Assembly (NCBI RefSeq): GCF_016735495.2
Contig: NZ_JAERQY020000002.1
Span: 744,001 to 808,000, forward strand
DNA: 64,000 bases
Source: Lysobacter sp. MMG2
GTDB lineage: Bacteria > Pseudomonadota > Gammaproteobacteria > Xanthomonadales > Xanthomonadaceae
Direction of reading: 5' to 3'
Shown: one piece after another, positions 1 through 64,000 of the stretch
How positions within the stretch are numbered: the stretch's first letter is position 1
How the letters are laid out: each line of letters opens with the position of its first letter
Program-made: the position numbers and the translations under genes
The notes under the pieces: generated by a model
Told to the model about the DNA's origin: nothing
What the model saw: only the letters and a program-made list of their open reading frames with translations
Databases searched by the model: none

Positions 1-1
1 G

Positions 2-958
2 CGCGAACCGATCACGCGTTCGCTCGACGTCGGCGTGCGCGCCATCAATTCATTGCTGCCCATCGGCCGCGGCCAGCGCGTGGGCCTGTTCGCCGGTTCC
101 GGCGTCGGCAAGTCCACGCTGCTGGGCATGATGACCCGCTTCACCGCCGCCGACGTCATCGTCGTGGGCCTGATCGGCGAACGCGGCCGCGAAGTGCGCG
201 ATTTCGTCGAAGCCACGCTGGGCGAGGAAGGCCTGCGTCGCGCCGTCGTCGTTGCCGCACCCGCCGACCGCCCGCCGCTGGCGCGTCTGCACGGCGCGTT
301 GCGCGCGACGGCCATCGCCGAGTGGTACCGCGATCAGGGCCTGCACGTCTTGCTGCTGATGGACTCGCTCACCCGCTACGCGCACGCGCAGCGCGAGATC
401 GGCTTGTCGGTGGGCGAACCGCCGACCACGCGCGGCTACCCGCCCAGCGTGTTCGCGAAACTTCCGGCGCTGGTGGAACGCGCGGGCAACGGCGCCGACG
501 GGCGCGGCTCGATCACCGCGTTCTACACCGTGCTCACCGAAGGCGACGATCAGCAGGAACCGATCGCCGATGCCGCGCGCGCAATCCTCGACGGCCACAT
601 CGTGCTCACGCGCCGCATCGCCGACGCGGGCCAATACCCGGCCATCGACGTGGAAGTCTCGGTGAGCCGCGTGATGCAGGACATCACCGACGCCCCGTGG
701 CGCGAGCGCATCCGCAAGCTCAAGCGGCTGATGGCCGCCTACAACGCACAGCGCGACCTGATCGCCATCGGCGCCTACCAGCGCGGCAACGATCCGGTCG
801 TCGACGAAGCGCTGGCGCGCTGGCCGGCGATCCTGAATTTCCTGGGACAGGACGTGAGCGAGGCCGCCGACGTGCAGGCCAGCCGCGATGCCCTCGCCCG
901 CCTTCTTGACGATGTTCGTGAACCCACAGTCGCCACCGCGACGACGGAGACCGCATGA
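2..958 (+). CDS. fliI: Flagellar export ATPase FliI, 5' end cut off by the window
   Basis: This is the C-terminal two thirds or so of the ATPase that powers the flagellar type III export apparatus at the cytoplasmic face of the basal body. The reading frame is already open at base 2, so the N-terminal beta-barrel domain and start codon lie outside the window. A Walker A loop (AGSGVGKST) lies at 92-118, followed by the Walker B region ([11 protein letters not shown]) and the F1-beta-like helical C-terminal domain. The stop codon overlaps the fliJ start (ATGA at 955-958), which indicates translational coupling. The next genes, fliJ and fliK, confirm the export-gene context. Confidence 0.96.
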
Positions 959-1419
959 CCCGTTCGCAACGCCTCGATCCCCTGCTGAACCTGATGCAGC
1001 AGCGCCAGGACGCCGCCGCCCGCGAAGTCGCCGACCGCGACCGCCAGTTGGCCGAGCAGGAACAGCGCCTGGACGCGCTGCGCCGCTACGCCGAGGAATA
1101 CGCCGTCACGCCGAACGACGCGACCATCGCACCGGCGTTGCTGGCCAACCGCATCGCCTTCCGCGCCAAGCTCGAAACGGCGGTGGATCAGCAAAGCCGC
1201 ATCGTCGACAGCAGCCGCCAGAACCGCGACGTCGAACGCGCGCGCTTGATGCTCGCCAGCCGCGACGCCAAGGTGATGGAGCAGTTGGCGGGAAGCTACC
1301 GCGCGCAGGAATCGCGCGTGGCCGAGCAGCGCGTGCAGCGCGAGCTGGACGATCTCGGCGCGCGCCGCAGCGTGCATGCCAACGCAAGTGGCAACGCCAG
1401 CGACGGAGCGACCGAGTGA
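955..1419 (+). CDS. fliJ: Flagellar export protein FliJ
   Basis: FliJ is the stalk-like coiled-coil protein that sits in the FliI hexamer ring and links it to FlhA. The 154-residue product is almost entirely charged helix rich in Glu, Arg, Gln and Ala, with heptad-like spacing, as expected for this poorly conserved family. Identity rests mainly on its length, coiled-coil character and position between fliI and fliK. The start overlaps the fliI stop by four bases, and the stop shares one base with the fliK ATG. Confidence 0.9.
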
Positions 1420-2708
1420 TGCAGACGTTCTCCGCCCTGCTCGCCGGCCAGCGCGCGGCCGGCGCCAACGGCACGCGCAATGGCGGCGCTTCGTCCACGA
1501 CGCAGGACGACGCCGGTGCGTCCAGCGGGTTCGACCAGATGTTGCAGGCGCAGGGCGCGCGATCGGATTCCCGATCGTCGTCGCCTTCGCCTGCGTCCCG
1601 AACGCCGGAGTCCAGTCGCGCGGACGGCGCCCAACGGCCGCGCGACTCCGGCCCTTCGCGTCCGTCGCAGGACGCGTCGCAGAACGATTCGAAAGCGACC
1701 GAAGCCAAGCCGCGCGACAACGTGCGCGCTGAAGCGAGGGACGACGCGCCGCGCGAACCACGCAGCGCCGAAACGTCCGACACGCAGGGCGGCGAAGCGA
1801 GCGCGCCCGCCCACGACGACGCCACTGCCACCGCAACGGCCGAAGCGTCGCCGACGCCTGCGGCGAACGATGCCGCCGCACCCGCGCTGCCCGAGCAACT
1901 GCTGGCGCTGCTGAACGGCCTCGCCGGCGCGACCGCCGCCGCGCCCACGGCGACGACGGATGCATTGCCGGCCGCGCTGGCGCCGACCGCCCCGGATAAC
2001 GCCGCCACCGGCGCGCAGGGCGCGACCGCCGCGAAGCCGACGCTGCCGACGCTTCCCACCGCATTGCCGGCGACGACGCCCGCGACGCCGGCCGAAGGCG
2101 ACGCCACGGCCGCCTTCGCCGTGGCGATGGGCGCCGCGGTCTCCGCCGACGGCGACGCGAACGCGCCCGACGCGACCTTCGACACGGGCGCGATCGGCGA
2201 GGTCGGCGACACGGCCGCGACGCCGCCGCTGTCGGTTTCGAACGCCACGACGCATCCGCTGTCGCGCGCCACGGTCGCCGCGGTCATGGCGAACCAGCCG
2301 CTGGGCGTCGACAAGGGCTTCGAGGACGGCTTCGGTTCGCGCATCGCGTGGCTGGCCGACCAGAAGATCGGCCACGCGGAAATCCGCGTCACGCCGGATC
2401 ATCTGGGCACGATCGACGTGCGCCTGCAGCTGGACGGCAATCGCGTCAACGCGGAATTCAACAGCGCCCAGGCCGAGGTCCGGCACGCGCTGGAGTCGAG
2501 CCTGCCGCGCCTGCGCGACATGCTCGGGCAGCAGGGCTTGCAGCTGGGGCATGCGGATGTCGGCCAGCGGCAGCCGGGGCAGCAGGCGCCCGCGAACGGC
2601 CAACCCGGCCCCCTCGGCGGCGACGGTGCCGACAGCGCGGCCCATGCCGGCTCGACGCCCGGCCCGGCGGTGCGCGCCTCGCGCGGGTTGCTGGATGAGT
2701 ACGCGTGA
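1419..2708 (+). CDS. fliK: Flagellar hook-length control protein FliK
   Basis: FliK is the secreted molecular ruler that sets hook length and switches export specificity through FlhB. The 429-residue product has a long disordered Ala/Thr/Pro/Asp-rich region (about residues 10-290) and a C-terminal globular hook-length domain (about 300-385) with the family pattern AEIRVTPDHLGTIDVRLQLD. The ATG at 1419 overlaps the fliJ stop TGA (1417-1419), which favours this start over upstream in-frame codons inside fliJ. The low-complexity centre is typical of the family. The C-terminal tail is Gln/Gly-rich. Confidence 0.93.
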   Translation: MQTFSALLAGQRAAGANGTRNGGASSTTQDDAGASSGFDQMLQAQGARSDSRSSSPSPASRTPESSRADGAQRPRDSGPSRPSQDASQNDSKATEAKPRDNVRAEARDDAPREPRSAETSDTQGGEASAPAHDDATATATAEASPTPAANDAAAPALPEQLLALLNGLAGATAAAPTATTDALPAALAPTAPDNAATGAQGATAAKPTLPTLPTALPATTPATPAEGDATAAFAVAMGAAVSADGDANAPDATFDTGAIGEVGDTAATPPLSVSNATTHPLSRATVAAVMANQPLGVDKGFEDGFGSRIAWLADQKIGHAEIRVTPDHLGTIDVRLQLDGNRVNAEFNSAQAEVRHALESSLPRLRDMLGQQGLQLGHADVGQRQPGQQAPANGQPGPLGGDGADSAAHAGSTPGPAVRASRGLLDEYA

Positions 2709-2814
2709 CCGATTGAGCGCCCTCGGGCACTGACGGGAGTCTGGCGCGGGACGTCCGTCAAAAGACCGACGCGCCGGGGCGGGCGGTTTTCATCGCTACC
2801 GTCCCACCTCCACC

Positions 2815-3037
2815 GTCATCCCGGCGAAGGCCGGGACCCAGGCTGTCACGTCGTCCGCTCCGTCTCGTCATTCCAGCGGAAGCTGGAATCCATCTTGATC
2901 TTCAGCTTTGCCGGCGAGGCCTGGAACAGCGCAAATGGATTCCAGCTTTCGCTGGAATGACGGTGAGGCGGGGCGTCGGCAATGAGAGGGCCCTGAACGC
3001 TCCGGGCCTGGGTCCCGGCCTTCGCCGGGATGACGGG
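2815..3037. repeat. Family A repeats in a nested inverted arrangement, fliK-fliL gap
   Basis: Four copies of a short palindromic repeat fill the gap of about 420 bases between fliK and fliL. Two forward copies (GTCATCCCGGCGAAGGCCGG at 2815 and GTCATTCCAGCGGAAGCTGG at 2867) face two inverted copies (about 2936-2963 and 3004-3037). The outer pair matches the outer and the inner pair the inner, so the whole block could fold into one long stem. No gene is seen in 2709-3126. Confidence 0.85.
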
Positions 3038-3126
3038 AGGAATCGAGCAGCCGCCACCGCTCCCACTTCCAACCCACGGCACACCCCTTGCACGGCACCG
3101 GCATTCCCCATCGCCGAGTTCCGCGC

Positions 3127-3624
3127 ATGTCCAAGCCCTCCGCCCACGCCGCTCCTCCGATCCCGCCGCGCAGCAACAACCTCGCGCTGTGGATTCTGAT
3201 CGTGCTGCTGGTGATCGGCATCGCCGGCGCCGGCGCGTGGTGGTTCCTGCAAGGACGCGGCGCGCAGGCCCACGCCGCCGAACCGGCCGCCGCCGCGACG
3301 CGTGCGCCGGCCCGCTACTACGCCCTCGAACCGGCCTTCGTGGTCAACCTCGCCGACACCGGCGCGGTGCGCTACCTGCAGGCCGACGTCCAGGTCATGA
3401 CGCGCGATGAAGCCACCGGCGCCGCGCTGGAACTGCACACCCCCGCCATCCGCAACCGCCTGCTGTTGCTGTTCGGCCAGCACACCGCCGCGCAGCTCGC
3501 GCAGCGCTCGGCCAAGGAGCGCCTGCAGGAACAGGCCCTGGCCGAAGTTCGCGGCGTGCTCCGCGCCGAACGCGCGCCCGACAAGGTCGAGGCGGTGTTC
3601 TTCACCAGCCTGGTCACGCAGTAA
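3127..3624 (+). CDS. fliL: Flagellar basal-body associated protein FliL
   Basis: FliL is a single-pass inner-membrane protein that surrounds or stabilises the stator units of the motor. The 165-residue product has a short cytoplasmic N-terminus, one membrane segment (LALWILIVLLVIGIAGAGAWW, split here by its Gly/Ala run) at about residues 21-41, and a periplasmic SPFH-like FliL domain containing the YYALEPAFVVNL pattern. I chose ATG 3127 (MSKPSAHA) over the upstream TTG at 3088, because the latter adds only an uncharacteristic basic extension. It is the first gene after a repeat-filled gap and is followed directly by fliM. Confidence 0.9.
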   Translation: MSKPSAHAAPPIPPRSNNLALWILIVLLVIGIAGAGAWWFLQGRGAQAHAAEPAAAATRAPARYYALEPAFVVNLADTGAVRYLQADVQVMTRDEATGAALELHTPAIRNRLLLLFGQHTAAQLAQRSAKERLQEQALAEVRGVLRAERAPDKVEAVFFTSLVTQ

Positions 3625-3648
3625 CGGCCTTCACGAGAGCCTGATCCG

Positions 3649-4683
3649 ATGATGAGCGACCTGCTGTCACAGGACGAAATCGACGCCCTCCTGCACGGCG
3701 TGGATTCCGGCGCGGTCGAGACCGAGCCGCCGCCGGTTCCGGGCGAAGCGCGCAGTTACGACTTCGCCAGCCAGGACCGCATCGTCCGCGGCAAGCTGCC
3801 GACGCTGGAGATGATCAACGAGCGCTTCGCGCGCACGTGGCGCATCGGCCTGTTCAACCTGCTGCGCCGCTCGGCCGACCTGTCGGTGCGCGGCATCGAC
3901 CTGATCCGCTTCGGCGAGTACATGCATTCGCTGCAGGTGCCGACCAACCTCAACCTGGTGAAGATGAAGCCGCTGCGCGGCACCGCGCTGGTGATGTTCG
4001 AACCGCGCCTGGTGTTCACCGTGGTGGACAACTTCTTCGGCGGCTCGGGCAAGTACCACACGCGCATCGAAGGCCGCGAGTTCACGCCCACCGAGATGCG
4101 CGTGATCCAGCTGCTGCTCAAGCAGACCTTCGCCGACCTGGTGGACGCGTGGGCGCCGGTGATGCCGGTGGAGTTCGAATACCTCAATTCCGAGGTCAAT
4201 CCGCACTTCGCCAACATCATCAGCCCGCGCGAATACATCGTGGTGTGCCGCTTCCACGTCGAGCTGGACGGCGGCGGCGGCGAATTCCATGTGTCGCTGC
4301 CGTACGCGATGCTCGAACCGATCCGAGAGGCGCTGGACGCCGGCGTGCAGAGCGACCGCATCGAACGCGACGAAAGCTGGACGGTCGCGCTGCGCTCGCA
4401 GCTGCACGACGCCGAGATCGAACTGTCCAGCGTGCTGGCGCAGCGCTCGATCAGCCTGCGCGAGCTGTGCCGGCTGCGCGTGGGCGACGTGATTCCGCTG
4501 GAAATCCCGCGCACGGCGACGCTGAAGGTCGAGCAGATGCCGTTGTTCTCCGGCGAGTTCGGCACGCACAACGGCCGCAACGCCATCAAGGTCAACACCG
4601 TGCACGCCGTACGCGAGAAGCCGGTGTTCGACCCCACCAATCCCGACTCCATCGCGGTCCACGCCGCGCTCACCCAGGCCTGA
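3649..4683 (+). CDS. fliM: Flagellar motor switch protein FliM
   Basis: FliM is the C-ring component that binds phosphorylated CheY and transmits the switch signal. The 344-residue product begins with the conserved CheY-binding peptide (LLSQDEIDALLHG), continues into the CheC-like middle domain (for example GTALVMFEPRLVF and VVDNFFGG) and ends with the FliN-like surface-presentation domain. Two adjacent ATG codons (3649 and 3652) are both possible; the product differs by one Met. It is followed after five bases by fliN. Confidence 0.97.
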   Translation: MMSDLLSQDEIDALLHGVDSGAVETEPPPVPGEARSYDFASQDRIVRGKLPTLEMINERFARTWRIGLFNLLRRSADLSVRGIDLIRFGEYMHSLQVPTNLNLVKMKPLRGTALVMFEPRLVFTVVDNFFGGSGKYHTRIEGREFTPTEMRVIQLLLKQTFADLVDAWAPVMPVEFEYLNSEVNPHFANIISPREYIVVCRFHVELDGGGGEFHVSLPYAMLEPIREALDAGVQSDRIERDESWTVALRSQLHDAEIELSSVLAQRSISLRELCRLRVGDVIPLEIPRTATLKVEQMPLFSGEFGTHNGRNAIKVNTVHAVREKPVFDPTNPDSIAVHAALTQA

Positions 4684-4688
4684 CGCCG

Positions 4689-5018
4689 ATGACCAGCAAC
4701 GACTCCGCCGCACGCGCCGCTTTCGATCCGCTCACCGCTGATGGCGGCATCGCCAGCGACCTCAACCTGGACGTGATCCTCGACGTGCCGGTCACGCTGT
4801 CGCTCGAGGTCGGCCGCGCGCGCATTCCGATCCGCAACCTGCTGCAGCTCAATCAGGGTTCGGTGGTCGAACTGGAGCGCGCCGCCGGCGAACCGCTGGA
4901 TCTGTACGTCAACGGCACGCTGATCGCGCAGGGCGAAGTGGTCGTCGTCAACGATCGTTTCGGCGTGCGTCTGACCGACGTGGTCAGCCCGGCCGAGCGG
5001 ATCAAGAGGCTGCGATGA
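4689..5018 (+). CDS. fliN: Flagellar motor switch protein FliN
   Basis: FliN forms the base of the C-ring and docks the FliH/FliI export complex. The 109-residue product is the short single-domain form. Its surface-presentation-of-antigens fold is recognised by VILDVPVTLSLEVGRARI, the NLLQLNQGSVVELERAAGEPLDLYVNG region and the basic C-terminus ERIKRLR. The start follows the fliM stop by five bases, and the stop codon overlaps the fliO ATG (5015-5018). Confidence 0.96.
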   Translation: MTSNDSAARAAFDPLTADGGIASDLNLDVILDVPVTLSLEVGRARIPIRNLLQLNQGSVVELERAAGEPLDLYVNGTLIAQGEVVVVNDRFGVRLTDVVSPAERIKRLR

Positions 5019-5776
5019 TCGCTGCGGGTACTGTCGACGCAGCCGCTGCGTCTGCCCTCACCCGAACCCCTCTCCCGCGAGCGGGAGAGGGGCTCGGCGA
5101 CCGCGCGATGGTTGCGATCGGAAATGATGCGGCTGTCGTTTCGTCGGGTGCGCCCGTGAACTCCCTCCCCTGCTTGCAGGGGAGGGTTGGGGAGGGGTGT
5201 GAGCCGCTTGCGGCGAACGTGTCACAGGAAGGCTCGGCGCAAGGCGCCTCGCTACCCCCTCCCAGCCCGCAGCCATCGGGCGATGGCCCGATGGCGTTCG
5301 TCGGGACGCGCGCCAATGGCGCGCAAGCCGTCCCTCCTCACCCCCTGCAAGCAGGGGGAGCAAAAGCAGGGGGAGCGGCCAACGCGCAGCACACCGCCAC
5401 CGTCGCGCACCCCGCCAAACCGCAAGCCTTCGCCAAGCCCGCCGACGGCCCCGGCATCGGCGGCGCGGTGTTCGCATTGATCCTGGTGGTGTCGCTGATC
5501 CTCGGCCTGGGCTGGCTCGCGCGTCGCATGCCGGGCGTGGGCCGTGCATCCAACACCAACGCGCTGCGCGTCGTCGGTTCGCTGGCGCTGGGGCCGCGCG
5601 ATCGCGTGGTCGTGGTGGAAGTCGGAAACACGCAGCTGCTGCTGGGCGTCGGCCAGAACGGCATGACGACGCTGCACACACTGGCCGAACCGCTGCCTCT
5701 GGCACAGCCTTCGCAGGGGAATGCCGTCAGTCCGTTCGCGCAGTTGCTGGCGCAGCATTTCGGGAAGAAGCCGTGA
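5015..5776 (+). CDS. fliO: Flagellar biosynthesis protein FliO with a repeat-derived N-terminal extension
   Basis: FliO is a small membrane protein that helps assemble the FliP ring of the export gate. Residues about 130-253 look like ordinary FliO: a linker, one membrane segment at about 148-167 (GGAVFALILVVSLILGLGWL), and a cytoplasmic domain with VVGSLALGPRDRVVVVEVG. The first 118 or so residues are encoded almost wholly by an in-frame repeat element (5055-5378) and make a Pro/Gly/Ala-rich tail not expected in this family, which is normally about half this length. The ATG overlaps the fliN stop. No plausible start exists downstream of the repeat, so translation must pass through it. Confidence 0.88.
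   Translation: MIAAGTVDAAAASALTRTPLPRAGEGLGDRAMVAIGNDAAVVSSGAPVNSLPCLQGRVGEGCEPLAANVSQEGSAQGASLPPPSPQPSGDGPMAFVGTRANGAQAVPPHPLQAGGAKAGGAANAQHTATVAHPAKPQAFAKPADGPGIGGAVFALILVVSLILGLGWLARRMPGVGRASNTNALRVVGSLALGPRDRVVVVEVGNTQLLLGVGQNGMTTLHTLAEPLPLAQPSQGNAVSPFAQLLAQHFGKKP
5055..5378. repeat. Family D repeat inside fliO, in frame
   Basis: The block contains GC-rich inverted repeats such as CCCTCTCCCGCGAGCGGGAG and CTCCCCTGCTTGCAGGGGAG, plus the phrase GTTGGGGAGGGGT. The part at about 5292-5357 is nearly identical, in reverse complement, to 12087-12152 inside flhF. It has no stop codon in the fliO frame. Confidence 0.85.
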
Positions 5777-5817
5777 GCGCCGTGGCGCCACGCGTTCACG
5801 GAAGCCGGCAGCCCTCC

Positions 5818-5920
5818 ACCGTCGTTCCAGCGAAAGCTGGAACCCATGTTGATCTTCCTGCCGTGAAATCGAACCCAAGAGCAAAAGCAAAATGGATCCC
5901 AGCTTTCGCTGGGATGACGG
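5818..5920. repeat. Family A inverted repeat pair, fliO-fliP gap
   Basis: A forward copy (GTCGTTCCAGCGAAAGCTGG from 5821) and an inverted copy (CCCAGCTTTCGCTGGGATGA, about 5898-5917) are separated by about 50 bases. The frame starting at the GTG overlapping the fliO stop (5773) remains open through both copies into fliP. Confidence 0.85.
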
Positions 5921-5967
5921 GATATGCCCGTTGCGTTGGGGTGACGGAGAGGCACCACTCCACCGGG

Positions 5968-6813
5968 ATGACGTCGGAACTCGTCCGCCGCATCGCCATC
6001 GCCCTGTCCCTCGCCCTGGCGCTGCTCTTCATCGCGCCGGCCTTCCTGCCCGTCCACGCACAGGCGCTGCCCACGCCGGTTTCCACGCAGGCCCAGTCCG
6101 CGCCGGCGCCGGCGTCGCCCGCGCTGGCCGCGTTGAACAAGCCGTTGCCCTCGGTCACGGTCGGCAAGATCGGCGGCGAACCGGTCAGCATGCCGATGCA
6201 GGTGCTGCTGCTGATGACCGGCATCACGCTGCTGCCGGCGGCGTTGCTGGGACTGACCGCGTTCACGCGCATCATCATCGTGCTGGGCCTGCTTCGACAG
6301 GCACTGGGCACCGGGCAGACGCCGAGCAACCAGGTGCTGATGGCGCTGGCGTTGTTCCTCACCGCGATGGTGATGACGCCGGTGTTCGACCAGGCCTGGG
6401 CCGCCGGCATCGCGCCCTACCTCAACGACCAGATGGATTTCCGCAGCGCATGGACCGCCGCGTCCGAGCCGTTCCGCGGTTTCATGCTCGCGCAGATCCG
6501 CGAGACCGACCTCATGACGTTCGCCGGGTTGTCCAACAGCGGCCCGTACGCGACGCCGCAGGACGTGCCCTTCAGCGTGCTGGCCGCGTCGTTCCTCACC
6601 AGCGAGTTGAAGACCGCGTTCGAGATCGCGTTCCTGATCTACATCCCGTTCGTGATCATCGACCTGGTCGTGGCGAGCGTGCTGATGTCGATGGGCATGA
6701 TGATGCTCTCGCCGATGCTGATCTCGGCGCCGTTCAAGATCCTGCTGTTCGTGCTGGTGGACGGCTGGGTGCTGGTGGTCGGTTCGCTCGCCGCCAGCTT
6801 CAACGTGGCGTGA
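5968..6813 (+). CDS. fliP: Flagellar export gate protein FliP
   Basis: FliP forms the core pentameric ring of the flagellar export gate in the inner membrane. From ATG 5968 the product is 281 residues and starts with a clear cleavable signal peptide (basic SELVRR, then a Leu/Ala core, ending VHAQA), which decides the start. Four membrane segments follow, with family motifs GITLLPAALLGLTAFTRIII and LIYIPFVIIDLVVASVLMSM. A longer form from GTG 5773 would run through a repeat and bury the signal peptide, so I consider it less likely. A GGAGAGG sequence lies about 15 bases upstream, which is rather far for a ribosome binding site. Confidence 0.94.
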   Translation: MTSELVRRIAIALSLALALLFIAPAFLPVHAQALPTPVSTQAQSAPAPASPALAALNKPLPSVTVGKIGGEPVSMPMQVLLLMTGITLLPAALLGLTAFTRIIIVLGLLRQALGTGQTPSNQVLMALALFLTAMVMTPVFDQAWAAGIAPYLNDQMDFRSAWTAASEPFRGFMLAQIRETDLMTFAGLSNSGPYATPQDVPFSVLAASFLTSELKTAFEIAFLIYIPFVIIDLVVASVLMSMGMMMLSPMLISAPFKILLFVLVDGWVLVVGSLAASFNVA

Positions 6814-6817
6814 CGTC

Positions 6818-7087
6818 ATGACGCCGGAAACCGCCCTCACCGAAATCGGCCGCGGCCTGCAGATGGCGCTGGTGCTGGGCGCGCCGCCGCTCATCGCCGT
6901 GCTCGTCGTCGGCGTGGTCGTCGGCATCGTGCAGGCCGCCACGCAGATCAACGAACCCACGATCGGCTTCGTCGTGAAGGCCATCGCGCTGGTGGCGACG
7001 CTGGCGCTCACCGGGCACTTCCTGCTCGGGAAGATGGTGGCGTTCACGGCGGATCTGTTTCATCGGATTCCGCACTTGGTGGGGTGA
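6818..7087 (+). CDS. fliQ: Flagellar export gate protein FliQ
   Basis: FliQ wraps the FliP/FliR core of the export gate. The 89-residue product has two membrane helices (about residues 16-37 and 50-70) and the signature QAATQINEPTIGFVVK between them. It begins four bases after the fliP stop and fits the fliP-fliQ-fliR order, although a repeat-filled gap of 320 bases separates it from fliR. Confidence 0.95.
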   Translation: MTPETALTEIGRGLQMALVLGAPPLIAVLVVGVVVGIVQAATQINEPTIGFVVKAIALVATLALTGHFLLGKMVAFTADLFHRIPHLVG

Positions 7088-7133
7088 GGCCGGCCGTTTA
7101 CGCCGCACTGCCGCGTGGCCTGCCGAACGACCG

Positions 7134-7193
7134 GCCATGGATGGCCGGGCCGGGCGATCCGAAGCCAATCGCGTCCCGCCATGGATGGCAGTG
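7134..7193. repeat. Family F repeat (CCATGGATGGC direct pair)
   Basis: Two copies of CCATGGATGGC flank a short segment with GGGCCGGGCGATCCG. The same arrangement recurs at 22999-23058, and a diverged one at 50268-50400. The 7088-7410 gap contains this element and a Family B pair, and no gene. Confidence 0.75.
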
Positions 7194-7235
7194 AGAGAGA
7201 AGGAAGCATCGTGCAAGCAGACATCGCCCACCTTT

Positions 7236-7370
7236 CACCGTTCGTCCTGAGCGTAGGCGCGAAGCGCCGAAGTCGAAGGATGGACGGGATGCAGGCGGCT
7301 CCACTGGCGCGTGATGCCCGCTCGTCCTTCGACTTCGGGCCTGCGGCCCTACGCTCAGGACGAACGGGGA
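7236..7370. repeat. Family B inverted repeat pair, fliQ-fliR gap
   Basis: The arm CCGTTCGTCCTGAGCGTAGG at 7239 and its inverted partner CCTACGCTCAGGACGAACGG ending near 7368 enclose smaller internal hairpins (GGCGCGAAGCGCC, GGGCCTGCGGCCC). The same pair recurs at seven other places in the window. Confidence 0.88.
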
Positions 7371-7410
7371 ATACCTTGGCGCCCTTCCGTCGTCGAATGC
7401 AGGCGGCCTG

Positions 7411-8199
7411 ATGGAACCCACCACCGCCACCGTCATCGACGGCCTCAACCTGTTCGGCATGCTCGGCACCGTGCTGTGGCATGCCATCCGCATCGGTGCG
7501 GCGATGCAGGCGATGCCGATGCTGGGCGGTCGCAGCATGCCGATGCGCGCGCGACTCATGGTGACGCTGGCGATTTCCGGCGCGTTGTCGGCGCTGCTGC
7601 CGACGCCGCCCGCGGCCGGCGTGGATGCGATGACAGTCCTCACCGTGCTGCGCGAATTCGCCGTCGGCATCGCCATCGGCACGATCCTGCGCCTGGCCTT
7701 CGAGGCCGGGCAGTTCGCCGGCGAACTGGTGTCGCAGGGCATGGGCCTGTCGTTCGCGACGATGGCCGACCCGCTCAGCGGTGCGTCCTCGCCGGTGCTG
7801 GCGCAGTGGTTCTACCTCGTGTTCGGCCTGCTGTTCTTCACCTTCGACGGCCACCTGGCGCTGGTGAAGCTGCTGCTGGACAGCTACCACGCACTGCCGC
7901 TGGGCACGCCGCTGGTGGACGTGCAGCAGTTCCTGTCGGTGGTGCCGACGTTCTTCTCCACCGCGTTACAGGCCGGGCTGCTGCTGGCGCTGCCGGTGAT
8001 CGTCGCGCTGCTGGCGGTGAACCTCGCCTTCGGCGTGCTGGCGCGCGCGGCGCCGCAGCTCAACCCCGTGCAGCTGGGCCTGCCGGTGGCGCTGCTGGTC
8101 GGGCTGGTGCTGCTGATGCTTCTGGCACGGGAGCTGCAGGGACCGGTGGAGCGCTTGTTCGATGAAGCGTTCAACGCGGCGCGGGCGCTGACGGCTTGA
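7411..8199 (+). CDS. fliR: Flagellar export gate protein FliR
   Basis: FliR is the single-copy subunit that closes the FliP/FliQ export-gate helix. The 262-residue product is strongly hydrophobic with about six membrane segments and family patterns such as LREFAVGIAIGTILRLAFEAGQF (read in parts) and MGLSFATMADP. Start ATG 7411 follows a repeat region with no obvious ribosome binding site, so the start is less certain than the identity. flhB follows after a second repeat block. Confidence 0.94.
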   Translation: MEPTTATVIDGLNLFGMLGTVLWHAIRIGAAMQAMPMLGGRSMPMRARLMVTLAISGALSALLPTPPAAGVDAMTVLTVLREFAVGIAIGTILRLAFEAGQFAGELVSQGMGLSFATMADPLSGASSPVLAQWFYLVFGLLFFTFDGHLALVKLLLDSYHALPLGTPLVDVQQFLSVVPTFFSTALQAGLLLALPVIVALLAVNLAFGVLARAAPQLNPVQLGLPVALLVGLVLLMLLARELQGPVERLFDEAFNAARALTA

Positions 8200-8200
8200 A

Positions 8201-8313
8201 CCCCCTCCCCTGCTTGCAGCCCCTGGAGCCCGGGTAAGCGCAGCGCACCCGGGGACTGGCCGCGTGCCAGTTGCCGGACGCCACCCCGAGTGCGCTTCGC
8301 TTACCCGGGCTAC
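8201..8313. repeat. Family D remnant and Family C (GTAG-type REP) inverted pair
   Basis: A fragment of the Family D element (CCCCTCCCCTGCTTGCAG) lies just after the fliR stop. It is followed by an inverted pair built on CCCGGGTAAGC...GCTTACCCGGGCTAC, the same REP unit seen at 17100, 23078, 26125 and 36895. Confidence 0.8.
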
Positions 8314-8331
8314 GCAGGCGAAGAAGGCGTT

Positions 8332-8347
8332 TGGCACGCTCGCTGCA
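8332..8347 (+). promoter_or_regulatory. Candidate sigma-54 promoter for flhB-flhA
   Basis: TGGCACGCTCGCTGCA matches the RpoN consensus TGGCACG-N4-TTGCA at all but one position, and the invariant GG and GC are 10 bases apart. Transcription would begin near 8358, leaving about 20 bases before the flhB ATG, with a GAGGG ribosome-binding sequence in between. A similar sequence occurs inside fliR coding DNA (8123-8138), so sequence alone is not decisive. Confidence 0.55.
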
Positions 8348-8377
8348 GGGATCGGCTGGCCGAGGGAATGAACGCCG

Positions 8378-9529
8378 ATGTCCGAAGACCAGGAAGACAA
8401 AACCGAACAGCCATCAGAAAAACGATTGCGCGAAGCGCGCGAACGCGGCGACGTTCCGCGATCGCGCGAATTGGGCAACGTGGCGGTGCTCGGCTGCGCG
8501 GCGATGGCGCTGGTCGCGACCGGCTCCAGCATCGGCACCGCGTCGCAGGACTGGCTGCGCGAAGCGCTCACCCTCGATCCGGCGATGCTCGGCCAGCACG
8601 ACCGCCTCCTCACGCACGCCGCGCTGCTGCTGCTCGGCCTGGTCAAGCCGATGCTGCCCATCCTGCTGGCCGCGCTGGCCGCATGCTTCATCGCGCCGGC
8701 GGTGATGGGCGGATTGCGCTTCGCGTCGAAGTCGCTCGCCCCGGATTTCGCGCGCATGAGCCCGATGGCAGGCCTCAAGCGCATGTACGGAAAGGAAAGT
8801 CTCGCCGAGCTGGTGCGCTCGGTCCTGCGCGTGCTGCTCATCGGCGGCCTCGGCGGCATGGTGGTGTACGGCGCGTTCACCCACCTGATCGACATGGCGA
8901 AGATGCCGCTGAATGAAGCCGTCGGCGTGGGCCTGTCGTTGATCACCAAGGCGGTGCTGGCGATGGTCGGCGCACTCGGCGTACTGGCGCTGATCGACGT
9001 GCCCTGGCAGCACTTCCAGTACCGCAACAAGCTCAAGATGAGCAAGCAGGAACTGCGCGACGAATACAAGGAAAGCGAAGGCAATCCGGAAGTGAAGGCG
9101 CGTGTGCGCCAGATCGCCGCGCAGCTGTCGCGCCGCCAGATGATGGAAGCGGTGCCGACCGCCGACGTGATCGTCACCAACCCGACCCACTTCGCCGTCG
9201 CGCTCAAGTACGAGGCCGGCAAGATGCGCGCGCCCAAGGTCGTCGCCAAGGGCGTGGACGAGATGGCGCTGGCCATCCGCGACGTGGCCGGCAAGCACCG
9301 GGTCAGCATCGTCGAGGCACCGCCTCTGGCACGCGCCTTGTATCGGCATGCGCAGATCGACCAGGAGATCCCGGTGAAGCTCTACGCGGCCGTCGCGCAG
9401 GTGTTGTCCTACGTCTACCAGCTCAAGCGCTGGCACCCCGCGCACGGGCCGATGCCGAGCCTGGGCGATGTCTCCGTGGACTCCGTGCTGGCCGATGGCG
9501 CAGCCGATGACGGAAAGCCGACGGCATGA
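8378..9529 (+). CDS. flhB: Flagellar export switch protein FlhB
   Basis: FlhB controls substrate-specificity switching of the export apparatus. The 383-residue product opens with the conserved EDQEDKTEQPSEKRLREARE region, has four membrane helices, and carries the autocleavage motif Asn268-Pro269-Thr270-His271 in its cytoplasmic domain. The last 30 or so residues are variable. GAGGGA precedes the ATG at a suitable distance. The stop overlaps the flhA ATG by four bases. Confidence 0.97.
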   Translation: MSEDQEDKTEQPSEKRLREARERGDVPRSRELGNVAVLGCAAMALVATGSSIGTASQDWLREALTLDPAMLGQHDRLLTHAALLLLGLVKPMLPILLAALAACFIAPAVMGGLRFASKSLAPDFARMSPMAGLKRMYGKESLAELVRSVLRVLLIGGLGGMVVYGAFTHLIDMAKMPLNEAVGVGLSLITKAVLAMVGALGVLALIDVPWQHFQYRNKLKMSKQELRDEYKESEGNPEVKARVRQIAAQLSRRQMMEAVPTADVIVTNPTHFAVALKYEAGKMRAPKVVAKGVDEMALAIRDVAGKHRVSIVEAPPLARALYRHAQIDQEIPVKLYAAVAQVLSYVYQLKRWHPAHGPMPSLGDVSVDSVLADGAADDGKPTA

Positions 9530-11592
9530 GCAGTCAGTTCTCTGTCGCCAACATGGGCCACGCCGTGAAGAGCGGCCTGGCGACGCCGGTGATCGTGCTG
9601 GCGATGCTCGCCATGGTCATCGTGCCGCTCTCGCCGCTGGTGCTGGACGCGCTGTTCACCGTCAACATCGCCATGTCGCTGGTGGTGCTGCTGGCGGTGG
9701 TGTACGTCAAGCGGCCGCTGGAGTTCTCGATCTTCCCCAGCGTGCTGCTGCTGGTCACGCTGCTGCGCCTGGCGCTGAACGTCGCCTCCACCCGCGTGGT
9801 GCTGCTGCACGGCCACCAGGGCCCGGCGGCGGCGGGCCACGTGATCGAATCCTTCGGCCAGTTCGTCATCGGCGGCAGCTTCGCGGTCGGCATCGTGGTG
9901 TTCGCGATCCTGACCATCGTCAACTTCGTCGTCGTCACCAAGGGCGCCGGGCGCATCTCGGAAGTGTCGGCGCGCTTCATCCTCGACGCCCTGCCCGGCA
10001 AGCAGATGGCGATCGACGCCGACCTCAACGCCGGCCTGCTCACCCGCGAAGACGCGAAGATGCGCCGCGAGGAAGTGCGCGCGGAAGCCGACTTCTACGG
10101 TTCGATGGACGGCGCCAGCAAGTTCGTGCGCGGCGACGCCATCGCCGGCCTGCTGATCCTGGCGATCAACATCATCGGCGGCGTGCTGATCGGCGTGCTC
10201 CAGCACGAGATGACGTTCAAGGACGCAGGCACCACGTACGTGTTGCTGGCGATCGGCGACGGCCTGGTCGCGCAGCTGCCGGCGCTGCTGATCTCCACCG
10301 CGGTCGCCATGCTGGTCACGCGCGCCACGCGCGAACAGGAAATGGGCGCGGCGGTCACCACGCAGGTGCTGCACCCGCGTGCGCTGGCCGTGGCGGCGGC
10401 GCTGATGGCGCTGGTCGGCATCGTGCCGGGCATGCCGAACGTGCCGTTCCTGATCCTGGCGGCGATGCTGGGATACGCGGCATGGCGGCTGCACAAGCGC
10501 TCGCTGGCGCCGCCGACGGACGTGATCGAAGGCGAGCTGGCCACCGCGGCCGCCGCCGCGCAGCCGGAACTGAGCTGGGACGAACTGCGTCCGGTCGAGC
10601 CGCTGGGCCTGGAAGTGGGTTATCGCCTGATCGCGCTGGTCGACAAGAACCAGGGCGGCGAACTGCTGGCGCGCCTGAAGGGCGTGCGCCGCAAATTGAC
10701 GCAGGACCTGGGTTTCCTGATTCCCGCCGTGCACGTGCGCGACAACCTCGAACTGGCGCCGGGCCTGTACCGCGTGCTCGTGCATGGCGTGCCGATCGCC
10801 AGCGGCGAGATCCACCCCGACCGCCACCTCGCGCTCGACCCGGGCCACGTGTTCGGCAAGCTCGAAGGCATTCCCGGCAAGGACCCGGCGTTCGGACTGG
10901 ACGCGGTGTGGATCCAGCCGGGCCAGCGCGCGCAGGCCGAATCGCTGGGCTACACGGTGGTCGATGCGGCCACCGTGGTCGCCACGCACCTCTCGCACCT
11001 GGTGCGCGAACGCGCCGCCGAACTGCTCGGCCACGAGGAAGTGCAGCAGCTGCTGGCCACGCTGGGCCGCGCCTCGCCGCGCCTGGTCGAAGACCTGACG
11101 CCGAAGCTGCTGCCGCTGTCGACCGTGGTGCGCGTGCTGCAGTCGCTATTGGCCGAACGCGTGCCGGTGCGGCAGCTGCGGCAGATCGTCGAAGCGTTGC
11201 TGGAACACGGCGCGCACACGCAGGACCCGGCGCTGCTGACGGCCGCCGTGCGCACCGCGCTGGGCCGATTCATCGTCCAGGAACTCAACGGACTGGGCGC
11301 CGAACTGCCCGTCTATACCTTGGCGCCGGCTTTGGAACGGGTATTGCAGGACTCCGTCAGCGGCCAGGGCGCCGCGCTGGAACCCGGACTCGCCGAGCGT
11401 CTGCATCAGAACCTCAGCGAGTGCGTCACCCGCCAGGAAGGCCGCGGCGAACCCGCGGTGCTGCTGGTTCCCGGTGGGATCCGTTCCGCGATCGCCCGGC
11501 TCGTGCGGCACAGCGTCCCCGCGCTGACCGTGCTGGCCTACGGCGAAGTGCCGGAGGACAAGCGGTTGCGGTTGGTGGGGTCGGTGGGGTGA
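9526..11592 (+). CDS. flhA: Flagellar export gate protein FlhA
   Basis: FlhA forms the nonameric export-gate ring that receives cargo and chaperones. The 688-residue product has an N-terminal half with about eight membrane helices, the family signature region around residues 138-165 (RISEVSARFILDALPGKQMA) and a large cytoplasmic C-terminal domain. Length and motifs are normal. It overlaps flhB by four bases, and the two are probably one transcription unit. Confidence 0.97.
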   Translation: MSSQFSVANMGHAVKSGLATPVIVLAMLAMVIVPLSPLVLDALFTVNIAMSLVVLLAVVYVKRPLEFSIFPSVLLLVTLLRLALNVASTRVVLLHGHQGPAAAGHVIESFGQFVIGGSFAVGIVVFAILTIVNFVVVTKGAGRISEVSARFILDALPGKQMAIDADLNAGLLTREDAKMRREEVRAEADFYGSMDGASKFVRGDAIAGLLILAINIIGGVLIGVLQHEMTFKDAGTTYVLLAIGDGLVAQLPALLISTAVAMLVTRATREQEMGAAVTTQVLHPRALAVAAALMALVGIVPGMPNVPFLILAAMLGYAAWRLHKRSLAPPTDVIEGELATAAAAAQPELSWDELRPVEPLGLEVGYRLIALVDKNQGGELLARLKGVRRKLTQDLGFLIPAVHVRDNLELAPGLYRVLVHGVPIASGEIHPDRHLALDPGHVFGKLEGIPGKDPAFGLDAVWIQPGQRAQAESLGYTVVDAATVVATHLSHLVRERAAELLGHEEVQQLLATLGRASPRLVEDLTPKLLPLSTVVRVLQSLLAERVPVRQLRQIVEALLEHGAHTQDPALLTAAVRTALGRFIVQELNGLGAELPVYTLAPALERVLQDSVSGQGAALEPGLAERLHQNLSECVTRQEGRGEPAVLLVPGGIRSAIARLVRHSVPALTVLAYGEVPEDKRLRLVGSVG

Positions 11593-11790
11593 AAAGCCGG
11601 GATTGGGAGTTCGGGATTGGGGATTCGTAGGAGCAAAAGCATGACTCACGCCCACTTCAATGATTCGCCGGTCGCCCCTCCGCTTTTGCGAATCCCGAAT
11701 CTCGAATCACGAATCCCGGCTTTACCGAATCTCGAATCACGAATCCCCGCTTCACCCAATCCCGAATCCCGAATCCCGAATCCCGGCTGT
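11593..11790. repeat. Family E tandem repeat of GAATC/CGAAT units, flhA-flhF gap
   Basis: The 204-base gap is built from short units such as GAATCCCGAATCTCGAATCA, present many times as direct repeats from about 11690 to 11787. An inverted version (GGGATTGGGGATTCG) lies at about 11613-11627. No gene is seen in the gap. Confidence 0.8.
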
Positions 11791-11796
11791 TAAACC

Positions 11797-14151
11797 ATGC
11801 GAATCAAACGTTTCATCGCCCCCGACATGCGCACCGCGCTGCGCATGGTGCGCGACGAACAGGGGCCCGATGCGGTGATCCTGTCGAACCGTCCGGTCGA
11901 GGACGGCATCGAGATCGTCTCGGCCACCGACTACGACGAATCCCTGGCGCAGCAGGCCCTGCGCGCCGCGTTGCCGTCGCTGCCCGCCGCGCCCGCGCCG
12001 GTGGCCTCGCCGAGCACGCCGGCGACGGTGGCGGCGGTGGTGCCGATGACGAAGTCGATGTCGAATGCCTCGAACGAAGCTCCACCTCCCCTGCGTGCAG
12101 GGGGTGAGGAGGGACGTCTGCGCGCCACTGGCGCGCGTCCCGACGAACGCCTTCGGGTTATGCCCGAAGGCCGGGACAGTTGGGGAGGGGTCGCGAAGCC
12201 GCGCAGCGGCGAGCTTGGAGTCGCGACGCATCGCGGCGAGCTCGGCGCTGACGCGCCTCACTACTCCCTCCCAACCTCCCCCGCCAAGGAGGGGGAGGAG
12301 CAAAAAAGCTCGCGCATGTCCTCGCTCGCCGCACTGCTCACCAAGCCGGTGAAGGGCAAGCCCGCCTGGACCGCGCCGTCGGCCGAGTCCACCGTCGAAA
12401 TGGAGCGCGTGGAAATGCAGCGCATCGAAATCGAAGACGAAGAACCCGCCGTCGTCGCGCTCTCCGACAAGGCACGCGCGAAGATCGCCGAATCCCCGAT
12501 CCGCGGCCGCGCCGTGTTCGCCATCGGCGACGGCACGCGCGTGGAAACCGCGCCGCGCGCGCCGAAGGTCGAGACGCAGGTGGCCGACGCGCGCCCCAAG
12601 CCCGACACCTCGCGCTTCGACGCGATGATGGCCGCGCTGATCCCGCAGGGGGAGAAGTTCGAGGCGGCAGCGGCGGCGTTCGCGCAGGCCGCACCCGCCG
12701 GCACCAGCACATCGCACGATGCGCCGGTGCAGGAAGCAACAAGGGACAGCGTCACCGACCCGACACACGTCGCGCCCACGGCTGCGGTCGGAATCGGTGA
12801 CGCTGCTCCCTCTCTATCGGCCGATGTCGCCGCGCTTGAAGGGGCGCGGGCGACGCAGCCCAGCGAGCCGATCTCGCACGAATACCGCAGCCTTGCGGAT
12901 CTGTGGAGCGATGACGCTTTGCTTCCCTCTCCCGACGGGAGAGGGATCGAGGGTGAGGGGCGCAATCAGGACCACCTCGCCGATGGCACTGCCTTCAAGG
13001 GTTCTGCCTCCTACGTCGATCTGTTGACGAATCACTCCGTTGCCCCTCACCCCGACCCCCAAGCCCAAACGCACAGCGTTTGGGCGTTCGATGGCGCGCG
13101 AACCAGTGGTTCGCAAGCAGCGCCCTCTCACTCCGAGAGGAGAGGGGCTCAAGCGCTCGCGCCTCAAACGCCCGCCGCTGCGCCCCACCTCCACGCCGTC
13201 GCCGACGCACGCGACCCGTCCATGCTCGCCATGCGCGACGAACTGGCGACGATGCGCGCGATGATCGAGCGCGAGTTCGGCCAGCTCACCGTCGAACGCC
13301 TGCGCGGTTCGCCGGCGCGCGCGGCGGCGTTCGACCTGCTGATGAGCTACGGCTGCGACGAGAATCTGGCGCAGACGATCGCCGGCCGCATCGACGCCCG
13401 CCTCGACCCGGCGCAGGTGCGCGAGCCGATGCTGGAAGAACTGGCGCGCGCGATCTCCGTCGCCCGCCACGAACCCATCGACGACGGCGGCGTGATCGCC
13501 CTGGTCGGCCCGACCGGCGCCGGCAAGACGACCACCGCCGCCAAGCTCGCCGCGCGTTTCGCCCAGCGCCACCGGGCCCGCGACGTCGCCCTGGTCACCA
13601 CCGACACCGAGCGCCCCGGCGCGACGGAGCAGCTGCACATCCTCGGCCGCCGACTGGGCGTGACGGTGTGCGAGGCCAACGGCCCGGAAGCGCTGAACGA
13701 CGCCCTCGACCAGCTCGCCGACTACCCGCTGGTGCTGGTCGACACCGCCGGCCACGGCCTGCGCGACCGCGCCCTGCTCGGCCAGATCCTGTGGCTGCGC
13801 GCGGCCAAGCGCGTGCGCAGCCTGCTCGTGCTGCCGGCCAACACGAATGCCCATGACCTGGGCGAAGTGGTGCGCCGCTACCGCCCGGCCTCACCGGAAG
13901 GCGTGGTGCTGACCAAGCTGGACGAGACCGGCCGCCTGGGTTCGCCCCTGTCGGTGCTGGTCCAGCACGGCCTGAGCCTGGCCTACACCACCGACGGCCA
14001 GCAGGTCCCGACCGACATTGCCGCCGCGGACGCACGCCGTCTCGTTTTGACCCTCGAGAAAGTGCGACGTGCTGCCGATAACCCCCTCGGGTCTCTCGAC
14101 GCCCGTCCTGTGACCCTCCCCACCGAGGACCGCCATGCCATCGCCAGCTGA
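11797..14151 (+). CDS. flhF: Polar flagellar placement GTPase FlhF with two repeat-derived insertions
   Basis: FlhF is an SRP-family GTPase that targets the first flagellar components to the cell pole. The C-terminal NG domain is intact: a P-loop GPTGAGKTT with Lys577, then TTDTERPGATEQL, the DTAG motif and TKLDETGRLG. The conserved N-terminus MRIKRFIAPDMRTALRMVRDE is also present. At 784 residues the protein is far longer than usual (roughly 400-500). The excess lies in the linker, where two Family D repeats encode about residues 96-170 and 375-453. It overlaps flhG by 17 bases. Confidence 0.93.
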   Translation: MRIKRFIAPDMRTALRMVRDEQGPDAVILSNRPVEDGIEIVSATDYDESLAQQALRAALPSLPAAPAPVASPSTPATVAAVVPMTKSMSNASNEAPPPLRAGGEEGRLRATGARPDERLRVMPEGRDSWGGVAKPRSGELGVATHRGELGADAPHYSLPTSPAKEGEEQKSSRMSSLAALLTKPVKGKPAWTAPSAESTVEMERVEMQRIEIEDEEPAVVALSDKARAKIAESPIRGRAVFAIGDGTRVETAPRAPKVETQVADARPKPDTSRFDAMMAALIPQGEKFEAAAAAFAQAAPAGTSTSHDAPVQEATRDSVTDPTHVAPTAAVGIGDAAPSLSADVAALEGARATQPSEPISHEYRSLADLWSDDALLPSPDGRGIEGEGRNQDHLADGTAFKGSASYVDLLTNHSVAPHPDPQAQTHSVWAFDGARTSGSQAAPSHSERRGAQALAPQTPAAAPHLHAVADARDPSMLAMRDELATMRAMIEREFGQLTVERLRGSPARAAAFDLLMSYGCDENLAQTIAGRIDARLDPAQVREPMLEELARAISVARHEPIDDGGVIALVGPTGAGKTTTAAKLAARFAQRHRARDVALVTTDTERPGATEQLHILGRRLGVTVCEANGPEALNDALDQLADYPLVLVDTAGHGLRDRALLGQILWLRAAKRVRSLLVLPANTNAHDLGEVVRRYRPASPEGVVLTKLDETGRLGSPLSVLVQHGLSLAYTTDGQQVPTDIAAADARRLVLTLEKVRRAADNPLGSLDARPVTLPTEDRHAIAS
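12082..12305. repeat. Family D repeat inside flhF, first copy
   Basis: The block starts with CACCTCCCCTGCGTGCAGGG and ends in CTCCCAACCTCCC plus an AGGAGGGGGAGGAG run. Its first 66 bases are the reverse complement of 5292-5357 in fliO, with few differences. It is read in a different frame from the copies in fliO and cheA. Confidence 0.85.
12921..13155. repeat. Family D-like repeat inside flhF, second copy
   Basis: The block is bounded by CCCTCTCCCGACGGGAGAGG and by CTCACTCCGAGAGGAGAGGG, with an inner segment GCGTTCGATGGCGCGCGAAC related in layout to the fliO and flhF copies. It has no stop codon in the flhF frame. Confidence 0.75.
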
Positions 14152-15049
14152 TCTCAATGCACCCGCGTCCAGTGCGCCCGTGTCCGGCGCGCGCGCCCCG
14201 GTGCGCGTCATCGCCGTGGCCAGCGGCAAGGGCGGTGTCGGCAAGACCTCCGTCTCGGTGAACCTCGCCATGGCCCTGGTCCACGCCGGCCAGCGCACGC
14301 TGCTGCTGGACACCGACCTGGGCCTTGCCAACGTCGACGTGATGCTCGGCCTGTCGCCGCAGTTCACGCTGGCCGACGTCTTCGCCGGTCGCTGCGAATT
14401 GCAGGACACCCTGCTGGAAGGCCCGCGCGGTTTGTGGGTGGTTCCGGCGGCGTCGGGCAAGCGCCACATGACCGAACTGCTGCCGCAGCAGCACATCGGC
14501 CTGGTGAACGCCTTCTGCCAGCTCGACCTGCCGCTGGACGCGATGGTGGTGGACAACGCCGCCGGCATCTCCGACAGCGTGCTCACCTTCTGCCAGGCCG
14601 CGCAGGACGTGGTGGTGGTGGTCTGCGACGAACCGGCCTCGGTCACCGACGCCTACGCGCTGATCAAGGTGCTCAGCCGCGAGCGCGGCGTGACCCGCGT
14701 GCAGGTGCTGGCCAACCAGGTCAACAACGCCATCGAAGGCAAGCAGCTGTTCGAGAAGCTCGAGCGCGTCAGCGCGCGCTTCCTCGACGTGACGCTGCAC
14801 TACCTCGGCGCGATTCCGCGCGACGAATGGCTGCGCCGCGCGATCCAGCGCCAGGAAGCCGTCGTGGAAGCCTTCCCGGGTTGTCCTTCGGCGCTGGCCT
14901 TCCGCGACATCGCACGGCGCGCGAACAGCTGGCAGTCGCCGGCCGGTCCGCGCGGCGGCGTCGAATTCTTCATGGAACGCCTCGTCGCGCACAGCGCGGG
15001 CGCCAGTGCGGCCAGCCACAACGATCCATTACGGAGCGCCGTCGCATGA
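14135..15049 (+). CDS. flhG: Flagellar number regulator FlhG (FleN), MinD-like ATPase
   Basis: FlhG/FleN limits polar flagella to one by antagonising FlhF and the master regulator FleQ. The 304-residue product has a deviant Walker A motif GKGGVGKTS (residues 31-39, Lys37), a DTDLGLANVD switch region and a MinD-like C-terminus. Its short N-terminal Ala/Pro-rich tail is unremarkable. The start lies within the end of flhF, and the stop overlaps the fliA ATG, so flhF-flhG-fliA are coupled. Confidence 0.95.
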   Translation: MPSPADLNAPASSAPVSGARAPVRVIAVASGKGGVGKTSVSVNLAMALVHAGQRTLLLDTDLGLANVDVMLGLSPQFTLADVFAGRCELQDTLLEGPRGLWVVPAASGKRHMTELLPQQHIGLVNAFCQLDLPLDAMVVDNAAGISDSVLTFCQAAQDVVVVVCDEPASVTDAYALIKVLSRERGVTRVQVLANQVNNAIEGKQLFEKLERVSARFLDVTLHYLGAIPRDEWLRRAIQRQEAVVEAFPGCPSALAFRDIARRANSWQSPAGPRGGVEFFMERLVAHSAGASAASHNDPLRSAVA

Positions 15050-15819
15050 ACGCCGCCGCCGCACAGTACAAGGCCACCCAGCGCGCCACCGACAACGCCA
15101 ACGCGACCGAGGTCGTCGAGAAGCACGGCGAACTCGTGCGCCGCATCGCCCACCACCTGGCCGCGCGATTGCCGGCGAGCGTGGAGATCGACGACCTCAT
15201 CCAGGCCGGCATGCTCGGCCTGATCGACGCGGCCCGCAATTTCCAGGCGGATCAAGGCGCGGCGTTCGAAACGTATGCCTCCATCCGCATCCGCGGCGCG
15301 ATGATCGACGAGATCCGCCGTGGCGACTGGGTGCCGCGCTCGGTGCATCGCCGTTACCGCGATGTCGTCGCCGCCACGCGCGAAGTCGAACAGCGCACCG
15401 GCCGCGCCGCGACCTCGCAGGAAGTGGCCAGCGCGCTCGAGGTTTCGCTGGACGAATACCACCGCATGCTCGAGGACGCCGCGCGCGGCCAGCTCATCAG
15501 CCTGGAAGCGCACCTGGACGAACACGAGGGCGAGCCGCACCTGGCCACGCACGGCGGCGCGACGCCGGCGCGCGAGTTCGAACACGGCGCGTTCCGCGAA
15601 GCCCTCGGCGGCGCGATCGCCAACCTGCCCGAACGCGAACAGCTGGTGCTGTCGCTGTACTACGAGCAGGAGCTGAACCTGCGCGAGATCGGCGCGGTGC
15701 TGAGCGTGAGCGAATCGCGCGTCTGCCAGATCCACGGCCAGGCGATGTTGCGCCTGCGCGCGCGTCTGGGCGAGTGGCGCGGCACGCATGAGGACGATGA
15801 GGACGAGCATGGGTATTGA
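15046..15819 (+). CDS. fliA: Flagellar sigma factor FliA (sigma-28)
   Basis: FliA directs RNA polymerase to late flagellar and chemotaxis genes. From ATG 15046 the product is 257 residues with sigma region 2 (ASVEIDDLIQAGMLGLIDAA, then RIRGAMIDEIRRGDWVPRSV), region 3, and region 4 with the LSVSESRVCQIHGQAMLRLR helix-turn-helix. The ATG overlaps the flhG stop. Probable targets within this window are the promoters at 23340, 34045, 34098 and 39790. Confidence 0.96.
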   Translation: MNAAAAQYKATQRATDNANATEVVEKHGELVRRIAHHLAARLPASVEIDDLIQAGMLGLIDAARNFQADQGAAFETYASIRIRGAMIDEIRRGDWVPRSVHRRYRDVVAATREVEQRTGRAATSQEVASALEVSLDEYHRMLEDAARGQLISLEAHLDEHEGEPHLATHGGATPAREFEHGAFREALGGAIANLPEREQLVLSLYYEQELNLREIGAVLSVSESRVCQIHGQAMLRLRARLGEWRGTHEDDEDEHGY

Positions 15820-15869
15820 GTTCGCCTTCGACAGTTGCGCACCTGTGCCGAATGACTCCGGCGCGACCG

Positions 15870-15984
15870 GCCCGTTCATCCTTCGACTTCGGGCCTTCGG
15901 CCCTACGCTCAGGACGAACGGGATCGTTTCACCGTTCGTCCTGAGCGTAGGCGCGCAGCGCCGAAGTCGAAGGAGCAACGGGCT
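15870..15984. repeat. Family B inverted repeat pair, fliA-cheY gap
   Basis: The two arms (about 15871-15922 and 15930-15983) are inverted copies of the CCGTTCGTCCTGAGCGTAGG unit, separated by only a few bases. They would form a long hairpin between fliA and cheY. Nothing else is seen in 15820-16044. Confidence 0.88.
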
Positions 15985-16044
15985 GATCACCATCACGCAT
16001 TGACGCTGTTCCCGACTTTCCTTCTGCACCAGAGCCAAGCCCAC

Positions 16045-16437
16045 ATGGACAAGAACATCCGCATCCTCATCGTCGACGACTTCTCGACCATGCGCCGCAT
16101 CGTCAAGAACCTGCTCAACGACCTGGGCTTCCACAACACCGCCGAGGCCGACGACGGCAGCACCGCGCTGATCGAACTGAAGAAAGCGTCGTACGACCTG
16201 GTCGTCACCGACTGGAACATGCCGGGCATGCCGGGCATCGACCTGCTCAAGGCGATCCGCGCCGACGCCGCGCTGGCGAAGATCCCGGTGCTGATGGTCA
16301 CCGCCGAAGCCAAGCGCGAGCAGATCATCGAAGCCGCACAGGCCGGCGTGAACGGTTACGTCATCAAGCCCTTCACCGCCGCGACGCTGGAAGACAAGCT
16401 CGCCAAGGTGTTCGAGCGCCTGGGAGCGGCCGCGTGA
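16045..16437 (+). CDS. cheY: Chemotaxis response regulator CheY (first cluster)
   Basis: CheY carries the phosphoryl signal from CheA to FliM. The 130-residue single receiver domain has Asp11-Asp12, phosphoacceptor Asp56, Thr86 and Lys108, the full active-site set. I chose ATG 16045 ([12 protein letters not shown]) because upstream in-frame codons only add residues that start inside the repeat-flanked gap. Its stop overlaps the start of cheZ, its phosphatase, which identifies it as the flagellar CheY. Confidence 0.96.
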
Positions 16438-17069
16438 TCGAGGCGCCCGGCTCCGAGGTGGTCATCACGCAGGACCGCCAGGCCGTCATCGCGCGCCTGC
16501 ACGCGGCGCTGTGGGCGCTGGAGCACGACGACCTCGCCGGCTGGCGCAGCAATGTCGACGCGCTGATCCAGTGGCGCAGCCAGCCGCTGGTGCAGGGCCT
16601 GGCCAAGCTCGCGCGCGAACTGGAAAGCGCGCTGGGCGAAAGCAGCGGCGCGTCGTCGACGAGCGGTTCCCTGCCGGAAGCCTGCGCGCGCCTGGAACAC
16701 GTGGTGCACGTGAGCGAGGACGCCAGCCATCGCACGCTCGACCTGATCCAGGAATGCGGCGTGCTGCTGGGCACGCTGCCGGATGCCGCCGCCGAGGAAC
16801 AGGCCGCGACCATCGCCGCGATCCGCTCGCGCATGTCGGAAATGACCGCTGCGCAGGGGTACCAGGACCTGACCGGGCAGATCATCCGCCGCGTCGTGGT
16901 GCTGGTGCGCGCGGTGCACGCGGGCCTGGGCGAAGTCGTCGACACCGGCGACACGCCGTTGCACCTCAATCACAACTCGCGCGGCTTCGGCCCGTCGGTG
17001 GCGGGCGTGGATCCCGCACCGGCGACGCAGGACGACGCGAACGAACTGCTGTCTTCGCTGGGGTTGTAA
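16434..17069 (+). CDS. cheZ: CheY-P phosphatase CheZ
   Basis: CheZ dephosphorylates CheY-P. The 211-residue helical protein contains the active-site pattern YQDLTGQ with the catalytic Gln and ends in a CheY-binding tail ([11 protein letters not shown]) closely like that of enterobacterial CheZ. It overlaps cheY by four bases. A repeat gap separates it from cheA. Confidence 0.94.
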
Positions 17070-17099
17070 CGATGGTTCGCCCGACGTTCATGCCGAGCC

Positions 17100-17178
17100 G
17101 TAGCCCGGGTAAGGCCGCAGGCCGCACCCGGGGTGCCGTCACGCTCGATCCCGGGTGCGCTTCGCTTACCCGGGCTAC
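17100..17178. repeat. Family C GTAG-headed REP pair, cheZ-cheA gap
   Basis: GTAGCCCGGGTAAGGCCGCA with a stem closing on CACCCGGGG is followed by its inverted partner GGTGCGCTTCGCTTACCCGG ending in GCTAC. The GTAG head plus hairpin is the layout of REP elements mobilised by RAYT transposases. Confidence 0.85.
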
Positions 17179-17220
17179 CCGCCTGCGCGGGAATGACGAA
17201 CTGCTTTCGAGGATTCGCCG

Positions 17221-19047
17221 ATGAACGCCATCGCCGACGACATCGCGGCCGACTTCCTGATCGAAGCGCGCGAGATCCTCGACCAGCTGGGCGAGCAGAT
17301 GGTCGCGCTGGAACACGCGCCGACCGACCGCAACTGCCTCAACACCGTCTTCCGCGGTTTCCACACCATCAAGGGCGGCGCGGGCTTCCTCGACTTCGTG
17401 CCGATGGTGCACATCTGCCACGCGGTGGAGGATCGCCTCAACGTCGCGCGTGACGGCACGGTGCCGATGGACGCGGCGGCGTTCGACGACACGCAGCAGT
17501 CGCTGGACCTGCTGGTGGACATGCTCGCGGCCGTGTCGGCCGGCGAGGAACCCGAACACGCACCGCCGGCGCTGCTGAAGTCGCTGCGCGACGGCGCCAA
17601 GGGCATCGCCATGAGCACCGCGAAGCCGGCATCGGCGAACGGCGACATCGACGAGGACGAGTTCGAAGCGCTGCTGGATTCGCTGCACGGCTCCAGCGCG
17701 AACTCCCTCCCCGGCTCGCAGGGAAGGGTTGGGGAGGGGTCGCAAAGCCGCAGCGCGGCGAGCTCGGGCGCTGACGCGCCCTCACTCCCGCCTCCCAACC
17801 TCCCTCTGCAAGCAGGGGGAGGGGCCAAAGGCGCCGCGAAATCCAACGCACAACCCAAAGCCGCCGAAGACCCCACCGTCCGCGTCGACGTGCGTCGCCT
17901 CGACGCGATGGTCGACCTGGTCGGCGAACTCGTGCTCGCGCGCAACCGCCTCAAGACCATCCGCCCGCGCCTGCGCGACGAGGACCTCGATCGCGCCGTG
18001 ACCGCGCTGGACGTCGCCACCTCGCGCCTGCAGTCCTCGGTGATGATGGTGCGCATGCAGCCGGTGGGCCGCGTGTTCGCACGCTTTCCCAAGCTCGCAC
18101 GCGACGTCGCGCGACAGGTGTCCAAGTCGGTGGAGCTGGACATCGTCGGCGCCGAGACCGAACTGGACCGCAACCTCGTCGAAGCCCTCGCCGATCCGCT
18201 GGTGCACCTGGTGCGCAACGCGATCGACCACGGCATCGAAGCGCCGGACACGCGCCGCGCATCGGGCAAGAACGAACAGGGCCGCGTGCGCCTGTCCGCG
18301 CAGCAGGAAGGCGACCACGTCTCCATCGAAGTCAGCGACGACGGCGCCGGCATCGACCCGGAAAAGATCCGCCGCAGCGCCGTCAAGAAAGGCCTGATCG
18401 ACCCCGACGCCGCCGCGCGGCTGTCGTCGGACGAATGCCTCAACCTGATCTTCATGGCCGGCTTCTCCACGCGCAGCGAAGTCAGCGACCTGTCCGGGCG
18501 CGGCGTCGGCATGGACGTGGTGCAGTCCAAGATCCGCGAACTGTCCGGTCAGGTGCAGATCCATTCCGAAGTCGGCCGCGGCACGCGCTTCGTGATCCGC
18601 GTACCGCTGACGCTGGCGATCCTGCCCACGCTGCTGGTGGAACTGGAAGGCGACGTCTACGCGCTGCCGCTGGTGCGCGTGGTCGAAGTGCTGGCGCACG
18701 AGCGCGTGGAGGCGATCTGGGTGGACGGCCAGAGCATGCTCGACCTGCGCGACCAGCCGCTGCCGCTGATCGACCTGCGCGCCTGGCTGGGCCTGGCGCC
18801 CGACCCGGCCGCGGCCACGACCTGCGTGGTGCTGCAGTCCGGCGAGCAACGCTTCTGCCTGACCGTGGACCGCGTGCGCGGCCGCGAGGAAGTGGTCATC
18901 AAGGCCCTGCCCCGCACGCTGCGCGGCCTGGCCGGTTACGCCGGCGCCAGCCTGGTCGGCGACGGCCGCATGGCGCTGATCCTGGATGTGGACGCACTGC
19001 TCAGAACCGGGCTGCGCGGCTCAAGTAGCGCGGCGAGGGACCGTTAA
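17221..19047 (+). CDS. cheA: Chemotaxis histidine kinase CheA, first cluster, with repeat-derived linker
   Basis: CheA autophosphorylates in response to receptors and feeds CheY. The 608-residue product has an Hpt domain with phosphorylatable His48 (FHTIKGGAGF), no recognisable P2 CheY-binding domain, a dimerisation helix pair from about residue 220 (VDLVGELVLARNRL), an ATPase domain (N-box HLVRNAIDHG, DDGAGID, GRGVGMDVV) and a CheW-like domain. Residues about 161-202 come from an in-frame repeat placed in the P1-P3 linker. cheB does not follow, as it does in Pseudomonas; motC comes next. Confidence 0.94.
   Translation: MNAIADDIAADFLIEAREILDQLGEQMVALEHAPTDRNCLNTVFRGFHTIKGGAGFLDFVPMVHICHAVEDRLNVARDGTVPMDAAAFDDTQQSLDLLVDMLAAVSAGEEPEHAPPALLKSLRDGAKGIAMSTAKPASANGDIDEDEFEALLDSLHGSSANSLPGSQGRVGEGSQSRSAASSGADAPSLPPPNLPLQAGGGAKGAAKSNAQPKAAEDPTVRVDVRRLDAMVDLVGELVLARNRLKTIRPRLRDEDLDRAVTALDVATSRLQSSVMMVRMQPVGRVFARFPKLARDVARQVSKSVELDIVGAETELDRNLVEALADPLVHLVRNAIDHGIEAPDTRRASGKNEQGRVRLSAQQEGDHVSIEVSDDGAGIDPEKIRRSAVKKGLIDPDAAARLSSDECLNLIFMAGFSTRSEVSDLSGRGVGMDVVQSKIRELSGQVQIHSEVGRGTRFVIRVPLTLAILPTLLVELEGDVYALPLVRVVEVLAHERVEAIWVDGQSMLDLRDQPLPLIDLRAWLGLAPDPAAATTCVVLQSGEQRFCLTVDRVRGREEVVIKALPRTLRGLAGYAGASLVGDGRMALILDVDALLRTGLRGSSSAARDR
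17701..17826. repeat. Family D repeat inside cheA, in frame
   Basis: The element has 126 bases (42 codons) between CTCCCTCCCCGGCTCGCAGG and CTCTGCAAGCAGGGGGAGGG, with the internal phrase GGTTGGGGAGGGGTCGCAAA. The internal GCGAGCTCGG-CGCTGACGCGCC part matches the first flhF copy. Confidence 0.85.
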
Positions 19048-19078
19048 GAACAACGAAGCTCCGAGCAAAACCCCATGC

Positions 19079-19182
19079 CGTCATCCCCGCGAAGGCGGGG
19101 ATCCAACTCGCAAACGTTGCACGCCTCCCGTCGAGGTTGCCGCGTCGGAACCATGGATTCCCGCCTTCGCGGGAATGACAGC
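19079..19182. repeat. Family A inverted repeat pair, cheA-motC gap
   Basis: GTCATCCCCGCGAAGGCGGG (from 19079) and CCCGCCTTCGCGGGAATGAC (to about 19180) form an inverted pair filling the 160-base gap. Confidence 0.88.
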
Positions 19183-19208
19183 TCAACCTCCACGGACGTT
19201 TCCCCACG

Positions 19209-19949
19209 ATGGACAGACTCAGCCTCATCGGTGTCGTACTTGCGCTGGTCGCCCTCATCGGCGGCAGCATCCTCAAGGGCGCGGGCCTCTCGGGCCTGTG
19301 GTCGCCGGCGGCGTTCGTCATCGTGATCCTGGGCACCATCGCGGCCATCCTCGTGCAGACGCCGATGGCGACGTTCAAGCGTGCACTGGCGATCGTGCGC
19401 TGGGTATTCAATCCGCCCGCACAGGATCGGCCGGCGATGATCGCGCGCATCGTGGAATGGAGCACCGTCGCGCGCCGCCAGGGCCTGCTGGGCCTGGAAG
19501 CCGAAGTGCAGGCGCAGGAAGACCCGTTCGTGCGCAAGGGCCTGCAGATGGTGGTGGACGGCGTGGAGCCCGAATCGATCCGGCAGATGCTGGAGATCGA
19601 ACTGCACGGCCAGTCGCAGCGCGACCTCGCCGCGGCCAAGGTGTTCGAGGGCGCCGGCATCTACTCGCCGACGCTGGGCATCATCGGCGCGGTGCTGGGC
19701 CTGATGGCGGTGATGAAGAACCTCGCCGACCCGAGCAAGCTCGGCCACGGCATCGCCGCCGCGTTCACCGCGACGATCTACGGCATCGGCCTGGCGAACC
19801 TGATGCTGCTGCCGATGGCGGCCAAGCTGAAGGGGCTGATCAACCAGCAGGCCGACGAGCGCGAGATGATCATCGAAGGCCTCATCGCCATCGCCCAGGG
19901 CGAGAACCCGCGCAACATCGAAGCGCGGCTCAACGGCTTCGTGGTCTGA
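19209..19949 (+). CDS. motC: Flagellar stator protein MotC (MotA/PomA family)
   Basis: MotC is the ion-channel ring subunit of a second-type stator found with F6 chemotaxis genes. The 246-residue product has four membrane helices, a large cytoplasmic loop between helices 2 and 3, and the conserved IYSPTLGIIGAVLGLMAVMK and AAFTATIYGIGLANL segments. motD follows after 16 bases, so the two stator subunits are co-expressed. Confidence 0.94.
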   Translation: MDRLSLIGVVLALVALIGGSILKGAGLSGLWSPAAFVIVILGTIAAILVQTPMATFKRALAIVRWVFNPPAQDRPAMIARIVEWSTVARRQGLLGLEAEVQAQEDPFVRKGLQMVVDGVEPESIRQMLEIELHGQSQRDLAAAKVFEGAGIYSPTLGIIGAVLGLMAVMKNLADPSKLGHGIAAAFTATIYGIGLANLMLLPMAAKLKGLINQQADEREMIIEGLIAIAQGENPRNIEARLNGFVV

Positions 19950-19965
19950 CGGAGCCTTCGCACCC

Positions 19966-21072
19966 ATGGCCGGCCGCCGCAAGCAGCATCACGAAGAACA
20001 CATGAACCACGAAGCGTGGGCGATCCCGTACGGCGATCTGATCACGCTGCTGCTGGCGTTCTTCGTGGTGATGTACGCGATCTCCTCGATCAACGAGGGC
20101 AAGTACCGCGTGCTCGCCGATGCGCTCTCCTCCGCGTTCGGCGGACCGCCGCGCACCGTCACGCCGATCCAGCTGGGCATGCACCAGCTGCGCGGTTCGG
20201 CCTTCGACCGGCCGTCGCTGGTGACGCCCGGTTCCAAGTCCGGCCCGTCCTCGTCCACGCCCATCGCCGCGCCGCGCATGCGCCAGGTGCTGGACATGCC
20301 GACCTTCGGCGGCAAGGCCGGCGCGGCGCAGCAGGTCGCGCTGGAAGAATCGCGCGAACAGGGCGAACAGCAGCTGCATTCGATCGGCCGCCGCATCCAG
20401 GACGCGCTGTCGGAACTGGTGAAGCAGAAGCTGGTCACCGTGCGGCGCAGCTACAACTTCCTGGAAGTCGAGATCCAGAGCGACATCCTCTTCGCCAGCG
20501 GCGTGGCCGTGCCCAATCCGCAGGCCGTGGACACCGTGCGGCGCATTTCCGCCGTGCTGCGCGAGGAACCCAACGCGATGCGCGTGGAGGGTTACACCGA
20601 CAACGTGCCGATCGCGACGTCGCAGTTCCCGTCCAACTGGGAACTGTCGTCCGCGCGCGCGGCCAGCATCGTCCACGTGATGGCGCAGGACGGCATTTCG
20701 CCCAGCCGTCTGGCGGTGGTCGGCTACGGTGAATTCCAGCCGGTCGCCGACAACGCCACGCCGCAGGGCCGCAACGCGAACCGCCGCGTGCTGCTGGTGA
20801 TCCTGGCCAATCCGCAGGGCCCGGACGCACTGGAAGACCGCACGCCGGCGACGATCGCGATGCAGGACGAAACCACCGCGCCGGCCGTCGACGCCGATTT
20901 GTTTCCCGCCGCGTCTTCGACGCCTTCGCGCTCGACGACGGCGCCCAGCGCACCGGGCGCGGCCACCGCCGCCGCACGCGCGCACGCCGCCGGCAACGAC
21001 GGCATCGCCGCCGACACCGCACGTGCCGCCGCGGCGGCCAAACATTCCTCCACCTCACCGGGAGCGGGCTGA
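19966..21072 (+). CDS. motD: Flagellar stator protein MotD (MotB family, OmpA-like)
   Basis: MotD anchors the stator to peptidoglycan. The 368-residue product has a basic N-terminus, one membrane helix beginning PYGDLITLLLAFFVVMYA with the presumed ion-binding Asp24, a plug/linker region, and an OmpA-like domain (VEGYTDNVPIATSQFPSNWE, SSARAASIV). A disordered Ala/Thr tail of about 85 residues follows the OmpA domain. The stop shares a base with the parC start. Confidence 0.93.
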   Translation: MAGRRKQHHEEHMNHEAWAIPYGDLITLLLAFFVVMYAISSINEGKYRVLADALSSAFGGPPRTVTPIQLGMHQLRGSAFDRPSLVTPGSKSGPSSSTPIAAPRMRQVLDMPTFGGKAGAAQQVALEESREQGEQQLHSIGRRIQDALSELVKQKLVTVRRSYNFLEVEIQSDILFASGVAVPNPQAVDTVRRISAVLREEPNAMRVEGYTDNVPIATSQFPSNWELSSARAASIVHVMAQDGISPSRLAVVGYGEFQPVADNATPQGRNANRRVLLVILANPQGPDALEDRTPATIAMQDETTAPAVDADLFPAASSTPSRSTTAPSAPGAATAAARAHAAGNDGIAADTARAAAAAKHSSTSPGAG

Positions 21073-21851
21073 TGCGCGCCTGGGCAATCGCCAACCAGAA
21101 AGGTGGCGTCGGCAAGACGACGACGTCGCTGTGCCTCGCACGCGGGTTAGCCACGCAGGGAAACCGCGTGCTGCTGCTCGACCTCGATCCGCACGCGTCG
21201 CTGACGCGCGCATTCGAAGTCCCCGCCGACCCGCCGCCGTCCGGCACCCACGACCTGTTCAACGGCAGCGCCTCGGGCCTGCTCGAACTGGCCCGCTACA
21301 CGCACATCCCCGACCTGCAGCTGGTCGCCGCGCAACCGGCGCTGGCCACGCTGGAACGGCGCGGCGCGACGCAGCCCGGACTGGGCCTGGCGCTCGGTCG
21401 TGCGTTGCACACGGTGCGCGATGTCTACGACTACGTGCTGATGGACTGCCCGCCCACGCTCGGCCTGCTGATGGTCAATGCGCTGGCGGCGGCCGATCGC
21501 CTGATCGTGCCGACGCAGACCGACCCGCTCGCCCTGCATGGCCTGGCCGACATGCTGCGCACGGCGGAGATGGTCGAACGCTCGCGCCGTCGCCCGCTGC
21601 CGCGCCACGTGCTGCCGACATTGTTCGACCGGCGCACGCGCACCGGCGTGCAGAGCCTGTACGAATTGCAGGATCGCTACGGCGAACGCGTCTGGCCGCA
21701 CGCCGTGCCGATGGACACGCGCCTGCGCGACGCGGCATCGCTGGTGAAGGCCGATCCGCCCGACGGCCGCGGCGTCGACATGTACCGCCGTGCGCTGAAG
21801 TGGTTGCTGGAAACCGAAGCCTCGGGCGATGCGCGCAAGGAAGCGGCGTGA
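21072..21851 (+). CDS. parC: ParA-family ATPase ParC, chemotaxis array positioning
   Basis: In Vibrio and Pseudomonas ParC recruits chemosensory arrays to the old pole together with ParP. The 259-residue product is a ParA/Soj-type ATPase with deviant Walker A NQKGGVGKTTT (Lys10 and Lys15), LLLDLDPHASLT and YVLMDCPPTLG. It is not a plasmid partition protein by context: it lies directly behind motCD and ahead of a CheW-domain protein. It overlaps motD by one base. Confidence 0.9.
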   Translation: MRAWAIANQKGGVGKTTTSLCLARGLATQGNRVLLLDLDPHASLTRAFEVPADPPPSGTHDLFNGSASGLLELARYTHIPDLQLVAAQPALATLERRGATQPGLGLALGRALHTVRDVYDYVLMDCPPTLGLLMVNALAAADRLIVPTQTDPLALHGLADMLRTAEMVERSRRRPLPRHVLPTLFDRRTRTGVQSLYELQDRYGERVWPHAVPMDTRLRDAASLVKADPPDGRGVDMYRRALKWLLETEASGDARKEAA

Positions 21852-21881
21852 GACTTGCATCGGCACCTGCACTACTGCTCG

Positions 21882-21967
21882 TCATTCCCGCGAACACGGG
21901 GATGCAGCGACTTTCATCCGTACCGCAACAGCAAGGCGCTGGATTCCCGCTTCCGCGGGAATGACGG
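21882..21967. repeat. Family A inverted repeat pair, parC-parP gap
   Basis: TCATTCCCGCGAACACGGGG and its partner GATTCCCGCTTCCGCGGGAA fill the 132 bases between parC and parP. Confidence 0.82.
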
Positions 21968-21983
21968 GGCCGGGAAGACCGAC

Positions 21984-22991
21984 ATGACCCACACTGCCAT
22001 CGACGCCTACCTCGACGAACTGCTCGACCTCACCGTCGACGCGGTGGCGCCCGTGCCCGCTGCGGCGAATGCGCCGGTGATGGCGCACGCCGTCGAAGCG
22101 GTGATGGCGCACGTGGAGATCCCGGCGGGCCTGCTGGCGGAGCTGGACGCCGATCCGCTCCTCACCGGCCCGCTCGCTGCTGGCACGCACGACACGACGA
22201 CGACGTCGGCTGTCATTCCCGCCGGCCTGCTCGACGAACTCGACGCCGATCCGCTCTTCGCCGGCCAGGCGCCTGCGCCGGAAACCGCACCGACGTTCGC
22301 GATTCCCGCCGGATTGCTGGACGAACTCGATTCCGACCCCCTGTTCGCCGACGCATCGCCAACGCAAGCGGCCGGGATTCCGCCCGGCCTGCTGGCCGAA
22401 CTCGACGCCGACCCGCTCTTCGACGCACCGCCGCCGGTGGTCGCCGAGGCACCGCGCCCGCAACCGGCGCCCGCGCCGGCCCGCTCACCGGCACCGCCCC
22501 CGCGTGCGCCCGCCGCCGCGCAGGCGCACACCGGCCTGCGTCCGGTCGAGCTCACGCCGCCCTCCCTGCCGCCGACGGTGACCACCACGCATCGCTGGCT
22601 GCGCGTGGCCGTGGGCGAGGACAGTTACGCGGTCGAACTGCTGCGCGTGCAGGAAGTCGGCCGCACCGTGCCCATCGTCGCCATGCGCGGCGCGGCGCCG
22701 TCCGTGCTGGGCGCGATGAACCTGCGCGGCCGCATCGTCCCGGTCTTCGACCTGGGGCTGTGGCTGGGCACGGAACGTGTGACCCCCGACGAGCGCGCAC
22801 GCATCGTCGTGGTGGAGCGCGACAACGAACTCATCGGCGCGCTGGTCTCGGCCGTCGACGACGTGGTGACGCTGGGTCCGGACCGCATCGAACCGCCGCT
22901 GATGGCTTCGCCGTCCAAGGCGATCGTGGGCGTGGCGCGGGTGGTGGCGAAGCCTACGGTGTTGCTGGATGCGAATGCGTTGTTCGGGTGA
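21984..22991 (+). CDS. parP: CheW-domain polar localisation protein ParP with a four-copy motif
   Basis: ParP links ParC to CheA and stabilises polar chemosensory arrays. From ATG 21984 (MTHTAIDAY) the product is 335 residues. The N-terminal half is disordered and carries four copies of a motif IPxGLLxELDxDPL at residues 46-60, 78-92, 107-121 and 132-146, followed by a Pro/Ala stretch. The C-terminal part (about 203-335) is a CheW-like domain with MRGAAPSVLGAMNLRGRIVPV. Longer forms start inside a repeat and are unlikely. It follows parC, as in other F6 clusters. Confidence 0.88.
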   Translation: MTHTAIDAYLDELLDLTVDAVAPVPAAANAPVMAHAVEAVMAHVEIPAGLLAELDADPLLTGPLAAGTHDTTTTSAVIPAGLLDELDADPLFAGQAPAPETAPTFAIPAGLLDELDSDPLFADASPTQAAGIPPGLLAELDADPLFDAPPPVVAEAPRPQPAPAPARSPAPPPRAPAAAQAHTGLRPVELTPPSLPPTVTTTHRWLRVAVGEDSYAVELLRVQEVGRTVPIVAMRGAAPSVLGAMNLRGRIVPVFDLGLWLGTERVTPDERARIVVVERDNELIGALVSAVDDVVTLGPDRIEPPLMASPSKAIVGVARVVAKPTVLLDANALFG

Positions 22992-22998
22992 GGCAGGC

Positions 22999-23312
22999 CA
23001 TGGATGGCTGGGCCGGGCGACCCGGCGCCGAAAGCGTAGCGCCATGGATGGCTGCGGTGAATCCAATCGAAGTCCCCGTAGCCCGGGTAAGGCCGAAGGC
23101 CGCACCCGGGGCAACGGTTCCGGAGACGGCAACCCGGGTGCGCTGCGCTTACCCGGGCTACGGATGCTTTCGGTCCGTGCGTCCTTCGACTTCGGGCCTG
23201 CGGCCCTACGCTCAGGACGAACGGTGCCAAAGGTATGCCCCACCCCGGAAGCAACCTGCTTCCTCCCCCCGTTCGTCCTGAGCGTAGCGAAGCGAAGTCG
23301 AAGGATGGACGG
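22999..23312. repeat. Cluster of Family F, C and B repeats
   Basis: The 407-base gap after parP holds, in order, a Family F pair (22999-23058), a Family C GTAG-headed pair (23078-23161) and a Family B pair (about 23178-23225 and 23268-23312). No gene is seen in 22992-23398. Confidence 0.85.
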
Positions 23313-23339
23313 GCCCGGAGCTCTGACGGGCAAAGCCCC

Positions 23340-23366
23340 TCAAGTCCTCCCGCCCCGCGCCGTTAT
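23340..23366 (+). promoter_or_regulatory. Candidate sigma-28 promoter for STAS-cheY-cheA
   Basis: TCAAGTCC and GCCGTTAT are separated by exactly 11 bases (consensus TAAAGTTT-N11-GCCGATAA; five and six of eight match). It ends 32 bases before the STAS-protein ATG. Confidence 0.5.
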
Positions 23367-23398
23367 CCATCTCGAATGACCACGGCCACCCGATCGCC

Positions 23399-23683
23399 AT
23401 GAACGCATTGCCGCTTCCCTCCGACCTCGGTATCGAACACGTCGCCGACCTGCAGGCCACGCTGCGCCCGCACCTGGAGGACGCCGAACCGCTGTCGCTC
23501 GCCGGCGACGCCGTCGAACGCGTGCACACGGCCGGCCTGCAGATGCTGCATGCCTTCGTGCGCGAACGCGCCGCGCTGGGCCACGCCACCGTCGTCACCG
23601 GCGCCTCCCAGGTGCTGGCCGACGCCGCGCGCCAGCTTGCGCTCGCCAAGAGCCTGGGCGTCGACGCCGCGTCGGCCGCCTGA
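23399..23683 (+). CDS. Small STAS-domain protein, chemotaxis associated
   Basis: The 94-residue product is a single STAS domain of the anti-sigma-antagonist/MlaB type, with the strand-loop-helix LSLAGDAVERVHTAGLQMLH. The residue at the position usually phosphorylated in SpoIIAA-like proteins is Thr in HTAGL, so it could be a phosphorylation target; this is inference. It opens an operon with cheY, cheA and cheW and sits behind a sigma-28 promoter candidate, so a role in the second chemotaxis module is likely. Its exact partner is unknown. Confidence 0.8.
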   Translation: MNALPLPSDLGIEHVADLQATLRPHLEDAEPLSLAGDAVERVHTAGLQMLHAFVRERAALGHATVVTGASQVLADAARQLALAKSLGVDAASAA

Positions 23684-23735
23684 CGCCATCCCCGCATTTC
23701 CCATCCATCCGAACAACAACCAGAAGCCGGCCACG

Positions 23736-24101
23736 ATGTCCAAGAACCTGCTGATCGTCGACGACTCCACCTCCATGCGGCAGATGGTCGCCTTCGCGCT
23801 GACCGGCGGCGGCTTCAACGTGCGCGAGGCCGAAGACGGCCAGGCCGCGCTCGACGTCGCCCGCACCCAGCGCTTCGACGCCGTGGTGACCGACGTGAAC
23901 ATGCCGCGCATGGACGGCATCGAACTCATCCGCCAGCTGCGCCAGCTGCCCGACTACCGCTTCACGCCGCTGCTGATGCTCACCACCGAATCCGGCGGCG
24001 ACAAGAAGGCCGAAGGCAAGGCCGCCGGCGCGACCGGCTGGCTGGTCAAGCCGTTCGACCCCGAACAGCTGCTCGCCACCGTCCGCAAGGTCCTGGGCTA
24101 A
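23736..24101 (+). CDS. CheY-type response regulator, second module
   Basis: The 121-residue single receiver domain has Asp9-Asp10, phosphoacceptor Asp53, Thr83/Thr84 and Lys105. It resembles the CheY that accompanies STAS/CheA modules more than the flagellar CheY at 16045, having MLTTESGGDKKAEGKAAGAT in the alpha4 region. ATG 23736 (MSKNLLIVDD) is chosen, since upstream codons lie in the STAS gene. Whether it binds FliM or acts as a phosphate sink cannot be told from sequence. Confidence 0.92.
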   Translation: MSKNLLIVDDSTSMRQMVAFALTGGGFNVREAEDGQAALDVARTQRFDAVVTDVNMPRMDGIELIRQLRQLPDYRFTPLLMLTTESGGDKKAEGKAAGATGWLVKPFDPEQLLATVRKVLG

Positions 24102-24149
24102 TCGCCTTCCACACGTTCCAGTCAGCGCACTGAAGGCAGAACCGCCACG

Positions 24150-26123
24150 ATGGACATCACCCGCTTCCACGCCGCGTTCTTCGAGGAAAGCCGCGAAAAC
24201 CTGGATGCCATGGAAGCGGGCCTGCTCGCGATGGAATCCGGATCCGCGGATGGCGAAACCATCAATGTCGTCTTCCGCGCCGCGCATTCGATCAAGGGCG
24301 GCGCGGCGACCTTCGGCTTCACCGCCATCAGTGAACTGACGCACCAGTTGGAGACGCTGCTGGACGAAGCGCGCAGCGGACGCCGACAGCTCGACGCCGG
24401 CGCGATCGGCGCGCTGCTGGTCGCCGGCGATTCGCTGCGCGGCCTGCTGGGTGCGGCCGAACACGGCGATCCGATCGACGCGGTGGGCCTCAAGCGCGCG
24501 CACGATGGCCTGGCGAAGATGATGGGCCGCGAAGTCGCCGCATCGAACGCGAAGGCCGAAACGAAGGAGCCGGAAATCGCCGAATGGCGCATTGGCTTCA
24601 AGCCGGCGCCGTCGATGTTCCTCAGCGGCAACGACCCGCTGCGCATCCTGCGCGAGCTGGCCGGCCACGGCAAGCTGGGCGTCACCGCGCTCGACAACGC
24701 GCTGCCGAAGTTCTCCGATCTCGATCCGTTCGAAGCCTACCTGGCGTGGGACCTGATGCTGCCCGGCAGCGTGCCGCGCAGCGCCATCGACGATGCCTTC
24801 GCCTGGGTCGAAGACCAGTGCGAGCTGGCGATCGAAGCCATTCCCATGACGTCCGCCGTCGCGCCCGCACCGGCGCCGCTGCCGGACGCGCCCGACAACG
24901 TCGTCGCGATCGACACGCGCAGCGATGCGCGCAAGGGCAGCGCGAACGAAGGCGACACCTCGATCCGCGTCGCGGTGAACAAGGTCGACGCGCTGATCAA
25001 CCTCGTCGGTGAACTCGTCATCACCCAGGCGATGCTGCGCCAGCGCTCCGCACAGCTGGACCCGGTCGCCAACGAGCTGCTGCTGTCCGGCCTGGAACAA
25101 CTCGACCGCAACACCCGCGACCTGCAGGAAGCGGTGATGGGCGTGCGCATGCTGCCGGTGGAGTTCGCCTTCAGCCGCTTCCCGCGCATGGTCCGCGACC
25201 TCGCCGCGCGCCTGGACAAGAAGGTGCGCCTGCGCACCAGCGGTGAAGCCACCGAACTGGACAAGGGCGTGATCGAGAAGATCGTCGATCCGCTCGTGCA
25301 CCTGGTGCGCAACTCGATCGACCACGGCCTGGAATCGCCGGCCGACCGTCGCGCCGCGGGCAAGGACGAAACCGGCACGATCAGTCTCAACGCGCAGCAC
25401 CAGGGCGGCCACATCGTCATCGAGATCAGCGACGACGGCCGCGGCCTGGATCGCGAACGCATCCTGCGCAAGGCCGCCGAACGCAACCTGCCCATCGCCG
25501 ACAACCCGACCGACGCGCAAGTGTGGGACCTGGTGTTCCACCCCGGTTTCTCCACGGCCGAACAGCTCACCGACCTGTCCGGTCGCGGCGTCGGCATGGA
25601 CGTGGTGAAGAAGAACATCGCCGCACTCGGCGGCCAGGTCGAGATCCGTTCGAAGAAGGGCGTCGGCACCACCGTGTCGATCCGCCTGCCGCTGACGCTG
25701 GCGATCCTGGACGGCATGACCGTCGCGGTCGGCGGCGAAGTCTTCATCCTGCCGCTGAACGCGGTCATCGAATCGCTGCAGCCCGCCGACGGCGACGTGC
25801 GCACCATCGCCGGCGAGGCGCGCGTGCTGCGGGTTCGCGAGGACTACCTGCCGCTGCTCGACCTGGCTTCGCAGTACGGCCTGTCCGGCGATTCGCGCGT
25901 GGGCGCGCCGATCGCGGTGGTGGTGGAAGCCGACGGCAAGCGCCTGGCGCTGGAAGTCGACGAACTGCTCGGCCAGCAGCAGGTGGTGGTGAAGAACATC
26001 GAAGCCAACTACCGCCGCGTGCAGGGCATCTCCGGCGCGACGATCCTGGGCGACGGTCGCGTCGCACTGATCGTCGATGTGGGCGGGCTGTCGCAATCCC
26101 AGCGCTTGGCCCACGCGGCTTGA
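24150..26123 (+). CDS. cheA: Chemotaxis histidine kinase CheA, second module
   Basis: This second CheA has 657 residues. It contains an Hpt domain with His46 (RAAHSIKGGAATFGF), a region at about 140-230 that looks like a small regulatory or P2 domain, a dimerisation domain (NLVGELVITQAML), an ATPase domain (HLVRNSIDHGLE, DDGRGLD, GRGVGMDVVKKN) and a C-terminal CheW-like domain. It probably works with the CheY at 23736 and the CheW at 26296, and with the receptors and CheR/CheD/CheB that follow. There is no repeat insertion in its linker, in contrast to the first CheA. Confidence 0.95.
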   Translation: MDITRFHAAFFEESRENLDAMEAGLLAMESGSADGETINVVFRAAHSIKGGAATFGFTAISELTHQLETLLDEARSGRRQLDAGAIGALLVAGDSLRGLLGAAEHGDPIDAVGLKRAHDGLAKMMGREVAASNAKAETKEPEIAEWRIGFKPAPSMFLSGNDPLRILRELAGHGKLGVTALDNALPKFSDLDPFEAYLAWDLMLPGSVPRSAIDDAFAWVEDQCELAIEAIPMTSAVAPAPAPLPDAPDNVVAIDTRSDARKGSANEGDTSIRVAVNKVDALINLVGELVITQAMLRQRSAQLDPVANELLLSGLEQLDRNTRDLQEAVMGVRMLPVEFAFSRFPRMVRDLAARLDKKVRLRTSGEATELDKGVIEKIVDPLVHLVRNSIDHGLESPADRRAAGKDETGTISLNAQHQGGHIVIEISDDGRGLDRERILRKAAERNLPIADNPTDAQVWDLVFHPGFSTAEQLTDLSGRGVGMDVVKKNIAALGGQVEIRSKKGVGTTVSIRLPLTLAILDGMTVAVGGEVFILPLNAVIESLQPADGDVRTIAGEARVLRVREDYLPLLDLASQYGLSGDSRVGAPIAVVVEADGKRLALEVDELLGQQQVVVKNIEANYRRVQGISGATILGDGRVALIVDVGGLSQSQRLAHAA

Positions 26124-26124
26124 A

Positions 26125-26275
26125 GTAGCCCGGGTAAGGCCGAAGGCCGCACCCGGGGCGCCGTGACCGATCCAAAGGCAAGACGCAATTCACTGGTGTA
26201 ACGCGCTGCGGCGCGTTCATCGCAGCCACGAACGAGTTGCCTGGGGGCGCGGTGCGCTCCGCTTACCCGGGCTAC
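26125..26275. repeat. Family C GTAG-headed REP pair, cheA-cheW gap
   Basis: GTAGCCCGGGTAAGGCCGAA begins right after the cheA stop, and the inverted partner CGCTTACCCGGGCTAC ends 20 bases before cheW. About 85 bases between them show no gene. Confidence 0.85.
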
Positions 26276-26295
26276 GAAACCAGAGAGACACCGAC

Positions 26296-26781
26296 ATGAG
26301 CCAGGACCGCAACACCCCCACCGAATCCGCCGACGAATACCTCACCTTCGCCCTGGGCGAAGAGGAATACGGCGTGGAGATCCTGAAAGTGCAGGAAATC
26401 CGCGGCTACGACACCGTCACCCGCCTGCCCGACGCGCCGGACTACATCAAGGGCGTGATCAACCTGCGCGGCACCATCGTGCCGGTCATCGACATGCGCC
26501 TCAAATTCCGCCTCGCCAAGGCCGAATACAACGCGCTCACGGTGATGATCGTGCTCAACGTCGCCGACCGCGTGGTGGGCATGGTGGTGGACAGCGTCTC
26601 CGACGTGGTGCGCCTGGAAGCCGAGCAGATTCGCCCGGTGCCGGAAATCGGCGCCACCATCGACCGCCAGTTCATCACCGGCATCGGCACGCACGGCGAA
26701 CGCATGCTGATCCTGCTGGAGATCGAGCGCCTGATGACCAGCACCGAGATGGGCCTGGTGGCCCACGCCGACGCCGCCTGA
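26296..26781 (+). CDS. cheW: Chemotaxis coupling protein CheW
   Basis: CheW couples receptors to CheA. The 161-residue product has the standard fold with LTFALGEEEYGVEILKVQEI, PDYIKGVINLRGTIVPVIDM and the C-terminal GIGTHGERMLILLEIERLM. It is the only stand-alone CheW in the window and may serve both CheA proteins. GAGAGA lies a few bases upstream of ATG 26296. Confidence 0.96.
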   Translation: MSQDRNTPTESADEYLTFALGEEEYGVEILKVQEIRGYDTVTRLPDAPDYIKGVINLRGTIVPVIDMRLKFRLAKAEYNALTVMIVLNVADRVVGMVVDSVSDVVRLEAEQIRPVPEIGATIDRQFITGIGTHGERMLILLEIERLMTSTEMGLVAHADAA

Positions 26782-27007
26782 GTTTCCGTTCCACCCGCTC
26801 CCCCTGCACCTCGTTCCATACAACAAAAACAACGCCCCCACGCACGCCAGGCGGAGCGAATCCGCCAAGCCAGCCGCGTTGTAGTCGCACCCAAGGCCGC
26901 CGTCTCCCACGGGCGATCTTTCGTGAGTCCACAAATCAACGCAGTACCCAGCGCCGTGTGGGATCCATGGCGCGTTCGATTTGTTTAGCAAGGACATCGA
27001 GGATCAC

Positions 27008-28903
27008 ATGATCACTGTTGCAGGGATCCGGCCTGTCACGGCCGACCGCTCCACGTCCGTCGCGCCTTCGCTCTGGCGCCGTCTCGTTTCGCTCTTCGCG
27101 CCCCCGCACGCGCCCTCGCCCGCCGACGGCGCGCGCATCGCCGAACTGGAAGGCCGCATCAAGGCCATCGACCGCGTGCAGGCGGTGATCGAGTTCGACC
27201 TCGACGGCACCATCGTGCACGCCAACGAGAACTTCCTGCACACGCTGGGCTATCGCCTCGACGAGATCCAGGGCCGCCACCACCGCATGTTCGTCGAATC
27301 CGACTACGCGCAGGGCGCGGAGTACCGGGAGTTCTGGGCCAAGCTCGGGCGCGGCGAGTTCGACGCCGGCCAGTACCGCCGCATCGGCAAGGGCGGGCGC
27401 GAGGTCTGGATCCAGGCGTCCTACAACCCCGTGTTCGACAGCCTCGGCCGACCGCGCAAAGTGGTGAAGTTCGCCACCGACATCACCGCGCAGAAGATGC
27501 AGGCGGCGGACTTCGCCGGACAACTGGCGGCGATCAGCAAGGCGCAGGCGGTGATCGAGTTCGATCTCACCGGACGCATTCTGTCGGCGAACGACAACTT
27601 CCTGGCGACCATGGGCTACACGCTGGACGAGGTCGTCGGCCGGCACCATTCGATGTTCGCCGAGGACACCTACCGCAACAGCGCGCAGTACCGCGATTTC
27701 TGGGCCAAGCTCGGCCGCGGCGAGTACGACGCGGGCGTGTACCGTCGCCTGGGCAAAGGCGGGCGCGAGGTGTGGATCCAGGCCTCGTACAACCCGATCT
27801 TCGACATGAACGGCAAGCCGTTCAAAGTGGTCAAGTACGCCACCGACATCACCGCGCAGGTGCGCGACACGCAGGCCTTGCAGCACGCCGTGGCGCAGAC
27901 CCGGGACGTGGTGGGCGCCGCACAGTCGGGCGATCTGACCCGGCGCATCGATACGGCGGGCAAGACCGGATCGGTGGCCGATCTGTGCCACGGCATCAAT
28001 GCGCTGGTGGATGCGATGGCGGGCATCATCGGCCAGATCCAGGTCGCCGCCGACACCATCGGCGTGGGTGCGCGCGAGATCGCCGCCGGCAACAACGACC
28101 TGTCGCAGCGCACCGAATCGCAGGCGGCCTCGCTGGAGGAAACCGCCTCGTCGATGGACGAACTCACCAGCACCGTGCGCCACACCGCCGAGAACGCGCG
28201 CCAGGCGAACCAGCTGGCGATCGACGCCAGCGCCATCGCCGTGCGCGGTGGCGATGCGGTGCACGAGGTCGTGGACACGATGGCGCGCATCAGCGAATCG
28301 TCGAAGAAGATCGCCGACATCATTGGCGTGATCGACGGCATCGCCTTCCAGACCAACATCCTGGCGCTGAACGCCGCGGTGGAAGCCGCGCGTGCGGGCG
28401 AACAGGGCCGCGGCTTCGCCGTGGTCGCCAGCGAAGTGCGTTCGCTCGCGCAGCGCTCGGCCAGTGCGGCCAAGGAGATCAAGCACCTGATCGGCGATTC
28501 GGTGGAACGCGTCGGCGCCGGCACGCGGCTGGTGCAGGGCGCAGGACGCACGATGGATGAAATCGTCGGCAGCGTGCAGCGCGTCGGCGCGATGCTCTCG
28601 CAGATCAGCGCGGCCACGCTGGAGCAGAGCGCGGGGATCGAGCAGATCAACCAGGCCATCGCGCAGATGGACGAGAGCACGCAGCAGAACGCGGCGCTGG
28701 TGGAGGAAGCTTCGGCCGCGGCGCGCAGCATGGATGAGCAGGTTGGGCAGCTGATGGAAACGGTGTCGGCGTTCCGGTTGTCGACGGGCGACGCGCGGCG
28801 GATGACGGCGCCCAATGAAGGGGCTGCGATGGTGCGGCGGGGTGCTTCGGCTGCGTGTTCGCTGCGGGAACTCACGTCGGAGCGGGTGCCGGCGAACGAT
28901 TGA
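27008..28903 (+). CDS. Cytoplasmic chemoreceptor with tandem PAS domains
   Basis: The 631-residue methyl-accepting protein has no membrane segment. It contains two PAS domains (about residues 58-163 and 178-285) that are nearly identical to each other, for example sharing [26 protein letters not shown] and [14 protein letters not shown] short HAMP-like stretch and a full signalling hairpin follow (tip around [20 protein letters not shown]). Such receptors usually sense redox or oxygen state through a PAS cofactor, but the ligand cannot be read here. ATG 27008 is preceded by GAGGA; a TTG at 26981 is the alternative. It lacks the C-terminal CheR pentapeptide found in the next receptors. Confidence 0.92.
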
Positions 28904-29156
28904 TCGCATTGCCTTCCGCTGCGTGGGTTTCCTTCTCCCCTTGCGGCGACCGAAGGGAGTGCAGAGCTGAGAAGGTACCCGAAGGGCGGAAGAGGGGTCG
29001 CGCAAAGCGCGTGCTTCTTAACCGACACACCCCACTTTGCCTGTTCAGCTAAAAAACCTGACTTCAACGGCGTTTCCGACCTGCACCAACACCGCGCGCC
29101 GCCGATAACACGGGCAAGACGCGCTCCCGCGTCGATTCCCCTGCCGCGGTGCCCGC
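28904..29156. other. Intergenic region, no gene seen
   Basis: The stretch between two receptor genes holds a degraded GC-rich segment resembling Family D (CCTTCTCCCCTTGCGGCGAC near 28930). An isolated GCCGATAA at 29101 resembles a sigma-28 -10 box but has no -35 partner 11 bases upstream. A weak TAAAAAAC-N11-GGCGTTTC arrangement at 29050-29076 is the only other promoter-like sequence. Confidence 0.5.
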
Positions 29157-31409
29157 ATGTCGAACGACTCCTCGCTGTTCCGTTTCTCCTCCCTGTCCCT
29201 GCGCGCGCGTTTCGCGTGGATGATCGCCGTGCTCGTGCTCGGCCTGATCGCGATCACCGGCATCGCCGTTGAACGCAACTACCACGGCCAGATCGCCGAC
29301 GAGCGCGCGCGACTGCAGACGCGCGTCGGTGCCGCACTCGCCGTCGTGCAGCGGTACGCCGATCTGGCGCAGGCCGGCAAGCTGCCAGAGGACGTCGCGC
29401 GTCGCGAAGCGCTGAAGGTCGTCTCCAGCCTGCGCAGCAAGGACGGCACCGATTACCTGTGGGTCAACGACGAGCATCCGCGCATGCTGATGCATCCGCA
29501 CCAGACCAAGCTCGACGGCAAGGACCTCACCGATTTCATCAGCGCCGACGACAAGCGCATCTTCGTTGAGATGGTGAAGGTGGCGCGCGCAGGCGGCGGC
29601 TACGTCGACTACATGTGGCCCAAGCCCGGCGTCGAAGGCCCGGTGATGAAAATCTCCTACGTCGCACTGCTGCCGCGCTGGGGCTGGGTGATCGGCAGCG
29701 GCGAGTACACCGACGACATCGCCGCGCGCGCGTGGCGCTTCGCCGGCACGCTGCTGCTGGCCGCGCTGCTTGCACTGGCGGCGGCGGTCGCGTTGTGCCT
29801 GCTGATCTCGCGCAGCATCGCCGCCTCGGTGCGACGCGCCACGCAGGCCGCGCAGGCGATGGCCGAAGGCCGCTTCGACGTGGACATCCGCACCGACCAG
29901 CGCGACGAAGTCGGCCAGCTCCTTGGCGCACTGCAGCGCATGCGCCAGCGCCTGGAGGACTACTCTGCCGCGCAGGGCGAGATGGCGCGTCGCCATGACG
30001 AAGGCCAGATCGGATTCCGCATCGACGACAGCGCCTTCCCCGGTGCCTACGGCCGCATGGTGCGCGAGACCAACGGCCTGGTCGCATCGCACATCGACGC
30101 GATCGAGCGCGCGCTGCGGATCATGGAGCGTTACGCCGTGGGCGACCTGACGCAGGACATGGACCGCCTGCCCGGCGAGAAGGCCGTGCTCACGCGCACC
30201 ATGGACTCGGTGAAAGCGAACCTGCAGGCGATCAACGGCGAGATCCAGCGCCTGGCCCTGGCCGCCGCCGACGGCGATTTCGCCGCGCGCGGGGATGCGG
30301 AACGCTTCGAGCACGATTTCCGCGCGATGGTGGACACCCTCAATCGCCTGATGTCCACCGCCGACGGCAACCTCTCCGCGTTGTCCACGCTGCTCCAGGG
30401 CATGGCACGCGGCGACCTGGACCAGAAGATGCGCGGCGAATATCGCGGCGTGTTCGCACGCATGGCGGACGATGCCAACGAAACGGTCGACCGCCTGGCC
30501 GAGATCGTCGGCCAGATCCGCGAAGGCTCCGATGCCATCAGCAGCGCCGCGGCCGAAATCGCCGCCGGCAACAACGATCTTTCGCACCGCACCGAGCAGC
30601 AGGCGGCGTCGCTGGAGGAAACCGCTTCGTCGATGGAGGAGCTCACCTCCACCGTGCGCCAGAACGCCGACAACGCACGCCAGGCGGACCAGCTGGCGCG
30701 CACCGCAGCCAACGTCGCGGGCGAAGGCGGCGCGATCGTCGAGAAGGTGGTGCTCACGATGAGCGCCATCAACGAATCCTCGCGCCGCATCGGCGACATC
30801 ATCGGCGTGATCGACGGCATCGCCTTCCAGACCAACATCCTCGCGCTCAACGCCGCGGTGGAAGCGGCGCGCGCGGGCGAACAAGGCCGCGGCTTCGCCG
30901 TGGTCGCCGGCGAGGTGCGCTCGCTTGCGCAGCGCTCGGCCAACGCGGCCAAGGAGATCAAGCAGCTCATCATCGATTCGGTGGTGGAAGTGCAGCAGGG
31001 CACGCAGCTGGTGGACCAGGCGGGCCGGACGATGGAGGACATCGTCACCAGCGTGAAGAAGGTCACCGACATCATCGCCGACATCTCCGCGGCCTCGCAG
31101 GAGCAGAGCGCGGGCATCGAGCAGGTCAACCACGCCATCACGCAGATGGACGAAGGCACGCAACAGAATCCGGCGATGGTGGAGCAGGCCTCGGCCGCCG
31201 CGCGCAGCCTGGAGCAGCAGTCCGAGCAGTTGGTGGAAACAGTGGCGGTGTTCCGCCTGGCGCAAGCGGCGGCAGCGGTGCGGGCGCAGGTGATCGATGT
31301 GGCGCCGGTGCGTGCAGCCAAGCCGGTGCGTGCGGTGCGTTCGGCTGCGGCATCGCGGGCGCCTCGTGCGAAGGCGGCTAATGGCGGGACGGATTGGCAG
31401 GAGTTCTGA
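29157..31409 (+). CDS. Chemoreceptor with single Cache sensor domain and poly-HAMP
   Basis: The 750-residue receptor has a membrane helix at about 20-38, a periplasmic single-Cache domain (about 40-190, with [19 protein letters not shown] and [14 protein letters not shown]), a second membrane helix at about 195-216, a chain of about five HAMP-like units to residue 450, and a signalling hairpin. Cache domains of this type often bind small organic acids, which is family knowledge only. It ends in DWQEF, a CheR/CheB tether pentapeptide (x-aromatic-x-x-aromatic). It is closely related to the receptor at 34167 in the cytoplasmic part. Confidence 0.93.
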
Positions 31410-31429
31410 GGAACCCTGCTCCACTTCAC

Positions 31430-31480
31430 TCCTCCCCTGCGGATCTTGGCCCCTCCCCTGCAAGCAGGGGAGGGAGCAAC
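31430..31480. repeat. Family D fragment
   Basis: CTCCTCCCCTGC and CCCCTCCCCTGCAAGCAGGGGAGGG lie just after the receptor stop; the second part is a perfect short palindrome shared with the fliO and 50 kb copies. Confidence 0.75.
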
Positions 31481-31551
31481 AGCGCTCACAACGGCCTTCC
31501 ACCCCGCTAAGCTCCCCCCTCGGCGCAATGCCACACCACAGGGGCGAAGGA

Positions 31552-31992
31552 ATGGGGAACACCCGCAAGCACACCACCGCGAACGCGGTCCGCGCATCGT
31601 TGGCGACCTCGCTCATCGCGCTGGCCTTCACCGGCATCGCGCATGGCGAAGAGGTCAAGACGCTTCCGCCGGAAACGCAGCAGGCCGTCGAAGGCATCGC
31701 CAAGGGGTTGATGCAGGTGCAGGAGGACGGCGTCGAGCTGTCCTGCGACAAGGCCGTCGGCAACGCGCGCTACGGCCTGGAAACGATGCTCGAGGTCGGG
31801 CAGAAGAACGCCGATGCCGGCTACATGAAACGCGCCGACTTCGACGCCATGTCGACCAAGCTGCGCGCCGCGCTCGCGGAAGTCACGCCGCAGGACTGCG
31901 CAGGCGCGAGCGGCGAGAAGCAGGCGTTCTACCGCTGCATGTCCAGCGACTACAACCACGTCGCCGCATGCGCGGCCGCGCACCGCTTCTGA
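31552..31992 (+). CDS. Small secreted four-cysteine protein of unknown function
   Basis: I do not recognise the family. The 146-residue product has a signal peptide (about residues 1-32, basic NTRKHTT then a hydrophobic core ending IAHG). The mature helical domain has four cysteines (in LSCDK, QDCAG, YRCMS and AACAA) that probably form two disulfides in the periplasm. ATG 31552 is preceded by AGGGG at a good distance; ATG 31528 is an alternative. It sits between chemoreceptor genes on the same strand, but nothing shows that it takes part in chemotaxis. Confidence 0.75.
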   Translation: MGNTRKHTTANAVRASLATSLIALAFTGIAHGEEVKTLPPETQQAVEGIAKGLMQVQEDGVELSCDKAVGNARYGLETMLEVGQKNADAGYMKRADFDAMSTKLRAALAEVTPQDCAGASGEKQAFYRCMSSDYNHVAACAAAHRF

Positions 31993-32005
31993 GCGGCGCG
32001 CGCGC

Positions 32006-33118
32006 TCACTCCATCACGATCACCACCTTGCCGCGCGCGCGTCCGCTCTCCACGTAGCGGACCGCGTCGGCGATCTCGCGCAACGGATAACGCCGGTCGA
32101 CGACCGGCGTGACGGCCCCGCTTTCCATCAGCCCGCGCAGCACGTTCATGTCCTGCTGCGAGAGCTCGGCCAGCACCATGCCCAGGTGCTGATCGACGAA
32201 CCAGGACGTCACCATCGCGCCCAGCGGCTTGAGCATCGGCCCGATCCAGCGGCCGTCGTCCGGACCACCGCCGCCGATGAGCACGTAGCGCCCGTCGGGA
32301 ACGAGCACGCGCCGGTTTTCCGCCAGCGTGCGGTTGCCGACGTTGTCGAGGATCACGTCGAAGCGCGCCGGACCCTGCGTGTAGTCGGCGCGCTTGTAGT
32401 CCACCACTTCCTGCGCGCCGAGGCCGCGCACCATCGCCACGTTGCGCGTGCTGCACACGCCGGTGACCTGCGCGTCCATGGTGCGCGCGATCTGCACGGC
32501 GAAGGTGCCCACGCCGCCGGAGGCGCCGTTGATCAGCACGCGATCGCCGGCCTTGAGCCTGCCGCCGTCGCGCAGCCCCTGCAGCGCCGTGGTCGCCGCG
32601 ATGGCGACGCCGCCGGCCTGGTCGAAGGAGAGATTGGCCGGCTTGAGCGCGATCGCGCGATCCTGCTTCACCGTGACGTACTCGGCGAAGGCGCCGGTGC
32701 GCCCGCCGAAGACAGCGTCTCCCGGCTTGAAGCGCGTGACGTTGCGCCCGACCGTCATCACCGTGCCGGCGAAGTCCACGCCCATGCGGATCTCCTTCGG
32801 CCGGCGCAGGCCGGTGCCCAGGCGCATCAGGTACGGAGTGCCGCGCAGGTAGTGCCAGTCCAGCGGATTCACCGCGGCCGTGCGCACCTTGACCAGCACT
32901 TCGTCGTCGGCGGGCACGGGCTTTTCGATGTTGACGATTTCCAGCCGTTCGGCGGTGCCGTAGTCGCAACGGATGACGGCCTTCATCGGGTCGCGCGGCG
33001 AGACGGGCGGATCGGTGTAGCAGCTGTTGGTCGAGGTGAACCAGCCGACCGCGAAGGCGGCGCCTGCGCCGACGACGAGAACGCCAAGCGTCCATGCGAA
33101 CAGGCGTTTGAGCTTCAT
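32006..33118 (-). CDS. Membrane-anchored NAD(P)-dependent alcohol dehydrogenase-like (MDR) protein
   Basis: The product belongs to the medium-chain dehydrogenase/reductase superfamily, quinone-oxidoreductase/zinc-free branch. It has a GroES-like N-terminal domain (AVNPLDWHYLRG, MGVDFAGTVMTVG) and a Rossmann domain with INGASGGVGTFAVQIA. No catalytic zinc Cys/His set is evident. Unusually, about 40 N-terminal residues form a membrane anchor or signal (LFAWTLGVLVVGAGAAFAVG) before the enzyme domain. The 370-residue start at 33118 has GGGGAGGG upstream. It lies opposite in strand to the surrounding chemotaxis genes and is probably an unrelated insertion. The substrate is unknown. Confidence 0.85.
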   Translation of the reverse strand: MKLKRLFAWTLGVLVVGAGAAFAVGWFTSTNSCYTDPPVSPRDPMKAVIRCDYGTAERLEIVNIEKPVPADDEVLVKVRTAAVNPLDWHYLRGTPYLMRLGTGLRRPKEIRMGVDFAGTVMTVGRNVTRFKPGDAVFGGRTGAFAEYVTVKQDRAIALKPANLSFDQAGGVAIAATTALQGLRDGGRLKAGDRVLINGASGGVGTFAVQIARTMDAQVTGVCSTRNVAMVRGLGAQEVVDYKRADYTQGPARFDVILDNVGNRTLAENRRVLVPDGRYVLIGGGGPDDGRWIGPMLKPLGAMVTSWFVDQHLGMVLAELSQQDMNVLRGLMESGAVTPVVDRRYPLREIADAVRYVESGRARGKVVIVME

Positions 33119-33256
33119 GGCGTGCCCTCCCCGGAGCTGCGGTCGCGGACAGCGGCCATAGTCCATAACGGCGCGCGGCGGATCCGGCGGCCTTGTGGCA
33201 CGGCCTGCGTGCTTTCCGGGGAACCGTGGTTTCAGCTGCCCCTACGCCCCGCCCCT

Positions 33257-33619
33257 CCGTGCGGTCGTACCCCTCACCGTTCGCCCTGAGCGTAGCGAAG
33301 CGAAGTCGAAGGGTGAGCGGGATGTCACGCGCCCCGCCCCGCTCGTCCTTCGACTTCGGCCTTCGGCCTAAGCTCAGGACGAACGGTGAGGGGCAATCCT
33401 TCCGCTCGAAGCGGGGCGGACCTGACTGAGGTCCCATCCGAGACCCACCGTGCGGACGTACCCACCACCGTTCGCCCTGAGCGTAGCGAAGCGAAGTCGA
33501 AGGGTGAGCGGGATGTCACGCGCCCCGGCCCGCTCGTCCTTCGACTTCGGCCTTCGGCCTACGCTCAGGACGACGGTGACGGGCAATCCTTCCGCTCGAA
33601 GCGGGGCGGACCTGATTGC
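33257..33619. repeat. Tandem duplication of a 190-base unit containing a Family B pair
   Basis: Two copies (33257-about 33428 and 33448-about 33619) repeat with a period of 190-191 bases and few differences. Each holds a Family B inverted pair and the phrase GGGCAATCCTTCCGCTCGAA. The 577-base gap 33119-33695 contains this and a terminator, and no gene. Confidence 0.88.
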
Positions 33620-33625
33620 CGGCAC

Positions 33626-33651
33626 AAAGAAAACGCGCCGTCTCCGGCGCG
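33626..33651 (-). terminator. Rho-independent terminator of the TonB-like gene
   Basis: On the minus strand CGCGCCG-GAGA-CGGCGCG forms a seven-base stem followed by TTTTCTTT. It lies about 45 bases beyond the stop codon of the gene at 33696. Confidence 0.85.
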
Positions 33652-33695
33652 CCTTCCCTCCAACCAGCAATGTCGGATGCGTTTACCGCACTGGC

Positions 33696-34007
33696 TTACA
33701 GCGAGAAGTCCAGGCGGACCTTGCCCTTGCCGCCGCCCGGAGCGAACTCCCACTGCTTCACGGCGCGCACGGCCGACTGCTCGAACACGCGGGCCGGCTT
33801 GGCGTTGACGACGGAGACGCTGGCGACCTTGCCGCCTTCGTCGACGGTGAATTCGACTTCGACGAAGCCCTGCGTGCCGGCGCGCGCGGCTTCGGCCGGG
33901 TACTGCGGCTCGACGCGCTTGATCGGCTTGAGATCGGCCGAGGCCGGGGCAGCGAAGGACAGGGCCAGCACGGCAAGACCGGCGGCAGTAATGAGGTGAC
34001 GGCGCAT
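33696..34007 (-). CDS. Periplasmic stand-alone TonB C-terminal domain protein
   Basis: The 103-residue product has a signal peptide (MRRHLITAAGLAVLALSFAA, then PASA as cleavage site) and then only a TonB C-terminal domain (EPQYPAEAARAGTQGFVEVE, VNAKPARVFEQSAVRAVKQW). The usual long Pro-rich periplasmic linker and membrane anchor are missing, so if the signal is cleaved it would be a free periplasmic protein. A GGAG ribosome binding site precedes ATG 34007. A sigma-28 promoter candidate lies 38 bases upstream, facing away from the adjacent chemoreceptor, which suggests co-regulation with motility. Its partner is unknown. Confidence 0.85.
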   Translation of the reverse strand: MRRHLITAAGLAVLALSFAAPASADLKPIKRVEPQYPAEAARAGTQGFVEVEFTVDEGGKVASVSVVNAKPARVFEQSAVRAVKQWEFAPGGGKGKVRLDFSL

Positions 34008-34044
34008 GGGAGGCTCCTTGGGAATGTGTCGGGCGACACCCCGG

Positions 34045-34071
34045 ACATCGGCCGCCCGCGCGGTTTCTTTA
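34045..34071 (-). promoter_or_regulatory. Candidate sigma-28 promoter for the TonB-like gene
   Basis: On the minus strand TAAAGAAA and GCCGATGT are separated by exactly 11 bases. Five of eight and six of eight positions match the FliA consensus. Confidence 0.6.
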
Positions 34072-34097
34072 GGTCCCGGTTCTGAACGCTCGTTCAT

Positions 34098-34124
34098 TAA
34101 AGTTTCGCCGTGCGGGGCCGATGC
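34098..34124 (+). promoter_or_regulatory. Sigma-28 promoter of the chemoreceptor gene
   Basis: TAAAGTTT, 11 bases, then GCCGATGC: the -35 box is a perfect match and the -10 box matches six of eight. It ends 42 bases before the receptor ATG. Confidence 0.8.
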
Positions 34125-34166
34125 CACAGGTGTCGACCAGAAGGTCCGTTCCGCACGAGAGGCACC

Positions 34167-36851
34167 ATGTCCACCCTTGCTTCCAACCGGCCGTCCGCCA
34201 CCGCGCTGGACCGCTTCCTGGCTCCGGCCACCCGCCTGATGTCGAGCCTGCGCTTCAACCAGAAGGCCATGGTGATCGGCGCCGCCTTCATGCTCACCTG
34301 CGGCGTGCTGGCCGGCATCATCGTCGTGCGTTCCAACGCCGAAGTGCACGCCGCCACGCAGCAGCGCGACGCCGTCGTCGGCCTGGGCCACCTGCACCGC
34401 GCGATGCTGGGCATCCAGCAGCACGAGCAGCTGATCGTGCGCAAGTTCGCCAAGGACGCCGTCAGCGACCAGATGCTGCAGGAGTCCGCCGCCCACATCG
34501 GCCGCGAACTCGACGCGCTCAACGCCTGGCAGGGCAACACCCTGACCGCGTCGGCCGTGCCGGCCGCGCTGAAGGACGCGCAGGCCGCCTGGGACAAGGC
34601 GAAAGCCGAAACCCACGCCGATGCCGCCGCCGCCGCCGCCGAACACGCCGCCGCCGTGCGCAAGCTCGGTGAAGTGCACGGCCTGATCGCCGACGAAACC
34701 GGCCTGGCGCAGGCGCAGAACGCCGCCGTCCTCTACATGGGCCGCGCCGCCACCGTGTGGGTGCCCACGCTCGCCGAATACACCCAGCAGCAGAGCGCCA
34801 CCGCGCTGCGCGTGCTGGGCGACGGCGCGATCTGGGTCGACGACCGCACCGGCCTGGCCGTCTCGCGCAACATGCAGGACTACGTGCGCACGCGTTCGGA
34901 AATCGAACTGAAGGACGCCGAAGAGGAAATGCCCTCGCTCGCCGCCTCCATGGGCACGCCGTTCCGCAAGGCGCTGGACGCGGTGGCCAAGCAGAACGCC
35001 GACATCCAGAAGCACATCCTCGACGCCGAGACGCCGTCGCTCGCGGTCAAGATCATGGCCGCGCGCACCGAAGCCACGCGCCTGGCGCTCGCCGCCGCGC
35101 TGTCGGCATCGAACACCTCGCTCGACCACGCCGCCTCGTCCGAGATCGCCCGCCTGGAGCGCCGCACCGCGCTGACGCTGGGCGCCTGCATCCTGATCCT
35201 GGCGATCGCGGCGTACCTGTTCCTGGGCTTCAGCCGCAGCACGCGCAACGCGCTGAAGGAAGTGCAGGACGCCTCCGAGCTGCTCGCCCGCGGTGAATTC
35301 CCGGACGCCGTGCGCGTGGACAGCCGCGACGAAGTGCGCGACATCGCGCGCAGCCTGGACCGCGCGATCAACACCCTGCGCAACTTCGCCGGCGCGCAGC
35401 GCGACCTGTTCGAATCGCATCAGGCCGGCGAGATCGACCGCCGCCTGCGCAGCGACGACTTCCCGGGAGCCTACGGCCAGATGGCCGGTGAAGTGAACAC
35501 GCTGGTGGACTCGCACATCCAGGTGAACACGCGCGCCATCGAGATCGTCGCCTCCTACGCACGCGGCGACCTGTCGCACGACATGGACCGCCTGCCGGGC
35601 CAGAAGGCGCGCATCACCGACGCCGTGGATTCGGTCAAGAGCGGCATGAACGCGATCAACGCCGAGATCAAGACGCTGGTCGACGCCGCCGTCGCCGGTG
35701 ACTTCAGCCGCCGCGGCGACGCCTCGCGCTTCGAGTTCGTCTACCACGACGTGGTGCAGAGCCTCAACGAGCTGATGGGCACCGCCGAGGAAGGCCTGCA
35801 CGAAGTGGGCACGCTGCTGTCGGCCGTCGCCGATGGCGACCTCAACCGCCGCGTCGAAGTGGAACTGCCGGGCCAGTTCGGCCGCCTGGCCAACGACGCC
35901 AACCGCACCGTCGACCAGCTCGCGCAGATCGTCGGCCAGATCCGCCAGGGTTCGGACGCGATCAGCAGCGCCGCGGCGGAAATCGCCGCCGGCAACAACG
36001 ACCTGTCGCAGCGCACGGAGCAGCAGGCCGCGTCGCTGGAAGAAACCGCATCGTCGATGGAAGAGCTGACCAGCACGGTCCGCCAGAACGCCGACAACGC
36101 GCGCCAGGCCAACCAGCTGGCGCAGAGCGCGGCGGAAGTCGCCGGCCAGGGCGGCACGGTGGTGGGCGAAGTCGTCAACACGATGAACGCCATCAACCAG
36201 TCGTCGAAGAAGATCTCCGACATCATCGGCGTGATCGACGGCATCGCGTTCCAGACCAACATCCTGGCGCTCAACGCTGCGGTGGAAGCCGCGCGTGCCG
36301 GCGAACAGGGCCGCGGTTTCGCGGTGGTCGCCAGCGAAGTGCGCTCGCTCGCGCAGCGTTCGGCGAACGCGGCCAAGGAGATCAAGCAGCTCATCAACGA
36401 CTCGGTGACGAAGGTCGAGGAAGGCAGCCAGCTGGTCGACCAGGCCGGCCGCACGATGGGCGAGATCGTGACCAGCGTGAAGAAGGTCACCGACATCATC
36501 GCCGACATCTCCGCCGCGTCGCAGGAGCAGAGCTCGGGCATCGAGCAGGTCAACAACGCCATCACGCAGATGGACGAAGGCACGCAGCAGAACGCGGCGC
36601 TGGTCGAGCAGGCCTCTGCCGCCGCGCGCAGCCTGGAGCAGCAGTCCGAGCAGCTGGTGCAGACGGTGGCGGTGTTCCGCGTCGCGCACTCGGCGCAGGC
36701 CGCACGCGTCGCGCAGGCGACCGTGGTCGACATGCCGGCCGCCAAGTCCAGCCGCGCCAAGCCGGCCGTCGCACCCGCCAAGCCCGCCGCCCGCAAGGTG
36801 CGCGCGAGCGCGGCGGCGAACAGCGCGGATGGTGATTGGCAGGAGTTCTGA
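34167..36851 (+). CDS. Transmembrane chemoreceptor with large helical sensor region
   Basis: The 894-residue receptor has a membrane helix at about 35-54, a periplasmic region of about 280 residues that looks wholly helical (Ala-rich, four-helix-bundle type, possibly bimodular), a second helix at about 335-355 ([19 protein letters not shown]), several HAMP-like units and a standard signalling hairpin. It ends in DWQEF, a CheR-tether pentapeptide, like the receptor at 29157. ATG 34167 follows AGAGG and lies downstream of a good sigma-28 promoter. The ligand cannot be predicted. Confidence 0.94.
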
Positions 36852-36872
36852 CGTAGCGCCGTAGCGCTCTCG

Positions 36873-36994
36873 CTCCTCCCCTGCGTGCAGTGACGTAGCC
36901 CGGGTAAGGCCGAAGGCCGCACCCGGGGTGCCTCACCGCCCGGTGCATCGATCCAGGCAAAGAGCCCCGGGTGCGCTTCGCTTACCCGGGCTAC
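36873..36994. repeat. Family D fragment and Family C GTAG-headed REP pair
   Basis: CTCCTCCCCTGCGTGCAG is followed by GTAGCCCGGGTAAGGCCGAA (from 36895) and its inverted partner ending CCCGGGCTAC at 36994. This fills the gap before cheR. Confidence 0.83.
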
Positions 36995-37019
36995 GAATGC
37001 AGCAACCCCCGAGCCCCCC

Positions 37020-37865
37020 ATGCGTCCTTCGCCGCGCACCTCCGACGACCGCGAATTCACCTTCGACGACCGCGACTTCCGCCGCGTCTGCCGGATGATC
37101 CGCGAGTACGCCGGCATCCACCTGCATCCGCACAAGCGCGACATGGTCTACAGCCGACTGGCGCGTCGCGTGCGGGCGCTGGACATGGACCGCTTCGGCG
37201 ACTACCTCGATTTCGTCGAAGCCGACCCGGACGCGGAACTGCAGGGCTTCATCAACGCCCTCACCACCAACCTCACCTCGTTTTTCCGCGAGGCGCACCA
37301 CTTCGACATGCTCGCCGACCTGCTGCGCTCGCGCGGCACCGGCGGCCAGCGGATCTGGTGCAATGCCGCCTCCACCGGCGAGGAGCCGTACACGCTGGCG
37401 ATCACCGCCTGCGAAGCCTTCGGCACGATGACGCCGCCGGTGCGCATCCTGGCCACCGACATCGACACCCACGTGCTGCAGACCGCGGCGCGCGGCGTGT
37501 ACCCGGTGGAACGCATCAACGCCCTGTCGCTGCAGCGCCGGCGCCAGTTCTTCCAGCGCGGCAACGGCGCCAACGCCGGCATGTGCCGCGTGAAGCCCGA
37601 ACTGCAGGCGCTGATCGAGTTCCGCCCGCTCAACCTGCTCGACGACGACTACGGCCTGAAGGGCGGCTTCGACGCCGTGTTCTGCCGCAACGTCATGATC
37701 TATTTCGACAAGGCCACGCAGTACCAGGTGCTGCAACGCATGGCACCGCTGATCGCGCCGGGCGGCCTGCTGTTCGCCGGGCATTCGGAAAGCTTCGGCC
37801 ATGCCCACGACCTGATCACCTCCTGCGGCCGCACGACCTACCGACCCGTCGCAGGACTCAAATGA
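37020..37865 (+). CDS. cheR: Chemoreceptor methyltransferase CheR
   Basis: CheR methylates receptor glutamates using SAM. The 281-residue product has the all-helical N-domain ([17 protein letters not shown]) and a SAM-binding domain with [14 protein letters not shown] and [14 protein letters not shown] beta-subdomain of the kind that binds receptor pentapeptides is expected in this length class, and two neighbouring receptors carry such a tail. The stop overlaps the cheD start. Confidence 0.95.
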
Positions 37866-38467
37866 TGAGCGCCGCCTTGACCACCCGCGCCGCGATCGAA
37901 CCGGGCAGCTACTTCGACCCGGTGCTGCAGACCGAAGCGATCAAGCTGCTGCCGTCCGACTACCGCGTCACCGACCGGCCGATCGCGCTGGTCACGCTGC
38001 TGGGATCGTGCGTGGCCGCGTGTCTGTACGACCCGATGCTGCAGGTCGGCGGCATGAACCACTTCATGCTGCCCGGCGGCGAAGCGGAGTCCGTGTCCTC
38101 GCGCTACGGCGCGCACGCGATGGAACTGCTCATCAACGACCTGCTCAAGCGCGGCGCGCGGCGCTCGCGATTGCAGGCCAAGGTGTTCGGCGGCGGCAAC
38201 GTGCTCAGCGGCTTCTACAGCGATCCCATCGGCACGCGCAACGCCTGCTTCGTGCTGGAATACCTTGCGGCCGAGCACATCCCCGTCATCGCGCAGGACC
38301 TGGGCGACATCCATCCGCGCAAGGTCTGCTTCTTCGCGCAGACCGGGCGCACGCTGGTCAAGCGACTGCCGTCGGCGCGCAACGACGTCATCGTCGATGC
38401 CGAGCGCGCGTACTACGGCCGCCTCGCCCGCGAGCCGGTCGCCAGCGGCAGCGTGGAGCTGTTCTGA
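37862..38467 (+). CDS. cheD: Receptor glutamine deamidase CheD
   Basis: CheD deamidates receptor glutamines to glutamates. The 201-residue product (200 if ATG 37865 is used) shows the catalytic Cys50 in [12 protein letters not shown], His67 in [11 protein letters not shown] and the KVFGGGNVL motif. It ends in SGSVELF, nearly the same as the tail of the receptor-like protein at 39846. The stop overlaps the cheB ATG. Confidence 0.94.
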
Positions 38468-39528
38468 TGGATGCGCGCCGCAACCCGGGCAAGGCGCCCA
38501 TCAAGGTGCTCGTCGTCGACGACTCGGCGCTGGTGCGCCAGCTGATGACCCAACTGCTGGAGGAAGACCCCGCCATCCAGGTCGTCGGCGCCGCGGCCGA
38601 TCCGTACATCGCGCGCGACAAGATCAAGCAGCTCAACCCGGACGTGCTCACGCTCGATGTCGAGATGCCGCGCATGGACGGGCTCACGTTCCTGCGCAAC
38701 CTCATGCGCCTGCGGCCGATGCCGGTGGTGATGGTCTCCACGCTGACCGAGCGCGGCGCGCAGGTGACGCTGGATGCACTGTCGCTGGGCGCGGTGGATT
38801 TCATCGCCAAGCCCAAGCTCGACATCGCGCGCGGCCTGACCGAGTACGCCGGTCTGCTGATCGATAAGGTCAAGCAGGCCGCGAAGGCGCGCGTGATCGC
38901 GCCGTTGCCGCGCGCGGCCAACGACCCCGCTACGCCGGCCGTGGCCTATCGGACCACGCATCGGTTGATCGCCATCGGCGCGTCCACCGGCGGCACCGAG
39001 GCCATCCGCGAAGTGATGGCGCAGATGCCGGCCGACGCACCGGCGACGGTGATCGCGCAGCACATCCCGGGCGCATTCAGCGCGCCCTTCGCCGACCGCC
39101 TGGATCGGCACAGTCGCATGACGGTGGTGCACGTGGAGCGCGACCAGGAACTGCTGCCGGGCCACGCTTATGTCGCGCCGGGTGGACGCCACCTGCGTGT
39201 CTACCGCAGCGGTGCGCGCTGGCATTGCCGGCTCGGCGACGACGATCCGGTGCGTCGCCACCGTCCCAGCGTGGATGCGTTGTTCGAATCGGTGGCCGAG
39301 CACGTCGGCAGCAATGCCAGCGCGGCGCTGCTCACGGGCATGGGCGATGACGGCGCGCGCGGCCTGCTTGCGCTGCGCAAGGCCGGTGCGGCGACGCTGG
39401 CGCAGGACGAGGCGACCAGCGTGGTCTGGGGCATGCCCGGCGCGGCGGTTGCGCTGGGCGCGGCGGAGGAGACGGTGCCGCTGTCGCGCGTGGCGGAGCG
39501 GTTGTTGGCGGGGACGGCGCACGATTGA
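38467..39528 (+). CDS. cheB: Receptor methylesterase CheB
   Basis: CheB removes receptor methyl groups and is activated by CheA. The 353-residue product has an N-terminal receiver domain with Asp64 as phosphoacceptor and a C-terminal esterase domain with catalytic Ser173 ([11 protein letters not shown]), His199 ([10 protein letters not shown]) and Asp295 ([10 protein letters not shown]). It is the last gene of the cheR-cheD-cheB unit and the only CheB in the window. Confidence 0.96.
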
Positions 39529-39550
39529 GCGGCGGAACCCGGACCTTCAC

Positions 39551-39690
39551 CCCCGTTCGTCCTGAGCGCAGGCGCGACGCGCCGAAGTCGAAGGATGAAT
39601 GGGCCAATGCAACGAAGCCTAAGCGCCCCCTGCACCGGTCCGCTCATCCTTCGACTTCGCGGCTACGCCGCTACGCTCAGGACGAACGGA
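39551..39690. repeat. Family B inverted repeat pair, cheB-receptor gap
   Basis: The arms CCGTTCGTCCTGAGCGCAGG and GCTACGCTCAGGACGAACGG enclose about 40 bases. Apart from this and the promoter at 39790, nothing is seen in 39529-39845. Confidence 0.87.
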
Positions 39691-39789
39691 ATCCGGGGTT
39701 CCGGCAAATCGTGGGATGCCTTCACCGCAAGCCAGAAACACGCACTGCGTCACACCATCGTCGCGCCGCAAGGTAAGGCGTTTCCCTAC

Positions 39790-39816
39790 TAAAGCACCAG
39801 CCGCCACAGCCGTTAT
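39790..39816 (+). promoter_or_regulatory. Candidate sigma-28 promoter
   Basis: TAAAGCAC and GCCGTTAT are separated by exactly 11 bases and match the FliA consensus at five and six of eight positions. It ends 29 bases before ATG 39846. Confidence 0.58.
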
Positions 39817-39845
39817 CTAACTTGCCCCATTCGGTGAGATCGAAG

Positions 39846-41018
39846 ATGGATTCCCGTGTACTGATTCGCCTTGCAGCACCGCTGGTGCTCACTTCCCTGC
39901 TGATCGCCGCGCAAGCGCTGGAATGGCCGCCCGGCGTGCAGTGGGGCGCGCTGGTCGCCATGACGCTGGCGTGGCTGGGCTTCGCCTGGACCATGCAGCG
40001 GCCCAGCCACAACGACACGGCGATGCTGCGCGAACAGACGCGCCTGCTCGACGACCTGCGCAACTTCGTGAATTCCGAAGTGCAGGGCTCGCGCGGCGAG
40101 ATCGACCGCACGCGCACGCTGATCCGCGAATCGGTCGCCAAGCTGGGCATGAGCTTCGAAGCGGTCAACCGCAAGTCGCGCGAACAGGGCGAAGTGGTCT
40201 CGCGCATCATCGACCGCACCGACGGCGAGCACGGCGGCGTGGACGTTTCGCGCTTCGCCCTGCAGGCCAGCCAGCAGATGGAGCAACTGGTGGAAGCACT
40301 GGAAGCCGTGAGCGGCCAGAGCACCACCACCGTCACCCACATCGACGCGATGGCCGAGCACCTGGACGGCATCTTCGCGCTGCTGGAGGACGTGAAGTCG
40401 ATCGCCGACCAGACCAACCTGCTCGCGCTCAACGCGGCCATTGAAGCGGCGCGCGCCGGCGAGGCGGGTCGCGGCTTCGCGGTCGTCGCCGACGAAGTGC
40501 GCAACCTGTCCGAGCGCTCCACCGCGTTCAACGAACAGATCCGCAAGCTCGCGCACAGCTCCAAGGATTCCATCGCCCGCGTCCGCGACACCGTCAGCAC
40601 GATGGCCTCGCGCGACATGGACCGCTCGCGCGGCGCCCGCGCCGAAGCCGCCGCGATGCTGGAACGCGTGGACGGCATCAACCGCGGCCTGGGCAACGGC
40701 ATGCGCGAGATCGCCGACTGCGGCCGCTCGATCGACGGCTCCGTCGCCGAGGCCGTGCGTTCGCTGCAGTTCGAAGACATCGCCACGCAGGCCCTGGGTG
40801 CGGCCACCACGCACCTGGATCGCCTGAGCGCGATCAACCGCGAGGCCACCGCCCTGCACCAGCTCCTGCATCGCGCCGACCGCGCCGATGCCGAAGTGCG
40901 CCAGGCCCTGGGCCAGCTGGGCCAGCGCATCGCCCAGATGCGCACCGAGTGGGAGCGCCCGCCCCACAAGGCGGTGATGCAGCAGTCCATGGATGCTGGT
41001 AGCGTCGAACTCTTCTGA
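39846..41018 (+). CDS. Membrane-anchored methyl-accepting protein without a sensor domain
   Basis: The 390-residue product has two close membrane helices (about residues 4-19 and 30-48) with almost no periplasmic loop, no HAMP and then a receptor-type signalling hairpin ([20 protein letters not shown]). A C-terminal helical region follows and ends AGSVELF. It may sense membrane state, or an intracellular cue through a partner. The C-terminal tail is almost identical to that of CheD three genes upstream. A sigma-28 promoter candidate precedes it. Confidence 0.88.
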
Positions 41019-41034
41019 ACCACTGCATGACGGG

Positions 41035-42003
41035 ATGAACGCGATCCCTCCATCGCCTCCGGCGGGGCCCGACGGCCCCCTCGCGCAGGATCCGCCCAAC
41101 GGGCGCGCAGGCTTGCGCGCCCGTTTGCGTGGGCGCGGCGGCTTCCTGCTCTGCGTGGCGATGGCTGCGCTGGCGGTGGCGTGGATGGCGCTGGTGGCCC
41201 CTGCGCTGGCCGTGGAGTTGCGTCGCTGGTTCGGTGACGCCGCGCACTGGATCGCCAATGCCCTGTCGTTGCCGCTGGTCGCCGTGCTGCTGTTCCTGAT
41301 GCTGCGGCGTACCTGTTCGGATGCGCGCGAAGAGGAGCTCGCCACGCATCTGCATCGCCAGCAACAGGAGCTGCATGCCCTGACCGGGCGCCTGATCGAC
41401 GTACAGGAAAAGGAGCGCCGCACGCTCTCGCGCGAGCTGCACGACGACATCGGCCAGGCGATCTCGGCGATGAAGATGTCGGCGACCTCGATCGAGGGCG
41501 AGGACGAGGCGGGCCGTCGCGAGATCGTCGAGGAAATCGTCGTCATCGCCGATTCGACCATCGCCAAGCTGCGCGACATCTCCATCCTGCTGCGCCCACC
41601 GCAGCTGGACGCACTGGGTCTGGTGGCCGCGCTGCGCTGGCAGTGCGAGCGGCTGTTCCGCAGCGGTTCGCCGATGCTGGAACTGGACCTCACGCCGCTG
41701 CCCGAACGCCCCGATCCCGCCGTCGAACTGGCCTGCTTCCGCATCGCGCAGGAAGCGCTGACGAACGTGCTGCGTCATTCCGGTGCGAGCCAGGTGACGG
41801 TGATCCTGGCGCCGCGCGGCGAGGAGATCCTGCTGTCGATCATCGACGACGGCCGCGGCTTCGATCCGGACAGCGTGCACGGGCTCGGCCTGATCGCCAT
41901 GCGCGAACGGGCGACACACCTGGGCGGCACGTTCGATATCGAAACGGTGCCGGGTGCGGGGACGTGCATTCGGGCGACGTTGCCGATGCGGGTAGCCGGG
42001 TAG
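41035..42003 (+). CDS. NarX/DegS-type sensor histidine kinase, no partner adjacent
   Basis: The 322-residue protein has two membrane segments (about 36-58 and 76-90), a short linker, a HisKA_3 dimerisation domain with phosphorylatable His136 (SRELHDDIGQAISAMKMS) and a C-terminal ATPase domain (DDGRGFDP, GLGLIAMRERA). This kinase class signals to NarL/FixJ regulators, but none is encoded next to it: the next gene is an unrelated methyltransferase on the other strand. There is no extracytoplasmic domain of useful size. The signal is unknown. Confidence 0.88.
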   Translation: MNAIPPSPPAGPDGPLAQDPPNGRAGLRARLRGRGGFLLCVAMAALAVAWMALVAPALAVELRRWFGDAAHWIANALSLPLVAVLLFLMLRRTCSDAREEELATHLHRQQQELHALTGRLIDVQEKERRTLSRELHDDIGQAISAMKMSATSIEGEDEAGRREIVEEIVVIADSTIAKLRDISILLRPPQLDALGLVAALRWQCERLFRSGSPMLELDLTPLPERPDPAVELACFRIAQEALTNVLRHSGASQVTVILAPRGEEILLSIIDDGRGFDPDSVHGLGLIAMRERATHLGGTFDIETVPGAGTCIRATLPMRVAG

Positions 42004-42054
42004 CGCTCGGGCTACGTGTAGCCACGCAGCGCCGTGCGCCGTGCCGCAATAAGC

Positions 42055-42155
42055 CGTCATTCCCGCGAAAGCGGGAATCCATCTGCCAGGCGCATCACGC
42101 CATCCGTCGAACGTGATGCATGCAACGTTGGATCCCCGCCTTCGCGGGGATGACG
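42055..42155. repeat. Family A inverted repeat pair
   Basis: GTCATTCCCGCGAAAGCGGG and CCCCGCCTTCGCGGGGATGA lie between the convergent kinase and methyltransferase genes. Confidence 0.88.
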
Positions 42156-42176
42156 TCGATCAACGCAATCTCGCCG

Positions 42177-43148
42177 TTACTGGCGATTCGGCGCTTTCGC
42201 TTTCCACGCCGCCAGCAACACCGCCGCCGCCGCCGCCACGTTGAGGCTTTCCACCAGCCCCGTGCCGGGAATCGACAGGCGCAGGTCGCACGCCGCCGCG
42301 AGTTCGCGGTCCATGCCCTCGCCTTCCGCGCCGAGCACGTACACCGTGCGCGCCTGCAACGGTGCGGCGAACACGTCGTTGCCGCCCTTCACCACCGTCG
42401 CGGCCAGCGTGAAGCCGGCACTGCGCAGCTGGGCGATGGCGTTGTCCTCGCGGCCCAGGCGCACCAGCGGGACCGCTTCGGCGCCGCCCTCGGCCACGCG
42501 CGCGGCGGCGCCGGAGAGCGACAGGTTCGAATGCTTCGGCAGCAGGATCGCCGACACGCCGAAGTGCGCGGCCGAGCGCAGGATCGCGCCGAAGTTGTGC
42601 GGATTGCCGACGCCGTCCAGCCAGATCGCGCACTGCGGACCGGCCGGCAGATCGCGCAGCCAGGTCGACAGCGACAGGGGTTCTTCGCGCAGCACGTCGG
42701 CGACGACGCCTTCGTGGTGGCTGCTGGCGGCCAGCTTGTGCAGGTCCAGTTCGTCCACCACGCGATAACCCACGCGGTTGGCGACGCACCATTTCAGCAG
42801 CGGCTGCAACGCGGGAATGCGCGCTTCGGCCAGGTACAGCTTGCGGATTGCCTGCGGGCGGCGCGAGAACACCGCGTGGATGGCGTTCAATCCGTAGAGA
42901 CGAAGCTCGGCGGTGCGACGTTCGCGCCCGGGATGCGCGGCGTGTTCATCGCCGTGATCGTGGTCGTGGTGTTCGACGTGGGATTTGGCGTGCGCGGCGC
43001 GGTGCGTGGCGGCGCCTCGCTCGTGCTGTGTCTGCGCGGTGCGATCGGCGAAGCGTTCGTCGCGGCTGCGCACGTTCGCACGCCCCCACGGTGCGTCGCC
43101 CGGTGTGCGCGGGCCGCGCGGCGGACGGTTGGGCGGATCATGGCGCAT
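42177..43148 (-). CDS. TrmH/SpoU-family RNA 2'-O-methyltransferase, YfiF-like
   Basis: The 323-residue product has the three SpoU motifs: NPHNFGAILRSA, VYVLGAEGEGM and IPGTGLVESLNVAAAAAVLL. The N-terminal 75 residues are a basic, His-rich disordered tail, followed by a substrate-binding domain (LYGLNAIHAVFSRRPQAI). That domain and the WCVANRVGYRVVDELDL segment resemble E. coli YfiF more than RlmB. The RNA target is therefore uncertain. It overlaps the acetyltransferase gene upstream by 11 bases. Confidence 0.88.
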   Translation of the reverse strand: MRHDPPNRPPRGPRTPGDAPWGRANVRSRDERFADRTAQTQHERGAATHRAAHAKSHVEHHDHDHGDEHAAHPGRERRTAELRLYGLNAIHAVFSRRPQAIRKLYLAEARIPALQPLLKWCVANRVGYRVVDELDLHKLAASSHHEGVVADVLREEPLSLSTWLRDLPAGPQCAIWLDGVGNPHNFGAILRSAAHFGVSAILLPKHSNLSLSGAAARVAEGGAEAVPLVRLGREDNAIAQLRSAGFTLAATVVKGGNDVFAAPLQARTVYVLGAEGEGMDRELAAACDLRLSIPGTGLVESLNVAAAAAVLLAAWKAKAPNRQ

Positions 43149-43707
43149 CGGACAGACTCCTTCGTACTTTCGCGAACACGCGCATGTCGTGCGGTTCGCC
43201 GTTCTTCAACAGGGCGCAGCGGGCCAGGCCTTCTTCGGCGAAGCCGTTCTTCAGCAGCACGCGGGCGGATGCTTCGTTGGACGGCAGCACCGTCGCCTGC
43301 ACGCGGTACAGCGACAGCGTCCGCATCAGCCACGGCACGTAGAGCGCGACGACGCGCGTCATCAACCCCCTGCCCCAGCGCGCGTGGCCGAGCCAGTAAC
43401 CCAGCTCCGCCGCATGACCACGCTCGGCATCGCCGGGACGCGCACCGATGCCGCCGCAAGCTTCGCCATCGACTTCGATGGCGAAGACGGGATCGCTCAG
43501 GTCGACCACGTCGCCGGCGAGGAAACGCTCGCCGTCCTGGCGCGTGTACGGGTGCGGGAAACGGCTGCTGAGTCCGCGCACGACGCGTGCGTCGTCGGCG
43601 TGGCGCAGCAGGGCGTCCAGGTCATCCCGGTGCCACGCGCGCAGGACGAAGCCGTCGCCGGACAGGCGCAGGGATTCGGCGTGGAAGCGCGGCAGGGCGG
43701 GGGGCAT
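43138..43707 (-). CDS. GNAT-family N-acetyltransferase (RimJ/RimL-like)
   Basis: The 189-residue product resembles the ribosomal-protein acetyltransferase type: LRAWHRDDLDALLRHADD, then GYWLGHARWGRGLMTRVV as acetyl-CoA loop, and NEASARVLLKNGFAEEG. The natural substrate is unknown. I chose ATG 43707 (MPPALPRFHAE); an upstream extension would run into a Family B repeat. It is coupled to the methyltransferase downstream. Confidence 0.85.
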   Translation of the reverse strand: MPPALPRFHAESLRLSGDGFVLRAWHRDDLDALLRHADDARVVRGLSSRFPHPYTRQDGERFLAGDVVDLSDPVFAIEVDGEACGGIGARPGDAERGHAAELGYWLGHARWGRGLMTRVVALYVPWLMRTLSLYRVQATVLPSNEASARVLLKNGFAEEGLARCALLKNGEPHDMRVFAKVRRSLSDAP

Positions 43708-43791
43708 GCGCACAGGGTAACCGGGCGGGGCGCGGGAAACCGAAATGGGGTGTTCAGGGTGGCATTCGCCAATACGTGGCGCCCACGGCCC

Positions 43792-43910
43792 ACCGTTCGT
43801 CCTGAGCGTAGGCGCGAAGCGCCGGAGTCGAAGGATGGACGGGTGGGGACGCATCCGGCCCGCCCGCCCTTCGACTTCGCGGCTACGCCGCTACGCTCAG
43901 GACGAACGGT
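43792..43910. repeat. Family B inverted repeat pair
   Basis: The CCGTTCGTCCTGAGCGTAGG arm and its inverted partner lie between the GNAT gene and the RND pump. Confidence 0.87.
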
Positions 43911-43915
43911 GAAAC

Positions 43916-43948
43916 GCGCCGGCCTCTTCCAATCCTTGCGGCCGGCGC
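43916..43948 (-). terminator. Possible terminator after the RND pump gene
   Basis: GCGCCGGCC and GGCCGGCGC form a perfect nine-base stem with a 15-base loop, 11 bases beyond the stop. The T-run after it is short (GTTTC), so it is only a possible terminator. Confidence 0.5.
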
Positions 43949-43958
43949 TCCAGGCCCT

Positions 43959-46900
43959 TTACGCGTGCCCACCCACCGACGGCGTGCTCGCTTCCAGCTT
44001 CTCCAGCTCCTGCGCCACCGCCTCGGGCGAACGCGTGTAGCGGGCCAGCAGCACGTAGAACGCCGGCACCACGAACAGCGACAGCAGCGTGGAGAACGAC
44101 ACGCCGAAGATCACCACGATGCCGATCGTCGCGCGGCTGGCCGAGCCCGGACCGCCGGCCAGCACCAGCGGAATCGCGCCGACCACCGTCGCGATGGAGG
44201 TCATCAGGATCGGGCGCAGGCGCACCGTCGAGGCTTCGACGATCGCCTCGCGGATGCTGCGTCCTTCATCGCGCAACTGATTGGCGAATTCCACGATCAG
44301 GATGCCGTTCTTCGCCGCCAGGCCCACCAGCATCACGATGCCGATCTGACTGAACAGATTGAGCGTTCCGCCGGTGACCGCCAGGCCAATGAGTGCGCCG
44401 AGCACGCCCAGCGGCACCGTCAGCATGATCACGAACGGATGGATGAAGCTCTCGAACTGCGCGGCGAGCACGAGGTACACGACGAGCAACGCCAGGGTGA
44501 AGGTCAGCAGCACCGCGCCGCCGGCCTGGATGTACTCGCGCGATTCGCCCTTCCAGTCGATCTGCGCGTGTTCGGGCAGCTCGGTGCGGACGCTGTCCTC
44601 CAGCCACTTGATCGCCTCGCCCAGCGGATAGCCCGGCGTGAGACCGGCGCTGATGGTGATCGCACGCAGGCGGTTGAAGCGGTTGAGGCTGCCCGGCTCG
44701 GCCAGCTCGCGCAGCGTCACCAGGTTCGACAGCGGAATCAGCGCACCGTCGCGCGCACGCACCTGGATCGCGGCGAGGTCCGCCGGCGAGGCGCGCAGTT
44801 CGCGGTCGGACTGCACGATCACGTCGTACTCCTCGCCGTTCTGCACGAAGGTGGTGACGCGGCGGCTGCCCATCATGGTTTCCAGCGCGTGGCCGATGTC
44901 GGTCACCGGCACGCCCAGGTCGGCGGCGCGCTGGCGGTCGATCTCCACGCGCATCTGCGGGCGCGTTTCCTTGTAGTCCGAATCGACCGAGAAGAAGCCC
45001 GGGTTGGATTCCATCTTCGCGATCAGCTTGTCGCGCCACTGCGCGAGTTCCGCGTACTCCGGCCCGCCCAGCACGATGTTGATCGGCTGGCCGCGCGTGC
45101 GCACCAGGCCGCCGGAGACCTGCGGCATCGCGCGCACGCCGGGCAGCTTGCCCAGTTCGCCGCGCAGCGAATCGGCGACCTGCGCGGTGGCGACGTCGCG
45201 GTCCTTCCAGTCCTGCAGGAATACCGCGATGCGGCCGGTGTGCATTTCCTCGCTGGCGCCGAAACCGCCCGGAACGCGCGGGTTGTAGCGCTGGATCACC
45301 TGGCCCTTGCCGGTGTGCGCGGCGACGATCTTTTCGACCTGCTGCACCTGGCCGACGGTGTAGTCGAAGCCGGCGCCTTCAGGGCCCTGGATGGTGATCT
45401 GGAACGAACCGCGGTCTTCGGCCGGCGCGAGTTCCGACGGCACCAGCTTGAGCAGCAGCGCGCTGACGATGATCGTGCCGACCATCACGCCGCCGACGAT
45501 CAGGAGCAACTGCAACGGCGTGCGATTGGTCGTGCGCGACAGCAGGCTGCCATAGCGCTTGCCGATGCCGGCCAGCCGCGCGTTGACCCAGCGGTTGACG
45601 AAGTTCGACTTCTCCTGGCTGTGCGGACGCACCAGCTTGGAGGACATCATCGGCGTCAGCGTCAGCGCGACGAAGGCGGAAATCGCGACCGCGCCGGCCA
45701 GTGCCACCGACAACTCGCGGAACAGGCGCCCGGTGTTGCCCTGCATGAAGCCCACCGGCAGGAACACCGCCACCAGCACCGCCGTGGTGGCGATCACCGC
45801 GAACGCCACCTGCTGCGTGCCGCGCTTGGCCGCGACCAGGCGCGGTTCGCCCAGGTCAACACGGCGCTGGATGTTCTCCAGCACGACGATCGCATCGTCC
45901 ACCACCAGGCCGATGCACAACACCAGCGCCAGCAGCGTGAGCAGGTTGATCGAGAAACCGAACAGGTACAGCGGAATGAACGCTGCGATCAAACACACCG
46001 GCACTGTCACCGCCGGAATGATCGCGGCGCGGAAGCTGCCCAGGAACAGCCAGATCACGAGCAGCACCAGCACGATCGCTTCGACCAGCGTGTGGTACAC
46101 GCGCTCCACGGCCGATTCGATGAACACCGTGGTGTCGAAGGCGACGAAGATCTTGGTGCCTTCGGGCAGCGTCTTCTGGATCTGCTCGGCCGCGGCGCGG
46201 GCCGCGCGCGCGACGTCGAGCGAGTTCGCCGTGGAGGTCTTGACGATGCCCAGTCCGACGTTGGGCTCGCCGTTGCTGCGGTAGTACGCGCGGCGCTCGG
46301 CGGAGGCCAGTTCGATGCGCGACACATCGCCCAGCCGCACGATGTAACCGTCGGTGCCCTTGCCCAGCGGGATCTGCGCGAAGTCTTCCGGCTTCTGGTA
46401 GCTGCGCGCCACGCGCAGGGTGAAATCGCGCGCATTGGATTCGATGCGGCCGGCGGGAAGTTCGACGTTCTCCGCTTCCAGTGCGCTTTCCACGTCGTTG
46501 ACGGTGATGCCGCGCGCAGCCAACGCGTCGCGGTCCAGCCAGATGCGCATCGCATAGCGCTGCTGGCCGCCGATGCGCACCTGCGCCACGCCGTCCACCG
46601 AGGACAGGCGGTCGACCACGTAGCGCTCCGCGTAGTCGGACAGCTGCAGCGTGTCCATGCGCGTGGAGCTCATGTTGAGCCACAGGATCGGATCGGCGTC
46701 GGCCTCGACCTTTTCGACCTGCGGCGGATCGGCCTCTTCCGGCAGGCGGTTGGTGACGCGGCTCACCGCGTCGCGCACGTCGTTGGCGGCGGCCTCGATC
46801 TCGCGCGAGAGCGTGAACTCGATGCTGATCGACGCGCGGCCGTTGACGCTGCGCGATTCGATCGTCTCGATGCCCTCGATGCCGGCCAGCGCGTCTTCCA

Positions 46901-47099
46901 GGATCTGGGTGATGCGCGTTTCCACCACCGCCGCCGAGGCGCCGGGGTAGTTCACGTCCACCGAGACGATGGGCGGGTCGATCGCGGGCAGTTCGCGCAG
47001 GGTCAGGCGCGAGAAGGCCATCACGCCCAGCACGATGATGAGCAGGCTCATCACCGTGGCGAACACGGGACGGCGGATCGAGAGATCGGACAGGTTCAT
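43959..47099 (-). CDS. RND efflux transporter, HAE1 family inner-membrane pump
   Basis: The 1046-residue product is a full-length AcrB-type proton/drug antiporter with twelve predicted membrane helices, two large periplasmic loops, and the paired Asp of the proton relay (GLVVDDAIVVLENI). The start at MNLSDLSIRRPVFATVMSLL is the standard RND N-terminus; longer forms start inside the adaptor gene. The adaptor is encoded 16 bases upstream. No outer-membrane channel gene lies beside it, so it probably uses one encoded elsewhere. The substrate range cannot be inferred. Confidence 0.93.
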   Translation of the reverse strand: MNLSDLSIRRPVFATVMSLLIIVLGVMAFSRLTLRELPAIDPPIVSVDVNYPGASAAVVETRITQILEDALAGIEGIETIESRSVNGRASISIEFTLSREIEAAANDVRDAVSRVTNRLPEEADPPQVEKVEADADPILWLNMSSTRMDTLQLSDYAERYVVDRLSSVDGVAQVRIGGQQRYAMRIWLDRDALAARGITVNDVESALEAENVELPAGRIESNARDFTLRVARSYQKPEDFAQIPLGKGTDGYIVRLGDVSRIELASAERRAYYRSNGEPNVGLGIVKTSTANSLDVARAARAAAEQIQKTLPEGTKIFVAFDTTVFIESAVERVYHTLVEAIVLVLLVIWLFLGSFRAAIIPAVTVPVCLIAAFIPLYLFGFSINLLTLLALVLCIGLVVDDAIVVLENIQRRVDLGEPRLVAAKRGTQQVAFAVIATTAVLVAVFLPVGFMQGNTGRLFRELSVALAGAVAISAFVALTLTPMMSSKLVRPHSQEKSNFVNRWVNARLAGIGKRYGSLLSRTTNRTPLQLLLIVGGVMVGTIIVSALLLKLVPSELAPAEDRGSFQITIQGPEGAGFDYTVGQVQQVEKIVAAHTGKGQVIQRYNPRVPGGFGASEEMHTGRIAVFLQDWKDRDVATAQVADSLRGELGKLPGVRAMPQVSGGLVRTRGQPINIVLGGPEYAELAQWRDKLIAKMESNPGFFSVDSDYKETRPQMRVEIDRQRAADLGVPVTDIGHALETMMGSRRVTTFVQNGEEYDVIVQSDRELRASPADLAAIQVRARDGALIPLSNLVTLRELAEPGSLNRFNRLRAITISAGLTPGYPLGEAIKWLEDSVRTELPEHAQIDWKGESREYIQAGGAVLLTFTLALLVVYLVLAAQFESFIHPFVIMLTVPLGVLGALIGLAVTGGTLNLFSQIGIVMLVGLAAKNGILIVEFANQLRDEGRSIREAIVEASTVRLRPILMTSIATVVGAIPLVLAGGPGSASRATIGIVVIFGVSFSTLLSLFVVPAFYVLLARYTRSPEAVAQELEKLEASTPSVGGHA

Positions 47100-47115
47100 G
47101 GCATGACCTCCGGCG

Positions 47116-48219
47116 TCAGCCGGCCTTCGCCGAGCCGACCTCGCCTGCCGGCGGCTGGTCGCCCTTGGCGTCGACGATGCGTGCGCCCGCGCGCAGCTTG
47201 CCCGTGCCGTCGACCACGATGCGGTCGCCGACATTGAGTCCCTGGGTGACTTCGGCCAGCCCCTCGCGGCGGCTGCCGACCTTCACGTCCACGCGTTCGA
47301 CCGACGAATCGGGCTTGACGCGGTAGACGAACGAATCGCTGCCGACCTGCACGATGGAGATTTCCGGCACCAGCAGCGCCTGGCGTTCCGGGCGCGAGAG
47401 CGTGATCTGCACCAGCATGCCCGGGCGCAGCGCGCGGTCGGGATTGGCGAAGTCGCCGCGCACCACCACCGAGCGGGTGGACTCGTCGATGCGGGCATCG
47501 ATCGTGCTGACCTGGCCTTCGAACGCCCGGCCCGGATAGGCCGCGCTGGTGCCGCTGACCTTCTGGCCGACGGCGAGCACGGCGAGCAGGGCCTCCGGCA
47601 CCGGGAAGTCGACGTAGACGCGGGCCGTGTCGTCGAGCGTGGCGATGGCCGTGCCCGGCGTGACCAGCGCGCCCGGGCTGACCTGGCGGATGCCGAGCAC
47701 GCCGCCGAACGGCGCGCGGATCACGCGGTCGCCGATGTCGGCGCGCATCTGCGCCATGCGTGCGCGGGCGGCGTCGCGGATGGCGCGCTGGGTATCGAGC
47801 TGCGAGCGCGCGATGAGCTGCTGGCCGGCCAGTTCGGTCTGGCGCTGGTAGAGCTTGTCGGCTTCGTTCGCGGTGGCTTGCGCCTGCTCGAACGCAGCCT
47901 GCTGCTGGCGACCGGTGAGCGTGACCAGCGGCGCGCCCGCGGCCACCACGTCGCCGCTTTCGAAATGCACCTTCTCCACCGTCTCGCTGACCTTGGCGGT
48001 GACGGTGATGGATTCGCGCGCTTTCACGTTGCCCAGCGCCAGCACCGTGTCGCTGAAGGGCTGCATGCGGACCTGCTGCGTCGTCACCGGGATCGGGCGA
48101 TCGCCGCCGTCCCTGCGCGCCTCGGCTCCGTTGCTGCCGCAGGCGGTGACCGCACCGGCGAGCATCAGCACGATACTGGCGCGAATGGCGCGGGAGCAGA
48201 ATCTGAAACCAGGTCGCAT
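47116..48219 (-). CDS. RND efflux periplasmic adaptor lipoprotein
   Basis: The 367-residue membrane-fusion protein has a lipoprotein signal with lipid-attachment Cys27 (AGAVTAC), a barrel-sandwich hybrid domain with a coiled-coil hairpin (KVHFESGDVVAAGAPLVTL) and a beta-barrel region (VYVDFPVPEALLAVLAVGQ). It is co-transcribed with the pump gene downstream. ATG 48219 is chosen because it gives a proper signal sequence. Confidence 0.92.
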   Translation of the reverse strand: MRPGFRFCSRAIRASIVLMLAGAVTACGSNGAEARRDGGDRPIPVTTQQVRMQPFSDTVLALGNVKARESITVTAKVSETVEKVHFESGDVVAAGAPLVTLTGRQQQAAFEQAQATANEADKLYQRQTELAGQQLIARSQLDTQRAIRDAARARMAQMRADIGDRVIRAPFGGVLGIRQVSPGALVTPGTAIATLDDTARVYVDFPVPEALLAVLAVGQKVSGTSAAYPGRAFEGQVSTIDARIDESTRSVVVRGDFANPDRALRPGMLVQITLSRPERQALLVPEISIVQVGSDSFVYRVKPDSSVERVDVKVGSRREGLAEVTQGLNVGDRIVVDGTGKLRAGARIVDAKGDQPPAGEVGSAKAG

Positions 48220-48526
48220 GCGGCTCTCTACAGTGGGACGGCGTTTGCCTAAACCGGTGGATTCTAGCGGTCGAGTATCAACGCCTGCGTGGCCCATTGG
48301 TTGACAACACATTACGCACAGCGGGGCCAGGGGTCAGAAGGTGAATACCGTCCCGGATGGCCGGTTCGCCCCGCGGGTGCCGTCCGAACTGGATTTGAAG
48401 CCCGACTGTGGCACTCTCCGGTGACGGTCTCGTGCATGCCCGCGACCTGCGCCGCGACCCGGCCCTGAGGGCCCTGCCGCCGCCCGACTTCCCCGCCCAC
48501 GCCCTTCAGCGCCCAGGAGTCGTCCC
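48220..48526. other. Divergent promoter region, no gene seen
   Basis: The 307 bases separate the efflux operon (minus) from cysteine synthase (plus). A TTGACA occurs at 48301-48306 but without a fitting -10 box. No operator or repeat was recognised. Confidence 0.4.
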
Positions 48527-49483
48527 ATGATCCATGACAGCATCCTCGACACCATCGGCCGCACCCCGGTGGTCCGACTGCACCGCCTCGCACCGTCGAA
48601 CGTGACGCTTTACGTCAAGGTCGAAGCCTTCAATCCCGGTGGCTCGGTCAAGGACCGCCTTGCGTTGGCGATCATTCTGGACGCCGAAGCGCGCGGCCAG
48701 CTCAAGCCGGGCGATACGGTGATCGAAGCCACCTCGGGCAATACCGGCGTCGCGCTGGCGATGGTCTGCGCGGCGCGCGGCTACAAGTTCGTCGCGGTGA
48801 TGAGCGATTCGTTCTCGATGGAGCGCCGCAAGCTGATGCGCGCCTACGGCGCCAAGCTGATCCTCACCCCCGCCGCCGAACGCGGCAGCGGCATGGTGCG
48901 GCGTGCGCAGGAACTGGCCGACAAGCACGGTTGGTTCCTCGCGCGGCAGTTCACCAACCCGGCCAATCCCGCCTATCACCGGCAGACCACGGCGGCGGAA
49001 ATCCTGCGCGATTTCGCCGGTCGCCGGCTCGATCATTTCGTCACCGGCTGGGGCACGGGCGGCACGCTGACCGGTGTGGGCGAAGTGCTGCGCGTCGCCA
49101 GGCCCGAAGTGCGCGTGACCACCTGCGAACCGGCGGGCGCATCGCTGCTGGCCGGCAAGGAATGGCAGCCGCACAAGATCCAGGGCTGGACGCCGGACTT
49201 CGTGCCGGAGGTGCTCAATCGCGATGTCGCCGACGCGATCCTGCCGATCGACGACGTCACCGCGCGCGACACCGCGCGTCGCCTCGCCGTGGAGGAAGGC
49301 ATCTTCGTCGGCATTTCGGCCGGCGCCACGGCCGCCGCGGCGCTGGAAGTGGCGCGTAACGCGGACGAAGGCGCGGTGATCCTGGCGATGCTGCCCGACA
49401 CCGGCGAGCGTTATCTGTCGACGTTCCTCTTCGAGGGCGTCAACGAGGGCTCCGACGACGAGTGGCTGGCGTCGTTGAAGTAG
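48527..49483 (+). CDS. cysK: Cysteine synthase (O-acetylserine sulfhydrylase)
   Basis: This PLP enzyme makes cysteine from O-acetylserine and sulfide. The 318-residue product has the PLP lysine Lys42 in NPGGSVKDR, the substrate loop TSGNTG at 69-74 and the phosphate-binding GTGGT loop. CysK and CysM are hard to separate from motifs alone, so the symbol is a best guess. An AGGAG sequence precedes ATG 48527. Confidence 0.88.
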   Translation: MIHDSILDTIGRTPVVRLHRLAPSNVTLYVKVEAFNPGGSVKDRLALAIILDAEARGQLKPGDTVIEATSGNTGVALAMVCAARGYKFVAVMSDSFSMERRKLMRAYGAKLILTPAAERGSGMVRRAQELADKHGWFLARQFTNPANPAYHRQTTAAEILRDFAGRRLDHFVTGWGTGGTLTGVGEVLRVARPEVRVTTCEPAGASLLAGKEWQPHKIQGWTPDFVPEVLNRDVADAILPIDDVTARDTARRLAVEEGIFVGISAGATAAAALEVARNADEGAVILAMLPDTGERYLSTFLFEGVNEGSDDEWLASLK

Positions 49484-49551
49484 CGGTCGGTTCGCAGGGT
49501 GCTCCGGGTTCCGCGACCCGGAGCCGTTGCCCGTCTGCTCGTCATGGCCGG

Positions 49552-49593
49552 GCGCGTGGCAGCCTGGGTCCCGTCATTCGCCGGGATGACGGC
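49552..49593. repeat. Single degraded Family A copy
   Basis: CTGGGTCCCGTCATTCGCCG with GGGATGACGG resembles one arm of the Family A element without a partner. Confidence 0.55.
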
Positions 49594-49630
49594 CATTGCG
49601 AATGACACCTCCCGAGCCCCGACTGCGCCC

Positions 49631-50143
49631 ATGCCCATCGACGTCATCCAGGCCGACATCACCACGCTCGACGTTGACGCCATCGTCAACGCCGCCAACG
49701 AGACCTTGCTCGGCGGTGGCGGTGTGGACGGTGCGATCCATCGCGCGGCGGGGCCCGGGCTGCTCGGCGAATGCCGGGCGTTGCCGGAAGTGCGACCCGG
49801 TGTGCGCTGTCCGACCGGCGAGGCGCGTATCACGGGCGGGCATCGGTTGCCCGCGCGGTTCGTGATCCACACGGTCGGGCCGGTATGGCGCGGTGGCGAT
49901 TCGGGCGAACCTGAGCGGCTTGCGGCCTGCTACCGGGCTTCATTTCGATTGGCCGACGAGCATGGCCTCGCGTCCATCGCGTTTCCGGCGATCAGCTGCG
50001 GTGTCTACGGCTATCCGCCGGAACGGGCGGTGCCGATCGCCGTCGCCGCGGCGCGGGCGTGGGTGGATGTCGGCGACCGGCGGGTGACCTTCGCCTGCTT
50101 CGGTGCGGCGATGGCGGATCTTTATCGTCGCGCGTTGGCTTGA
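49631..50143 (+). CDS. Macro-domain protein, O-acetyl-ADP-ribose deacetylase type
   Basis: The 170-residue product is a single macro domain of the YmdB/MacroD type, which removes acetyl or ADP-ribose groups from ADP-ribosylated substrates. Key segments are [33 protein letters not shown] and [12 protein letters not shown], and the catalytic-site pattern is complete. ATG 49631 ([11 protein letters not shown]) is the natural start; upstream codons lie in a repeat. Confidence 0.92.
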
Positions 50144-50154
50144 TCTTGCCTCCC

Positions 50155-50400
50155 AACTTGCCTCCCTCCCTGCTTGCAGGGGAGGGTTGGGGAGGGGTTG
50201 CGATGCCGCGAAGCGGCGAGCTCGCCGCGTCACGAAGGTACGGGCTTCGACGGGGTCGTCGCTGCAATCCATGGCGTCGCGCCTTCGCGGCTGTGCCGCC
50301 GAGGCGATGACTTCGATGAGGTTATGGCTGCCGTCCGTGGCGTCACGCCGCCGGCTTCGGATCGCCCTGCCCGATCAATCCATGGCCGGTCGTGAGCCGG
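50155..50400. repeat. Family D copy and diverged Family F copy
   Basis: CCTCCCTGCTTGCAGGGGAG followed by GGTTGGGGAGGGGTTGCGAT and GCGAAGCGGCGAGCTCG is a close intergenic relative of the elements inside fliO, flhF and cheA. Diverged CCATGG-type units follow from 50268. No gene is seen in 50144-50432. Confidence 0.8.
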
Positions 50401-50432
50401 TGCGCGAAGCTTCGCTTCGCAAGCGCGCCGCC

Positions 50433-51029
50433 TCACCCCTGCGGCACCCCCGCCATGTCGGGCAACTGATGCGCCACGCCCTTGTGGCAATCGATGCACG
50501 TCTTCTCGCGCGTGAACAGCCAGCGCTTGTGGATCTGCGCCGCGCGCGATCCCTGTCGCGTGAGGTCCATCGACTCGTAGTCGTGGCAGTTGCGGCACTC
50601 CAGCGAATCGTTCGCCTTCAGGCGCGACCATTCGTGCATCGCCAGTTCGAGGCGGTGATCGACGAACTTCTCGCGCGTGTTGATCGTGCCGAAGATCTTT
50701 CCCCAGACCTCCTTCGACGCCTGCATCTTGCGAGCGATCTTGTCCGTCCACTGGTGCGGGACGTGGCAGTCCGGGCATGTCGCGCGCACGCCGGAGCGAT
50801 TGCTGTAGTGGATGGTCGTCTTCAGCTCCTGGAACACGTTGTCGTGCATCTCATGGCAGCTGGTGCAGAACTTCTCCGTATTCGTCGCCTCCAGCGCGGT
50901 GTTGAACCCGCCCCAGAAGAAGATGCCCGCCAGGAATCCCGCCGCGACCAGGAAGCCCAGGCTGTAGTGCACGCTGGGCCGTCGCAGCGTGAGCCAGTAC
51001 GGTTGGAGCCACTCCCACAGGCGACGCAT
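50433..51029 (-). CDS. napC: Tetraheme cytochrome c NapC
   Basis: NapC passes electrons from quinol to the periplasmic nitrate reductase. The 198-residue product has one N-terminal membrane anchor ([18 protein letters not shown]) and four CxxCH heme sites (CTSCH, CPDCH, CRNCH, CIDCH). The start overlaps the napB stop. It is the last gene of the operon. Confidence 0.95.
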
Positions 51030-51640
51030 CACTGCGTCCTCTCCGCCGCTTCGGCGGTCGACGTGCCCGCCTCGGCGGCCGCCAGCACCGCGTCGATGTC
51101 CTGGAACTTGTTGCCGACCAGCAACGGTGCATCGGTCTGCACCACGTGGCACTGGTTGCAGAAGTAGCGGCGCGGAGAAATCGACGCGAGGAACTGGTCG
51201 TCGCGGTCCATGTAGTGCGTCACGCTGACTGGCGGCGCCTGGAACTTCTCCGCATTCGCGCGCGCGTGGCAGAGCATGCAGCGGTTGGAGTTCTTGTCGA
51301 CCTGATAGCCATCGATGGCGTGCGGAATCGTCGGCGGCTGCATCGGGTAGGCGCGCACGCGCCTGACATCCGCGTTCTGCACGCGCCACAGCGGCTGCGG
51401 TGCGGCTTCCTGGTCCACCGGTATGCCGCGACGCAGTCCGTCGAGCTGGCGCAGGTCGGTACGGCCCAGCGCGGAATCGGCGCGCGCGGGCTGCGTGGCG
51501 GCCACCTCGCGCGGGCGTTCATGCTTCTTTTCGTCGGCACGGCCGAACAGCCAGCCGGCGATGAACACCAGCACCATCAAGCCCACCGTGATCCCACCGG
51601 CGATCCACAGCGGTCGGTTGCGCGTGAATGAGTTGCTCAT
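51029..51640 (-). CDS. napB: Diheme cytochrome c NapB, small subunit of nitrate reductase
   Basis: NapB transfers electrons from NapC to NapA. The 203-residue product has an uncleaved-looking N-terminal hydrophobic segment and two heme sites (CMLCH and CNQCH), with [17 protein letters not shown] between the anchor and heme 1. The gene lies 10 bases after napA and overlaps napC by one base. Confidence 0.94.
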
Positions 51641-51650
51641 GGCATCGCTC

Positions 51651-54143
51651 CTATGCGCCCAGCACCTTGACCGCGCACTTCTTGTAGTCGGTCTGCTTGG
51701 AGATCGGGTCGGTCGCGTCCAGCGTCACCTTGTTGATCAGCTGGCCCGCGTCGAACCACGGCACGAACACCACGCCCGGCGGCATGCGGTTGCGACCGCG
51801 CGTCTCCACGCGCGTGCGCATCTCGCCGCGACGCGACACGACGCGCACGTCGTCGCCGCGCTTGAAACCACGCTTGCGTGCATCATCGGGGTTCATGAAG
51901 ATCATCGCCGTAGGAAAGCTGCGGAACAGCTCCGGCACGCGCATGGTCATCGAACCCGAATGCCAATGCTCCAGCACGCGGCCGGTGACGAGCCACAGGT
52001 CGAACTCTTCGTCCGGCGATTCCGCCGCCGGCTCGTACGGCAGCGCCCAGATCACCGCGCGTCCGTCCTTGTTTCCGTAGAACTGGAACCCCGTGCCAGC
52101 CTTCACGTACGGGTCGGCACCTTCGCGATAGCGCCAGCGCGTCTCGCGCCCGTTGACGACAGGCCAGCGCAGTCCGTGTGCGCGGTGGTAATCGTCGAAC
52201 GGCGCCAGGTCGTGGCCGTGGCCGCGGCCGAACACGGCGTATTCCTCGAACAGGCCCTTCTGCACGTAGAAGCCGAAGTGGTGCGACTCGTCGTTGGCGT
52301 AGCCCGGCTCGATGTCGGAGACGGGGAAGCGGTCGACATTGCCGTTCTTGAACAGCACGTCGAACAGCGTCTTGCCCTTGAACTGCGGATTCGCGGCGAG
52401 GATCTCCGCCGGCCAGCACTCATCGGTGGTGAAGCGCTTGGAGAATTCCATCAGCTGCCACAGATCCGAGCGCGCCTGCGCGGGCGCGTTCACCAACTGG
52501 TGCCAGAACTGCGTGCGGCGTTCGGCGTTGCCGTAGGCGCCTTCCTTCTCCACCCACATTGCCGCCGGCAGGATCAGATCGGCCGCCTGCGCGGTGACCG
52601 TGGGATACGCATCGGACACGACGATGAAGTTTTCCGGATTGCGATAGCCCGGCCAGGTCTCCTCGTAGAGGTTGGCCGCCGCCTGCATGTTGTTGTTGAC
52701 CTGCACCCAGTAGGCGTTGAGCTTGCCGTCGCGCAGCATGCGGTTCTGCTCAACCGCGTGGTAACCCGGCTTGGGATTGATGATGCCGTGCGGAATCTTC
52801 CAGATTTCCTCGGCGTGCTTGCGGTGCTCGGGATTGGCCACAAGCATGTCGGCCGGCAGGCGATGGCTGAAGGTTCCGACCTCGCGCGCGGTCCCGCACG
52901 CGGACGGCTGTCCGGTGAGCGAGAACGGGCTGTTTCCGGGCGTGGAGATCTTCCCCGTCAACAGGTGGATGTTGTAGACCATGTTGTTGCACCACACACC
53001 GCGCGTGTGCTGGTTGAAGCCCATGGTCCAGAACGACATCACCTTCGTCTTCGGATCGGCATACAGCTGCGCCAGCTTCTCCAGCCAGCCGCGCTCCACG
53101 CCGGTCATCTCCACCGCCTTGTCCAGCGTGTAGGGACGCACGAACGCGGCGAACTCCTCGAACGTGATCGGCTGACCGCCGTTGGCGTCCTTGGCGTTCT
53201 TGGCCTTCAGTTCCAGTGGATTGTCCGGGCGCAGGCCGTAACCGATGTCGTCGTTGCCGCGCTTGAAGGAGGTGTGCTTGCTGACGAAATCCTTGTTGAC
53301 GTTGCCGCTGGTGATGATGTGGTTGGCGATGTAGTTGAGCATGACCAGGTCGGTCTGCGGCTTGAAGACGATCGGGATGTCGGCCAGTTCGAAGCTGCGG
53401 TGCTCGAAGGTCGACAGGACCGCCACCTTCACATGCGGATGCGACAGACGGCGGTCGGTGACGCGCGTCCACAGGATCGGATGCATCTCGGCCATGTTCG
53501 AGCCCCACAGCACGAACGCGTCGGCGGCCTCGATGTCGTCGTAGCAGCCCATCGGTTCGTCCATGCCGAAGGTGCGCATGAAGCCCATCACCGCCGAGGC
53601 CATGCAATGGCGCGCGTTGGGATCGATGTGGTTGCTGCGGAAGCCGGCCTTCATCAGCTTGTTGGCCGCGTAGCCTTCGAAGATCGTCCACTGGCCCGAA
53701 CCGAACATGCCGATGTAGTCGGCGCCTTTCTCCTTCAGCACCTTCTTGAACTGCGCGGCCATCACGTCGAAGGCCTCGTCCCAGCTCACCTGCGTGAACT
53801 CCCCGTCCTTGGCGTACACGCCGTTCTTCTTGCGCAGCAGCGGCATGGTCAAGCGGTCGCTGCCGTACATGATCTTCGACAGGAAGTAGCCCTTGACGCA
53901 GTTGATTCCGCGGTTCACCTCGGCGTGAACATCACCGTGCGTGGCGACGACGCGGCCTTCCTTCACCGCGACGTTGACGCCGCAACCGGTGCCGCAGAAA
54001 CGGCACGGCGCCTTGCTCCATTTCAACGTGGTGAGGTCGCCTTCGGTAACGATGTTTGCGGTCCCGCCGGGCAGCGGCATGCCGGCAGCGGCGGCGGCAG
54101 TGGCGACGGCGGTGTTGCGGATGAACTCGCGACGGGTGGTCAT
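51651..54143 (-). CDS. napA: Periplasmic nitrate reductase catalytic subunit NapA
   Basis: NapA reduces nitrate to nitrite using Mo-bis-MGD and a [4Fe-4S] cluster. From ATG 54143 the 830-residue product has a Tat signal ([20 protein letters not shown]), the cluster ligands ([10 protein letters not shown] and NCVKGYF) and the molybdenum Cys in [15 protein letters not shown]. Length is normal. The start overlaps the napD stop by four bases. Confidence 0.97.
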
Positions 54144-54454
54144 GGCGCGACTCCGGGTGCGGCGATGTCTGGGGCGGTCTGCACGGGCGCGTCGAGCGCC
54201 TCGCGCGGTTCGGCGTGGTGGTAGACGAGCGCGACGTTGAGCACGCCGGGCAGCGCGCGCAGTGCGTCCATGCGATCGAGCACCGCGTACTGGTCGGCGC
54301 ACTCGCACAGCACGACGCTGCGGATGTCGCCGCGCAGGGCGAGTTCGAGATCGGCCGTGGCGTCGATGTGCGCCACCATCGCGTCGATCGCCTCGGCCCG
54401 GTGCTGGACGACGAAGCTGGCGATGTGGACGTCTGCGTTTTCGTCGGGCTTCAT
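54140..54454 (-). CDS. napD: NapA signal-peptide chaperone NapD
   Basis: NapD binds the Tat signal of NapA and delays export until the cofactor is inserted. The 104-residue product has the ferredoxin-like pattern [32 protein letters not shown]. Its position between napF and napA and its overlaps on both sides support the call. Confidence 0.92.
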
Positions 54455-54954
54455 GCCGCCTCCGTGGCGTGCCTGGAAAGCGCCATCGCGCCCACCGGGC
54501 AAACGCCGACGCAGGCACCGCAGCCGTTGCAGCGATCGACGTCCACCGTGGGCAGCGGGACGCGTGCGGTCAAAGGAAATGCGATCGCGCGCTCCGGGCA
54601 GGCATCGCGGCAGCTGGAGCACACGACGCCGTGGCGCGGCAGGCAGGCCTCGCCAGCCAGCGCGCGCAGCTGCCAGGGTTCGGCCGAAACGTCGCGCGCC
54701 AACGCGCGCGGCTTGCAGGCGCGCTCGCATTCGCCGCAGAACGTGCACTCGCCCAGGCGCGGATCGAACACCGCGTAGCCCGCGGCACCGCGCACGAGAA
54801 CGCGCTCGGGGCAGCGTTCCACGCATGCGCCGCAGGCGGTGCAGGCATCGAGGAAGGCCGCTTCGTCCAACGCCCAGGGCGGTCGCAACGGTGGCGTGGC
54901 AGCACGACGGCCGAACAGCAGGGCACGACGCGCGGAGTTCGGCTGGGCCGCCAT
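54451..54954 (-). CDS. napF: Ferredoxin-type protein NapF
   Basis: NapF is a cytoplasmic iron-sulfur protein that assists NapA maturation. The 167-residue product has four cysteine clusters: [34 protein letters not shown] and [12 protein letters not shown]. The third cluster lacks one spacing residue typical of the others, as is common in NapF. It overlaps napD by four bases. Confidence 0.94.
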
Positions 54955-54955
54955 G

Positions 54956-55120
54956 TCAGTGCCCCGTCGGCGGGCCGGAGACGAACATCTGCCAGAACCA
55001 CACGATGAAGCCGTAGGCCGCCACGATGATGATCGTCACCAGCGGGAACACCACCGCCGTGAGGAGGAGGAAGGCCGTTCGCTCACGTCGCTTGATGACG
55101 GCGTCATCTGGCTGGTCCAT
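54956..55120 (-). CDS. napE: Small membrane protein NapE
   Basis: NapE is a short single-pass protein of unknown function that heads many nap operons. The 54-residue product has a charged start (MDQPDDAVIKRRERTAFLLL) and one membrane helix, with FPLVTIIIVAAYGFIVWFWQM. It begins the napEFDABC operon and lies about 90 bases downstream of an FNR-type palindrome. Confidence 0.88.
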   Translation of the reverse strand: MDQPDDAVIKRRERTAFLLLTAVVFPLVTIIIVAAYGFIVWFWQMFVSGPPTGH

Positions 55121-55208
55121 GGCGCGCTCCTGAGTATCGCCGGTGCATGGACGCCGCTTCGTGCGCCGTCCATGACACTCAGTCTGCCGGGGCCTGCGCG
55201 CCACGCGC

Positions 55209-55224
55209 CTTGACCTAGGTCAAG
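55209..55224 (-). promoter_or_regulatory. FNR/Anr/Dnr-type operator upstream of napE
   Basis: CTTGACCTAGGTCAAG is a perfect 16-base palindrome that fits the TTGAC-N4-GTCAA variant of the FNR-family site. If it acts at -41.5, transcription of nap would start near 55175. It could also influence the divergent peptidase gene. Confidence 0.65.
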
Positions 55225-55372
55225 GGCCAAACGCGGCCCTGCACTTCCCGCGCCGCATCGTGATCTACGGGACGTGCAAGCCGCGTATAGAAGATGTGCA
55301 GACGCGGCATGGCCGAAGGCGTGTTCATCGCGGCCGGGCACCGATGGCCGATAGTGCGGCAGGGAGGAATCC

Positions 55373-57040
55373 ATGCGTACCGCCGCCCTCGCCCTGATGC
55401 TCGCCCTGTGCGCCGACGTGCGCGCGGCCGATCCGGATGACGCGCCGCTGTTCGTCTCGGCGCACTACGCCGACCGCGCCGCGCTGCAGCGCATCGCCGG
55501 GCGGTTCCAGCATGTGCTGGTGGACGAGACCACCCGCACCGCACGCTGGGAAGCGACCCGCGAAGAGATTCTGGCCTTGCGCCGCGAGGGCCTGGACGTG
55601 CGCATCGACGAGGCCGGCACCGCGCGGCTGCGCGCTTCGGAGCCTGCCCTGCACGTAGGGGCCGACGCGATCACCGGTTTCGCCTGCTATCGCACGGTGG
55701 AGGAAACCTACGCCACGATGGACCGCCTGGCCACGCAGCGGCCCGATCTGGCCCGAGTGGTCGACATCGGACCGAGCTGGCTGCGCACGCGCGATGCGAA
55801 CACGGGCTATCGCATGCGGGCGCTGGTGCTCGGCAACGCGGCGACCGACGCGCAGATCGCCAACAAGCCCAGCATGCTCGTGTACGGCGCGATCCACGCG
55901 CGCGAGTACACGCCGGCCGAGCTGCTCACGCGGTTCGGCGAATGGCTGGTGGACGAGTACGGTCGCGATCCCGAAGCGACGTGGCTGATGGACACCTACC
56001 GCTTCCACCTGGTGCTGCAGGCCAATCCGGATGGACGCGAACGCGCGCAGTCCGGAGCCTCGTGGCGCAAGAACGTCAACGACCGCAACGGTTCGTGCTC
56101 GCCGGACGATTACGGTGTCGACCTCAACCGCAATTTCCCGTTCCGCTGGAACGGTGCGGTCGACGGGTCCAGTGGCAATCCCTGCGCGGGCACCTACCGT
56201 GGCCCGCAAGGCGCATCCGAGCCGGAAACGCTGAACCTGCTGCGCTACGCCGCGGGCGTGCCCGATGCCGGCGGCGTCTATCGCGGCGGGCTGTTTCCCG
56301 ATCGTCGCGGCGATGCCGCCTCATCGCCCGCGCCGGCCGACTATCGCGGCCTCTTCATCGACCTGCACAGCTACTCCAAGCTCGTGCTGTGGCCGTGGTC
56401 GCACACGGCCTCGGCCAGTGCCAACTACCGGGAACTGCGCACGCTCGGCCGGCGCCTGGCGTGGTTCAACGACTACGCGCCACGGCAGTGGGTCGGCCTG
56501 TACATCGCCGACGGCACCACCACCGACACGATGTACGGCCTGCTCGGCGTGCCGAGCTACACGATCGAAATGGGCGTGGCCTTCTTCGAAAGCTGCACGA
56601 CTTTCCAGAACACCACGCTGCCGCGCAACCTCGCCGCGTTGCGCTATGCCGCACGCAACCTCACCGCGCCCTACCTGTATCCGGGCGGACCCGATGCGGT
56701 TTCGGTGAGCGTGTCGCCCGCGAGCGTGCGCGCGGGGCAGCCGGTCATCGTCACCGCGGTTCTCGACGACAGCCGCTACAAGCAGAGCAACGGCACGGAA
56801 GCGGTGCACACCGTCACCGCCGCCTCGGCCTATCTGAACCAGCGACCGTGGAGCGCCGGCGCGGTGCGCATCGCAATGCAGGCCGGCGACGGCGCCTTCG
56901 ACGCGAGCCGTGAAACCGTGCGCGCCACGCTCGCCACGAACGGCCTGGCGCCCGGCCGACACGCGGTGTTCGTGCGCGGCGGCGATGCCTCCGGTGCGGT
57001 GGGGACGCCAAACGCGGCGTACTTCACCGTCGTGCCCTGA
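55373..57040 (+). CDS. Secreted zinc carboxypeptidase, M14 family
   Basis: The 555-residue product has a signal peptide (about 1-18), a propeptide-like segment to about residue 100, and an M14 catalytic domain with zinc ligands His175 and Glu178 (GAIHAREYT), His332 (DLHSYSK) and general-base Glu399 (SYTIEMG). The last 120 or so residues form a beta-sandwich-like domain. It resembles carboxypeptidase A/T-type enzymes of predatory or proteolytic Xanthomonadaceae. It is divergent from the nap operon. Confidence 0.9.
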   Translation: MRTAALALMLALCADVRAADPDDAPLFVSAHYADRAALQRIAGRFQHVLVDETTRTARWEATREEILALRREGLDVRIDEAGTARLRASEPALHVGADAITGFACYRTVEETYATMDRLATQRPDLARVVDIGPSWLRTRDANTGYRMRALVLGNAATDAQIANKPSMLVYGAIHAREYTPAELLTRFGEWLVDEYGRDPEATWLMDTYRFHLVLQANPDGRERAQSGASWRKNVNDRNGSCSPDDYGVDLNRNFPFRWNGAVDGSSGNPCAGTYRGPQGASEPETLNLLRYAAGVPDAGGVYRGGLFPDRRGDAASSPAPADYRGLFIDLHSYSKLVLWPWSHTASASANYRELRTLGRRLAWFNDYAPRQWVGLYIADGTTTDTMYGLLGVPSYTIEMGVAFFESCTTFQNTTLPRNLAALRYAARNLTAPYLYPGGPDAVSVSVSPASVRAGQPVIVTAVLDDSRYKQSNGTEAVHTVTAASAYLNQRPWSAGAVRIAMQAGDGAFDASRETVRATLATNGLAPGRHAVFVRGGDASGAVGTPNAAYFTVVP

Positions 57041-57071
57041 AAAAGAAAGCCGGCGCGAGGCCGGCTTTCTT
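57041..57071. terminator. Bidirectional terminator between peptidase and fba
   Basis: GAAAGCCGG (57045-57053) pairs with CCGGCTTTC (57061-57069). An A-run precedes and TTCTTCG follows it, so it can end both the plus-strand peptidase transcript and the minus-strand fba transcript. Confidence 0.88.
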
Positions 57072-57095
57072 CGTAACAGCAATGGACGCCTGCGC

Positions 57096-58106
57096 TTACG
57101 CGGCCTGCTTCCACTGGCCCAGCGCGGCCAGGCCGTTGTCGCGGGCGCGCTCGTACACGGTCTGCTGCGCGCGGGCGAAGTTGTTCACCAGGTCCTGCGA
57201 CCACAGCTTCAGCGCGGCGGCCTGCATGGCGCGGCCGTAGGAGAACGACAGCGGCCACGGGTTCGGGCCCATCTGGTTCATCGCGTTGAGGTGCGCGGTG
57301 GCGGCCTCGTCCGACTGGCCGCCCGAGAGGAACACGATGCCCGGCAGCGTGGCCGGCACGGTCGACTTCAGGCACTGCAGCGTCGCGGCGGCCACTTCGT
57401 CGTAGCCCACGTCTTCGCCGCTGGTGGTGCCCGGCACGACCATCGAGGCCTTCAGGATGGTGCCTTCCAGCAGCACGTTGTGCTCGTACAGCGAAGCGAA
57501 CAGCGAACGCAGCGAGACTTCGGTGACCTCGAAGCAGGTTTCCAGGTCGTGGCTGCCGTCCATGATCACTTCCGGCTCGACCATCGGCACCAGGCCCTGC
57601 TCCTGGCAAAGCGCGGCGTAGCGGGCCAGCGCGTGGGCGTTGGCGTCGATGCAGGTGCCCGACGGAATGTCGTCGCCGATGTTGATCACCGCGCGCCACT
57701 TGGCGAAGCGGGCGCCGAGCTTGTAGTACTCCTCCAGGCGGGCGCGCAGGCCGTCCAGGCCCTCGGTCACCACTTCGCCCGGGAAACCGGCGAGGTTGTG
57801 CGTGCCCTTGTCGACCTTGATGCCCGGGATCATGCCGTTGTCGGCCATGTACTTGGCGAACGGCACGCCGTCGCTGGTGGACTGGCGGATGGTCTCGTCG
57901 AACAGGATCGCGCCGGAGATGTACTCGTTGAGCTTCGGCGTGGTCAGCAGCAGCTCGCGGTAGCGGCGGCGGTTCTCTTCGGTGTTCTCGATGCCGACGC
58001 CGGCGAAACGCTTGGCGCAGGTCGCGCCCGACTCGTCGATGGCGATGATGCCCTTGCCCGGGGCCATCATTGCCTGGGCGGTTTCGGCAAGCTGTTCGAT
58101 GCTCAT
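57096..58106 (-). CDS. fba: Class I fructose-bisphosphate aldolase
   Basis: This Schiff-base aldolase splits fructose 1,6-bisphosphate in glycolysis. The 336-residue product has the class I core: GIIAIDESGATCAKRF near the N-terminus, and LLEGTILKASMVVPG with the Schiff-base lysine. The metal-binding His motifs of class II enzymes are absent. ATG 58106 is preceded by an AGGA sequence and, 34 bases upstream, by a TATAAT box. Confidence 0.95.
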   Translation of the reverse strand: MSIEQLAETAQAMMAPGKGIIAIDESGATCAKRFAGVGIENTEENRRRYRELLLTTPKLNEYISGAILFDETIRQSTSDGVPFAKYMADNGMIPGIKVDKGTHNLAGFPGEVVTEGLDGLRARLEEYYKLGARFAKWRAVINIGDDIPSGTCIDANAHALARYAALCQEQGLVPMVEPEVIMDGSHDLETCFEVTEVSLRSLFASLYEHNVLLEGTILKASMVVPGTTSGEDVGYDEVAAATLQCLKSTVPATLPGIVFLSGGQSDEAATAHLNAMNQMGPNPWPLSFSYGRAMQAAALKLWSQDLVNNFARAQQTVYERARDNGLAALGQWKQAA

Positions 58107-58139
58107 GGGTCGTCCTGCGGGAGCGGTGGGAAGCCCGAC

Positions 58140-58145
58140 ATTATA
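58140..58145 (-). promoter_or_regulatory. -10 box of the fba promoter
   Basis: A perfect TATAAT lies on the minus strand, about 27 bases before the expected transcript reaches the fba ATG. The -35 region is poorly conserved, and the box may be of the extended type. Confidence 0.55.
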
Positions 58146-58273
58146 GCCGCAGCGTTCCGTTCCCGGACGGGCCGCAGGACTAGAAATCAACCACTTGCAG
58201 ACCAGACACCCCCGAATCCAATACCACTTGGGGTGTATGCGGTTACATGGCCGCCGAACGGTATGCCGTCCCG

Positions 58274-58969
58274 TCAGGGCCCGGCGAGCGCCTCGCGCAT
58301 GACCCGGTTGGCCGACTCGCGCGTGCGCAGGAAAGCGCCGTCCTCGTCGATGCCCGGGACGAAGTCAGCATCGGCCAACCGCGCGTTCTTGAGCGCCACG
58401 ATCCGGGTGTAACAGGCGTCCATCGACTCCGCGTGCGGGCAGCCGAGGAGGTGGTAGAACTCGTGCACGGTCGCCTTCGCGGGCGAAGTGAAGACCTGGT
58501 TCAACGACACTCGCGTCGCCACCACGTAGCCGCGCGTGTGCGTCGGGTCGTCAACCATGCCGAGCACCTCCGGCATAACCAGGCCCCACAGTGCGTCGCC
58601 GGCATTGCGGTCGACGAAGGCCACCAGGCGGTCGCAGGGCGCTTCCACTTCGCGGCGCACGATGTCGTCGAACAGACGCTCATGGGTGAAGCCGGCGCGT
58701 TGCCACGGGCGCGCCCACGGGACGACGACATCGATGCCGTAGGACCTGAACTCCTTGTTGACCGCCGCGATGAGCGTGTCGATGCGCTGCGGCGTCACGT
58801 CGTCGGTATGCAGCACGCAGACGCGCAGCTGCATCGGCGGTCCGTAATCGTGGGCAAAGCGTTCGCGCGTGTGCATGCCGACGCTGGTACAGCCGGCCAT
58901 CCACAGCGCCAGCATGACCACCACTACGATCCTGAAGCGTGCAACCGCCGACCGCCCCTCGCTTGCCAT
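58274..58969 (-). CDS. Lipoprotein with metzincin-like zinc motif
   Basis: I do not recognise a described family. From ATG 58969 the 231-residue product has a lipobox (WMAGC, lipid Cys27) and one globular domain. A perfect extended zinc-protease motif HEFYHLLGCPH (His169, Glu170, His173, His179) is followed by a Met at 183 that could serve as a Met-turn, though closer than in classical metzincins. Archaemetzincin- or selecase-like proteins are the nearest idea. A run of nine G lies just upstream of the start; ATG 59026 would put this run inside the gene. It lies between pyk and fba with no evident functional link. Confidence 0.75.
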   Translation of the reverse strand: MASEGRSAVARFRIVVVVMLALWMAGCTSVGMHTRERFAHDYGPPMQLRVCVLHTDDVTPQRIDTLIAAVNKEFRSYGIDVVVPWARPWQRAGFTHERLFDDIVRREVEAPCDRLVAFVDRNAGDALWGLVMPEVLGMVDDPTHTRGYVVATRVSLNQVFTSPAKATVHEFYHLLGCPHAESMDACYTRIVALKNARLADADFVPGIDEDGAFLRTRESANRVMREALAGP

Positions 58970-58974
58970 GACAG

Positions 58975-58983
58975 CCCCCCCCC
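58975..58983 (-). repeat. Homopolymeric G9 tract at the lipoprotein start
   Basis: Nine consecutive C on the plus strand (G on the coding strand) lie 6-14 bases before ATG 58969, between two possible start codons. Confidence 0.8.
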
Positions 58984-59045
58984 GCAACTGGTTCACGGCG
59001 TGAACCGCTGCGCGAAAGATTCTCATGGAAATTAGGCGAAGGAAA

Positions 59046-59072
59046 AGATAGCGCCGAGCCTGGGCCCGGCGC
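59046..59072 (-). terminator. Terminator of pyk
   Basis: On the minus strand GCGCCGGGCC and GGCTCGGCGC pair with one mismatch and are followed by TATCTTTTCC. It lies just beyond the pyk stop. Confidence 0.7.
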
Positions 59073-59077
59073 GCAGA

Positions 59078-60544
59078 TCAGAGCTCGCCCAGCCCCTCGG
59101 CCGTGCCGCCCTCGCCCACCTGCAGCAGGCGCAGGGTGTTGGTCGCGCCGAGCTGCTCCATGTGGTCGCCGCTGGTGAACATCACGCGTTCGCCCACGCT
59201 GAGCAGGTTCAGGTCGAACAGTTCCTTGACCGCCTTGCGCGCGGCATCGCGCGAGCTCAGGCCGCGGCTGTCGAAGTCGTGCGCCACCACGTCGCGCATC
59301 AGGCCCATGCGCCGGCGCGCGCCGTCGTGGCGCGAGAGCGCGTAGATCGGTACCTGCGAACGGAAGCGCGACAGGAAGCGCGCCGTGCCGCCGGATTCGG
59401 TCATGGCGATGATCGCGCGCACGCCGATGTGCTCGGACAGGAACATCGCCGCCATGGCGATGGCCTGGTCGGCGCGTTCGAGGTTACGCGGTGCGGCTTC
59501 GAAATCGGTGTCGTGGTTGAACTGGCGTTCGGCGCCCAGGCAGATGCGCGCCATCGCCTCCACCGCCTTGACCGGATAGCGACCCGCCGCGGATTCCTGC
59601 GACAGCATCACCGCATCGGTGCCGTCGATGACGGCGTTGGCGACGTCGAGTACTTCGGCGCGCGTCGGGATCGGGCTGTCCACCATCGACTGCAACATCT
59701 GCGTGGCGGTGATGACAACCTTGTTGCGCTCCAGCGCCTCGCGGATGATCTTCTTCTGCAGGCCCGGAAGCTCGGCGTCGCCGATCTCCACGCCCAGGTC
59801 GCCGCGCGCGACCATCACCACGTCGGAGGCATCGACGATCTCGGTCAGGTTCTCGATCGCCTCGGCGCGTTCGACCTTGGCGACGAGCGCGGCATCGCTG
59901 CCGTTCTCGCGCGCGATGCGGCGCGCTTCGTTCATGTCGGCGGCATTGCGGCAGAACGACACGGCGATGAAGTCCGCGCCCAGTTCGGCGGCGACCTTGA
60001 TGAGTTCCTTGTCGCGTTCGGTCAGCGCGCCCAGCGACAGGCCGCCGCCGAGCTTGTTCAGTCCCTTGCGATCCGACAGCGCGCCGTCGTTGAGGACGGT
60101 GGTGACGATGCGCTCACCTTCCACCGCGCCCACGCGCAGTTGCAACAGGCCGTCGTCGAGCAGGAGCACGTCGCCGGGGCGAACGTCGTTGGGCAGGCCG
60201 AGGTAGCTCACGCCGACCTCGCGCAGGTTGCCCAGCGGCGCGTCGTTGCTGGCGACCAGGTCGAAGCGGTCGCCGGTCTTGAGCAGCACGCGGCCTTCGG
60301 CGAAGCGCTCGATGCGGATCTTCGGGCCGGGAAGGTCGGCGAGGATGCCGACTTCCACGCCGACGCGTTGCGCGGCTTCGCGCACGGCGTTGGCGCGGGC
60401 GATCTGCGAAGACGGATCGCCGTGGGAGAAATTGAGGCGGACAACGTCGACGCCGGCGGTGAGCAGTGCGTCGAGGACGCCCGGCGGATCAGTGGCCGGG
60501 CCGAGGGTGGCGAGGATCTTGGTGCGGCGTCTTGTGGTCGTCAT
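59078..60544 (-). CDS. pyk: Pyruvate kinase
   Basis: Pyruvate kinase makes pyruvate and ATP from phosphoenolpyruvate. The 488-residue product begins MTTTRRRTKILATLGPATD and has LNFSHGDPSSQ, VMVARGDLGVEIG and VITATQMLQSM, plus the C-terminal allosteric domain. The N-terminal extension open in frame upstream lacks family similarity, so ATG 60544 is used. Genes for other glycolytic enzymes lie on the same strand. Confidence 0.96.
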   Translation of the reverse strand: MTTTRRRTKILATLGPATDPPGVLDALLTAGVDVVRLNFSHGDPSSQIARANAVREAAQRVGVEVGILADLPGPKIRIERFAEGRVLLKTGDRFDLVASNDAPLGNLREVGVSYLGLPNDVRPGDVLLLDDGLLQLRVGAVEGERIVTTVLNDGALSDRKGLNKLGGGLSLGALTERDKELIKVAAELGADFIAVSFCRNAADMNEARRIARENGSDAALVAKVERAEAIENLTEIVDASDVVMVARGDLGVEIGDAELPGLQKKIIREALERNKVVITATQMLQSMVDSPIPTRAEVLDVANAVIDGTDAVMLSQESAAGRYPVKAVEAMARICLGAERQFNHDTDFEAAPRNLERADQAIAMAAMFLSEHIGVRAIIAMTESGGTARFLSRFRSQVPIYALSRHDGARRRMGLMRDVVAHDFDSRGLSSRDAARKAVKELFDLNLLSVGERVMFTSGDHMEQLGATNTLRLLQVGEGGTAEGLGEL

Positions 60545-60752
60545 CGAATGCAGGTCCAGAGAACCCTTGGACGCTAACACAGCTCTTCGTACTTTCGGTT
60601 TGACTCCATCCGCAGGCCCGCCATACCGCGGCGCATCCGCGAAAGTGGTCTGATATCCCCCACCCGAAAGCAGACCACCGCGCGCCGCGAGGCCGCCTCG
60701 GGGCGGTCCCGCACCGTGTCGCTGCGCGAAACCTCGAGAGACCGCCGCCGGC

Positions 60753-61391
60753 TCAGGCGGCCAGCAGTCCGGGCAGGTCCTGCGGCGTGGACGCCAGGTG
60801 AAGCGCACCGGCCTCGCGCAGTTCAGTCTCGCCGCCAAAGCCCCACAGCACGCCGATGTTGCGCATGCCGTGGTGGCGCGCGCCTTCGATGTCCATGCGG
60901 CGGTCGCCGATCATCCAGCACTCGCCGGCGGGCAGATCGAAGCGGCGCAGGGCCTCGGCGATGAGCTGGTCCTTGTGGCTGATGCTTCCGTCCAGCGTGG
61001 CGCCGATCACGTCGACGAAGCGATGCCCGAACGGCAGGTGGTCGACGATCTTGCGTGCGTGCGGCTCGTTCTTGGCGGTGACCACGGCCAGCGTGTAGCC
61101 GGCGCCGTGCAGCGATTCGATGGTTTCGCCGATGCCGGCGTAGACCTCGTGCTCGGCCCAGCCGTGGGTTTCGAAGCGGTCGCGGTAATGCAGCACGGCT
61201 TGCTCGACCTTCGCCTCGTCGTTCAACAACGGACCGAAGCTGGTGCGCAACGCGGGGCCGATCCAGCGCCGCAGCTCCTCGTGCGGCGGCACCGGCAGGT
61301 CCATCGCGACCAGCGCGTGCTCGACGCAGCGGGTGATGCCGATCGCGGAGTCGATCAGCGTGCCGTCCATGTCGAAGAAGAGCGTTGCCAT
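60753..61391 (-). CDS. HAD-family phosphatase, phosphoglycolate-phosphatase-like
   Basis: The 212-residue hydrolase has motif I FFDMDGTLIDS (Asp7, Asp9), motif II VVTAKNE, and motifs III/IV in SHKDQLIAEAL and MIGDRRMDIEGARHHG. A cap domain lies between motifs I and II. Phosphoglycolate or another small phosphate ester is the likely substrate, but this cannot be settled from sequence. It lies between pgk and pyk. Confidence 0.87.
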   Translation of the reverse strand: MATLFFDMDGTLIDSAIGITRCVEHALVAMDLPVPPHEELRRWIGPALRTSFGPLLNDEAKVEQAVLHYRDRFETHGWAEHEVYAGIGETIESLHGAGYTLAVVTAKNEPHARKIVDHLPFGHRFVDVIGATLDGSISHKDQLIAEALRRFDLPAGECWMIGDRRMDIEGARHHGMRNIGVLWGFGGETELREAGALHLASTPQDLPGLLAA

Positions 61392-61449
61392 GCGTATTCA
61401 GTCCTTACAGGCCGTGTGGTACCGCAGATTTCGCTCGCCCCTGCACGGC

Positions 61450-61563
61450 ACACCGTTCGTCCTGAGCGTAGCGAAGCGGAGTCGAAGGATGGACGGGTCG
61501 GACGCTCCCGGCCGCTCGCCCTTCGACTTCGGCGCTGCGCGCCTACGCTCAGGGCGAACGGTG
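61450..61563. repeat. Family B inverted repeat pair, pgk-HAD gap
   Basis: CCGTTCGTCCTGAGCGTAGC and its partner CCTACGCTCAGGGCGAACGG enclose a few bases. The pair could form a hairpin downstream of pgk. Confidence 0.87.
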
Positions 61564-61583
61564 CAGGGAACAAGCCTCCGGCG

Positions 61584-62759
61584 TTACGCCGCGCGCGCCT
61601 TCAACGCCGTCACCGCCGGCAGTTCCTTGCCTTCCAGGAACTCCAGGAACGCGCCGCCACCGGTGGAGATGTACGACACGTCGTTCTCGATGCCGTACTT
61701 GTCCACGGCCGCGAGCGTGTCGCCGCCGCCGGCGATGGAGAACGCCTTCGACGACGCGATCGCGCGCGCCAGCGTTTCCGTGCCCTTGCCGAAGGCGTCG
61801 AACTCGAACACGCCGACCGGGCCGTTCCACACGACCGTGCCGGCGGCCTTGATGAGCTCGGCGTAACGCGCGGCGGTCTGCGGGCCGATGTCGAGGATCA
61901 TGTCGTCCGCGCCCACGGCGTCGACGGCCTTGACCGTGGCCGGCGCATCGGCGGCGAAGGCCGGCGCGACGACGACGTCGGTGGGCACGGGAATGTCGGC
62001 GCCACGCGCCTTGGCGTCGGCCATGATCTTCTTCGCGGTATCGATGAGATCCATCTCGACCAGCGATTTGCCGACGCTGTGACCCATCGCGGCGATGAAG
62101 GTGTTGGCGATGCCGCCACCGACGATCAGCTGATCGACCTTGGACACCAGCGACGACAACAGCTCCAGCTTGGTGGAGACCTTCGAGCCGGCAACGATGG
62201 CCAGCAGCGGACGCGCCGGGTTGTCCAGCGCCTTGGCGAGGGCGTCGAGTTCGGCCATCAGCAGCGGGCCGCCCGCAGCCACTTTCGCGAACTTGATGGC
62301 GCCGTGCGTGGAAGCCTGCGCGCGGTGCGCGGTGCCGAAGGCGTCCATGACGTACACGTCGCACAGCGCGGCGTACTTCTTCGACAGCGCTTCGTCGTCC
62401 TTGCCCTCGCCGACGTTCATGCGGCAGTTCTCCAGCAGCACGAGCTGGCCCGGCTTCACCTCGACGCCGTCGACCCAGTCCTTCACCAGCGGCACGTCGA
62501 TGCCGAGCAGCTCCGAAAGACGCTTCGCCACCGGCGCCAGCGAGTCCTCCTGCGTCCAGGTGCCCTCCTTCGGGCGGCCCAGGTGCGAGGTGACCATCAC
62601 CGCGGCGCCCATCGAAAGCGCCAGCTTCATCGTCGGCAGCGCGGCGGTGATGCGCTGTTCGGACGTGATGCGGCCGTCGTCGATGGGCACGTTGAGATCC
62701 TCGCGGATCAGCACGCGCTTGCCTTGGAGGTCGAGGTCGGACATGCGGAGGATGGACAT
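61584..62759 (-). CDS. pgk: Phosphoglycerate kinase
   Basis: This enzyme transfers phosphate between 1,3-bisphosphoglycerate and ADP. The 391-residue product has the N-terminal substrate site ([25 protein letters not shown]), [13 protein letters not shown] in the middle and the C-terminal nucleotide region ([27 protein letters not shown]). ATG 62759 ([10 protein letters not shown]) fits the family; longer frames have no similarity. It is divergent from nrdA. Confidence 0.96.
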
Positions 62760-62904
62760 GGGCGGTCGCCTTTGGGCCCTCTCGTCGAGGGGAAATGGGA
62801 GGGTGGTCGATCGCACGGGCGCACGTCGGTGCGCCGCGCGTGGGGCGGCATTGTCCCCCGCGTGGACGCGCCGCGGCAAATCGGCGCGCCCGCATGTTCC
62901 ACGG

Positions 62905-62913
62905 TTATCCACA
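62905..62913 (+). promoter_or_regulatory. DnaA box upstream of nrdA
   Basis: TTATCCACA is a perfect match to the DnaA consensus and lies 11 bases upstream of the -35 box of the nrdA promoter. DnaA is known to regulate the nrd promoter in E. coli. Confidence 0.6.
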
Positions 62914-62923
62914 ACATTTAGCG

Positions 62924-62952
62924 TTGACGTATCACCGAACCCCCACTATGTT
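62924..62952 (+). promoter_or_regulatory. Sigma-70 promoter of the nrdA riboswitch transcript
   Basis: TTGACG and TATGTT are separated by 17 bases. Transcription would begin near 62959, right at the start of the riboswitch aptamer. Confidence 0.75.
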
Positions 62953-62956
62953 GTGG

Positions 62957-63140
62957 CCCGTCGGTGCCGACCTCGCGGTCGGCTTAAAAGGGAAGCCCGG
63001 TGCGGACGAACGTCCAAGGCCGGCACTGCCCCGCAGCGGTAAGGGAAACGAACGAGCCATGCCACTGGGCAAACGCCCGGGAAGAGGCTCCGTAGGAAGA
63101 GGCGATACCGCCTCGCGTCCCGAGTCCGAAGACCTGCCGA
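62957..63140 (+). ncRNA. Cobalamin (adenosylcobalamin-type) riboswitch
   Basis: The conserved elements appear in order: a GGTGCC-start hairpin (62966-62983), TTAAAAGGGAAGCCCGGTGC, the B12-box core CTGCCCCGCAGCGGTAAGGG, GCCACTGG with CCGGGAAG, and the closing GAGTCCGAAGACCTGCCGA. Downstream, a CCGCGCG/CGCGCGG hairpin (63144-63165) and a GTGCG/CGCAC hairpin next to the ribosome-binding CTGGAG (63324-63342) are candidate expression platforms. It should lower nrdA expression when coenzyme B12 is abundant. Confidence 0.93.
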
Positions 63141-63347
63141 CAACCGCGCGTTGCACACCGCGCGGTGCCGGCCAGGGAGTCTTCGGAGGGAAGACGGTCG
63201 GTGTCGCATCGATGACGGCGTTCTGCCGCCATCGCGCCCGCCGTCTCGGGCTGCGCGACACCCCGTCCACATCATCCAGGCTCCCGCGCCCGCGTCGTCC
63301 TTCGAGGGAAAGGACGGCCAGACGTGCGCCCACGCACTGGAGTCGCC

Positions 63348-64000
63348 ATGACCATCACCACGCAAGCGCCCGCCGTCGCCTCGCCGACCGACGCCGCACC
63401 GCAGCGCGCGCCCGCCGACCACGCGCCCGCCGGCTTCGCCCTGACCCCGCCCGCGGCCAACCTCACCATGACGGTGACCAAGCGCAGCGGCCGCCGCGAG
63501 CCGGTCGATCTCAACAAGATCGTGCGCGCGGTGACGCGCAACGGCGAAGGACTGTTCTCCGTCGATCCGATGCGCGTGGCCACACGCACCATCTCCGGCC
63601 TGTACGACGGCGCCAGCACGCGCGAGCTGGATGAACTGTCGATCCGCACCGCCGCCCTGCTCACCGCCGAAGAGCCCGAATACGGTCGCCTGGCCGCGCG
63701 CCTGCTCGCGGGCGTGATCGAGAAGGAAGTCGCCGGGCTGGAGATCCACGCGTTCTCGCAATCGGTGCAGCGCGGGCACGAGCTGGGCCTGATCAACGAC
63801 CGCCTGCTGACCTTCGTGCAGGCCAACGCGCGCAAGCTCAACGACGCGATCGACCAGTCGCTCAACGCGCGCTTCGACTACTTCGGCCTGCGCACGCTGT
63901 ACGACCGCTACCTGCTGCGCCACCCGACCGCGCGCACGGTGATCGAGACGCCGCAGCAGTTCTTCCTGCGCATCGCCTGTGCGCTGAGCGAGGACGTGAG
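63348..64000 (+). CDS. nrdA: Ribonucleoside-diphosphate reductase alpha subunit NrdA, 3' end cut off
   Basis: NrdA makes deoxyribonucleotides as the large subunit of the aerobic class I enzyme. The frame runs open from ATG 63348 to the window edge (217 codons). After a disordered 37-residue N-terminus comes an ATP-cone domain (TVTKRSGRREPVDLNKIVRA) and the start of the catalytic barrel (YDRYLLRHPT, ETPQQFFLRIAC). The ETPQ pattern favours class I over B12-dependent class II, and so does a B12 riboswitch upstream, which would turn off a B12-independent enzyme. CTGGAG precedes the ATG. Confidence 0.88.
   Translation, partial: MTITTQAPAVASPTDAAPQRAPADHAPAGFALTPPAANLTMTVTKRSGRREPVDLNKIVRAVTRNGEGLFSVDPMRVATRTISGLYDGASTRELDELSIRTAALLTAEEPEYGRLAARLLAGVIEKEVAGLEIHAFSQSVQRGHELGLINDRLLTFVQANARKLNDAIDQSLNARFDYFGLRTLYDRYLLRHPTARTVIETPQQFFLRIACALSEDV

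Follow-up and report, generated by a model that had tools for sequence, protein, structure and literature searches.

The flagellar export gene fliO of Lysobacter sp. MMG2 carries in-frame palindromic repeats ahead of the only membrane helix of its product, and comparison among genomes establishes the multicopy nature of these repeats, their in-frame residence and the common ancestry of the fliO copies. Such insertions are probably tolerated in disordered linkers, with the host protein keeping them in frame. This adds a clearly resolved example in which intergenic repeat DNA has apparently turned into protein: a single ancestral insertion, in frame in a gene of core flagellar export, can be followed across ten genomes. 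The same repeat occurs in two neighbouring flagellar/chemotaxis genes (flhF and cheA), and the whole makes a usable system for questions of peptide neutrality and gene conversion.

In the mechanism that we propose, three families of palindromic repeats (A, B and C), REP/BIME-like and non-autonomous, would have been amplified in this Lysobacter-like genus, with most mapped copies in short intergenic gaps, presumably since selection tends to purge those that land in genes. The exceptions would have entered low-constraint stretches, namely the FliO N-terminal tail, the FlhF N-terminal linker, the CheA P1–P3 linker and the signal-peptide junction of a pectinesterase, where copies open in the given frame would yield a translated spacer. 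For B in fliO, a single entry in a common ancestor of most of the genus would have been followed by in-frame gains and losses of REP-A and C and of short and long forms. The copying was presumably transposition-like and the peptide presumably near neutral. Coordinates below refer to the window, the whole stretch of 64,000 nucleotides that was analysed.

Repeats within fliO and their copies in the genome

The gene fliO lies at 5015–5776 on the forward strand and encodes 253 aa in a frame that is unbroken from its ATG. This start overlaps the fliN stop codon (ATGA), has AAGAGG upstream and is kept in all ten genus genomes in which fliO was read. The FliO family match begins at residue 155 (NCBIfam) or 167 (Pfam), and AlphaFold predicted a confident helix at residues 148–171 (5456–5527, forward strand) followed by a beta domain; from this model and the alignment of relatives, the helix is the sole predicted membrane segment. 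Residues 1–147 had pLDDT mostly below 50 (8 aligned sequences), suggesting that the N-terminal tail is disordered. The periplasmic tail and last 30 residues of Salmonella FliO are described as non-essential (PMC2947984), and FliO lengths are given as 80 to more than 500 aa around a helix-plus-beta core (PMC12403147); a dispensable tail and a variable length together suggest that the insertion site is permissive.

Three repeat components were identified in this tail, all on the forward strand. REP-A, a single palindromic repeat in frame (ALTRTPLPRAGEGL), lies at about 5055–5097 and has 71 genome matches and a hairpin with a fold z of −3.9. It is followed by about 19 native fliO codons (about 5098–5155) common to the sister species G009, and then by the in-frame composite repeat B (about 5156–5366; NSLPCLQGRVGEGC...PLQAGGAK), with a left arm at 5161–5197 and an inverted right arm at about 5341–5361. 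The arms share a 16-nt perfect inverted match and thus form terminal inverted repeats of the kind expected in a MITE. Module C, 24 codons at about 5267–5338 with five genome copies, lies within B and makes it the long form. The preliminary description of GC-rich inverted repeats in the fliO frame, ahead of the only membrane segment, therefore holds. It had also treated 5055–5378 as one element adding about 100 residues to FliO; this stretch instead comprises two insertions, REP-A and B enlarged by C, with native codons between them, the native codons being common to G009, which is without REP-A, and the repeat-derived contribution is corrected to roughly 85 residues. The repeat stretch has a GC content of 71 %, and 12 % of composition shuffles of 5055–5378 were open in a given frame, so that the open frame by itself is not rare; most of 16 full-length B copies had several stop-free frames. 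The gap between fliO and fliP (5819–5920) holds another palindromic repeat family, and repeats are also present in other gaps of the flagellar cluster.

Positions 5050–5385 as a query against the own genome gave at least 56 matches at E≤0.001, self-matches and second-strand palindrome matches included (40 of 183 first-look candidates scored). Allowing up to three mismatches, there were 71 copies of A, 26 of B and 5 of C. The B and C cores (33–37 nt) were exact or near-exact at their 26 and 5 sites and their reversed control gave no matches, which upholds the earlier claim of amplified sequence rather than ordinary low complexity. The count for A is softer because the reversed control of its short core gave 37 matches, although 61 of the 71 true matches had at most one mismatch. 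Full B copies (n=16) spanned 113–201 bp and consisted of two inverted arms and a spacer. A 66-base reverse-complement match to flhF that had been reported previously proved real and longer, at about 127 bp and 81 % identity on the opposite strand, with a longest exact run of 23 nt.

Copies were placed relative to genes with a gene caller that scores codon usage and had been trained on the window; it put 96 of 102 copies outside genes. This caller set the fliO start at 5291, so that the fliO copies of A and B were miscounted as intergenic. After these were moved, 94/102 copies were intergenic, three were at gene ends (L011, L028 and L113) and five were in genes, namely fliO (A, B and C), flhF (C) and cheA (B), a count at up to three mismatches that diverged intragenic copies may escape. 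For A, 68 of 71 copies were intergenic after correction, consistent with the general description of REPs as short, mostly extragenic palindromes in many copies. The cheA copy as query gave at least 49 matches (40 of 117 candidates scored); 30 loci from this search, overlapping the first set, comprised 27 intergenic loci and one each in cheA, flhF and a pectinesterase gene. Residence of the repeat in genes, which the preliminary description had proposed to check genome-wide, was thus found in frame in fliO, flhF and cheA and, outside the window, in the pectinesterase gene, but not for the great majority of copies.

In flhF, B with C occupies 12085–12310 in frame in the N-terminal linker, as indicated by the genome match and the flhF alignment, and the alignment also places an in-frame REP-A-like repeat (LPSPDGRGIEGEG) at 12925–12962. 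The flhF linker (gene at 11797–14151; L177, L178) has received several repeat insertions, and the two own-species genomes, G000 and G059, show a nine-codon difference inside a repeat. In cheA, short-form B lies at 17697–17830 on the forward strand, in the same orientation and frame as fliO B, within the linker between the Hpt domain (residues 8–107) and the dimerisation domain (219–276). Among the genus, B in cheA is full in G000 and G004, with possible remnants in G007 and G003, and B in flhF is present in G000, G009 and G007. The CheA linker of G004 (L. soli) has the repeat and is missing the acidic EFEALLD-like segment of most congeners.

The pectinesterase gene (L207:1423–2619; own genome C1, about 1647920–1649116) carries B in frame between a signal-like N-terminus and the enzyme domain, the repeat preceding the Pectinesterase domain at residues 70–339. 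By our reading, a twin-arginine-like motif may stand just upstream. This copy led us to drop the proposal that all intragenic copies lie in the flagellar cluster. The copies in fliO and cheA share one forward frame and those in flhF and the pectinesterase gene use another.

Descent of the fliO repeats within the genus

Ten of the 12 genus genomes gave a fliO; as two of the ten belong to the own species, they represent nine lineages. In the remaining two genomes (G006 and G010), neither fliO nor the FlhF GTPase region was matched and the sole CheA-like match was distant; from this, they have probably lost this flagellar cluster. B was in frame at the same fliO site in seven of the nine lineages, namely the own species (both genomes), G009, G008, G001, G004, G007 and G003. 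In G002, REP-A was kept and B was not recognisable, and G005 had neither. Five fliO loci outside the genus were considered, of which two (L042 and L043) were without an open fliO at the fliN overlap and one (L044) was left out; neither B nor REP-A was found in the two readable genes, L040 and L041. REP-A was present in fliO of the own species, G002 and G004 and absent from G009, G008, G001, G007, G003 and G005. The long form of B, with C, was found in the own species, G001 and G008, and the short form in G009, G004, G007 and G003.

A 12-mer just after the left arm (CCGCTTGCGGCG) is common to all seven carriers, and among the 26 B copies of the own genome only the fliO copy has it. A shared 12-mer unique to the fliO copy makes one insertion likely, dating back to a common ancestor of most lineages of the genus. 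An insertion that is recent and confined to the own species is ruled out by the in-frame presence of B at the same site in six other species together with the shared 12-mer. In a tree built from the codons of fliP, cheA and flhF, G002 fell within a fully supported group of carriers, which indicates that G002 represents a loss of B. G005 was set as the outgroup of this tree because a protein tree including other genera groups it with those genera (support 0.996). Some inner nodes of the codon tree were weak (61 and 64), and the protein tree, unlike the codon tree, placed the own species nearest the outgroup group (0.873). Module C (G000, G001 and G008) and REP-A (G000, G002 and G004) were scattered over the tree, as was B in cheA and flhF. 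Of the relatives, in which the preliminary description had proposed to look for absence of the N-terminal repeat, G005, L040 and L041 are without it and G009 is without REP-A.

Maintenance and translation of the repeat

To describe selection on the repeat, pN and pS were averaged over 21 non-independent pairs. The B-arm block of fliO, of only 18 codons, had pS 0.13, pN 0.10 and pN/pS 0.73, whereas the FliO C-domain (45 codons) had pS 0.27, pN 0.10 and pN/pS 0.37 and the neighbouring FliO tail (22 codons) had pS 0.37 and pN/pS 0.37. High pN/pS combined with low pS indicates that the block is conserved as DNA, and protein-level purifying selection on the B peptide was rejected on this ratio. Genomes richer in other copies had a fliO arm closer to the family consensus (Spearman 0.78, p 0.04, n 7; ungapped scores, which understate G009, at 30/35 with gaps). 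The copy counts in this correlation use the three-mismatch cut, and decay of the family as a whole could lower them too; a fliO copy of the same age would then be expected to have decayed to the same degree in every species. The correlation fits gene conversion. We infer that gene conversion with other copies, and not selection on the protein, holds the arm close to the consensus.

The 35-nt B core occurs in 28 copies in the own genome. Across the eight genus genomes with fliO and B copies, 15 of 89 B copies lie in the roughly 31-kb flagellar/chemotaxis cluster. Excluding five fliO copies that pass the pattern, this becomes 10/84 against 0.64 expected, or about 15-fold, for which a Poisson value of 2e-9 overstates the case, as the cluster limits were chosen after the positions were seen and the copies are related by descent. 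For the own genome alone, also excluding fliO, the figure was 2/27 against about 0.2 expected. Linker tolerance alone does not predict this concentration of B; the mechanism appears mostly ordinary, with the possible exception of this clustering in flagellar genes.

A rival reading is that the element acts as RNA or DNA, its hairpins tuning the processing, stability or translation of the flagellar message and its frame being respected only because the genes overlap. This is consistent with the fold of 5158–5378, which is far below shuffles (z −6.8), with conservation of the arm at the DNA rather than the protein level, and with the presence of B both in and between genes of the cluster. However, the B arms folded singly are weak, little better than shuffles (left z −1.0, right z −1.6; cheA arm z −2.9), the fliO copy of G009 has a broken left palindrome, G005 has no B, and none is recognisable in G002. 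Likewise, REP-A has no enrichment in the own-genome cluster (1/71) and B in cheA and flhF is patchy across the genus, and we regard this reading as unlikely. A combined form, in which B would be preferentially maintained in the cluster, within proteins as well as between genes, as a shared cis-acting hairpin, homogenised by gene conversion and also supplying an interchangeable linker peptide to FliO, FlhF and CheA, is somewhat less likely still.

A further reading is that FliO has come to make use of the repeat peptide, for instance by way of two conserved cysteines in its presumed periplasmic tail. The peptide SLPCxQGRVGEGCxPLAA is kept with at most two changes in six of seven carriers, and two cysteines stand 8 or 9 residues apart in all seven. 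The cysteine codons are, however, part of the repeat sequence itself, the own-species CheA copy has neither cysteine, G002 and G005 do without B, and pN/pS in the block exceeds that of the C-domain; such a role is very doubtful.

Equally doubtful is that the repeat is untranslated, fliO starting downstream (at ATG 5291 in C, or at the helix) and the repeat serving as an operon spacer. Codon-usage scoring does put the start at 5291, in other species REPs located at the 5′ ends of genes are considered non-coding in many cases (PMC3733652), and an ATG inside module C is present in three of the seven carriers (own species, G008 and G001). In the other four, scanning for ATG, GTG and TTG after the B arm found a GTG at the membrane helix as the first candidate (G009, G004 and G003) or, in G007, nothing up to and including the opening part of the helix and then an ATG 20 residues further along. 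With none of these three codons between arm and helix in these four, B should be translated, and a downstream start, which the preliminary description had named as the finding that would overturn it, was rejected as a general explanation; the overlapping ATGA start kept throughout the genus also stands against it. Translation of fliO B in several species is therefore strongly implied by these gene sequences. Finally, chance resemblance of ordinary GC-rich low-complexity sequence to repeats, for which the GC content, the open shuffles and the reversed control of A might speak, is refuted by the B and C copy counts against a reversed control of zero and has almost no probability left. Tolerated insertion into disordered linkers thus remains the preferred reading.

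Mobility and relation to known repeat classes

The preliminary description had called the sequence a mobile or amplified element; amplification is supported by the copy counts and mobility is at most presumed, with neither a target duplication nor a Y1 transposase over the cut-off. The Y1 transposase domain (Y1_Tnp, PF01797) was over the cut-off in none of 11 genus genomes, the own genome included, with a sub-threshold match in G001, and in 33 of 59 genomes searched overall; a RAYT-mobilised REP was rejected on this basis. No sign of a target duplication emerged from 15 full B copies, whose flanks shared words of a length also given by shuffled pairs (40 of 200 shuffles scored as high), and a MITE with target duplication was likewise rejected. 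A GTAG/CGTC tag in the element or within 8 nt of it was inconsistent, with GTAG at 3/71 and CGTC at 15/71 for A and at 3/26 and 0/26 for B; in the 10 nt before A, CGTC was found at 6/71 against 3/71 in the control window.

No published description of this repeat family, or of repeats in genes of this group, was recognised in the open-licence literature, mostly at the level of titles and abstracts. In having two inverted arms and a spacer, B resembles BIME/REPIN pairs, MITE-like RU and ERIC elements, among which intragenic RU-type repeats have been described (PMC2759123). It differs from these in that no target duplication was seen and no cognate transposase was over the cut-off. Intragenic GTAG/CGTC REPs, known from O. 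terrae, Thauera, Xanthomonas recB and S. maltophilia, are similar as REP-like palindromes within ORFs, those of Xanthomonas recB lying at roughly matching positions in two species (PMC3733652), but the repeats here are without a consistent tag and without a RAYT over the cut-off in the 11 genus genomes.

The closest behaviour suggested at the outset was that of the Rickettsia palindromic elements (RPEs). The likeness holds for palindromic repeats residing in frame in unrelated genes (here fliO, flhF, cheA and pectinesterase) with few frames used, and is drawn as an analogy. Nearly half of RPEs are reported in ORFs (PMC10969869), whereas 94 of 102 mapped copies here are intergenic, and the present repeats are GC-rich and found in Lysobacter-like hosts. 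The repeat families described here look like another example of in-frame repeat insertion with apparent translation, a behaviour known from other bacteria.
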